From Flavobacteriaceae bacterium (GTDB lineage Bacteria; Bacteroidota; Bacteroidia; Flavobacteriales; Flavobacteriaceae): 36,936 nucleotides of DNA. The first letter of the stretch is position 1. Each line of letters begins with the position of its first letter. Location of the stretch: positions 1-36,936 of the forward strand of contig WGBX01000171.1 in NCBI GenBank assembly GCA_015494075.1. The letters are read 5' to 3'. Shown here piece by piece: positions 1 to 36,936 of this stretch. Both the position numbers and the translations under genes were made by a program. The notes under the pieces were generated by a model. It searched no databases, was not told the DNA's origin, and saw only the letters and a program-made list of their open reading frames with translations.

Positions 1-871
1 AACTACTGTTATAAGTATTTTTTAACTGTTTCCAAGTATTTATCGGTTGACTAAATATTACTGCTGAAACAGGATGTTCTTTTAGCCATTCGTTATTACT
101 TTTGAAACTAAAAATATCATCATTACCTACTTTTTGTAGCATTTTGTCAAATTCTTTTGAATTGAAAAAATCATTTATCTCGGTATCTTTTAGCAATTTA
201 TGGATATCGTAAATATGTCGAATTTTATTATTCAAGTCTTCAATTGGATTTTCCGAATATGAAAACCGAACTAAACTCATTGTTTTTTCACAAATGGTTC
301 TTTTGGGACTTAACACATTAACTTCAAATGGATGCATTTCATATTTTTCAATAATTTCGTGTTGTCCTAATTGTTTCATCATTTCATAAATCATTGAAGA
401 AATGAAACCTGTTTCGTATGGTTCATAATTTCCAAGCCAACTTGATTCAACAATAATAAAATTTCGAATTTGTCCAAATTTTCCGTTAAACGATTTTTCG
501 TATGAATGTGCTGTTTTTCTAATCATTCCTTTTTTATTGGTAATTCCGTCAATTTCTATCTCGGGAACGACATTTTCAACGCATTTTGAAATTGTTTTAA
601 GTTTCTTTTTTAGCTGATTACCTGTTTCTTTTTCACTTCTTAATATAACAAGGTCAATGTCTTCCGAAAATCGTTCAATTAAGTTATTATATTTGGATAA
701 TGCAGTACCACCTTTAAAAACAGTTTCTTTACCTATGTCATCTTCAAATACTGTTTTCAAAGTTAATGAAACCCAATAGTCTTTTTCAATAAAAATTTCT
801 TTAATTCCTTTCATTTGAGCTGTGGCAATTACAGCATCTTTGAATAATTTTTTGTTTGAATGTAGTTTCAT
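1..871 (-). CDS. abiEii: AbiEii-type nucleotidyltransferase toxin, 3'-truncated by window edge
   Basis: The reading frame opens at ATG 871-869 and stays open for 290 codons to the left edge, so the C-terminus is missing here. Residues 54-60 read GGTALSK and 69-74 read SEDIDL; this pair is the nucleotidyltransferase core of AbiEii/AbiGii toxins (DNA polymerase beta fold, metal-binding acidic residues). Further on, PKRTICEK and KIRHIYDI match the later conserved segments of that family. Known AbiEii toxins block growth by NTP-dependent modification of RNA, and the pair acts in phage defence as a type IV toxin-antitoxin system. The start overlaps the stop of the upstream antitoxin gene by four bases (ATGA), so the two are surely co-transcribed and probably translationally coupled. 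No key residue seems lost in the part visible. Family assignment is from motif recognition; the exact target is not deducible. Confidence 0.9.
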   Translation of the reverse strand, partial: MKLHSNKKLFKDAVIATAQMKGIKEIFIEKDYWVSLTLKTVFEDDIGKETVFKGGTALSKYNNLIERFSEDIDLVILRSEKETGNQLKKKLKTISKCVENVVPEIEIDGITNKKGMIRKTAHSYEKSFNGKFGQIRNFIIVESSWLGNYEPYETGFISSMIYEMMKQLGQHEIIEKYEMHPFEVNVLSPKRTICEKTMSLVRFSYSENPIEDLNNKIRHIYDIHKLLKDTEINDFFNSKEFDKMLQKVGNDDIFSFKSNNEWLKEHPVSAVIFSQPINTWKQLKNTYNSS

Positions 872-1593
872 CTTATTTTCCAGTTTTCGGCATTTTTCAA
901 AATCTCTTTTTTAATTCCAAAAACATATTCTGACAAAGGATTTAAGCTATTTTTTAAATCGTTCAATTCTTCTTTAACGCCAATTTCTTCCAATAATGCA
1001 CCGAGTAATGCTCTTGTTCTGGGTGGATATTTTAGACTGTATTTTATAATTTTTTTAATCTCGTCTTTTTTTAATTCTTGTAAAATATTCAATAGAATTC
1101 TTATGCCGTTTTCAATGTTTAAGTCCGGTATTTTCTTAAAATCCTTGATTGCATCTAAAATTTCCAGATATTGAAAATTTTTATTTGTTACTTCAATATA
1201 ACTTTTAGCCGGCTTTATTTTTAAATTGGATTTATTAACTTTGATTTCTTTTTCTCTACTCGCAAGTTTAATTGTTTGAGGAATTTGTGTGGTTAATCCG
1301 AGTTTGTTATATAAATAAACACCTGTAATGTAAGCAATTCTCCTCCCGTTTTTATAAAGGTACGGCTTTAATATTTCTTCTTCCTTTGGTAATAATTCGC
1401 CAAAAACAGTTTGTTTCGGCTTAAAAAATATTCCGGGTGAAATTCTTTTAATTTTTCCTTTTTTAATTAATCGTTCAATTGACTTTGCGGCAGACTGATA
1501 TTCATTTTTCTCAATCGACAATTCTTTATAGGTAAAAGTTTCGCCTTCATTAATTGTTTTAATTTTTTCTTCTATTTTTTTTGAAATACTCAT
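868..1593 (-). CDS. abiEi: AbiEi-family antitoxin / transcriptional repressor
   Basis: This 241-residue protein (counted from the ATG at 1593) has an N-terminal winged-helix-like region (residues about 1-60, containing FTYKELSIEKNEYQSAAKSI and ending in a short basic wing with GKIKRISPGIF), followed by a basic C-terminal domain. That is the layout of AbiEi/DUF6088 antitoxins, which repress their own operon and neutralise AbiEii. It lies directly upstream of the toxin with a 4-base overlap. A longer frame from ATG 1617 exists, but those eight extra codons lie between the -33 and -7 promoter elements and so cannot be in the message. Starting at MSISKKIEEKI also matches how the family normally begins. 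Regulation is probably autorepression through the palindrome at 1621-1652. Sure of the family; the start choice is inferred from the promoter. Confidence 0.88.
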   Translation of the reverse strand: MSISKKIEEKIKTINEGETFTYKELSIEKNEYQSAAKSIERLIKKGKIKRISPGIFFKPKQTVFGELLPKEEEILKPYLYKNGRRIAYITGVYLYNKLGLTTQIPQTIKLASREKEIKVNKSNLKIKPAKSYIEVTNKNFQYLEILDAIKDFKKIPDLNIENGIRILLNILQELKKDEIKKIIKYSLKYPPRTRALLGALLEEIGVKEELNDLKNSLNPLSEYVFGIKKEILKNAENWKIR

Positions 1594-1597
1594 ATCA

Positions 1598-1627
1598 CAA
1601 AGATAAATAATTTTCATAACATGTCAA
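1598..1627 (-). promoter_or_regulatory. Bacteroidota sigma-A promoter of the abiE operon
   Basis: Read on the minus strand, TTG (1627-1625), a 19-base spacer and TATCTTTG (1605-1598) fit the Bacteroidota consensus TTG-N(17-23)-TAnnTTTG exactly. The start codon at 1593 lies only four bases past the -7 box, implying a leaderless or nearly leaderless transcript. Confidence 0.75.
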
Positions 1628-1652
1628 GTATTTTCCGTATTTTACTTGACAT
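1621..1652. promoter_or_regulatory. Inverted repeat, candidate AbiEi operator
   Basis: ATGTCAAGTA (1621-1630) and its exact reverse complement TACTTGACAT (1643-1652) flank a 12-base spacer. The promoter-proximal arm contains the -33 TTG. AbiEi antitoxins of other bacteria bind inverted repeats in their own promoters, so this is the obvious repressor site; that role is inferred. Confidence 0.6.
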
Positions 1653-1674
1653 TTTATTTAATGATAATGAGTAA

Positions 1675-2226
1675 AGGAAACAAGAATCGGTATATGTATT
1701 GAATTACGGTAGAAATCTAATGGGCGCATATGGTGTTGGTCAATAAATTTTATTCTGAAATATCCAAACGCCACTTTATAGGCGAAGGCCAAACCTTAAA
1801 AAACATACTTTAAGTGAATTAAAAACACACTTTAAATAACATTTCACTAAACGTTAAACAAATTTCCGATACATTTTCAATAGACTACGAAAGAATGGGT
1901 TGCCATTTCGATAGAGTGATGAAGGAACTACTTGAAATCGGACATTATAAACTTTAAATATTATGCACTTACTACACAGGAGCAACATTACACAAAACTA
2001 GCCCAACGTATCATTACATAATCCAATATGACAAAATGGGTAGATGTGACACTATTAAATTAATTTGCTTACCGAAAAGTATATATCTGTTAGGCTGTCT
2101 TTATTGTTTCTCGTTATGCAGTATAAAAAGTACTAGAGAGAATGTTCAGGTGGCAAACCTGCAAATAGATTTTATTACTTCTTGAAAGAAAGTTTTAACA
2201 AAGAAAATGCTTTGGATTATACTTAA
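1675..2226 (+). pseudogene. Gene-free zone holding short decayed coding remnants
   Basis: There is no intact gene between the AbiE promoter and the beta-helix gene. Several short protein-like tails are readable on the plus strand, each without a proper start and interrupted by stops or frameshifts. One ends in NLMGAYGVGQ at 1746. Another (1730-1813) contains KRHFIGEGQTLKNIL and, after a one-base shift, continues as SELKTHFK. Another (1823-1957) contains QISDTFSIDYERMGCHF and ends in EIGHYKL. The last (about 2137-2226) contains GGKPANRFYYFLKESF and ends in ENALDYT. I do not recognise the parent proteins. Their coherence suggests the wreckage of one or more genes, as is common where defence cassettes have been inserted. 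Confidence 0.4.
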
Positions 2227-2238
2227 ATGAAATAACTT

Positions 2239-3978
2239 TTACTTGCAAAACCGGCCATCATAACCATGTTTGAAAAACAGTATAAAACTATTAGATGGTA
2301 GGTTATTTTCTTTGACAAACTTTTTTGGTATGTTTTTAAGCATCACTTTAACAGAATTATTGCTTGACTGTAAACAAGTTATGGTTATTTCCGGAAAAAT
2401 TTTTAATGCAACATCTATGATTTGATCTGCCATTTTTTGTATAGAATCTCGGGTGTAAGTTTTTGTATGTGGATGAATTTTGATAGCATACAAATCAATC
2501 ATTTCAGATAAATTATCCCAACTTTTTTGTGAAGCACCACAATTATTTTTAATAACTATACGAACCGGTTGATGCCAATTTTCAAATACCTTGTCGAGGC
2601 CGGTATTTTGTTCTATTTGAATGTTTTTATTTGGTCTGTATTTAATTTTTGAGCCGTTATTAAAAAAATTATCAACAGCTTTTACAGCTGTATTTTGATA
2701 ACTAATAGACAACCACGGACTGCCTTTTACAACTTCTACAGCATTGTGAGTCAATAAAATATCATGACTCAAACTTCCGATTCTTAGAGATTTTGAATAG
2801 AATAATGAATTATGATGAATATGTGCATGGCTCGCTTTATTAACCGTAATACCTTTGCCATTATAAGCCAAATGGTTATTAAAAACCTGATAAGATTTCT
2901 GATAATTATAACCAAAGCCGTTATCTTTATATTCTTGTAGCAGTATTGCTTTACCTTCATCAATGGCCATTGTAGCAAAACCTTTAGAAAATACTCTGGA
3001 AATAATTCGACTTTCGACATTAAAAATTAAATTTCCGGATATTTCAGATAGTGTTTCGGATAATTTTTTACTGCCGTTTATTATTGCGCCACCGGTTCCG
3101 GAAATGCTCCACCATGCATTATTGTAGATAATATTTTGTTTTATAACAATAGCATCACTATTATGAGCTGTAATACCGGCTCCCGGAAAATCATGAACAA
3201 TACAATTTGTAATTAGAATATCATGACAATCTTGATTGATTGAGAGACCACTTCCTTTATAATAATTAGGTGTTTGCCACCAATTGTTTATGACATCTTG
3301 AAAATTAATTTGTTGCGCAACACCTTCAAATTCAAGTTGTTTAATTTTAACAAAATGACTTTTTCTGATTGCAAAAGCAGCACTCCCATCACTTTTAATT
3401 AACACATGTTCATTGCCCCAAGCGGTTATAATTAGAGGCTTTTTTGCAGTTCCATTATAATTTTTAAGCGAAGCAAAAGCTCGGTTGTCTAAATTTTGTC
3501 CATATTTTGTATTATAGTATTCACCACCGCGAATATAAATCTTTTGAGTTGTATTAATTTTACTTTTTAGATAATCACTTGCTTTTTGAAGACTATTAAA
3601 AGGTTGTGTAGGTGTGCCTTTTTCAGTTCCTTGATAAGAAAAATCTACAAAGCATCCATTATATAAGATATCCATACCACTTACAGAAATATGAATATGT
3701 TTAATAATTTGATTTTGTTGATTTAAAACAGAAACTAACCATTCGCCGTCCTGATCATTGGTGGGTGTCCATGTGAGTAAACCATTAGGAAAAAAATGCA
3801 TTCCTTTTGGGGCATTTTTTAAATGGTAAATTCCTGAGGGCAATTTTAAACTAAATTGCTGACCTTTGATACAAGTAAGATTTTGAGTAGGAAAAGGTTT
3901 TGTGTCTTTTTCTGATTGAGTGACACCTTTACAATGAAGTAAGAATAATAATGAAAAAAATATAAATGTTTTATGCAT
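2239..3978 (-). CDS. Secreted right-handed beta-helix protein (pectate-lyase-like fold)
   Basis: This is a 579-residue exported protein. The N-terminus is a hydrophobic signal (MHKTFIFFSLLFLLHC); Cys16 could be lipidated, although His at the -1 position is atypical. Residues about 40-105 form a small Ig-like domain containing GLLTWTPTNDQDGEW, as in putative-Ig adhesion domains. From about residue 110 (GTEKGTPTQPFNSLQKA, then IYIRGGEYY) the sequence becomes a parallel beta-helix of the DUF1565/pectate-lyase-like type, with repeated short strands and Asn ladders such as HDILITNCIVHDF and DAIVIKQNIIYNN. Members act on, or bind, polysaccharide at the cell surface. I cannot identify a catalytic site, so lyase activity is not claimed. 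It is last in the run from 8699, 19 bases after the transporter gene, and probably the final cistron. Confidence 0.75.
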   Translation of the reverse strand: MHKTFIFFSLLFLLHCKGVTQSEKDTKPFPTQNLTCIKGQQFSLKLPSGIYHLKNAPKGMHFFPNGLLTWTPTNDQDGEWLVSVLNQQNQIIKHIHISVSGMDILYNGCFVDFSYQGTEKGTPTQPFNSLQKASDYLKSKINTTQKIYIRGGEYYNTKYGQNLDNRAFASLKNYNGTAKKPLIITAWGNEHVLIKSDGSAAFAIRKSHFVKIKQLEFEGVAQQINFQDVINNWWQTPNYYKGSGLSINQDCHDILITNCIVHDFPGAGITAHNSDAIVIKQNIIYNNAWWSISGTGGAIINGSKKLSETLSEISGNLIFNVESRIISRVFSKGFATMAIDEGKAILLQEYKDNGFGYNYQKSYQVFNNHLAYNGKGITVNKASHAHIHHNSLFYSKSLRIGSLSHDILLTHNAVEVVKGSPWLSISYQNTAVKAVDNFFNNGSKIKYRPNKNIQIEQNTGLDKVFENWHQPVRIVIKNNCGASQKSWDNLSEMIDLYAIKIHPHTKTYTRDSIQKMADQIIDVALKIFPEITITCLQSSNNSVKVMLKNIPKKFVKENNLPSNSFILFFKHGYDGRFCK

Positions 3979-3997
3979 TTTATTAATTTTATTGATT

Positions 3998-4864
3998 TTA
4001 TTGATTTGTAATGTATACGCCTATTAAAATAATTACACCCGCGGCCATTTGTAAAGGTGATATTTGTTCTCCATCCATTAATCCCCAAAAAAGTGCTACT
4101 ATAGGTATAGTATAGGTAACAGATGATGCAAAAACAGGGCTTGATATTTTTATCATTTTATTAAAATAAATCATCGCAAGTGCCGTACCTATAACTGCTA
4201 ATATGACGATATATAAAAGTGATTGGTTAACAGGTGGTTGGGTAAAATTTTCATAAAAAAAACCGGTATAATATAAAACAATAAACGCAGGAATTAATAC
4301 CCAAGCAAAATTGCCTACAGCAATGCTCATTGTATCCATATCCGCTAGGTATAATTTGATGACATTAACATTAATAGCATAGCCTATAGTTGCTGCCAAT
4401 ACTAATAAGGCATACCAATAATTGTCCCCGTTATTTCCATTTATACCACTCCCTACTAATAAGGCTGTACCTACAATACCGATTAAAATTCCGCTAACTT
4501 GTCGTTTATTAAAACTGTAATGAAAGAAAAAATATCCTATTAATAAGGTGTTTAGCGGTGTAAATGAATTGAGAATTGCTACAATGCCACTATTGATATG
4601 TTCAATGGCAAAAGTGAATAAAAATGTTGGAATAAACGTGCCGGCAAGGGCAATTAAAAATAAAATTCGCCATTGCCTTTTAGTGATATATAAAAGTTTT
4701 TTTCCGCCAATAAGCATTAAAAACAGGCCGGCTATAATCATACGCAAGGCCCCAACTTGCGTAGGGGATAGGTGCTGCATCGCTAGTTTCATTAGTATAA
4801 ATGAACTGCCCCAGACTATTGATAAACCTGCAAAAATAAGCCATTTTAATTGTTGATTATTCAT
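3998..4864 (-). CDS. EamA/DMT-family inner-membrane transporter
   Basis: This 288-residue, very hydrophobic protein has about ten predicted transmembrane helices in two homologous five-helix halves, the layout of EamA (drug/metabolite transporter) proteins. Diagnostic segments are LSIVWGSSFILMKLAMQHLS near the N-terminus, with ALRMIIAGLFLML, and TYTIPIVALFWGLMDGEQIS in the second half. Such proteins usually export amino acids or other small metabolites; the substrate cannot be told from sequence. It starts two bases after the stop of the upstream M1 peptidase gene, so it is in the same operon. Confidence 0.88.
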   Translation of the reverse strand: MNNQQLKWLIFAGLSIVWGSSFILMKLAMQHLSPTQVGALRMIIAGLFLMLIGGKKLLYITKRQWRILFLIALAGTFIPTFLFTFAIEHINSGIVAILNSFTPLNTLLIGYFFFHYSFNKRQVSGILIGIVGTALLVGSGINGNNGDNYWYALLVLAATIGYAINVNVIKLYLADMDTMSIAVGNFAWVLIPAFIVLYYTGFFYENFTQPPVNQSLLYIVILAVIGTALAMIYFNKMIKISSPVFASSVTYTIPIVALFWGLMDGEQISPLQMAAGVIILIGVYITNQ

Positions 4865-4866
4865 AT

Positions 4867-6480
4867 TTAATTGAGGCTTTCAAATAATAAATTTATGTCC
4901 GGATCTATAATTAATTGTATTTGACCGGAATGCATTTTGGCAGGAAGTTTAAACTCATAAGTTTGTTGTACATTATTGAGCTGTATATTTTTATAAATCG
5001 AATCTTTTCCATTGGTGAGTAATACTGTAATATCTAACTTGTAAAGTTCTCCTTTTTGGATAATTTGTAATTTGACAGTATGAGTTTTTGTGTCATATTG
5101 GTGAAAAAATTTAAGTTGTGGTATACCGGGTGTGTAAAGCCATTGTTTAAAAAACCAATCTAATTTTTGACCGGAAATTTTTTCTGCTAAAACAATAAAA
5201 TCTTTGGTGCTGGCATTTTTTAAGTAATATTGTTGGTAAAAACCACGTAAAATTTTAAAAAAATCTCGATCGCCGACTTTTTGTCTCAATAGATGTAATA
5301 CCCATGCGCCTTTTTCATAGGAGTTAGGATTGAGCAATTTGAATAGATTTTGTTTTTCTTCATAAACAATAGGGTGTGTTGTAAAACGATTATAACGCCG
5401 TATTTTTTGTCGTTCTTTATTTAAGCGTTCTTTAAATTTTTTTTGACCATAAAAATATGCAACATACAAATCGGTTAAATAAGTGGCAAAACCTTCACTT
5501 AGCCATATATCTTGCCATTTTTCTTCACTAACAGCATTGCCAAACCATTGATGTGCGATTTCATGTGCTACTAAATTTTCAACAGATTTGCTGCTATCAA
5601 CTGTATTTTCATCATAAAAAATATTGCCGGCGTTTTCCATACCGCCAAAACGTGTATTTGATTGCACATTTGCTAATTTTTCAAATGCATATGGCCCAAT
5701 AAGACTGTCATAATACTTTAATATTTTCAAGGCACATTTATAATCATCAAATCCATCTAGCGGACTTTTTTGATAAATCCAACTACTTACCGATATGCAT
5801 TTGTTTGAAAGATAAAGTTTGTCATAATATTTGATATTAAAATCGGCAGCTGCAAATACCATAACTTTTGTAGGTAAAGGCACTTTAGTGGCAAATTCAT
5901 ATTGGTCATATTTCAAGCCGCTTATTTTTCGAAATAGCTTTCCGGAAGCTACGATATTATAATGTTTAGGAGCTGTAATATGCCAAGTAACCAGCGCTTT
6001 ATCAGAAGGATGGTCAATTACAGGAAGCCAATAACGAGCCCGGTTGGGCCAGTTGTCACCAAAAAAAGTACGTTGCCCGTATTTATTTTCCTTGATATAT
6101 AAACCGTCTTCGGGTATACCGCTATATTTTATAATAATGCTAACGGTATCTTGTGGCTTAGGTGTTGGTTTTAAGTCAATAATTAAATGATCATTGGTGT
6201 GCTTATATTTTAGATTCTTTCCTTGATTGTTAAAAAGGTTTAACACTTTCATTCCTAAACCGTTATTGTGTTGATTTTTAAAATCTAAATCGAGTTTTTC
6301 TGTTGTTTTTTTTATAACGAATTTTACGTGCGTTTCTCCTTGAATTACATTTGTACTATCATTTATTTGAATATGAAAATCATATTGGAGAATATCAATA
6401 TTGTCTAATTGTGTATTGATAAATTGACCGGAAGCCTTAAGGCAGACCGTCATAAAAATAATTATTAAATATTTAGACAT
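4867..6480 (-). CDS. M1-family zinc aminopeptidase, exported
   Basis: This is a 537-residue metallopeptidase. The exopeptidase motif GGMENAG (residues about 279-285) precedes HEIAHQWFG, and an acidic WLSEGF follows, giving HExxH-x18-E with zinc ligands His306, His310 and Glu329 and general base Glu307. An N-terminal beta-saddle domain (about 25-220) comes before the catalytic domain. The protein ends soon after a short C-terminal beta domain, so it is a compact M1 without the large helical C-terminal domain. I place the start at ATG 6480, which begins a signal peptide (MSKYLIIIFMTVCLKASG); the in-frame ATG at 6513 lies inside the upstream gene and would put 11 non-signal residues in front. 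Likely role: periplasmic or surface trimming of peptides for uptake. It lies four bases from its upstream neighbour. Confidence 0.92.
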   Translation of the reverse strand: MSKYLIIIFMTVCLKASGQFINTQLDNIDILQYDFHIQINDSTNVIQGETHVKFVIKKTTEKLDLDFKNQHNNGLGMKVLNLFNNQGKNLKYKHTNDHLIIDLKPTPKPQDTVSIIIKYSGIPEDGLYIKENKYGQRTFFGDNWPNRARYWLPVIDHPSDKALVTWHITAPKHYNIVASGKLFRKISGLKYDQYEFATKVPLPTKVMVFAAADFNIKYYDKLYLSNKCISVSSWIYQKSPLDGFDDYKCALKILKYYDSLIGPYAFEKLANVQSNTRFGGMENAGNIFYDENTVDSSKSVENLVAHEIAHQWFGNAVSEEKWQDIWLSEGFATYLTDLYVAYFYGQKKFKERLNKERQKIRRYNRFTTHPIVYEEKQNLFKLLNPNSYEKGAWVLHLLRQKVGDRDFFKILRGFYQQYYLKNASTKDFIVLAEKISGQKLDWFFKQWLYTPGIPQLKFFHQYDTKTHTVKLQIIQKGELYKLDITVLLTNGKDSIYKNIQLNNVQQTYEFKLPAKMHSGQIQLIIDPDINLLFESLN

Positions 6481-6484
6481 ATTA

Positions 6485-7351
6485 CTATAATTTTTGGCGC
6501 TTAAAGGCATCAATATATGAGTTTGGGGTTAAGTTAATAATTTTACAGCCTTGTTTTTGGGCATATGCGTCCAAATCAAAATAAGCTTTAAAGCTCAACA
6601 TAAATTTATGTAGTATTTCATGAAGATGTCTTTGGCTTTTTCCAAGTTTTTTCATAACAGCCGGTTGGGCGGTTTTAGCATCATAAAAATGTTTTTGTGT
6701 CAAAAAAACCCGATTGTCAGGAGCAACATAAATATCTTTTAACCAAGAATGATCGGCTCCTAATAAATAAATTTTTCTATAGCCCATATTAATGGCACTT
6801 ATAAGTGAAGGAATTAAAACGTTGTGGGGGCGTGGCATTCCACATAAATGTTGGTAACAAAAAAATCTAAAGGTTTGAAAACCCTCTACCGGAGTTGGAT
6901 TGATATAATGAATTTTTATGAATGAATTTTTTTGAGGAAGTTTTTGCCAAAGTTCAGATTTTTTGGCACCGATTCCTAAAAATAGATGTAGCGGAAAATG
7001 TGTGCGTTCAATTAAATTTTGATATAAACGATTGCGACGGTCTTTGACGTCATCATCGATATCATCTGTCCAAAATTCCGGTACATTAATCATATAATAG
7101 GTCGGCTTTAATTCTTGAAAAGCATCAGTATCGGCAAAATGATTAACAGCCATAAGATCTTTATTTTTAAAGAAGTCTTTTGGTTGCATCAAAAAATCTT
7201 TTAAAGACGGTCCATTTCCTAAAATGACCATTTCGGCATGTTGTGGCTGGGGAAGCTTTACGGGGCGACTCCATAAGGCAACTTTAATTAATGTTGCCAT
7301 ACTTTGACTGCTTTGAAGCCACAAATTTTGTAAGAACAATAGCCATTTCAT
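6485..7351 (-). CDS. DUF115 / MAF-like putative glycosyltransferase
   Basis: This 288-residue protein has MVILGNGPSLKDF at about residues 41-53, the nucleotide-binding-type loop shared by DUF115/MptE-like proteins, MAF flagellin glycosyltransferases and GT42 sialyltransferases. Later, GYRKIYLLGADHSW fits the second conserved block of the same superfamily. These proteins transfer sugars (often nonulosonic acids) or are assigned to polysaccharide biosynthesis; a sugar-transfer role is supported by the adjacent GT2 gene 12 bases upstream. The N-terminal 30 residues are hydrophobic/amphipathic and may lie on the membrane. The exact donor and acceptor are unknown. A pterin pyrophosphokinase role, known for archaeal relatives, is unlikely given the neighbours. 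Confidence 0.65.
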   Translation of the reverse strand: MKWLLFLQNLWLQSSQSMATLIKVALWSRPVKLPQPQHAEMVILGNGPSLKDFLMQPKDFFKNKDLMAVNHFADTDAFQELKPTYYMINVPEFWTDDIDDDVKDRRNRLYQNLIERTHFPLHLFLGIGAKKSELWQKLPQKNSFIKIHYINPTPVEGFQTFRFFCYQHLCGMPRPHNVLIPSLISAINMGYRKIYLLGADHSWLKDIYVAPDNRVFLTQKHFYDAKTAQPAVMKKLGKSQRHLHEILHKFMLSFKAYFDLDAYAQKQGCKIINLTPNSYIDAFKRQKL

Positions 7352-7363
7352 TAAAATCGTTAT

Positions 7364-8257
7364 TTAAAAATTTAAAAATCCTTTTAAAGCTTGCCACATT
7401 GATAAAAACAAAGCTTTTCCCTTAATACTCTGACCCTTAGAAAAATAATAGATCCATAATATGACAGATGCAAAAAGCTTAAAAATATAATCGGCTAAGC
7501 GTCTTAAATATGTAAGTGTATGTTTATCGGGTATTGTTTGTATACGTATACGTTCGGCAGTTCCATTCAGATAGCTGATTTTTTTGACATATGATAAGCT
7601 ATTGCGAAAATGATCTATAAAATGCCAAACCACAACATCCGGAATGTATAAAATACGATAGCCTTTTGAGCGCAATTTTAAAAAAATATATTTGTCATCA
7701 GAGCGTAATTTTAAAGCTGTATTAAAGCCGCCTATTTTATCAATGATACTTTTTTTAAAGAACATGTTACAGCCTACCGGGTATGTTTTCTTGAGTTCTT
7801 TAACTTCGTTTCCCAAATCAACAATTGAAATAATACGTTCAATATAATGTGACATCCAAGCCGGCGGTTGGCCTTTTTCATATTTTGGTAAAACTTTTCC
7901 GCCAAATGCAGTATCATCAGGAAATTTTATACTACATTTTTTTATGTTACTGACATAATCTGAACGGGCAATACCATCATCATCTATATAAGCGATATAA
8001 CGACCTTGTGCTAGTGCTAAACCTTTGTTTCTGGCATATGACAAACCTTGACGTGTTTCTTTTGCCAGTTGTATTTGATATGACGGATGCGCTTCTTTAA
8101 AATTATGAATAATTTCAGAAGTTTTATCTGTCGAGTTATTATCTACAACAATTATTTCATAATCTGAAGCATTATAATCTTGATTGACCAAACTTTCTAA
8201 AGCACGACCTATATGCTGGTCACGATTGTATGTGCAGATAATAACGGATAAAAACAT
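7364..8257 (-). CDS. GT2-family glycosyltransferase
   Basis: This 297-residue GT-A fold enzyme opens with FLSVIICTYNRDQHIGRAL, followed by EIIVVDNNSTDKT (nucleotide-sugar binding), RQGLSYARNKGL and YIDDDG with Asp92-94 as the metal-binding DxD-type motif. A later WHFID-containing segment and a hydrophobic C-terminal stretch (about residues 250-275, LFASVILWIYYF) suggest membrane association, as in surface polysaccharide or glycolipid synthesis. It is 10 bases from the upstream small membrane protein and 12 from the DUF115-like gene. The substrate is not identifiable. Confidence 0.88.
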   Translation of the reverse strand: MFLSVIICTYNRDQHIGRALESLVNQDYNASDYEIIVVDNNSTDKTSEIIHNFKEAHPSYQIQLAKETRQGLSYARNKGLALAQGRYIAYIDDDGIARSDYVSNIKKCSIKFPDDTAFGGKVLPKYEKGQPPAWMSHYIERIISIVDLGNEVKELKKTYPVGCNMFFKKSIIDKIGGFNTALKLRSDDKYIFLKLRSKGYRILYIPDVVVWHFIDHFRNSLSYVKKISYLNGTAERIRIQTIPDKHTLTYLRRLADYIFKLFASVILWIYYFSKGQSIKGKALFLSMWQALKGFLNF

Positions 8258-8267
8258 ATGCTTTATT

Positions 8268-8699
8268 TTAGAGCCAATTTCTCCAAGGAATTCGAGATAT
8301 AATAAATAAAAATCCTAATCCATATAAAAGAATAACTGCCATAAATTTCTTTTTGCTGGTAGGGGCTTTTTTCATTCTTAAAAAGCCAATATATACTAAA
8401 CCCCAAGCGATAAGCATCATCAAAGGGTGTTCTAAGACTAAAAGCCGGTCATGAGAAGACTGCAGATAAGAACGCATGTGGCCTTGCTGTATACCGGTAA
8501 AATATGGTGATGAAAACCAAGCTGCCAAGCCTAAAATTACCTGAAAAGTAAGTACTATAAAGGTAAAACTGGCAATTCTAAAATCTTTCTGATAACTGAA
8601 AATACGGTTTTTAAAATAAGCCGATAAAAAACGACTTAATGTAATAATAAACATTAAGATGACTATAATAGCCCAACTGCTATGTAAAAATTCAATCAT
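8268..8699 (-). CDS. Small four-helix membrane protein conserved in flavobacteria
   Basis: This 143-residue protein has four predicted transmembrane segments (about residues 8-28, 45-65, 88-108, 122-138). It contains LEHPLMMLIAWGLVYIG in the third helix and ends in IISRIPWRNWL. I recall a family with this layout (HSGWA near the start, EHP in the middle, SRIPW at the end) that is common in Bacteroidota and often labelled cytochrome b-like. The histidines in helices 1 and 3 could be haem ligands, but there is no direct proof. It is the first cistron of the minus-strand run ending at 2239, with a -7 box 19 bases upstream of its start. Confidence 0.65.
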   Translation of the reverse strand: MIEFLHSSWAIIVILMFIITLSRFLSAYFKNRIFSYQKDFRIASFTFIVLTFQVILGLAAWFSSPYFTGIQQGHMRSYLQSSHDRLLVLEHPLMMLIAWGLVYIGFLRMKKAPTSKKKFMAVILLYGLGFLFIISRIPWRNWL

Positions 8700-8717
8700 T
8701 TGTGGTATTTTTTATGG

Positions 8718-8725
8718 CAAATTTA
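8718..8725 (-). promoter_or_regulatory. Promoter -7 box for the 8699-2239 run
   Basis: TAAATTTG on the minus strand matches TAnnTTTG and lies 18 bases before the start of the small membrane protein. No TTG is found at the usual -33 distance, so support is partial. Confidence 0.4.
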
Positions 8726-8778
8726 CAATTAATTTGCTAGAATGACAGCGGTCGGTTAAGCTGCTTTATTTAGTTAGT

Positions 8779-11139
8779 TCAAAATTTATAAAGTATTAAG
8801 TTATTGGCACTATCATATACTAATAAATATTTTCCGTTTTGATTATATTTAAAATCTAAAACTTGTTGACCAATGATAGGAAAATTTTTCAGAAGTTGTC
8901 CTTTCTTATTAAATGCATATATTTTGTTATTGTCTTTATTTGCAACAAATATATAAGTTTGTTTAGGTATTTGGTATATTTCGGGTGGATTATAGGTGCC
9001 CAAATCCAAATCTTTTATTTTTTTATTAAGGAGTAATTTATTACCGGCAATCGCAGCCATAGTATTGGCTTTTATATCTGATAAAATATGATCTCCTAAA
9101 TCTAACTTGGCTTTTTTAATATTTCCAGATAAATCTATGGCTATCAAGTTATTATTGTCGTCAATGGTGACAAATTTTTGTTGATAAACATTCCAGTCGT
9201 TTTGTTTAGTATTAAACTTTTGTTTGATTTTTATTCTTTGTTGTCCTCTTCTGTTAATTAAATATAAATGCCCTTGTTGGTCTTGTAATAGGATAAAATC
9301 TTTATTGTTTATCCTAAAATGCTGAGGTATTTTAGCTATTTTATTTAAAGCTTTAAAATTAAACCCTTTAACTTTATGACCTTCGTTGTCATATAAATTA
9401 AAGTATTTGCCTTGTGTTAGTCCAAACCTGTATTTACGGTTACGATCGTAGTCAAATACACTTATGCCTTGTGTAATTTCTGTTTTAAAATGTTTTGGAA
9501 AATTATCAACAGTTCGTCCCAACCTGTCTATAATATACCATTCATGCGGGGTTACAAACGTATATTGTATTTTTTTATTTTTGAATAAATCTACTTGTTT
9601 AATTGGACCTGTAATAAAATCTTTAAGCGGCAACTGCCATAAAGTGCGACCTTTTAAATTTATGAAATTTAAATACTTGTTTGCGTCTTGATAAATGATA
9701 TTGAAATGTTTGGTTTTATGGTTAAAAACCAATTGTGGTTTAATAGGTGGACGTTTATCCATAGAATAAGTTAATACTTGTTCTACCAGCCCTTGTCCGT
9801 CAGTGCCTTGAATGTTTTGTAAGACTAAATTTGTAAAGCAAAGATTATTTTCTACTTTAAAAGTTAAGGCTTTCATAAAAGATTGACCATCTATTTTTAC
9901 TTTATTTTTGAATAAAACAAGATGATAATTATCTGGAATTTCGGCTTGCAATTTACTGTAAGTCTGACTTTTTGCTAATGTCGAATGATTTTGATAGTCG
10001 TTGATGATTTTTTCTAAATAAGCTTGGGTTTCAGTAATAATAATTTTACCATCGACAAGACTAAAAAATTTAGCGTTCATTTTGGGTAAAAAACCTGAAA
10101 ATTGACTATTGATCAATTCCGGATTATCAAATTTATAAAGGTCATAATTGTTAAACTCTTTAACCTTTATTGGTTCTTCTCCAATTAAGTCTGATAGGGT
10201 TTCTAAATATAAAATAATGGCTTTATTGCTTTTCTCATTAAAAAAACAAAATGCTTTTAGACTTTCAAATTTTTGTTTGTTAGGATTTGTCTGTTCAGAT
10301 GTATAGAGTTTATAGAGGCTCAATTGTTCTGAAAATTGTTCGTAGTTATCAAAACTAAAACTCAAATATGCATCTATGGAAAAGGGTAAAAGCTGCACAA
10401 TTTTTTGATTATCAGGTGTGTTTTTTTTAAATAAAGAGTTTATAATACTGTTATTGTTTTCACTTATGCATAATCCGGTAGCAATTTGACGTTTAGTGTC
10501 AACCAAATCATAAAAAAACCAATTGCCTATCTCTGTCCATTTAAATTTTAATAAAGACTCAAAATACGTATCAGGTTTTAATTGTTCGGTCAATACAATC
10601 AGATTTAAAGCAGCATTGTCATCTAAACTTTTTAGTCCTTTCAAAAAATTTTTATTATGCGATAGTTGCCCAAAATCATCTTGATCTCTAATGGTATTTT
10701 CTAATAAAAGCCTTTGATTAGAAATTAGATTTATATCTTTAATTTGGGTGCCGTAATAGGTATGATTGTGAAATGTTGTTTTATAAATTTTAAATTGATC
10801 ATAGGTACCCGCAACATCTTTAAAAATTACATGTAAGGAATCATGCCTGCCTATTGCTACAAATCCCTTAATTTTACTGTTATTTTGCAGAATATTAATT
10901 ATATATGGCAATTTAAAGTTTGCATATGCTAAGAAATCTTTATCTGCTTGATTTAAATAGGTTCCTAATATAATTGGATTGGTTTGTTGAATGACATTTT
11001 TTTTATTGATCTTTATTGCATATGAAGCTTGTGGTAATACATAATCAAATAATGAAACCGAAACTTTTTTTGAGGGGGACTCACAAGCTAATAGGTTTAC
11101 TATCAAAAAAATGGCTATTAATTTGGAAATGTGATGCAT
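8779..11139 (-). CDS. Large lipoprotein with DUF3352-like N-terminus and C-terminal beta-propeller
   Basis: This is a 786-residue lipoprotein: the signal ends in the lipobox LLAC at Cys19. Residues about 25-440 are a long alpha/beta region resembling DUF3352-type proteins (weak match from memory). Residues about 470-786 contain a motif of hydrophobic strand, xxxGxx turn and strand repeated at least six times: NLKGRTLWQLPL (about 494), DRLGRTVDNFP (538), DNEGHKVKGF (584), NRRGQQRIKI (629), DLSGNIKKAKL (669) and NKKGQLLKNFP (744). That pattern indicates a six- or seven-bladed beta-propeller. It has its own -7 box upstream and no close partner gene. Related large proteins are common in Bacteroidota and, as I recall, are sometimes mislabelled ribonuclease HII because of gene neighbourhood. 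Function unknown; an envelope binding or scaffold role is inferred. Confidence 0.7.
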   Translation of the reverse strand: MHHISKLIAIFLIVNLLACESPSKKVSVSLFDYVLPQASYAIKINKKNVIQQTNPIILGTYLNQADKDFLAYANFKLPYIINILQNNSKIKGFVAIGRHDSLHVIFKDVAGTYDQFKIYKTTFHNHTYYGTQIKDINLISNQRLLLENTIRDQDDFGQLSHNKNFLKGLKSLDDNAALNLIVLTEQLKPDTYFESLLKFKWTEIGNWFFYDLVDTKRQIATGLCISENNNSIINSLFKKNTPDNQKIVQLLPFSIDAYLSFSFDNYEQFSEQLSLYKLYTSEQTNPNKQKFESLKAFCFFNEKSNKAIILYLETLSDLIGEEPIKVKEFNNYDLYKFDNPELINSQFSGFLPKMNAKFFSLVDGKIIITETQAYLEKIINDYQNHSTLAKSQTYSKLQAEIPDNYHLVLFKNKVKIDGQSFMKALTFKVENNLCFTNLVLQNIQGTDGQGLVEQVLTYSMDKRPPIKPQLVFNHKTKHFNIIYQDANKYLNFINLKGRTLWQLPLKDFITGPIKQVDLFKNKKIQYTFVTPHEWYIIDRLGRTVDNFPKHFKTEITQGISVFDYDRNRKYRFGLTQGKYFNLYDNEGHKVKGFNFKALNKIAKIPQHFRINNKDFILLQDQQGHLYLINRRGQQRIKIKQKFNTKQNDWNVYQQKFVTIDDNNNLIAIDLSGNIKKAKLDLGDHILSDIKANTMAAIAGNKLLLNKKIKDLDLGTYNPPEIYQIPKQTYIFVANKDNNKIYAFNKKGQLLKNFPIIGQQVLDFKYNQNGKYLLVYDSANNLILYKF

Positions 11140-11168
11140 ATAAAAATCAATTTTAATGTTTGGTGCTA

Positions 11169-11176
11169 CAAAGATA
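11169..11176 (-). promoter_or_regulatory. Promoter -7 box for the beta-propeller lipoprotein
   Basis: TATCTTTG on the minus strand is an exact TAnnTTTG box, 29 bases before the ATG at 11139. No clear -33 TTG at the expected distance. Confidence 0.5.
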
Positions 11177-11254
11177 CATAAACCAAAGTGGACTTAAAAG
11201 CGTTTTAAAGACTTCTCTATAAAACATATTTAATTAATGTTTTAATATCTAATC

Positions 11255-11297
11255 ATTTACTTTTTTGGAAGTAAATACACAAATATTTGTATCTTTA
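11255..11297 (+). promoter_or_regulatory. Promoter with overlapping palindrome ahead of HMG-CoA lyase
   Basis: TTG (11265-11267), a 22-base spacer and TATCTTTA (11290-11297, one mismatch to TAnnTTTG) form a promoter. The -33 TTG lies in the 6-base centre of an inverted repeat, ATTTACTT (11255-11262) / AAGTAAAT (11269-11276), a possible repressor or activator site. Confidence 0.45.
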
Positions 11298-11316
11298 TGT
11301 TCCAAAAAATCATCAT

Positions 11317-12186
11317 TTGAACAAAAGCTTAAAAATTATCGAATGTCCTCGTGATGCTATGCAAGGCTTGAAGTATTTTATCCCAACCAAAGATAAAGTA
11401 CGATATATACAAAGTTTGCTTGATGTAGGTTTTGACACTATTGATTTCGGTAGTTTTGTTTCGCCAAAAGCCATTCCTCAAATGAAAGATACTGCTGAGG
11501 TTGTAGCAGCATTGGATTTATCTCAAACGGCAACTAAATTACTAGCTATTATTGCCAATTTACGAGGTGCCAAGTCTGCTGTACAATTTAATCAAATTGC
11601 ATATTTAGGTTATCCTTTCTCACTTTCAGAGATTTTTCAGATGCGAAATACAGCAAAAACCATCAGTCAGTCATGTGACTTACTGCAACAAATTATGGAT
11701 TTGTCCGTGCAATATGATAAAACAGTAAATGTCTATTTTTCAATGGGATTCGGCAATCCGTATGGCGATCCATGGAATGAAGAAATTGTTGAAGAATGGG
11801 TAGTTAAAGTCAGAGCCATGGGTGTGCGGTTAATTTCACTTTCTGATACAGTTGGGACGGCTGATCCACATACGATACAAAAAATATTTTCTTATCTAAT
11901 TCCTAAATATCCGGATATTGAGTTTGGTGCACATTTGCATACTCACCCTACAACATGGCATGAAAAAGTAGACGCTGCGTATCAAGCAGGTTGTCGTCGT
12001 TTTGATAGTGCGATTAAAGGTTTTGGGGGCTGTCCAATGGCAAAAGATGAGCTGGTCGGCAACTTGCCTACCGAAAAACTTTTAACTTATTTTACTCAAA
12101 ATAAAATTGAAACCGGCATAAAAATGACGCGTTTCGAGAATGCTTATAATGAAGCACAAAAAGTGTTTTTAGGAAATAACCTTTAA
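11317..12186 (+). CDS. Hydroxymethylglutaryl-CoA lyase
   Basis: This is a TIM-barrel enzyme of the HMGL-like family that cleaves HMG-CoA to acetoacetate and acetyl-CoA, the last step of leucine degradation. Numbering from the TTG at 11317 gives a 289-residue protein. It shows IIECPRDAMQG with the catalytic Arg12-Asp13 pair, then FGSFVSPKAIPQMKDT, a metal-binding HLH (His206, His208) in GAHLHTHP, and FGGCPMAKDELVGNLPTE with the signature cysteine Cys239. No ATG is in frame before the conserved RDAMQG block; TTG at 11317 (starting LNKSLKIIE) matches where the family begins, whereas the upstream TTG at 11287 would overlap the -7 box. The gene stands alone between two minus-strand genes. Homocitrate or isopropylmalate synthase relatives share the fold but lack this cysteine signature. 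Confidence 0.88.
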   Translation: MNKSLKIIECPRDAMQGLKYFIPTKDKVRYIQSLLDVGFDTIDFGSFVSPKAIPQMKDTAEVVAALDLSQTATKLLAIIANLRGAKSAVQFNQIAYLGYPFSLSEIFQMRNTAKTISQSCDLLQQIMDLSVQYDKTVNVYFSMGFGNPYGDPWNEEIVEEWVVKVRAMGVRLISLSDTVGTADPHTIQKIFSYLIPKYPDIEFGAHLHTHPTTWHEKVDAAYQAGCRRFDSAIKGFGGCPMAKDELVGNLPTEKLLTYFTQNKIETGIKMTRFENAYNEAQKVFLGNNL

Positions 12187-12416
12187 TTTTTCAAATTAAA
12201 CAGATTTATTTTAACTGATACATACGGACAAATTTACAGAGCTTTTTCAATGATTAGTAAAAACTCTTGCTTGTTAACGACTAAAATTTTTATAGTTTGT
12301 AAGCTGTCTGCTTTAATTGCTTGGTAGCTTATAAAGTACTTTTTACTTATATTTAATTAACAAATACAAGAAAAAAATAAAACAATCATCCGGCTGAAAC
12401 CTGCAGTTATTTACAA

Positions 12417-15230
12417 CTAGATTACTAAATTAACAATTTTTCCGGGGACAACTATCACTTTTTTCAATTGTTTATCTGCTAAAATATTTTGCACTTTTGT
12501 GTCTGCCAGTACAGTTTTTTCAATGGTTTCTTTATCCATTTCTGCCGGTAAATCTATTTTATGTCGCATTTTACCATTGACCATAATAGGATAGGTTTTG
12601 GTGCTTTCTTTTAGGTAACGGGCTTCATATTTCGGATAGGCTTCAAAGGCAATACTTTGGTCATGGCCCAACTCTTCCCACAAATCTTCAGCTAAATGTG
12701 GTGCAAATGGTGCTAACAAAATCACTAGCGGCGATAAAATCTGTTGTTTATTGGTTTTGAGTTTACCCAATTCGTTAACCGCAATCATAAATTGGCTGAC
12801 GGCTGTATTAAAAGAAAAATTTTCAATATCTTCTGTAACTTTTTTAATGGTTTTATGTAAAATACGTAATTCCTGTTCGGTGGGTTTTTGCAAGGATACA
12901 TCAAACATTCCATTATTGTGAAATAATGACCAAAACTTGCGTAAAAAATTATGTACACCTTTCAATCCGGCAGTATTCCATGGTTTGGCTATTTCTATTG
13001 GACCCAAAAACATCTCATACATTCGCAAAGTATCGGCACCGTATTGGGCGACAATATCATCCGGATTAACGACATTGTATTTAGATTTTGACATTTTTTC
13101 CACTTCACGCCCGACTTTATATTTGCCATCTTCCAAGATAAATTCGGCATCGGCAAAATCGGGACGCCAAGCTTTAAATTTGTCTATGTCTAGATAATCG
13201 TAATCATCTACCATATTGACATCTACGTGAATGGGCGTTGTTTCATATTGATCTTTTAAGCCCAATGATACAAATTTGTTAGTGCCGTTGATACGATAAG
13301 CAAATGCCGAATAGCCCAAAATCATACCTTGATTAATTAATTTGACGCTGTATTCCGGTGCCGGCACTTTTTCGATATCATATAAAAACTTTTGCCAAAA
13401 ACGACTGTAAAGCAAGTGACCCGTAGCGTGTTCACTACCACCGAGATACAAATCTACTTTTTGCCAGTAGCTTATAGCTTCTTTACCAAACGGCTCACTG
13501 TCATTGTGCGGATCCATATAACGATTAAAATACCAAGAACTGCCTGCCCAACCCGGCATGGTATTCAGCTCAATGGGAAATACATTTTCGTTATCAATCA
13601 ACTCGACAGATACCACCTGTCCGGCAGTTTCATCCCATGCCCAATTTTTGGCATTTCCCAAAGGTGGTTGTCCGTCTTCTGTTGGTAAATATTTTTCTAC
13701 TTCGGGCAATTCTAAAGGCAAATGTTGTTCAGGTATTGCCGTAGCGACACCGTTTTTAAAATATACCGGTACCGGCTCACCCCAATAACGTTGTCGAGAG
13801 AAAACCGCATCGCGTAAGCGGTAATTGATTTCGGCTTTGCCAGCACCGCGTTTTTCCAATTCGGTAATCATACGCGGAATGGCTTCTTTTGCCGGTAAAC
13901 CGTTTAAAAATCCGGAATTCGTTAAGACGGCGTCTTTATCTTCATTGGCTTTCTCACTGATATCGTTACCTTCAAAGATATTGATAATCGGAATGTCAAA
14001 TTGGCGCGCAAATTCATAATCACGTTGGTCGCCCGAAGGTACTGCCATAATTGCGCCGGTGCCGTATCCGGCAAGCACATAATCGCTGATCCAAATCGGC
14101 ACTTTTTCACCGGTCAATGGATGTTCGGCATAGGCACCGGTAAATACGCCGGTTTTTTCTTTGACTTCGGTCATGCGTTCGCGTTCGGTTTTTCGAGCAG
14201 CTTGTGCTTGATAGGCTTGTACTTTTTCAAGTTGTTCGGGTGTGGTTATCTCATTGACCAATTCGTGTTCGGGGGCCATAACCATAAATGTTACACCGTA
14301 AAGTGTATCGGCACGGGTGGTAAATACATCAAAAGTTTTGTTGCTGCCGGATACTTTAAAAGTGATACGTGCGCCTACTGATTTGCCTATCCAATTGCGT
14401 TGCATTTCTTTTAATGAGTCCGGCCAGTCGATGGTGTCCAAATCGTTTAGTAAACGTTCGGCATAAGCAGTAATGCGCATCATCCATTGACGCATTTTTT
14501 TGCGCTCAACCGGATGTCCGCCACGTTCTGAAACTCCGTTGACAACTTCATCATTGGCTAAAACAGTTCCTAATGCCGGACACCAATTGACTTCAGCTTC
14601 GGCCAAATATGTCAAGCGGTATTTGTGTAAAATAGTGTCTTTTTGCTTGGGTGTCATAGCCAACCATTCATTGGCCGAAAAGTTTGGTGTGTCAGCATCG
14701 CAAGCTGCATTAATACCGGTATTACCTTGAGTTTCGAATATCTTAATTAGCTCGGTTACCGGTTCGGCTTTGTCAGTATCTTTGTTGTACCATGACTTAA
14801 AAAGTTGTAAAAATATCCACTGTGTCCATTTATAAAATTTGGGATCGGAGGTGCGTACTTCACGTGACCAATCAAATGAAAAACCGATTTTATCCATTTG
14901 TTCGCGATAGCGCTTAATATTTTGTTCGGTTGTTATAGCCGGATGTTGTCCTGTTAAAATAGCATACTGTTCTGCCGGTAAGCCAAAAGAATCATAACCC
15001 ATTGGGTGTAAGACGTTAAAACCTTGATGTCTTTTGTAACGGGCATAAATATCAGAAGCGATATAACCGAGCGGATGACCTACATGTAGTCCGGCACCGG
15101 ATGGATACGGAAACATATCTAATACATAGTATTTGGGTTTGGTAGAATAGTTTTTGGTTTTGAAAGTTTGATTTTCAGCCCAATACTTTTGCCATTTGTG
15201 GTCTATACGGTTAAAATCGTAGGTCTTCAT
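12417..15230 (-). CDS. leuS: Leucyl-tRNA synthetase
   Basis: This is a 937-residue class I aminoacyl-tRNA synthetase charging tRNA-Leu. The N-terminus carries DMFPYPSGAGLHVGHPLGY with the HIGH-type motif HVGH at residues 49-52. The CP1 editing domain (about 225-430) includes TTRADTLYG and MAVPSGDQRDYEFA, whose acidic residues bind mischarged amino acid. The signature KMSKS lies at about 712-716, followed by the anticodon-binding helical domain. An insertion near residues 150-190 lengthens it compared with the Escherichia coli enzyme, as I recall is usual in Bacteroidota. It is a single-gene unit with its own -7 box. The visible motifs are intact. Confidence 0.98.
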   Translation of the reverse strand: MKTYDFNRIDHKWQKYWAENQTFKTKNYSTKPKYYVLDMFPYPSGAGLHVGHPLGYIASDIYARYKRHQGFNVLHPMGYDSFGLPAEQYAILTGQHPAITTEQNIKRYREQMDKIGFSFDWSREVRTSDPKFYKWTQWIFLQLFKSWYNKDTDKAEPVTELIKIFETQGNTGINAACDADTPNFSANEWLAMTPKQKDTILHKYRLTYLAEAEVNWCPALGTVLANDEVVNGVSERGGHPVERKKMRQWMMRITAYAERLLNDLDTIDWPDSLKEMQRNWIGKSVGARITFKVSGSNKTFDVFTTRADTLYGVTFMVMAPEHELVNEITTPEQLEKVQAYQAQAARKTERERMTEVKEKTGVFTGAYAEHPLTGEKVPIWISDYVLAGYGTGAIMAVPSGDQRDYEFARQFDIPIINIFEGNDISEKANEDKDAVLTNSGFLNGLPAKEAIPRMITELEKRGAGKAEINYRLRDAVFSRQRYWGEPVPVYFKNGVATAIPEQHLPLELPEVEKYLPTEDGQPPLGNAKNWAWDETAGQVVSVELIDNENVFPIELNTMPGWAGSSWYFNRYMDPHNDSEPFGKEAISYWQKVDLYLGGSEHATGHLLYSRFWQKFLYDIEKVPAPEYSVKLINQGMILGYSAFAYRINGTNKFVSLGLKDQYETTPIHVDVNMVDDYDYLDIDKFKAWRPDFADAEFILEDGKYKVGREVEKMSKSKYNVVNPDDIVAQYGADTLRMYEMFLGPIEIAKPWNTAGLKGVHNFLRKFWSLFHNNGMFDVSLQKPTEQELRILHKTIKKVTEDIENFSFNTAVSQFMIAVNELGKLKTNKQQILSPLVILLAPFAPHLAEDLWEELGHDQSIAFEAYPKYEARYLKESTKTYPIMVNGKMRHKIDLPAEMDKETIEKTVLADTKVQNILADKQLKKVIVVPGKIVNLVI

Positions 15231-15253
15231 TTTTGCAATTTTTTAAGTAGAGG

Positions 15254-15261
15254 CAAAGATA
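15254..15261 (-). promoter_or_regulatory. Promoter -7 box for leuS
   Basis: TATCTTTG on the minus strand is an exact TAnnTTTG box, 23 bases upstream of the leuS ATG. No clear -33 TTG. Confidence 0.5.
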
Positions 15262-15381
15262 AGAAATTATAGGCTAAGAAATAGGACTACTACTGGTGTT
15301 TTTTAAAGTAACTTGTATTTAAACCTGATATTGTCCAGATTAAATTAATCCTTCATTTTATTTAAAAGCATTGTTGTAGTT

Positions 15382-16977
15382 TTATGAAGAAATAATTTGG
15401 ATAACGCTAGCTTTTTGTGCTTTTAATATTTGTTCAAAAGCCATTGGATTAACTGATGTTAATAGGTTGAACCGGTCGATAATCACTATAGGTTTTTCTT
15501 GTAAAATACCACGGGCAAATGCTAAAAATTCTTTCTGTAAATCATTCAATTGTAAGCCATTTTCTCCGATTGGATCATTCAAATTCAAATTTATTTCAAA
15601 TTTTTTTCGCAGTAGGTCATACGTGTTTTGAAGTCTTGTTTTAGTGTGTTTTGAACGGAATCTTGTAAGGGCTTCGTAAACGGTTTTTCCGGTAAATGGC
15701 AGTTGAAGTGAACTAACGGCTATATTTTGTCTAACAGAATGAGGTGAAAAATTTTTGATATTTTTACGGTTGATGCTTATTATTCCTGTGTAATTTTCTT
15801 TAATGCGTAAAAGCGCCAATATAATATCATTAGAAGAGACATTTTTGGGCAATTTAAGTTTGTTTACTTGACATTTTTCTACTTTAAAAAAGAAAGGTTG
15901 TGCACTATGAAATTGAACATTTTCAAATTGTATTACAGGTTTGTTGACTTTTAATTTTTCTCCTGACAAAACAGACTCTTGTTCTAATGAAAGTATATGA
16001 TTGAGTTTTGTTAATGAAATATTACCCAATTTATATACAGTTTCTACCATAAATAAACGTCTTATAACAGGCAGAATGGTGATGTAAAGTAAAATGAAAC
16101 TGATAAGATTACTTTGTGTAGCTTCATGTTTGGTAGTTGAAGCGTAAAAAATCCATAACACAATTGTTAAAATAAAATACTGGATAAAGGCAATAAAACC
16201 TTTGTTTATAACAAACCATTGGTTATATTTTATACTACTTTGTTTGACATATTCTGATCTTTTTTGATATTTTTTAAGCTCGGTTTTTTGCTTATTATGA
16301 GCAATAATATTAATGATACTATGTAGCGAACGGCTGACAAAAGATAATTGTCCTGAGGTTTTATTACGTTTTTGTAGAGAGTGCTCTTCAACTTTTTGGT
16401 TAATCCAACGTAATATTAAATAAAAAAACAGAGATAAAAATATTATAACAATACTGCCGGCATGATTTAATTTATATAGCCACCATAAGGCAATTATAAT
16501 CATTATGCTGTCGATTAAAACCCGGATGGTACCTTTTACATACAAATTTTTTAAACTGTTTATATCACCAGAATATCTTAATAAATATTTACCGATACCT
16601 TTATTTCTGTAAGTTTTATAATGTATATAAAGTTGATGGTTAAACAGGAAATCTTTTATTTCTTTGATAAATATTGCAGCTTCGCGACGTAAAAGGTATT
16701 CGTATAGAAAAAAAAATATAAATCGTAAAGTAATAAGTGCCAAAAATAAAATTAAAAATTTCGGTACGGTGTTCCACCAATTATCAGGTATAATTTTTAG
16801 TGACCGGACCCTTCGAGGATGCAAGTTAAAAAGCAGCTGATAATATTTGCCAATACTAACAGGAATTAAAATGGTCAAAACATTGGCTATAATTCCAATT
16901 AAAATTATTCCGATGCTTGCTTTTTTATGATGCTGAATATATTGCCAGATAAAATTTTTGTCAGATTTAAAGATCAT
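15382..16977 (-). CDS. ABC-exporter-like half transporter with catalytically dead nucleotide-binding domain
   Basis: This 531-residue protein has the frame of a type IV ABC exporter. There are about six transmembrane helices in residues 20-310 (for example SIGIILIGIIANVLTILIPV and FLILFLALITLRFIFFFLYE), then an NBD-like region from about 348. The NBD is degenerate. The Walker A position reads LPKNVSSNDIILALLRI (about 376-392) with no GxxGxGKS/T lysine. The signature expected after GENG reads LQLNDLQKEFLAFARGIL (about 475-492) in place of LSGGQ. Walker B reads PIVIIDRF with Arg501 where the catalytic Glu belongs. The protein stops at VIQIISS before an H-loop histidine. ATP hydrolysis is therefore very unlikely. 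The domain order and the GENG...AFARGIL scaffold remain, so this looks like a maintained pseudo-ATPase, not random decay. The gene overlaps the upstream P-loop NTPase gene by 11 bases. Confidence 0.8.
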   Translation of the reverse strand: MIFKSDKNFIWQYIQHHKKASIGIILIGIIANVLTILIPVSIGKYYQLLFNLHPRRVRSLKIIPDNWWNTVPKFLILFLALITLRFIFFFLYEYLLRREAAIFIKEIKDFLFNHQLYIHYKTYRNKGIGKYLLRYSGDINSLKNLYVKGTIRVLIDSIMIIIALWWLYKLNHAGSIVIIFLSLFFYLILRWINQKVEEHSLQKRNKTSGQLSFVSRSLHSIINIIAHNKQKTELKKYQKRSEYVKQSSIKYNQWFVINKGFIAFIQYFILTIVLWIFYASTTKHEATQSNLISFILLYITILPVIRRLFMVETVYKLGNISLTKLNHILSLEQESVLSGEKLKVNKPVIQFENVQFHSAQPFFFKVEKCQVNKLKLPKNVSSNDIILALLRIKENYTGIISINRKNIKNFSPHSVRQNIAVSSLQLPFTGKTVYEALTRFRSKHTKTRLQNTYDLLRKKFEINLNLNDPIGENGLQLNDLQKEFLAFARGILQEKPIVIIDRFNLLTSVNPMAFEQILKAQKASVIQIISS

Positions 16978-18034
16978 TGACAGCTAGTTTTTGCATTTCT
17001 GGTATATTACTAAAAACTTGATTAAATTGACGTTTATTCATAAAATCTTCTAAGGTAAAAATAGGAATATTTGTTATTTGTTTTGTTTCTTCGATCATCA
17101 GTGGACTTGCTGTAAACAATCCGGATAATAGAATAGGTTTTTTACCTACATTTTTTAAAAATTCAATACCACTTTTAACAGATAGACTATCGGCACATGA
17201 AAGAATTGTGTTATCTATAATTTGCATAAAGGGTTTGTAATTCAGTAAGTTTTTGGTTTCACGTTGTAACAATCCATCAGCAATTTCAATAATAACGACA
17301 TCAGGTTTTTCAGGTTCTATTTTACGGAGTAAACTTTCGAAAAGATTGAGTAAATCATTGGTGTCACATAAATATGTAGAAGGATAGCCACAATAGGAAA
17401 AATCTATAGCTTTGTCAGCACCACAATCTCTAACAAAACTACAATCTTTGGCATAAACTGTTCCGGTAAGTTTTATGAAAGCAACCTTTTTTCTTTGTTG
17501 TTTAAAAGCACGACTTAAATATGCAGCAGTAGTGGTCTTACCACTATCCATACTAGCTCCTAATGATAAGTAGACTGTATAGTCTCTTTTTTTGAACGGG
17601 TTAAATTTTTCAGGTTTGTCTTGATAAAATTTGGTGTTAATAACTTGGTTATTATTATCTACTGCATAGCCTATAAGTTGGACTTCTGTCGGCCCGATAT
17701 CTTCATATTTGGCATGCATAGATTTTAATATTCCAATTACACCACCTTGTCCTAAAATTTGGTAACGACTATAATATTTTTCAGGCAAATAACCTTCAAA
17801 TTGATTAGATGCATAACGTGTCCCAAATGTAGCTAATATCAGATCGCCAGGAAAAATATAGCTATTATTACCATTTACCCCTTGTAAAGCTTTGTGTTTT
17901 CCAATAGATAAAACTTTAAAAACTGCAACATCACCGGCTTTGGGCAAGTATGTTTTTTTTAGTTTTCGATTTATTTTATAATCATTAATATATTTCGTGA
18001 TGATGCTTCTTTTTATTTTTTTCATAGTGATCAT
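16967..18034 (-). CDS. SIMIBI-type P-loop NTPase (BioD/MobB/DUF1611-like) with N-terminal beta domain
   Basis: This 355-residue cytosolic protein has a Walker A motif GASMDSGKTTTAAYL (Gly159-Thr167 core, Lys166), then KVAFIKLTGTVYAKD (about 183-197), a Cys-rich stretch (Cys198, Cys204, Cys215, Cys223), and PDVVIIEIADGLLQRE (244-259) as Walker B-like segment. The order resembles dethiobiotin synthetase, MobB and DUF1611 proteins of the SIMIBI class. Residues about 33-125 form a separate beta-rich domain (GDVAVFKVLSIGKHKALQGV, IFPGDLILATFG) that I do not recognise. LLSGLFTASP near residue 302 is another distinctive motif. It lies two bases after the DUF2490 gene and overlaps the dead ABC-like gene downstream. 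An in-frame ATG at 18025 is an alternative start. Hypothesis: it powers or gates that membrane partner. Its substrate is unknown. Confidence 0.65.
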   Translation of the reverse strand: MITMKKIKRSIITKYINDYKINRKLKKTYLPKAGDVAVFKVLSIGKHKALQGVNGNNSYIFPGDLILATFGTRYASNQFEGYLPEKYYSRYQILGQGGVIGILKSMHAKYEDIGPTEVQLIGYAVDNNNQVINTKFYQDKPEKFNPFKKRDYTVYLSLGASMDSGKTTTAAYLSRAFKQQRKKVAFIKLTGTVYAKDCSFVRDCGADKAIDFSYCGYPSTYLCDTNDLLNLFESLLRKIEPEKPDVVIIEIADGLLQRETKNLLNYKPFMQIIDNTILSCADSLSVKSGIEFLKNVGKKPILLSGLFTASPLMIEETKQITNIPIFTLEDFMNKRQFNQVFSNIPEMQKLAVNDL

Positions 18035-18036
18035 TA

Positions 18037-18822
18037 TTATAGTTTATACCCAATTGTTAGTCCCCAAACATTGAAATCATAAAAACTTCTCCTTATATTG
18101 TTTGTATTCGGATTGAGACTATTAAGTTCATTGCCTCCAAAAAGTTGAGTATTAAACTCTGTTTGTCGTAAGTAGTAAATATTGAAAGACCAATTTTTTG
18201 CCGGATAAATTTTAACTCCTGTTTTAATACGATAAGCATGAAGCCCGTCTGTAGAAGCCAAAATAGTAGTATTTCCATCACTATCATAATACTGTAATAG
18301 GCGACCATTTTGATACCAATAAAGTTTTTGAGAAATATAAGGCCTCATTTTCCAAGGCATTTTACGTTTATTTTTATATTCGATATCTAGGCGATAGTAA
18401 AGGCGTTCTTGCCATTTTGATCGCTGGGTAAAATGATATTCGGCTACCAAAAAGTTTTTCACATATATATGGCGTGTTATTTTATTACTGACCTTTATTT
18501 TAGCACTTACTCTATGATAAACCAGTTGATTGCCGGCTATGTCATCTAATGAAAATGTAGGTGTATAATTAATCCCTGTTGACCAGTGTTTTGACAATTT
18601 ATAAGTTATACCGAAATCTGATTGTATAAAATTCATTTGACCATTATCCATATTAAATGAATTGAGCTGAAAATAATTTAACTTCAGATGCTTATTTATT
18701 TTTTTTTGAATACTAAATGAGCTCCAAAACATTTGTTGATCAGTTTCTGTGATTTGTGCATAAAATGTTAAGTGTAAACTTAAAAATATTAGGAGTAAAA
18801 ATGGTTTTAAAGAAATTGTCAT
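18037..18822 (-). CDS. DUF2490-family outer-membrane beta-barrel
   Basis: This 261-residue protein has a cleavable signal (MTISLKPFLLLIFLSLHLTFYAQ). The body is made of alternating beta-hairpins rich in aromatic girdle residues, with SDFGITYKLSKHWSTGINYT, the core KWQERLYYRLDIEYK, and a C-terminal FNVWGLTIGYKL ending in a hydrophobic/aromatic strand, as expected for BAM-inserted barrels. The pattern and length match DUF2490, a Bacteroidota family without assigned function. It is first in a three-gene unit; the next gene starts two bases beyond its stop. It may be the outer-membrane member of an envelope system with the two downstream products. No promoter box is obvious in the short gap to the terminator at 18858-18896. 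Confidence 0.75.
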   Translation of the reverse strand: MTISLKPFLLLIFLSLHLTFYAQITETDQQMFWSSFSIQKKINKHLKLNYFQLNSFNMDNGQMNFIQSDFGITYKLSKHWSTGINYTPTFSLDDIAGNQLVYHRVSAKIKVSNKITRHIYVKNFLVAEYHFTQRSKWQERLYYRLDIEYKNKRKMPWKMRPYISQKLYWYQNGRLLQYYDSDGNTTILASTDGLHAYRIKTGVKIYPAKNWSFNIYYLRQTEFNTQLFGGNELNSLNPNTNNIRRSFYDFNVWGLTIGYKL

Positions 18823-18857
18823 AGATTGATTTTGATTAAAAAATAGTATAGTTTGTT

Positions 18858-18896
18858 AATTTAAAGCCGTTTCCTAAAAAGAAACGGCTTTAAATT
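18858..18896. terminator. Strong hairpin, transcription terminator
   Basis: A perfect 16-base inverted repeat (18858-18873 and 18881-18896) with a 7-base loop starts two bases after the stop codon of the 19572-18898 lipoprotein gene. It separates that unit from the DUF2490-led operon. T-rich flanks are present but not a classic T-run. Confidence 0.75.
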
Positions 18897-18897
18897 T

Positions 18898-19572
18898 TTA
18901 ATCATCATGCTCGTGCTCATCAAAATCCATGATATTATCAAAATTCTTCTCTATAATATCCTGAAAATCGGAATTGGAATTTGCATTGATGCGGATTACC
19001 CCATCAGCATCAACACTAGCAGTTGCTAGGTCAACTCCTGTAAACAAAGAGGAAAGGTCCATTTGAAGTACAAAGGTTACTAAATCACCGGCTTGTACTG
19101 ATAAGCCATTTTCATTTTTCACTTTAAATTCCGCGTCAACTTTAGATGTAAATTCAAATTGGAATGTTGTTGTACCTACGGTATAAGTACCACTTAGTTC
19201 TAATGAGTTTCCTGTTGCTAATACATTGTCAAATTTTACTTTAACTTCATGATAAACTCCGGGTTCAATTTCTACATTTGGTAGAGGAGGTGTGCTGGTA
19301 CCGGTTAAAATGTCAAAGCTATAAGCACCTTGGTACTTATATTCTTGATCATCTCCGTCTAGTTCTTTTTCAAATTTAATTTTACTAATGCCGACTACAG
19401 CTTTACTAAAACTAAATGTGCCAACTACAGATGCTTTATCCAAGCTTTTTGCCGCAGTTGCAGAGGTTTCTTCCACAGTAAAATTAGCTTCTGCCATATC
19501 TGAGTCTGTATCGCAACTTGATAAAATACTTACGAGCATCAGCATACTTAGAAATTTGAGTGTTGTTTTCAT
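18898..19572 (-). CDS. DUF4382-like lipoprotein
   Basis: This 224-residue lipoprotein has a signal MKTTLKFLSMLMLVSILSSC with the lipobox cysteine at 20. The mature part is a beta-rich domain with alternating strands such as VEIEPGVYHEVKVKFDNV, SGTYTVGTTTFQFEFTS and LVTFVLQMDLSSLFTGVDL, which resembles the DUF4382/carbohydrate-binding-like lipoproteins of Bacteroidota. The extreme C-terminus is acidic and histidine-containing (DFDEHEHDD) and could bind a metal ion. It follows the repeat lipoprotein by 48 bases and is followed immediately by a terminator, so the two form a bicistronic unit divergent from the ECF sigma factor. Function unknown; a surface ligand-binding partner for the TonB receptor is an inference from position. 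Confidence 0.65.
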   Translation of the reverse strand: MKTTLKFLSMLMLVSILSSCDTDSDMAEANFTVEETSATAAKSLDKASVVGTFSFSKAVVGISKIKFEKELDGDDQEYKYQGAYSFDILTGTSTPPLPNVEIEPGVYHEVKVKFDNVLATGNSLELSGTYTVGTTTFQFEFTSKVDAEFKVKNENGLSVQAGDLVTFVLQMDLSSLFTGVDLATASVDADGVIRINANSNSDFQDIIEKNFDNIMDFDEHEHDD

Positions 19573-19620
19573 ATTATTTAATTTTTAGGGTTTATGTTAG
19601 TTGTTAGTTTTATTATAGTT

Positions 19621-20694
19621 TTACGGACAAGTGCTGATTAATTTCATTTTGTTGTTATCGTCTATCTCTAATTTAATTTTGTTGTCTTGGCCATCTTGTT
19701 TTATTTCTTCTAAAATCCAAGTACCGGAAAAGTCAGGAAGAGATGTTAAATCAATTTGCAGGGTGATTGCCGTTCCTGTATCATTTGTGTGCCATTGCCC
19801 GGTATAGGTTTGTGTACCATTGGTAACAGTAAGGCTGCCATTACTTAAAAAAGTTAAAAAATAATCAATGTATTGACTTTCTAAATCTGTATCATGTCTT
19901 TCGAGTTCATCTATTTGCCATGACGGACAGGTTGTTAAGACAGTTATTAATTGTTGTGTTGAACAACTGGCACAATCATCGTCATTGTAGTCGTTATCAT
20001 CATCTTCATCACAGTCATCTTTATGCAGATTAATCACAGTTATCATTTCATTTAGATCATAAACGGTTATTTCCGATCCGTCGTGCAATTTTAATTTTAC
20101 AGGAAAACTAAAGTTAATCACAATATTAGAATCCAAATCATTAATGATATCCTGTAATTCTTCATCATTAAATATTGTCAAATCTTGTCTTTGTTCGGTT
20201 ATGGTATTATATACTTGTATGTTTACTGGATATACAAAATCAATGCATTCAATATCTTCATCTGCTTCATTTTCATCAGTAGATTGTGCTACATATGTAT
20301 TTAGTTCAGTTTGATTATGTACTACAACTTCTGTATAATCAGGTAAAATGATAGTTACCGGAAATACAATTTGAATGCTGTCGATATCCACATCAGATGC
20401 ATCTAAAATATCTTCAACCGTTTGCAAATCATCAGTTGAAGAGATGACAACTGTCTGCCCGTTGACAATAACGGTATAAGGCATTTTAATGCTGATATTA
20501 TTGGCATTATCAATAATATTATCAAATGACCCGTCATTAAGGCTTATATCTTTAAGTATGACAGCAGCGGTAGTGCCGGCAGTAATACCTTCATTATCTG
20601 TTCCTGTTTCATTTATTGTAATTTCTTTACGACAAGAAAGACTTAAAAAACTCAAAAAAAACAGACTGATTGTTATTAATATTATTTTTTTCAT
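19621..20694 (-). CDS. Lipoprotein with four beta-repeats, Asp/Cys-rich linker and lipocalin-like C-terminus
   Basis: This 357-residue lipoprotein has Cys21 after a hydrophobic signal. Residues about 67-98, 107-138, 151-187 and 192-223 are four copies of one unit: an I-x-x-x-[FMY]-P strand, a turn with D/N-G, a second strand V-x-V, then an acidic helix (for example IQIVFPVTIILPDYTEVVV and NFSFPVKLKLHDGSEITVYD). Next comes a stretch of Asp/Asn with four cysteines between 228 and 256 (DDCDEDDDNDYNDDDCASC), a plausible calcium or metal site. Residues about 260-357 (LTFLSNGSLTVTNG, TGQWHTNDTGTAITLQIDL) look like a small lipocalin-like barrel. I recall similar repeat lipoproteins in many flavobacteria, none with a known role. 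It is divergent from the ECF sigma gene and is preceded by a hairpin abutting its start codon. Confidence 0.7.
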   Translation of the reverse strand: MKKIILITISLFFLSFLSLSCRKEITINETGTDNEGITAGTTAAVILKDISLNDGSFDNIIDNANNISIKMPYTVIVNGQTVVISSTDDLQTVEDILDASDVDIDSIQIVFPVTIILPDYTEVVVHNQTELNTYVAQSTDENEADEDIECIDFVYPVNIQVYNTITEQRQDLTIFNDEELQDIINDLDSNIVINFSFPVKLKLHDGSEITVYDLNEMITVINLHKDDCDEDDDNDYNDDDCASCSTQQLITVLTTCPSWQIDELERHDTDLESQYIDYFLTFLSNGSLTVTNGTQTYTGQWHTNDTGTAITLQIDLTSLPDFSGTWILEEIKQDGQDNKIKLEIDDNNKMKLISTCP

Positions 20695-20696
20695 AA

Positions 20697-20731
20697 AGTT
20701 GTTTTATGTGGCGTTTTATTATAAAACAACT
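20697..20731. repeat. 11-base inverted repeat abutting the lipoprotein start codon
   Basis: AGTTGTTTTAT (20697-20707) and ATAAAACAACT (20721-20731) are exact reverse complements with a 13-base spacer. On the minus strand the stem ends two bases before the ATG at 20694. A smaller palindrome, GTTTTAT-T-ATAAAAC, is nested at 20713-20727. It could be an operator in the divergent region or an RNA hairpin controlling translation. Confidence 0.5.
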
Positions 20732-20806
20732 CAACTTTAAAAACTCCTGAAAAAAATTAAAAAAATAAGTTTAATTTTAAATTATTCTGAAATTTTAAAA
20801 AATGAT

Positions 20807-20814
20807 TAGCTTTG
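20807..20814 (+). promoter_or_regulatory. Promoter -7 box for the ECF sigma operon
   Basis: TAGCTTTG matches TAnnTTTG exactly, 45 bases upstream of the sigma-factor ATG. No -33 TTG is seen at the usual distance. Confidence 0.45.
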
Positions 20815-20859
20815 TAAAATATATATACTTATTAAAGTATGAAGAACTAAGGCTTATCA

Positions 20860-21366
20860 ATGATGAAGAATCTTTGTCTTGAAAAAATATTTGAAGCAGT
20901 TTATAAAAAAATATCTGAGGATTTATTTAAATTTCTTTATTATAAATACGGTCCGCATGATGAGTTAGATGATGTTGTACAAGAATCTTTTGTAAAACTT
21001 TGGCGCAATTGCCAAAAAGTACAACCTGAAAAAGCGCGTGGCTTTTTATTTAAAGTTGCAAAAAATATAATGCTTAACAAATTTAAACATGAAAAGGTTG
21101 TTTTAAATTATCAGAATAATATGCTTAAAAATATTGAGCATGAAACGCCTGAATACCTTTTAGAGGAAGCTCAATTTTATCAAAAATACCAGCAAGCTTT
21201 AAGTAAACTTACAGATGAACAACGTGTAGCCTTTTTATTGAATAAAGTAGAAGGGAAAAAACATAAAGAAATAGCCGAAATGCTAAATGTTACACAAAAA
21301 GTAGTTGAATATAGAATCTATACAGCTTTTAAAATTATTAAAGGAGAAATAAAAGAATTTAAATAA
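20860..21366 (+). CDS. ECF-type RNA polymerase sigma factor
   Basis: This 168-residue sigma-70 family protein has only regions 2 and 4. Region 2 contains ELDDVVQESFVKLWRN (about 37-52), which binds the core enzyme and the -10 element. Region 4 contains LTDEQRVAFLLNKVEGKKHK followed by a helix-turn-helix, EIAEMLNVTQKVVEYRIYTA. The order sigma, FecR-like regulator, TonB receptor on one strand is the Bacteroidota cell-surface-signalling arrangement, in which the sigma factor is released when the receptor binds its ligand and then drives transport genes, often including its own receptor. The recognition helix has Gln (VTQ) where Ser is more usual. A gap of 50 bases separates it from the FecR gene. 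Confidence 0.93.
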   Translation: MMKNLCLEKIFEAVYKKISEDLFKFLYYKYGPHDELDDVVQESFVKLWRNCQKVQPEKARGFLFKVAKNIMLNKFKHEKVVLNYQNNMLKNIEHETPEYLLEEAQFYQKYQQALSKLTDEQRVAFLLNKVEGKKHKEIAEMLNVTQKVVEYRIYTAFKIIKGEIKEFK

Positions 21367-21416
21367 TTTCAGGAGTTTTGTTATTTTAGTTGTTATACAT
21401 ATAAGAAGACCTTAAA

Positions 21417-22319
21417 ATGGATCAAGAAAAATTACTACAAAAATGGCTTAATGACCAATTAACAGAGACCGAAAAGCAGGCTTTTGAGCAATTGCCGGAT
21501 CATAATTTAAATATGAAAATTATCGAAGCGGCCAAACGATTTAAAGCACCTGATTTTCCTATTGATTCGAAATTTAAGTTATTACAATACCGATTAAGAA
21601 ACACGCACAACAAAGTAAGACCAATGTACTTTGCATGGATGTATCGTGTAGCAGCCATTTTAGTTTTGGCTTTAATAGCCTATTTTTATATAGCCTCAAA
21701 TAATGTCCAAATTTTTACCGGTAACAATGATCAAAAACGAGTGTTGCTGCCAGATGCTTCATTAGTCATTCTGAATCAGTCTTCTAGTTTAGAATATAAC
21801 AGTATTTTATGGTATTTTAAACGCCGCATAAAAATGGACGGAGATGCTTATTTTAAAGTGCAAAAAGGTTCTCGCTTTGATGTTCATACCAGGCATGGGG
21901 TGGTAAGTGTTATAGGGACTCAATTTGAGGTAAAAAGTTATATGCAGCTTTTTGAAGTTAAATGTTTTGAAGGTGTTGTAAGCGTTCAAACTTCTCAAAA
22001 AAATATTATTCTAACCCATGGCGAAGCTGTTGTAGCCCGGAAGGACCAAATTAAAAAAATCTTGATGACTCAAAAGCAACCACAATGGTTAACTAATGAA
22101 ATCAAATATAAAAGTACTCCTTTAGCTGTTGTTTTACACGCATTAAAAAAACATTATGGAGTAAAAATTGTTACCAAATCTGTTGATACAACTAAATATT
22201 ATACTGGAAGTCTTATAACAGATAACTTAAACTTAGCACTTGAAGTTATCACCAAAGCTTTTGGCTTAAAATATTATATTGATCAGACACAAAAAACCGT
22301 TATTATAAGTGGGCAATAA
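21417..22319 (+). CDS. FecR-like anti-sigma / sigma regulator
   Basis: This 300-residue single-pass inner-membrane protein has a cytosolic N-terminal region of about 70 residues, a transmembrane helix at about 74-93 (WMYRVAAILVLALIAYFYIA), and a periplasmic FecR domain with RVLLPDASLVILNQSSSL, KMDGDAYFKV, FDVHTRHGVVSVIGTQFEV and VKCFEGVVSV. The last 85 residues form the DUF4974 C-terminal domain (YKSTPLAVVLHALKKHYGV), the part thought to contact the receptor's STN domain. It transmits the receptor's signal across the inner membrane to the sigma factor. The TonB receptor gene begins four bases after its stop. Confidence 0.93.
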   Translation: MDQEKLLQKWLNDQLTETEKQAFEQLPDHNLNMKIIEAAKRFKAPDFPIDSKFKLLQYRLRNTHNKVRPMYFAWMYRVAAILVLALIAYFYIASNNVQIFTGNNDQKRVLLPDASLVILNQSSSLEYNSILWYFKRRIKMDGDAYFKVQKGSRFDVHTRHGVVSVIGTQFEVKSYMQLFEVKCFEGVVSVQTSQKNIILTHGEAVVARKDQIKKILMTQKQPQWLTNEIKYKSTPLAVVLHALKKHYGVKIVTKSVDTTKYYTGSLITDNLNLALEVITKAFGLKYYIDQTQKTVIISGQ

Positions 22320-22323
22320 AGTT

Positions 22324-24837
22324 ATGCAGCAAATGTTAACCGCTGTATTGCTATTGATAATTTTAGAATTTAATGCGCAAACGAAACCATTAAATAATAT
22401 CCAGCCACTAACAGCGGTTTTATCACATATAGAAGACAAATTTCACTGTCGGTTTACCTATGCAGATGAAGTCGTTAGGGCTATATATATATCACCTTTA
22501 CCTCAAGATTTGTCTTTAAAGGAGACATTGGCATTTTTGCAACAACAGAGCGGATTGATTTTTAATATTTTAACACCTCGTCAAATTGTTATAGTTGCTC
22601 CAGAACGTTCTTATTTATTTTGTGGTTATCTTTTAGATAGTCAAACGAACCAGCCGGTCAATAAAGCGGTAATACGTATTCAAGGCAGGTATGTTCTTTC
22701 CGATAATAAAGGTTATTTTGCTGTCCGTTTAATGCAATCAACCGCAAACTTATGGATATATCACCAGTCTTACAAAACTACTTCTAAACAAATTAACTAT
22801 AAAAAAGGATTTGCTTGCCCTAAAATTTATTTAAATCCTAAAATTAACATTTTATCAACTGTTTTTTTGCAAAATATAATTGCAGAAGGCATTCATAAGC
22901 AGATTAATGGTGCAACTGAAATTAATTTGAAAAAATTTGGCATTTTGCCCGGGTTAATAGAGCCTGATGTCTTACAAACATTGCAAGCATTACCAGCTGT
23001 AAAAAGTGTAGACGAAAAGGTATCAAATATTAATATAAGAGGTGGCACCAACGATCAAAATCTAATTTTATGGGATGGTATCAGGCTTTATCAGACCGGC
23101 CATTTTTTTGGTTTGATTACAGCTGTTAATCCAAATATGGTCAATAAAGTTACTTTAATTGAAGATGGTACTTCTGCTTCATACACCAATGCCGTATCCG
23201 GAACCGTTTTAATGACTTCTAAACAAAATATCCCAAAAGATATAGAAGCAAATGCCGGTGTTAATTTTATCAATACAGATATATGGGTAAATATCCCATT
23301 AGGGCAAAAATCAGGGTTGGAGATCGGCGCGCGTAAAGCTATTAGTCAATTTTTGGAAACGCCTACTTACACTAAATATTATGAACGTATTTTACAAAAT
23401 ACAGAAGTTAATAACCGGAGTTTGTCCGAAAGTAATACTTATATTAATTTTGATTTTTACGATTTTGCTTTAAAATACTTATACCGACCGACCTCAAAAG
23501 ATTTATTACAACTTAACTGGATGTATATTTCTGATAATTTCAATTATAATAAAAATGCTGTCTTAGCCGGCTTGCCACAAGAAAAAGCAGGAGCTTTACA
23601 GCAAGACAATATGGGCGAAGGTCTTTATTGGGAGCATAATTGGAATGCAAATTTTAAAAGTTATGTCCAAATTTATGAAACGGACTACAAACTAGAAGCG
23701 CAAGACTCAGATTTAACACAACCTCAAACATTAGATCAATCTAACACCGTTTCCGAAACTTCTGTTAAAGCATGGACTACTTATCAAATAAATCCGCAAA
23801 TGTATTGGACAAATGGTTATCAATTTTTAGAAAATGGGACCGGAAATTTGACAAAAATCGATCAACCGCGTATCATAAACTATGTTAAAGAAGTGATGCG
23901 CGAACATGCTGTTTTTTCTCAATTGCATGCTGACTGGAAAAACCATAAATTCAAAATGCTTTTGGGTTTACGACAAAACTATTTAGAAAAAACAAATAGT
24001 TTTTTATTTGAACCGCGTTTCCATCTTAATTATAAGTTTAATACGTATTGGCATATGGCTTTATCAGGTGAATTAAAGCATCAGTTCATATCTCAGATAA
24101 TTAATTTTCAAACAGATTTTTTAGGTATTGAAAAAAGACGTTGGCGTTTGTCAAATGGTAGAGATGTGCCTGTTATAAAAAGTAAGAATGTCTCTTTGGG
24201 TATCACTTTTAATAAGCATGGCTGGCTGTTTAGTGCAGAAGTTTATTACAAAGATGTTCAAGGAATTACGGCGCAAAGTCAAGGATTTGTTAACCAATAT
24301 ATGTATACACAAGCCATCGGTGCTTACCAAGTCACAGGTGTTGACATTTTGCTTAACAAAAGAGGCCGGTATTTCAGCACTTGGCTAAGTTATGCTTATG
24401 CGCATAATTTTTATACATTTGAAGATTTTGAAGAGCCTTACTTTCCAAATAATTGGGCACTCGAACATACATTTACTACCGGTTTAACTTATCACTATCA
24501 GGCTTTGCAAACTTCCATTGGATTGAATTGGCATAGTGGTAAACCGACAACTTTGCCTGACACCGATCAACCTGTAAATCAGAATAGTATTAATTTTGAT
24601 CAAGCAAATGCTGTTAATTTACCCGATTATCTTCGATTGGATTGGTCGGCCAATTATAAATTTAAATTATCTGATCATTTAAAAATGCAGGTTGGCGCAT
24701 CTATTTGGAATTTGACGGCACGCACCAATATATTAAGTCGCTATTATCGGTTAGACGAGAACCAAAATCTCATTGAATACCAGCAAAAATCTTTGGGATT
24801 TACGCCTAATTTAAGTGTTCGCTTGGCTTGGAATTAA
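22324..24837 (+). CDS. STN-containing TonB-dependent outer-membrane receptor
   Basis: From ATG 22324 this is an 837-residue receptor. It has a signal peptide (MQQMLTAVLLLIILEFNAQT), then an STN signalling domain at about 25-90 (FHCRFTYADEVVRAI, LKETLAFLQQQSGLIFNI) that touches FecR. A carboxypeptidase-regulatory-like beta domain follows at about 95-165 (GYLLDSQTNQPVNKAVIRIQ), then a plug at about 195-300 with NINIRGGTNDQNLILWDGI and GTSASYTNAVSGTVLM, and a 22-strand-type barrel ending in FTPNLSVRLAWN with a terminal aromatic. A GTG at 22309 lies inside the FecR gene and is less likely as the start. There is no SusD partner, so the ligand is probably a small molecule or metal chelate, not a SusCD glycan. 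Its stop codon interlocks with that of the convergent HemD-like gene. Confidence 0.9.
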   Translation: MQQMLTAVLLLIILEFNAQTKPLNNIQPLTAVLSHIEDKFHCRFTYADEVVRAIYISPLPQDLSLKETLAFLQQQSGLIFNILTPRQIVIVAPERSYLFCGYLLDSQTNQPVNKAVIRIQGRYVLSDNKGYFAVRLMQSTANLWIYHQSYKTTSKQINYKKGFACPKIYLNPKINILSTVFLQNIIAEGIHKQINGATEINLKKFGILPGLIEPDVLQTLQALPAVKSVDEKVSNINIRGGTNDQNLILWDGIRLYQTGHFFGLITAVNPNMVNKVTLIEDGTSASYTNAVSGTVLMTSKQNIPKDIEANAGVNFINTDIWVNIPLGQKSGLEIGARKAISQFLETPTYTKYYERILQNTEVNNRSLSESNTYINFDFYDFALKYLYRPTSKDLLQLNWMYISDNFNYNKNAVLAGLPQEKAGALQQDNMGEGLYWEHNWNANFKSYVQIYETDYKLEAQDSDLTQPQTLDQSNTVSETSVKAWTTYQINPQMYWTNGYQFLENGTGNLTKIDQPRIINYVKEVMREHAVFSQLHADWKNHKFKMLLGLRQNYLEKTNSFLFEPRFHLNYKFNTYWHMALSGELKHQFISQIINFQTDFLGIEKRRWRLSNGRDVPVIKSKNVSLGITFNKHGWLFSAEVYYKDVQGITAQSQGFVNQYMYTQAIGAYQVTGVDILLNKRGRYFSTWLSYAYAHNFYTFEDFEEPYFPNNWALEHTFTTGLTYHYQALQTSIGLNWHSGKPTTLPDTDQPVNQNSINFDQANAVNLPDYLRLDWSANYKFKLSDHLKMQVGASIWNLTARTNILSRYYRLDENQNLIEYQQKSLGFTPNLSVRLAWN

Positions 24838-25631
24838 ATTTGTAAAGCCTGAGAAATGCCTGTGACAAAATCCTTAAAACTTCCAAATTTTTTACCAATA
24901 TACCATGGTTTTAGTCCCATTTTTATAGCATTCTGACCTGTGTACGGACCAAAACAAGCAATTTTAAATTGATTAAGTTCGGTAGTTGTAAAATATTTTA
25001 AAAGGACAGCTATTTCAGCTGAACTTGTAAAGGCAATTATATCAAGTTGCTTATTTTTAATAGCTGACATTAGATAAGGTTGTTTAGACAAATTTTGTGT
25101 TTCTGTGATGTAAGCTTCAACTTTGATACCGTTAAAACCTGCTTTTGAAAGATTTTTTAAAAAATCAGGGATTATATTTGGTTCTTTAATACCTATTACT
25201 TTTGGCGCAATAATTATAAAAGGTTTTGTTGTGTGAGGGACATGGTTTTTTAAATAATCAATTATACCGTTTGGGCCTGTTTCGGTTGGTTTCGCGGCAA
25301 CTTTTATATGAAAAGCCGTCTCTAAATAATTTTGATCATTTCCTAAGGCGTAAAAATCCATTTGTTGCCAGTCTATTTTTAAGTCAGAGTTCTGATAAGC
25401 TTTAAAAAAGGCTTCAATGGCTGTACGACTGGGCAGCACAATGCCGGCATATTGATTGATATTTTGAAAAAAAGTTTGCAGAAAAGATAAATCTGATGGG
25501 ATATAGGTTTTTATGGATGGAAATTCAATGGCAATTCCTTCTTTTAACCGGATAAGGTTTGCTAAATTTTTCCCATATACTGTTGGCGCAGTTACCAAAA
25601 TCTTTTTACCGGAAAGTAAAGCTTCACTCAT
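24834..25631 (-). CDS. HemD-like protein (uroporphyrinogen-III synthase fold)
   Basis: This 265-residue protein starts at ATG 25631 (MSEALLSGKKILVTAPTVYG). The fold signals are a lead strand like those opening HemD domains, FPSIKTYIPSD, QYAGIVLPSRTAIEAFF, then LDIIAFTSSAEIAVLLKYF and IACFGPYTGQNAIKMGLKP, the second-domain signature. HemD closes hydroxymethylbilane to uroporphyrinogen III. The family is highly divergent and no other haem gene is nearby, so true HemD activity is likely but not certain. The frame is open upstream to 25712, but that part lies inside the arginine-deiminase-like gene; at 25631 the two overlap by eight bases (ATGAGTGA), which suggests translational coupling. Confidence 0.7.
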   Translation of the reverse strand: MSEALLSGKKILVTAPTVYGKNLANLIRLKEGIAIEFPSIKTYIPSDLSFLQTFFQNINQYAGIVLPSRTAIEAFFKAYQNSDLKIDWQQMDFYALGNDQNYLETAFHIKVAAKPTETGPNGIIDYLKNHVPHTTKPFIIIAPKVIGIKEPNIIPDFLKNLSKAGFNGIKVEAYITETQNLSKQPYLMSAIKNKQLDIIAFTSSAEIAVLLKYFTTTELNQFKIACFGPYTGQNAIKMGLKPWYIGKKFGSFKDFVTGISQALQI

Positions 25632-26550
25632 AATCAGCGCGTTGTAAAGGTAAGGTAGAGCATCGTAACAAGCCTTCTTGCTTGGCAATTTCTTTATAAG
25701 GAACTTCTTCAACGGTAAAACCTTGGTCTGCTAACCATTTATTCAAGCGTTTATTTTGTTTTTCGGAAACAACCACTTGTGGAGAAATAGAAAATACATT
25801 GGCAAACATATTATACATTTCGGTTTTGTCGATATGAAATAAATGATCCATGCCAAATAACTCGACTAAAAATTGGTATTGTTTCGTATCTAAAAAACCT
25901 TCTTTATGAATAATAGCTCTATCAAAACCGACCGGCTGAAAAATACAATCCAGATGTAAAGCATTTTCATACGGATCTGTATTTGATTTTTTTAAGTCGA
26001 ACGCAATAACCTGCTTATGAGGAAAAGTTTTCTTTAAAAAATCAACAGCTTCGGCATTTGTTCTGGCAGTGATATATTCCGGATAATCAGGACGACGATA
26101 AGTGCCTACAAAAATATAATCACCCCACGGCATTACATCTCCTCCTTCTATGTGTACTTCTTGTGGTGGTTGAATTATTTTATCTTTATCAAATTCTTCT
26201 AAAATTGGTTTAATGGCTTGAAACTCGGCTTCACGGTCTGGTAAAATATTGGATTTAATAAAAGTATCATCAATAACAAAACCAATATCCCTCACAAAAA
26301 TCTGGTTAACATTTTTTAGCAATTTAGGTCTGTAAACTTGTACGCCATGTTTTTTTAGAACCTTTTCAAAAGCTGACATTTCTTGTATCATATCTTTTTC
26401 TAATGGATATGTGCCAGCCAATACATGTTCACGTGATTTTGGATCATAACATTGTTCGGGAGTCGGTATAGGACCCATAGAGTCTGCACGTCCTAAAATT
26501 ACACTTTTAAGTGGCGATACTTCGTTTTTTATATAAAATTGTTTAACCAT
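25624..26550 (-). CDS. Arginine-deiminase / dimethylargininase superfamily enzyme
   Basis: This 308-residue penta-alpha-beta propeller protein belongs to the guanidine-modifying superfamily. Visible catalytic elements are FVRDIGFV (Arg87-Asp88), HIEGGDVMPWGD (Glu135-Asp138), NALHLDC with His199, and the C-terminal LLRCSTLPLQR with the nucleophile Cys297. The N-terminal LKSVILGRADS segment is also typical. Members hydrolyse arginine or methylarginine, or transfer its amidino group (arginine:glycine-amidinotransferase type). Nothing here decides which. There is no arcB or arcC nearby, which argues against the classical arginine deiminase energy pathway. A TATTTTTG -7 box lies 19 bases upstream of the start, and the HemD-like gene overlaps its end by eight bases. 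Confidence 0.82.
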   Translation of the reverse strand: MVKQFYIKNEVSPLKSVILGRADSMGPIPTPEQCYDPKSREHVLAGTYPLEKDMIQEMSAFEKVLKKHGVQVYRPKLLKNVNQIFVRDIGFVIDDTFIKSNILPDREAEFQAIKPILEEFDKDKIIQPPQEVHIEGGDVMPWGDYIFVGTYRRPDYPEYITARTNAEAVDFLKKTFPHKQVIAFDLKKSNTDPYENALHLDCIFQPVGFDRAIIHKEGFLDTKQYQFLVELFGMDHLFHIDKTEMYNMFANVFSISPQVVVSEKQNKRLNKWLADQGFTVEEVPYKEIAKQEGLLRCSTLPLQRADYE

Positions 26551-26568
26551 TTTTTAAAATTTTCAATT

Positions 26569-26576
26569 CAAAAATA
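26569..26576 (-). promoter_or_regulatory. Promoter -7 box for the deiminase-like/HemD-like pair
   Basis: TATTTTTG on the minus strand fits TAnnTTTG, 18 bases before the ATG at 26550. It is in an A/T-rich stretch with no clear -33 TTG. Confidence 0.35.
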
Positions 26577-26604
26577 CGTTTTTAAATTAAGCTAAAATCA
26601 GCCT

Positions 26605-27483
26605 TTAGGACATTTTAACATAATATTTTAAAATATGTTTAATACTCTCTAAATAACTTACTCCAAATAGATTGACATGCACTAATAAAGGATATAATTG
26701 ATAAATTTTCAGCCGTTTTTCCCAATCTTTTTCAAGGGGAAAAACTTCTTGGTATCGTTCATAAATTTGCGGAGAAAATCCGCCAAAAAGGCTCATCATA
26801 GCTAAGTCCATTTCTCTATGGCCATAGTAAACTGCCGGATCAACCAAAACCGCTTGGCCTTTTAAATTATAAAAATAGTTGCCATGCCATAGATCGCCGT
26901 GTAATAATGCAGGTTTTTCTTCCGGGAGTAATTCGGGTAATTTATGAAATAAACTTTCAAAAGCTTTATGAACATAAACCGGTATTGAATTTCCGGATAA
27001 TTGTAATTGAAATTGTAAGCGTTGTATCCTGTAAAAATCGACCCAATTTGTTTCAAAATGATTTTTTTGCGGTAATGTACCGATGTAATTATCAAATTCT
27101 AATCCAAAATTTTGAGCTGTATTATTATGTAATTTTGCTAAGTTTCGGGCAAAATTATCCGGATTTTCAGTCTCTATCAGCGGTTCAATGTAAGCCATAA
27201 GTAAATATGCATAATTATTAAACACAGCTCGTTTAAAAACTTTTGGGATTTTAAATGCTTGACTCTGCTGCAAAAGGGCCAAACCTTTGGCTTCTTTTTC
27301 AAACATATCGGCATATGAAGAGTCATTAACTTTTATAAAATAATCTTTATCAGTCATTGCCAGGCGATATGTTTGATTGATATCACCACCTTCAATGCGC
27401 TCATAGGCTCTTAATTTGACGGTTTTCCCTTCAATTTGACTAATTTCTTTTTCAAGATGTTTTATAAAGTCAGAATGTAACAT
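26605..27483 (-). CDS. Fructosamine-3-kinase-like protein
   Basis: This 292-residue kinase of the protein-kinase-like/APH superfamily has a glycine-containing lead segment GGDINQTYRLA (about 32-42) and a conserved Lys in YFIKVN. The catalytic loop LLHGDLWHGNYF (Asp197, Asn202) and the metal-binding VLVDPAVYYGHREMDLAM (Asp215) are present. This combination is diagnostic of fructosamine/ketosamine-3-kinases, which phosphorylate sugars attached to protein amines so that the adduct falls off (deglycation). All key residues are present and the length is normal for the family. It lies 48 bases downstream of proS with a hairpin between, so it may be expressed partly by readthrough. Confidence 0.92.
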   Translation of the reverse strand: MLHSDFIKHLEKEISQIEGKTVKLRAYERIEGGDINQTYRLAMTDKDYFIKVNDSSYADMFEKEAKGLALLQQSQAFKIPKVFKRAVFNNYAYLLMAYIEPLIETENPDNFARNLAKLHNNTAQNFGLEFDNYIGTLPQKNHFETNWVDFYRIQRLQFQLQLSGNSIPVYVHKAFESLFHKLPELLPEEKPALLHGDLWHGNYFYNLKGQAVLVDPAVYYGHREMDLAMMSLFGGFSPQIYERYQEVFPLEKDWEKRLKIYQLYPLLVHVNLFGVSYLESIKHILKYYVKMS

Positions 27484-27503
27484 TTAATCTTTTTTAATAT
27501 AAC

Positions 27504-27526
27504 AAATGCCTCTTTTAGAGGCATTT
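27504..27526 (-). terminator. Hairpin between proS and the fructosamine kinase
   Basis: AAATGCCTCT (27504-27513) and AGAGGCATTT (27517-27526) form a perfect 10-base stem with a 3-base loop, directly after the proS stop. The following sequence is A/T-rich but has no T-run, so it may attenuate more than it terminates. Confidence 0.6.
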
Positions 27527-27531
27527 GAGTT

Positions 27532-29007
27532 TTAATAAGCTTTTGCAAATAGTACGCGTTGTTTAGAAGGTTTGCCTGTAAGCATATCCACGCCATCTTC
27601 TTGTGTGTTGTTTAAGGGAATACAACGTATGGTAGCTTTTGTAAGTTCTTTAATTTTTTCTTCTGTTTCGGCTGACCCGTCCCAATGAGCGGCTATAAAA
27701 CCACCTTTGTTTTCCAAAATATCTTTAAACTCTTCAAAGTTGTCTGCTTTTGTAATATGTGTGTCACGGAAATCTGCAGCTTTTTTAAAGAGATTGCTTT
27801 GTATATCTTGTAAAAGTTGTTCGATGTATTCATCAACATTTTCCATAGCTACCGTTTTTTTGCTTAAAGTATCGCGTCGTGCCACCTCAACTGTTCCATT
27901 TTCTAAATCTCGCGGTCCAATAGCAAGGCGTACCGGCACGCCTTTTAATTCATATTCATTAAATTTCCACCCCGGTTTGTAATTGTCACTATCGTCATAT
28001 TTAACGCTAATTCCTTTGTCTTTTAATTTTTTGACAATTTCATTTACTTTATCAGAAATTTCTTTCAGTTGTTCTGTTTTGCGATAAATAGGAATAATAA
28101 CGACTTGAATAGGGGCTAGTTTTGGAGGCAATACCAAACCGTTGTCATCGGAGTGTGTCATAATCAAAGCCCCCATTAATCGAGTAGATACACCCCATGA
28201 AGTAGCCCAAACATATTCAAGCTTGCCTTCTTTAGATAAAAATTTTACATCAAAAGCTTTAGCAAAATTTTGTCCTAAGAAATGTGAGGTGCCTGATTGT
28301 AAAGCTTTGCCATCTTGCATAAGAGCTTCGATGGTATAGGTGTCTTCGGCGCCGGCAAAACGCTCAGTTTCGCTTTTCACTCCTTTTATAACAGGCATTG
28401 CCATGAAATTTTCAGCAAATTCGCCATAAATATTAATCATTTGTTGAGCTTCTTGTACTGCCTCTTCGCGAGTGGCATGTGCCGTATGTCCTTCTTGCCA
28501 TAAAAATTCGGCGGTACGTAAAAATAATCTTGTTCGCATTTCCCAACGCATTACATTTGCCCACTGGTTTACCAAGATGGGTAAATCGCGGTAGGACTGA
28601 ATCCAACGTTTATAGGTATCCCAAATAATAGTTTCAGAGGTAGGACGAATGATTAACTCTTCTTCAAGCTTGGCAGCAGGATCAACTTCTATACCTTTGC
28701 CGTCAGCTGTTGTCCGTAATCTGTAATGTGTAACTACCGCTGCTTCTTTAGCAAAACCATCAACATGCTTGGCTTCTTTACTAAAATAAGATTTGGGTAT
28801 CAATAAAGGAAAATAGGCATTTTCATGACCGGTTTCTTTAAACATTTTATCGAGTTGCGCTTGCATTTTTTCCCAAATAGCATAGCCATATGGTTTAATG
28901 ACCATCATTCCGCGTATACCGGAATTTTCAGCCAATCCGGCTTTTACAACCAATTCGTTGTACCATTTGGAATAATCTTCACTACGTTTAGTTAACTTTT
29001 TGCTCAT
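27532..29007 (-). CDS. proS: Prolyl-tRNA synthetase, short (archaeal/eukaryotic-type) form
   Basis: From ATG 29007 this is a 491-residue class II synthetase. It contains [20 protein letters not shown] (motif 1 region), [15 protein letters not shown] and [20 protein letters not shown] (motif 2), [16 protein letters not shown] and [15 protein letters not shown], with an anticodon-binding domain (QVVIIPIYR onward) and a C-terminal domain ending in [10 protein letters not shown]. It lacks the large editing insertion of the common bacterial ProRS and is of the shorter archaeal-like type that I recall is usual in Bacteroidota. A TTG at 29013 is an alternative start but ATG 29007 is preferred. A TAGCTTTG -7 box lies about 70 bases upstream. 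Confidence 0.97.
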
Positions 29008-29072
29008 TTTCAATAGTTTGGTATAATTGTTGCACTAATTTTTTTGCATCATTGTCTTTGCGGACAACAGAT

Positions 29073-29102
29073 TTGCAAAGCTAATTATTTTTTATAAATT
29101 TA
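29073..29102 (+). promoter_or_regulatory. Promoter of the Tyr/Arg-rich lipoprotein gene
   Basis: TTG (29073-29075), a 19-base spacer and TAAATTTA (29095-29102; G to A in the last base of TAnnTTTG) fit the Bacteroidota promoter, with a predicted leader of about 12-15 bases. Confidence 0.5.
29076..29083 (-). promoter_or_regulatory. Promoter -7 box for proS
   Basis: TAGCTTTG on the minus strand is an exact TAnnTTTG box. It abuts the -33 TTG of the divergent promoter, so the two promoters probably interfere. Confidence 0.5.
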
Positions 29103-29121
29103 ACTTTAAAAATTTTGCTTT

Positions 29122-30294
29122 ATGAAAACCGCCGTTCCTTTTCGCACTTTATTTTCCGGACTTTTAAGTTTGACGATACTTGTTTTATTAACCTCTTGCA
29201 ATAGCTATTACAATGTATCAGCTGCTGATGGTATTTATGATGAAGGGCCGGTTTACACTGACAAATCGACACCACAAAATGAAAAATATGACCAAAAGAA
29301 AAATAATGAAGAGGATAATGGTGATACTTTTTATGAAGAATACTTCAAAAATAAAGCGGATTTGTATCAAGACATTAATAACGATGATATAGTCACAGAT
29401 GAGGAATATAATGGCGTAAATTATAACGAAAATGACACAGATGATGATTATTATACGACTAAAGAAGAAGTTTATATCCATAATTATTATGACATAAATC
29501 CTTGGTTTTATACGCCTTATTATCGTTCATATTACCGACCTTATTACCGGCCTTATACTGGCATAAGTTTTTATATAGGTTTTGATTGGGGATTTAATTT
29601 AGGATATAACTATTATGATCCATTTTATGATCCATATTCTTATTGGGGCTATTACCCTAGCTATTATACACCCTATTATGGCAGTTATTATGGTTACGGC
29701 AATTACTATTATGGCTCTTATAATAACTATTACTACTATAACAACAGAACAGCTTATGTAAATGGGAGAAGAAATTATATATCCAGAAGAAATACACTTA
29801 CACAACCCAGTTATAACAGTAATACATCTCGCCGGACTGTTACAAACCAAGATGGTCGCCTAAGGAGAAGCGAAACGCAAACGCGTAGAGGCAGCTCAGG
29901 TGTCAACACAACGAGACAAGGTCGTACTGGCGAATCCGGACGAACAATACGTACAAGACGCACTAATGGGAACGGGAGAACGGAACGATATACAAAACCA
30001 TCAGAGAGATCCAATCGCACATCCAGACAAGATAGAACACAAAGATCAACTCGTGCAAAATACACAAGACAATATCGCCGTTCAGGTTCTGTAAACTACA
30101 ATGCAAATAGGTCACAATATACTAATAGAGAAAGAACAACCGGTCGTAGGACAAAATCTAGTTATTCCGGTAGTAATAGACAACGCAATACGCGTACTTA
30201 CCGTAGCAGGTCTTCTTCAACCAATCGACATTATTCATCAAGAGCACAAAAACATTCTTCCGGCAGTAGTAGTAAGCATGAATCGCGAAGATAA
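29122..30294 (+). CDS. Low-complexity lipoprotein: acidic, Tyr-rich and Arg/Ser/Thr-rich blocks
   Basis: This 390-residue lipoprotein has the lipobox LLTSC (Cys26). Three compositional blocks follow: an acidic, Asn/Asp/Glu-rich stretch (about 36-115); a Tyr-rich stretch (about 117-212, runs such as YYRSYYRPYYRPY and GYGNYYYGSYNNYYYY); and a strongly basic Arg/Ser/Thr/Asn-rich tail (about 213-390). No enzyme domain is seen. I recall a protein of this style next to proS in many flavobacteria, often given meaningless names through composition matches. The opposite charges of the first and third blocks suggest self-association or binding to polyanions at the surface, which is inference. The OmpP1-like barrel gene starts 48 bases downstream. 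Confidence 0.75.
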   Translation: MKTAVPFRTLFSGLLSLTILVLLTSCNSYYNVSAADGIYDEGPVYTDKSTPQNEKYDQKKNNEEDNGDTFYEEYFKNKADLYQDINNDDIVTDEEYNGVNYNENDTDDDYYTTKEEVYIHNYYDINPWFYTPYYRSYYRPYYRPYTGISFYIGFDWGFNLGYNYYDPFYDPYSYWGYYPSYYTPYYGSYYGYGNYYYGSYNNYYYYNNRTAYVNGRRNYISRRNTLTQPSYNSNTSRRTVTNQDGRLRRSETQTRRGSSGVNTTRQGRTGESGRTIRTRRTNGNGRTERYTKPSERSNRTSRQDRTQRSTRAKYTRQYRRSGSVNYNANRSQYTNRERTTGRRTKSSYSGSNRQRNTRTYRSRSSSTNRHYSSRAQKHSSGSSSKHESRR

Positions 30295-30342
30295 ACAGAT
30301 CCAAATTAATCATTTTTAATCACTGCTTAATAACATAATTAT

Positions 30343-31869
30343 ATGAGATTTTTATATACATTTTTTCTGGTTTTTAGTTTTATAGGACTAGTCAATGCTC
30401 AAAATTTTGAAGATGCTTGGCGATATAGTCAAGATAATATATATGGAACAGCACGATTTACTGGTATGTCTGGAGCCTTTAGTTCATTAGGAGGCGATTT
30501 AAGCGCATTAAGTCTAAATCCGGCAGGTGCTACAACCTTTACAACTAATCAGATGTCCGGTTCTTTTTCCTTTTATAATACGCAAAATACAGCTGAATAT
30601 TTTGGCCAAAATACAGTTGATGATTATACCTCATTTGATGACCGTTTTGTAGGAGTAGATCAATTAGGAGCTGTTTGGGTTTTTAAATCAAATACTAGTG
30701 ATTGGAATAAAATTGCTTTAGCCATCAATTATAATAAAGATGCAGATTATGGCAATTTTTACAGAATTAAAGGTCTTAATACAGCAGGTCATTCAGTAAC
30801 TGATTATTTTGTTGATAATGCTAATGGTATTGCTTTGGCAGACCTTAAAATAATTGATGGTTTTAGTGAAGATTATAAATGGCTCGGAGAAAATTTAGGC
30901 TATAATGCACAACAAGCATATTTAGGTTATCAAGCTTACATTATAAATGCGGTTGATCCTAATGATGATACTAATACACAATATGTTTCTAATGCGAATT
31001 ATTCTCAAGTTTATCATCAAAACACAATCAATAGTTATGGTAGTAAAACGCATTTTGATTTTAGTATAGCAGGAACTTATCAGCATGTTTTACAACTGGG
31101 TTTTTCTATATCGGCTTATACTATTGACTATACAGAAAATAATACCATAACCGAAGACCAATATGATCCGGCTTCTGATTTACAGTATTTAAAATTTAGA
31201 AATATTTTACACGTGGAAGGTTCTGGTTTGGGAGTCAAACTAGGCGCTATTTACAAAGTGGCACCAGGCGTCAAATTTAGTCTTGCTTATCATTCGCCAC
31301 AATGGCTTGATATAAATGAATATCTCGAACAAGCTATTCATACAGAAATGAGTAATGGCGATGTGTTTGACATACAACCTGCTATTCAAAATGCTTTTGC
31401 GCCATACAAAATTATAACACCTTCTAAACTTATATTGGGGGCTTCAACAGTCATTAATAAAACTGTTGTTATTTCAGCTGATTATACATATCAAAATATG
31501 AGCAATTTACATTTTAAAGAAAAGGATGATTATGCTGATACAAGTTATTTTGATGCAATTAATGATGCCATTTCTAATGATATGCAACCTGTTCATAAAT
31601 TGAATTTAGGCGGTGAAATAAAATTGTCAAAATTATTTTTACGTGCCGGCACTTATGCGTCAACCTCTCCTGTAAAAACATCTACCAGTTTATTTACCGA
31701 TCAAGGATATTCTTTTGGAACAGGATATAATTTCGGATTATTTGTAATTGATGTAGCTTATATAAACCAACAAACAGAACAATCTAAAACTTTGTTAGCG
31801 CTACCTGACCAAAGTGTTATTGAAGGTGAAACAAGTCGTTATGTTTTAGGTTTAAGATATAATTTTTAA
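30343..31869 (+). CDS. OmpP1/FadL-like outer-membrane protein
   Basis: This is a 508-residue exported barrel. The signal is MRFLYTFFLVFSFIGLVNAQ. The mature N-terminus carries GTARFTGMSGAFSSLGGDLS followed by LSLNPAGATTF, the hatch-like opening of OmpP1/FadL/TodX transporters. Many beta-hairpins follow, ending in SRYVLGLRYNF with the terminal Phe that BAM recognises. FadL relatives pass hydrophobic compounds; flavobacterial copies beside proS are often labelled hemin receptor without proof. It is probably co-transcribed with the preceding lipoprotein and is followed by a good terminator. Confidence 0.85.
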   Translation: MRFLYTFFLVFSFIGLVNAQNFEDAWRYSQDNIYGTARFTGMSGAFSSLGGDLSALSLNPAGATTFTTNQMSGSFSFYNTQNTAEYFGQNTVDDYTSFDDRFVGVDQLGAVWVFKSNTSDWNKIALAINYNKDADYGNFYRIKGLNTAGHSVTDYFVDNANGIALADLKIIDGFSEDYKWLGENLGYNAQQAYLGYQAYIINAVDPNDDTNTQYVSNANYSQVYHQNTINSYGSKTHFDFSIAGTYQHVLQLGFSISAYTIDYTENNTITEDQYDPASDLQYLKFRNILHVEGSGLGVKLGAIYKVAPGVKFSLAYHSPQWLDINEYLEQAIHTEMSNGDVFDIQPAIQNAFAPYKIITPSKLILGASTVINKTVVISADYTYQNMSNLHFKEKDDYADTSYFDAINDAISNDMQPVHKLNLGGEIKLSKLFLRAGTYASTSPVKTSTSLFTDQGYSFGTGYNFGLFVIDVAYINQQTEQSKTLLALPDQSVIEGETSRYVLGLRYNF

Positions 31870-31886
31870 TTATTTAAATTTTATAT

Positions 31887-31909
31887 AATAGCCTGTTTTA
31901 CGGGCTATT
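31887..31909 (+). terminator. Rho-independent terminator after the OmpP1-like gene
   Basis: AATAGCCTG / CGGGCTATT form a 9-base stem (one T-G wobble) with a TTTTA loop, followed by TTTATATT. Confidence 0.75.
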
Positions 31910-31929
31910 TTTATATTATAAAAGCAGCA

Positions 31930-32238
31930 ATGAATTTTAATGACCGTGTTTTAGCAATCGTTAAACAAATTCCGTATGGTAAAGTAACCACCTATGGCAT
32001 TATTGCTGAATATTTAGGCAGTAAACGCAGTGCCCGAATGGTAGGCTGGGCATTAAACAAACAAAAGGGGAACCCTGATATACCTGCACATCGAGTAGTA
32101 AACAAAAAGGGTTTATTAACCGGAAAAATACATTTCGACGGTATTAATTTGATGGAAGAATTGCTTAAAAGTGAAGGTGTTGTTATAAAAAATAATCAAA
32201 TAGTCAATTTAGAAAGATATCTTTGGTTACCTAAATAG
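31930..32238 (+). CDS. Alkyltransferase-like (ATL) DNA-damage-binding protein, MGMT without the acceptor cysteine
   Basis: This 102-residue protein equals the C-terminal DNA-binding domain of O6-alkylguanine transferase. VKQIPYGKVTTYGIIAEYLG begins the domain; KRSARMVGWAL holds the helix-turn-helix with the nucleotide-flipping Arg36. The active site, normally PCHRV, reads IPAHRVVN with Ala53 in place of the alkyl-accepting cysteine. It therefore cannot repair alkylguanine by transfer. ATL proteins bind and flip O6-alkylguanine and hand it to nucleotide excision repair. It begins just past a terminator and ahead of fhs with no shared pathway. Family and missing cysteine are seen directly; the ATL role is known biology of such variants. 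Confidence 0.88.
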   Translation: MNFNDRVLAIVKQIPYGKVTTYGIIAEYLGSKRSARMVGWALNKQKGNPDIPAHRVVNKKGLLTGKIHFDGINLMEELLKSEGVVIKNNQIVNLERYLWLPK

Positions 32239-32301
32239 TCTTTCTCCTAATCTTTTCAAAAAAGCTGCTTATTTTCCAGTAAAAAAATACAAAATAATCC
32301 T

Positions 32302-32309
32302 TAGATTTG
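32302..32309 (+). promoter_or_regulatory. Promoter -7 box for fhs
   Basis: TAGATTTG is an exact TAnnTTTG box, 22 bases before the ATG at 32332. No -33 TTG at the usual distance. Confidence 0.45.
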
Positions 32310-32331
32310 TCATCCGTTAAAATATAATGTG

Positions 32332-34005
32332 ATGAACCAACCTTATTTATCTGATATAGAAATAGCCAACAGTATTAAGCCTGAGAAAATTAAAAAGATT
32401 GCTAAAAAATTAGGCATAAATAGCGATGATTTAGAGCCTTATGGAAAATATAAGGCAAAATTACCTTTGTATTTAATTGATGAAGAAAAAATAAAACAAA
32501 ATCATTTAATTTTAGTTACGGCATTGACACCTACACCTGCCGGTGAAGGTAAAACAACTGTTAGTGTAGGTTTGGCTGACGGTCTAAATAAAATAGGCAA
32601 GCAAGCTACGGTGGTATTAAGAGAGCCATCATTAGGACCGGTTTTCGGTATAAAAGGTGGTGCTGCGGGTGGTGGTTATGCACAGGTAATTCCTATGGAA
32701 GAAATTAATTTACATTTTACCGGTGATTTTGCGGCAGTTGAAAAAGCCAATAATTTACTATCGGCTTTGATAGATAATCATATGCATCATCGTAATGAAT
32801 TACGTTTAGATGTCCGTCAAATTTATTGGAAACGTGTCATGGATATGAATGATCGGGCATTGCGCCATATTGTAGCCGGATTGGGTGGAAAAAATAATGG
32901 CGTTCCTCGTGAAGACGGTTTTAATATCACTCCGGCATCGGAAGTAATGGCTATTTTGTGTTTAGCCAAAGATTTGGTTGATTTAAAAGAAAAATTAGGC
33001 AATATTTTAGTTGGCTTAAATATGGATGGTGATCCGGTCTACGCAAGAGATCTAAAAGCTCAAGATGCTATGACAATTTTGTTAAAAGATGCCATAAAAC
33101 CTAATTTGGTTCAAACACTAGAACACAATCCTGCTATTATTCATGGTGGACCTTTTGCTAATATTGCGCAGGGAACCAATTCGATTATAGCTACTAAAAT
33201 GGGATTATCATTAAGTAATTATGTAGTTACAGAAGCAGGTTTTGGTGCTGATTTGGGTGCCGAAAAGTTTTTAAATATTAAAAGTGTTTATGGTGGCTTA
33301 AATCCCGAAGCGGTAGTTTTGGTAGTAACCATCAGAGCTTTAAGGCATCATGGTGGTCAAAAGAATTTTAATGAACCGGATTTGTCAGCAGTTAAAAACG
33401 GTTTTGGTAATGTTGAGAAACATATAGAAAACATTAAAAAATTTGGTATCACACCAGTGATTGCTATTAATAAATTTCCAAATGACACATTAGAAGAAAT
33501 AAATTTTGTAAAAGAAGCTGCTTCACTAAGCGGCGTTGCTGCCATAGTAGCAGAAGAATGGGCAAAAGGTAGTGAAGGGACAAAAGAATTGGCACAAAGT
33601 GTAGTGGATTTAATCAATCAAAAATCTAATCATTTTAAACCTTTATATAAATGGGCGCAACCTGTACAAGAAAAAATTGCGAAAATTGCTCGTGAAATTT
33701 ACGGTGCTAATGATGTAGAATATTCTAAAAAAGCATTGACAACGATACGTAAAATTGAAAAATTGGGTTATGATCATTTGCCCATTGTTATGGCCAAAAC
33801 ACAAAAATCATTATCAGATAATCCGTCTAAATTAGGTCGTCCTACAAATTTTAATATTTTTGTACGTGAAGTAGATATCAATACCGGAGCAGGTTTTATT
33901 ATTCCGATTTTGGGCAAAATGATGCGGATGCCAGGTTTGCCTTCTAAACCGGCAAGTGAAAATATGCACATTGATGCTGACGGAAAAATAACGGGACTAT
34001 CATAA
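32332..34005 (+). CDS. fhs: Formate-tetrahydrofolate ligase
   Basis: This 557-residue cytosolic enzyme makes 10-formyl-THF from formate, THF and ATP, feeding one-carbon units to purine and initiator-tRNA synthesis. The P-loop-like TPTPAGEGKTTVSVGL lies at about residues 66-81, with LREPSLGPVFGIKGGAAGGG close behind. Further family blocks are GPFANIAQGTNSI and TEAGFGADLGAEKF, and the end GKMMRMPGLPSKPAS is the conserved C-terminal signature. The length is normal for the family. ATG 32332 is preferred to the overlapping GTG at 32329. It is apparently monocistronic; the next gene is convergent. Confidence 0.98.
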   Translation: MNQPYLSDIEIANSIKPEKIKKIAKKLGINSDDLEPYGKYKAKLPLYLIDEEKIKQNHLILVTALTPTPAGEGKTTVSVGLADGLNKIGKQATVVLREPSLGPVFGIKGGAAGGGYAQVIPMEEINLHFTGDFAAVEKANNLLSALIDNHMHHRNELRLDVRQIYWKRVMDMNDRALRHIVAGLGGKNNGVPREDGFNITPASEVMAILCLAKDLVDLKEKLGNILVGLNMDGDPVYARDLKAQDAMTILLKDAIKPNLVQTLEHNPAIIHGGPFANIAQGTNSIIATKMGLSLSNYVVTEAGFGADLGAEKFLNIKSVYGGLNPEAVVLVVTIRALRHHGGQKNFNEPDLSAVKNGFGNVEKHIENIKKFGITPVIAINKFPNDTLEEINFVKEAASLSGVAAIVAEEWAKGSEGTKELAQSVVDLINQKSNHFKPLYKWAQPVQEKIAKIAREIYGANDVEYSKKALTTIRKIEKLGYDHLPIVMAKTQKSLSDNPSKLGRPTNFNIFVREVDINTGAGFIIPILGKMMRMPGLPSKPASENMHIDADGKITGLS

Positions 34006-34019
34006 TATTTCATTGTAGT

Positions 34020-34038
34020 TTACGAAAACACTTCGTAA
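34020..34038. terminator. Weak hairpin between convergent fhs and SpmAB genes
   Basis: TTACGAA (34020-34026) and TTCGTAA (34032-34038) form a 7-base stem with a 5-base loop just past the fhs stop. No T-run follows, so it is a weak candidate. Confidence 0.35.
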
Positions 34039-34127
34039 TCTTAACAGTTTACTCAGAGAATTTATTTCCAAATAATTTGATTGATTGTTTAAATTGGATT
34101 TGATATAAAAATTATTCGGTAATTAAG

Positions 34128-35372
34128 TTATTTTAAATAACCAAAAAATAGGTAGGTAACTAATATGGCGGCAATAATACCTGCAATATCCGCTACAATA
34201 CCTGCGGTAGCTGCATAGCGGGTTTTTTTAATACCTACTGAGCCAAAATATACAGCTAAAACATAAAAAGTTGTTTCGGTGCTACCTTGTAGTATTGAAG
34301 TCAGATGACCAACAAAACTATCGACACCATGGTCAACCCAACTTTCGACCATGGCAGCTCTTGCACCACCTCCCGTTAAAGGTTTCATAAATGCAGTCGG
34401 TAAGCCATCAACAAAGCGAGTGTCAACACCTATGTGCATAAAAATAAATTTAAATAAATCGAGAATGTAATCCATAGCACCTGATGCTGTAAAAACCCCA
34501 ATGGCTGCCAACATAGCTACTAAATAAGGTATGATACTTACAGCTACCTGAAAGCCGTCTTTTGCACCTTCAATAAAAGCATCGTAGATATTGATTTTTT
34601 TTAATAAAGCAATACTGATAAAAGCAATTATGATAGAAAATAAAATAATATTACTTAATAAATTGGTGAAAACACTTATTTTTTCAGGATCATTTAAATA
34701 ATATACATAACCGGCTATCCCACCTATAAGAAGTGTCATGCCGCCTAAATAGGCTAAAATAACTTTATCAAACAAATTTATCTTTTGTATAAAAGCTGTA
34801 TAAATTAAACCAACTAAACTCGATATAAAAGTTGCGATCAAAATAGGTAGAAACACATCGGTAGGATTAGCAGAACCTTTCATGGTTCGTAAGGCTAAAA
34901 TACTAACCGGAATAAGAGTCAATCCCGAAGTATTTAGTACTAAAAACATAATTTGAGCATCGCTGGCTTGATCTTTATGAGGATTTAAACTCTGCAAATC
35001 TTTCATAGCTTTTAACCCTAAAGGTGTTGCAGCGTTGTCTAATCCCAGCATGTTAGCCGAAAAATTCATCATCATTGATCCAATTGCAGGATGATTTTTA
35101 GGCACCTCAGGAAATAATCTTGTAAATAAAGGACTAACTAAGCGTGCTAATATTTGAATCATGCCTCCTTTTTCACCTATTTTCATAATACCCATCCATA
35201 GGGCTAAAATACCTGTTAATCCTAATGATAACTCAAATCCGAGTTTTGACCGCTCAAAGAGCGCTTTCATCATGGTTGAAAAAATAGTAACATCTCCAAG
35301 AAAGATCAATTTTATTAATCCAACAACAAAGGCAATTAAAAAAAAGCCGACCCATATATAATTTAGTGCCAT
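34128..35372 (-). CDS. SpmA-SpmB fusion (nucleoside-recognition/Gate domain) membrane protein
   Basis: This 414-residue polytopic membrane protein has two Gate-type domains. The first half (SpmA-like) contains LSLGLTGILALWMGIMKIGE, MMMNFSANMLGLDNAATPLG and FLVLNTSGLTLIP. The second half (SpmB-like, from about 255) contains GAKDGFQVAVSIIPYLVAML, FMKPLTGGGARAAMVE and STETTFYVLAVYFGSVG. In Bacillus the two are separate spore-core-dehydration proteins. Non-sporulating bacteria, including Bacteroidota, carry the fused form with an unknown transport role. All the conserved Asn/Gly/Pro motifs of both halves are intact. It lies 32 bases after the acetyltransferase-like gene and is probably in one operon with it. 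Confidence 0.87.
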   Translation of the reverse strand: MALNYIWVGFFLIAFVVGLIKLIFLGDVTIFSTMMKALFERSKLGFELSLGLTGILALWMGIMKIGEKGGMIQILARLVSPLFTRLFPEVPKNHPAIGSMMMNFSANMLGLDNAATPLGLKAMKDLQSLNPHKDQASDAQIMFLVLNTSGLTLIPVSILALRTMKGSANPTDVFLPILIATFISSLVGLIYTAFIQKINLFDKVILAYLGGMTLLIGGIAGYVYYLNDPEKISVFTNLLSNIILFSIIIAFISIALLKKINIYDAFIEGAKDGFQVAVSIIPYLVAMLAAIGVFTASGAMDYILDLFKFIFMHIGVDTRFVDGLPTAFMKPLTGGGARAAMVESWVDHGVDSFVGHLTSILQGSTETTFYVLAVYFGSVGIKKTRYAATAGIVADIAGIIAAILVTYLFFGYLK

Positions 35373-35404
35373 AGAATCTGATTAAAAGAAGTTCAAACGT
35401 TTTT

Positions 35405-36547
35405 TTAAACTTTGATAAATATCTTTTGTTTAAACATCCACCAAGCTACAAAGATATAAAAAATGACTACACTTAGAGCATATATTAATGATGCTAATGC
35501 GTTATCTCCAAGCCAAACAGTGTAGAAGTGTTGATATAACCATGCATGAATAGGCGTATGGGTACCTGGTATGTGTAGCATGTAAAAAGCTTTAGTTATA
35601 AATACTGATAAAGTGAAAATAGCAATAGCATTCATGCCAAGGTATTTAAAAATATTACCCCATTTGTTATAATTTAAAATATCGACAATAAAATAAATAG
35701 CGGCAAAAAACAGAAATGCTAAACCGCCTGTATATAATACATAGCTGCTTGTCCACAAGCGTTTATTTAAAGGGAAACTATGACTCCACCACCATCCTAT
35801 TAGCCATAAAAATAGGCCAATAACAATAAATAATATTAATTTGGCATATGGAGAAATACGACGGTTTATCAATAGAAGGCCTAAAAATATACCTAATAGT
35901 GTCGTCCCGATTGCCGGTAAAGTGCTAAACAAGCCTTCGGGATCATAGTCTCCTTGAACATATCCATCAACTTCATAATGTTTCCACATATGATTTTTGC
36001 CAAATACTTTTCGATCTATAACAGATGCCAAATTATGCTGTTTGGTGAGTTTGGGGACTTCACCATTAATTTTTATTTGAGTCATTGTATACCAGTAACC
36101 ACCTAAAATAACAATTAACATTATAAGATACCATTTCCAATTTTTTATTCGAACAAAAAACAATGCACTAATTAAGAATACTAAGCCTATGCGCTGCAAA
36201 ACGCCCGGCAGGCGTAAATGTGACAGGTCTTTAAAAAAAGGAAAATGAAAAGTTAGAGCAGCCAAAAATAATCCGATGAATATTATTTTTAAACTTCGAA
36301 TAATAATTTTTCGATATAAATTATGATGAACATATTGTCTTTTATTTCCATATGCAAAAACAATAGATGTACCTACAATAAATAAAAAGAAAGGAAAAAC
36401 AAGGTCAGTAGCAGTTAAACCATGCCATGCTGCATGCTCTAGAGGCCGAAAAATGTGCCTCCAAGTACCGGGTGTGTTAACCAATATCATAAATGCAATG
36501 GTTACGCCCCTGAAAATATCAATGGAAATAATTCGTTTAGCGTTCAT
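35405..36547 (-). CDS. Heparan-alpha-glucosaminide acetyltransferase-like membrane protein (DUF5009/DUF1624 type)
   Basis: This 380-residue protein has about ten transmembrane helices. The N-terminus reads RIISIDIFRGVTIAFMILVN and WHGLTATDLVFPFFLFIVG, the hallmark of the HGSNAT/YeiB-like acyltransferase group, with a conserved His in the loop before TATDLVFP (human HGSNAT uses an active-site His to pass acetyl groups across the membrane). PGVLQRIGLVFLISALFFV in the middle and FKYLGMNAIAIFTLSVFI near the end fit the family. It probably transfers an acetyl group from cytosolic acetyl-CoA to a periplasmic amino sugar; the substrate is unknown. Confidence 0.85.
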   Translation of the reverse strand: MNAKRIISIDIFRGVTIAFMILVNTPGTWRHIFRPLEHAAWHGLTATDLVFPFFLFIVGTSIVFAYGNKRQYVHHNLYRKIIIRSLKIIFIGLFLAALTFHFPFFKDLSHLRLPGVLQRIGLVFLISALFFVRIKNWKWYLIMLIVILGGYWYTMTQIKINGEVPKLTKQHNLASVIDRKVFGKNHMWKHYEVDGYVQGDYDPEGLFSTLPAIGTTLLGIFLGLLLINRRISPYAKLILFIVIGLFLWLIGWWWSHSFPLNKRLWTSSYVLYTGGLAFLFFAAIYFIVDILNYNKWGNIFKYLGMNAIAIFTLSVFITKAFYMLHIPGTHTPIHAWLYQHFYTVWLGDNALASLIYALSVVIFYIFVAWWMFKQKIFIKV

Positions 36548-36805
36548 TTGTTTGTTGCAATAAATATAGAAATATTTGGCAATAACTACCCTGATTTTTA
36601 ATACTTTCTGTGGTAATAAGATGTTTTTATTAATTTGTTAAATTATGGATTTCAAATAGACTATGAACTATATTTTAAGCTGTCTTTTTCTAAAAAATTT
36701 ATTGATATTTTAATCTTTAATTTCTAATTTTTAAAATGATAATCATAAATATCCTTTTAATCATTAATTTTATGTTAATTTCAGGATAACTCTCATTAGA
36801 TAGTC

Positions 36806-36813
36806 TATATTTG
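36806..36813 (+). promoter_or_regulatory. Promoter -7 box for the gene at the right edge
   Basis: TATATTTG is an exact TAnnTTTG box, 30 bases upstream of the ATG at 36844. No -33 TTG at the usual distance. The rest of the gap 36548-36843 is A/T-rich with no other recognisable element. Confidence 0.45.
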
Positions 36814-36843
36814 TTTTGCATATTAAATTATCAGATAACGACT

Positions 36844-36936
36844 ATGAAAAAACAAACACACAATTTTCACATTCCTGTCATGGGTGTTGCCTACACTATT
36901 GACACGCCTTTAAAAGTCGCGCCTTTAGGTATAGAT
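36844..36936 (+). CDS. 5' end of a conserved Bacteroidota protein, truncated by window edge
   Basis: An ATG follows a good -7 box and the frame is open for all 31 codons to the edge. The visible N-terminus contains HNFHIPVMGVAYTIDTPLKV. I recall large Bacteroidota proteins that open with almost this sequence, but I cannot name their function with certainty. No signal peptide is visible, so the product is probably cytosolic. Confidence 0.6.
   Translation, partial: MKKQTHNFHIPVMGVAYTIDTPLKVAPLGID

Follow-up and report, generated by a model that had tools for sequence, protein, structure and literature searches.

A P-loop protein paired with a degenerate ABC-exporter-like protein in an envelope cassette of Bacteroidota

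Introduction

How transport proteins swap energy sources is an open question, and the known case with an ABC fold is SbmA, in which the docking loops are lost. PMC13316013 presents SbmA as a proton-driven transporter that lacks a nucleotide-binding domain (NBD), and describes the SLiPT transporters as having lost both the NBD and the coupling helices. On the enzymatic side, an N-acylglutamate synthase of the GNAT type is described in PMC7311316, and a DgcN-DgcA pathway is named in the literature.

Here we describe a cassette from many Bacteroidota in which a pump with a decayed or vanished ATP engine is inherited together with one soluble enzyme-like protein, usually along with an outer-membrane barrel. 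The cassette was encountered on contig WGBX01000171.1 of a Flavobacteriaceae bacterium (GenBank assembly GCA_015494075.1); the window is the whole analysed stretch of 36,936 nucleotides. A literature search found no published description of an ABC/P-loop/barrel cassette.

Results

A conserved trio of genes

The features of the locus are collected in Table 1. Open reading frames were called mechanically, longest first, so start positions are uncertain; on this list the trio is nearly contiguous, as the preliminary description had it, with a 2-base gap (18035-18036) and an 11-base overlap (16967-16977). The trio was found again, Walker A being lost there too, in two other Flavobacteriales metagenome-assembled genomes, matching the window's ABC, P-loop and barrel proteins at 69%, 75% and 67% (L083/L033) and at 63%, 70% and 60% (L034). 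The window barrel scores 28.8 bits against DUF2490 (PF10677), slightly below the Pfam cut-off of 29.8, and the barrels of loci L065 and L068 exceed it (40.7 and 48.8 bits).

Table 1. Features of the cassette and its surroundings (window positions)
Feature	Position	Strand	Basis or remark
ABC-exporter-like protein, 531 aa, degenerate NBD	15382..16977	-	ORF, domain search and Sav1866 alignment
Degenerate Walker A site LPKNVSSND (aa 376-384)	15826..15852	-	
Clade-specific motif GKYLLRYSGD (aa 129-138), presumed ICL1/TM3 start	16564..16593	-	Sav1866 alignment
Soluble P-loop protein, 355 aa, probable amino-acid N-acyl or amide synthase	16967..18034	-	
P-loop GASMDSGKTT (aa 159-168), including Lys166	17531..17560	-	
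DUF2490-like outer-membrane barrel, 261 aa	18037..18822	-	Domain search
Strong hairpin, 18 pairs, z -8.3, between lipoprotein gene and trio	18858..18896	-	No T-run behind it on the same strand
DUF4382 lipoprotein	18898..19572	-	32.2 bits, cut-off 25; also in L083
Second lipoprotein-like gene	19621..20694	-	Beside the cassette also in L083 and L034
ECF sigma factor, divergent	20860..21366	+	Neighbour profiles
FecR anti-sigma factor	21417..22319	+	Neighbour profiles
TonB-dependent receptor-like protein, Plug domain	22309..24837	+	Neighbour profiles

Twenty-six cassettes were collected, 18 with a full-length ABC protein and 6, all of one genus, without the NBD; all counts of cassettes and genomes given here are raw and uncorrected for kinship. 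The barrel is common but not constant (22 of 26), and the P-loop and membrane proteins occur together in every cassette (adjacent in 25, two genes apart in L112), rather than mostly apart. A single draw of 395 genomes yielded the same 9 genomes for the P-loop clade as for the membrane-domain clade; of these, 6 were independent of model building and 3 (G000, G095 and G168) had contributed to the models; five candidates were scored per genome in most genomes, so clade members could have been missed. Both clade thresholds were set post hoc after a gap had been seen (at least 394 bits for the P-loop clade, versus 264 and 84 for G187 and G191; at least 150 for the membrane-domain clade, versus at most 115 among the matches listed). 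This conserved pairing bears out the earlier view of the trio as one unit. Promoter and terminator scans gave chance-level counts (42 versus 34.6 +- 6.1, and 2 versus 2.2). A defence system was rejected on the PADLOC result: neither the ABC nor the P-loop protein had a match, and the barrel gave weak Csx20 matches (E 0.001) that we attribute to chance.

Decay of the ATPase motifs

The window ABC protein passes the ABC_membrane model (E=2e-21; 77.3 bits, cut-off 28), falls below the cut-off for ABC_tran (PF00005; 20.2 bits, cut-off 25), and aligns over residues 12-504 to Sav1866 (2hyd). It is without Walker A, LSGGQ, the Q-loop Gln and the H-loop His, has LNDLQ at the signature position, and its Walker B ends in D-R. 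Of the losses first reported for this protein, those of Walker A and the signature hold, while that of the catalytic Glu is specific to the window copy, the closest homologue (L083) having D-E. Among the 18 full-length cassette ABC proteins, the Q-loop Gln, the H-loop His and LSGGQ are each absent from all, Walker A is kept in 11 and lost in 7, and a complete catalytic set, whose presence in close homologues would have marked a recent breakage, is found in none. The decay of the ATPase motifs is thus family-wide and not a recent breakage of the window copy. Dead motifs in that copy might otherwise suggest that the ABC transporter has broken and is being lost, a reading that we regard as hardly credible: the same decay is present in three genomes, the Q- and H-loop residues are gone across the family, and the frames are open. 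The dN/dS values, all below 0.25, also speak against a pseudogene (0.23 and 0.15 for the dead NBD, two of three pairs being computable; 0.07 for the membrane part, from a single computable pair), although they are rough because dS is saturated (1.6-2.7).

Stand-alone NBDs serve other ABC systems, and such a domain encoded elsewhere in the genome could in principle serve this membrane protein as well; none is encoded adjacent to the 6 NBD-less members in the loci inspected, and we consider this arrangement highly improbable.

A motif that outlasts the nucleotide-binding domain

The decamer GKYLLRYSGD, which we take to lie at ICL1 from the Sav1866 alignment, is the best-conserved decamer of the ABC/membrane family (mean majority share 0.93 in 24 sequences) and survives loss of the NBD (0.92 among the 6 NBD-less members). 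In the NBD-less forms, ICL2 shows no better conservation than the remainder (same consensus at 36%, versus 44% overall), and neither the ICL1 nor the ICL2 stretch has large gaps in the family alignment. Acidic residues at positions 92, 255 and 326 are fixed in the NBD-less genus and mostly absent elsewhere, and are at most candidate counterparts of the glutamate ladder of SbmA/BacA. These residues, the existence of NBD-less members in that genus and the proton-driven, NBD-less precedent of SbmA (PMC13316013) would fit an ABC fold turned secondary transporter, with the P-loop enzyme modifying the cargo only and making no contact with the carrier. We find this improbable, as conservation peaks at the ICL1 motif, the acidic positions were read from a single genus within the family alignment, and the NBD is retained under (roughly estimated) purifying selection in most of the family.

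The P-loop protein and its relatives

The good Walker A noted at the outset in the middle product is confirmed as GASMDSGKTT, and its Lys166 is invariant in 26 of 26 cassette members. The P-loop proteins of these cassettes group in a single clade (support 0.82). The window P-loop protein stays under the cut-off of every Pfam and NCBIfam model; CbiA, AAA_26 and DUF1611_C match weakly, all below threshold. DUF1611_C (PF07755) scores 14.5 bits (cut-off 25), on which we reject assignment to DUF1611, and hhalign (87%, 104 columns) aligns DUF1611 in the P-loop region only. We take DgcN, a DUF1611_C protein, to be a D-glutamate N-acetyltransferase; no DgcA-type dipeptide epimerase gene was noticed by eye among the neighbours listed for the cassette loci. 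Both AlphaFold models are poor (pLDDT 49 and 47, from three-sequence alignments), and Foldseek matches of the P-loop model to BioD (ranks 14, 21 and 23), CTP synthase and SRP-type proteins, with TM-scores of ~0.3, indicate the broad P-loop class only.

Further context comes from P-loop proteins of arginine operons, to which the cassette protein is homologous over its full length (hhalign 99.7%, 308 columns, 21% identity); 17 positions that are fixed among cassette members are seldom shared by the 13 others. These relatives adjoin argG in 13 of 13 genomes examined, 12 of which lack the GNAT gene, and in the 8 genomes that have argG and in which no such P-loop protein was found, a GNAT gene directly precedes argG in all 8; the operon's gene names were confirmed for L069. 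The cassette protein itself is ruled out as its host's arginine synthase, since argG and the GNAT gene are both present in 6 and both missing in 4 of the 10 cassette genomes tested. In G000, argG lies on contig C153 behind a GNAT gene, and the window P-loop protein is not beside it; argG is absent from 9 of the 25 cassette genomes searched, a set drawn up without that of L034. Relatives of beta-aspartyl-peptidase/Asparaginase_2 lie 2-6 genes from the P-loop gene in 4 of 26 cassettes and overlap it in all 3 loci of a sister clade. This pairing, together with the GNAT slot occupied in arginine operons, a role itself inferred, makes a function as amino-acid N-acyl or amide synthase more likely for the P-loop protein, a chemistry read from relatives and neighbours.

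The preliminary description had proposed instead that the soluble NTPase replaces or controls the missing ATPase. The conserved unit on which this proposal was built stands; a supply of ATPase function by the P-loop protein is conjectural. A P-loop ATPase that docks on the membrane dimer, at the dead NBD or at ICL1, and powers transport would agree with the obligate pairing, the invariant lysine and an ICL1 motif that survives NBD loss, whereas NBD-less SLiPT transporters also lost the coupling helices (PMC13316013). Against such a motor, the nearest relatives look metabolic, ICL2 is not specially kept and 11 of the 18 partner ABC proteins retain Walker A. Additionally, at L068 a more distant P-loop relative adjoins a DUF2490 barrel and an ABC exporter whose motifs are intact, so a dead engine is no precondition of the partnership. 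We know of no precedent for a replacement motor, and judge it somewhat unlikely. A link of the L068 exporter to cyanophycin was rejected, its score against NCBIfam CphA_assoc_ABC (391, cut-off 880) being no better than that of other exporters.

Neighbouring genes

The 26 cassettes have no donor, carrier or tailoring gene as a constant neighbour. DUF4382-like lipoproteins occur in four NBD-less cassettes (L120 reaches 20.4 where the cut-off is 25, and L117 gives nothing at E 0.01), but the seeds for the neighbour profiles were picked by eye, so the unity of this group is partly imposed; membership of the DUF4382 lipoprotein in the module is uncertain. ECF sigma homologues were found in 9 of 26 cassettes, at a distance of 2-5 genes from the P-loop gene, and FecR relatives near 5 of 26. 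Taken with the loss of ATPase motifs, these genes might suggest a membrane scaffold or sensor without transport, in which the ABC-like dimer would hold the P-loop enzyme at the membrane and signal to the sigma/anti-sigma system nearby. However, no ECF or FecR gene turned up close to most cassettes (some loci end at contig edges) and a barrel in 22 of 26 suits transport better, making this explanation quite improbable.

Discussion

The explanation that we tentatively favour is a conserved envelope export module in which a cytosolic synthase feeds, and perhaps docks on, an export carrier whose ATPase is dispensable. The soluble P-loop enzyme would act on an amino acid or short peptide, forming an N-acyl or amide bond at the expense of ATP or acyl-CoA, and the ABC-derived membrane dimer would take the product across the inner membrane, its own ATPase, degenerate throughout the family, having become dispensable. 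The DUF2490 barrel and lipoproteins would act at the outer membrane, and in part of the family a nearby ECF sigma/FecR/TonB-receptor or ECF sigma/anti-sigma set probably switches the module. Direction of transport and energy source are inferred; the latter may be a product gradient, a proton gradient, or the P-loop partner docked at ICL1. In a more specific form, which we regard as unlikely, the P-loop synthase would have taken over the coupling-loop docking site of the ABC protein, so that product synthesis would drive or gate passage and the exporter ATPase could decay throughout the family and then vanish. Within one family the membrane protein occurs in graded states, from a retained Walker A through a lost one to absence of the whole NBD, while the partner stays constant and the docking element persists, so that the question of energy sources becomes testable here. 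The relatives also hint that arginine operons may contain a P-loop N-acylglutamate synthase that has gone unrecognised; if so, GapMind-type annotation would presumably miss this first-step enzyme.

Comparison with known systems

The fold matches of the P-loop protein (BioD, CTP synthase and SRP-type proteins) are its best, at the low TM-scores of a poor model. DUF1611_C/DgcN shares an alignable P-loop region and differs in its N-terminal domain and below-threshold score. The arginine-operon proteins of other Bacteroidota are full-length homologues, and differ in operon context and at the cassette-fixed positions. Type IV ABC exporters (e.g., MsbA and Sav1866) resemble the window ABC protein in membrane domain and overall exporter layout; the cassette protein differs in being without a functional set of ATPase motifs, in having GKYLLRYSGD at ICL1 where these exporters carry another sequence, and in its constant P-loop partner. 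SbmA/BacA of the SLiPT group, compared by published description, likewise has an ABC exporter fold without a working ATPase and is matched by the NBD-less genus. However, the window copy keeps a degenerate NBD, which is absent from 6 of 24 family members, and SLiPTs, as described in PMC13316013, lost the coupling helices, whereas the cassette family keeps ICL1 best and adds a P-loop partner and a DUF2490 barrel.

Organization of the window locus

The genes of the trio and their surroundings are listed in the table. The membrane part of the ABC-exporter-like protein contains a clear ABC_membrane domain, and the remainder, which has lost the catalytic motifs, can be aligned to Sav1866 through residue 504. 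The nearer of the two lipoprotein-like genes encodes a DUF4382 lipoprotein, and the hairpin stands between that gene and the trio.

Features of the window locus
Feature	Position	Strand	Remarks
Two genes resembling an AbiEii/AbiEi toxin-antitoxin pair	2-1617	minus	Contig end; judged by eye
ABC-exporter-like protein gene	15382-16977	minus	Trio
P-loop protein gene	16967-18034	minus	Trio
DUF2490-like barrel gene	18037-18822	minus	Trio
Perfect long hairpin	18858-18896	minus	18 pairs; -21.8 kcal/mol; z -8.3
Two lipoprotein-like genes		minus	Upstream of trio
ECF sigma factor, FecR protein and TonB-dependent receptor-like protein genes			Divergent from trio

Distribution and co-occurrence of the cassette genes

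Among 60 genomes related to that of the window, 2 encode the P-loop protein, one being the window genome itself, and locus L034 is a third Flavobacteriales record. Some P-loop relative is present in 37 of 395 genomes drawn from the phylum, and the cassette clade in 9 of the 395 genomes of the class-wide draw (6 of them new). Searches from two distant members gave matches in 11 out of 80 genomes and in 10 out of 78; judged by neighboring genes, 8 and 9 of these, respectively, are cassettes, and the remaining 3 and 1 are not. The resulting 26 cassettes (three near the window, plus 8, 9, and 6) have adjoining P-loop and ABC/membrane genes in 25 cases, with two genes in between at L112; the ABC genes of L122 and L159 are truncated by contig ends. 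The DUF2490 barrel is present in 22 cassettes and was not found in L109, L110, L112, or L122 as far as these loci extend. Other neighbors include ECF sigma factor genes 2-5 genes away (9/26) DUF4382-like lipoproteins (6/26), and relatives of FecR (5/26) and of beta-aspartyl-peptidases (4/26; L108, L157, L160, L161).

With a membrane-domain-only profile, the top-scoring genomes of the same 395-genome draw are exactly the nine that carry the P-loop clade (scores of 150 to 419 bits, versus at most 115 for the next ABC proteins among the matches listed). The cut-offs for both clades were chosen once this gap was visible, and in most genomes only five candidates were scored, so members may have been missed. 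This search found no such membrane protein in genomes G187 and G191, whose P-loop relatives score 264 and 84 bits. Tree distances of the P-loop, membrane, and barrel proteins correlate (r 0.65, 0.54, and 0.76, each reached by 0 of 2000 permutations), as expected for genes inherited together, although common descent of the host genomes could by itself produce such a correlation.

Relatives of the P-loop protein in arginine operons

The 26 cassette P-loop proteins form one clade (support 0.82), the sister of which comprises three proteins (L066, L067, L123) whose genes overlap a beta-aspartyl-peptidase-like (Asparaginase_2-type) gene by 4 bases. Remote but full-length relatives sit in arginine operons, as at locus L069, where the order is argH, ArgE/DapE-type deacylase, argB, acetylornithine carbamoyltransferase, argD, argC, P-loop gene, argG (argH, deacylase, and argD being named below their equivalog or subfamily cut-offs). 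Among the 37 genomes with some P-loop relative, 13 with the arginine type were examined (6 with an operon already read, 7 newly), and the match adjoins argG in all 13 (loci including L069, L071, L072, L077, L078, and L079). The GNAT gene, which in other Bacteroidota stands ahead of argG, was detected in one of them (G088, far from argG) and was not found in the other 12. In all eight argG genomes where no arginine-type P-loop protein was found (the window genome G000, G095, G168, G187, G191, G568, G877, and G672), a GNAT gene lies immediately before argG. From this genomic place, we infer that these GNAT genes encode the Bacteroides-type N-acylglutamate synthase described in PMC7311316; they gave no match to NCBIfam models at E 1e-20. 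Because they adjoin argG and the GNAT gene is missing in 12 of 13 genomes, the arginine-operon P-loop proteins probably make N-acylglutamate and are candidates for having replaced, as non-homologous proteins, the enzyme that opens arginine biosynthesis. In the cassettes, the P-loop protein is likely a related synthase that acts on a different substrate.

Decay of the ABC engine and a possible mechanism

All 18 full-length members (those with a nucleotide-binding domain, NBD) lack the Q-loop Gln, the H-loop His, and LSGGQ, with LSxG[QE] in 9. Walker A survives in 11 but not in the other 7 (window, L083, L034, L111, L118, L161, L162), and the partner's P-loop is invariant across the cassettes. 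For the window trio, the rate of evolution is higher in the NBD than in the membrane part but stays below neutrality; dS is saturated. Membrane proteins of 349-373 aa that stop after the membrane domain are encoded in six cassettes, all from a single genus (L065, L117, L119, L120, L121, L124), and no NBD gene was found downstream at these loci. In this genus, acidic residues are fixed at positions 92, 255, and 326 (window numbering) that are mostly absent elsewhere, a sequence difference possibly linked to a changed energy source.

The evidence fits a cytosolic synthase (the P-loop protein) that would work as a pair with an export carrier (the ABC-derived membrane protein). The synthase may also dock on the carrier and replace its engine, as the obligate pairing and a retained motif at the first intracellular loop (ICL1) would suggest. 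GKYLLRYSGD (aa 129-138), aligned with the segment of Sav1866 that follows ICL1, is the best-conserved decamer across 24 sequences and likewise among the six NBD-less ones. Full-length and NBD-less forms have a common consensus residue at 70% of 23 positions in aa 112-145, versus 44% of 149 positions overall, but at only 36% of 25 positions in the ICL2 stretch (aa 200-235), which counts against a simple docking story. The metabolic relatives of the P-loop protein, the Walker A kept by 11 of the 18 full-length partners, and locus L068 are likewise neutral or adverse to docking and engine replacement.

Comparison with known systems

No description of such a cassette was found in open-licence literature on DUF1611, DUF2490, ABC transporters with DUF2490, or degenerate ABC domains, nor anything fitting on the arginine side. 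L068 (5264-8939) is a looser case: a P-loop relative outside the cassette clade adjoins a DUF2490 barrel and an ABC exporter whose motifs are intact. SLiPT transporters (SbmA/BacA-type) have, according to PMC13316013, lost both the NBD and the coupling helices, whereas the NBD-less forms here retain the ICL1 motif.
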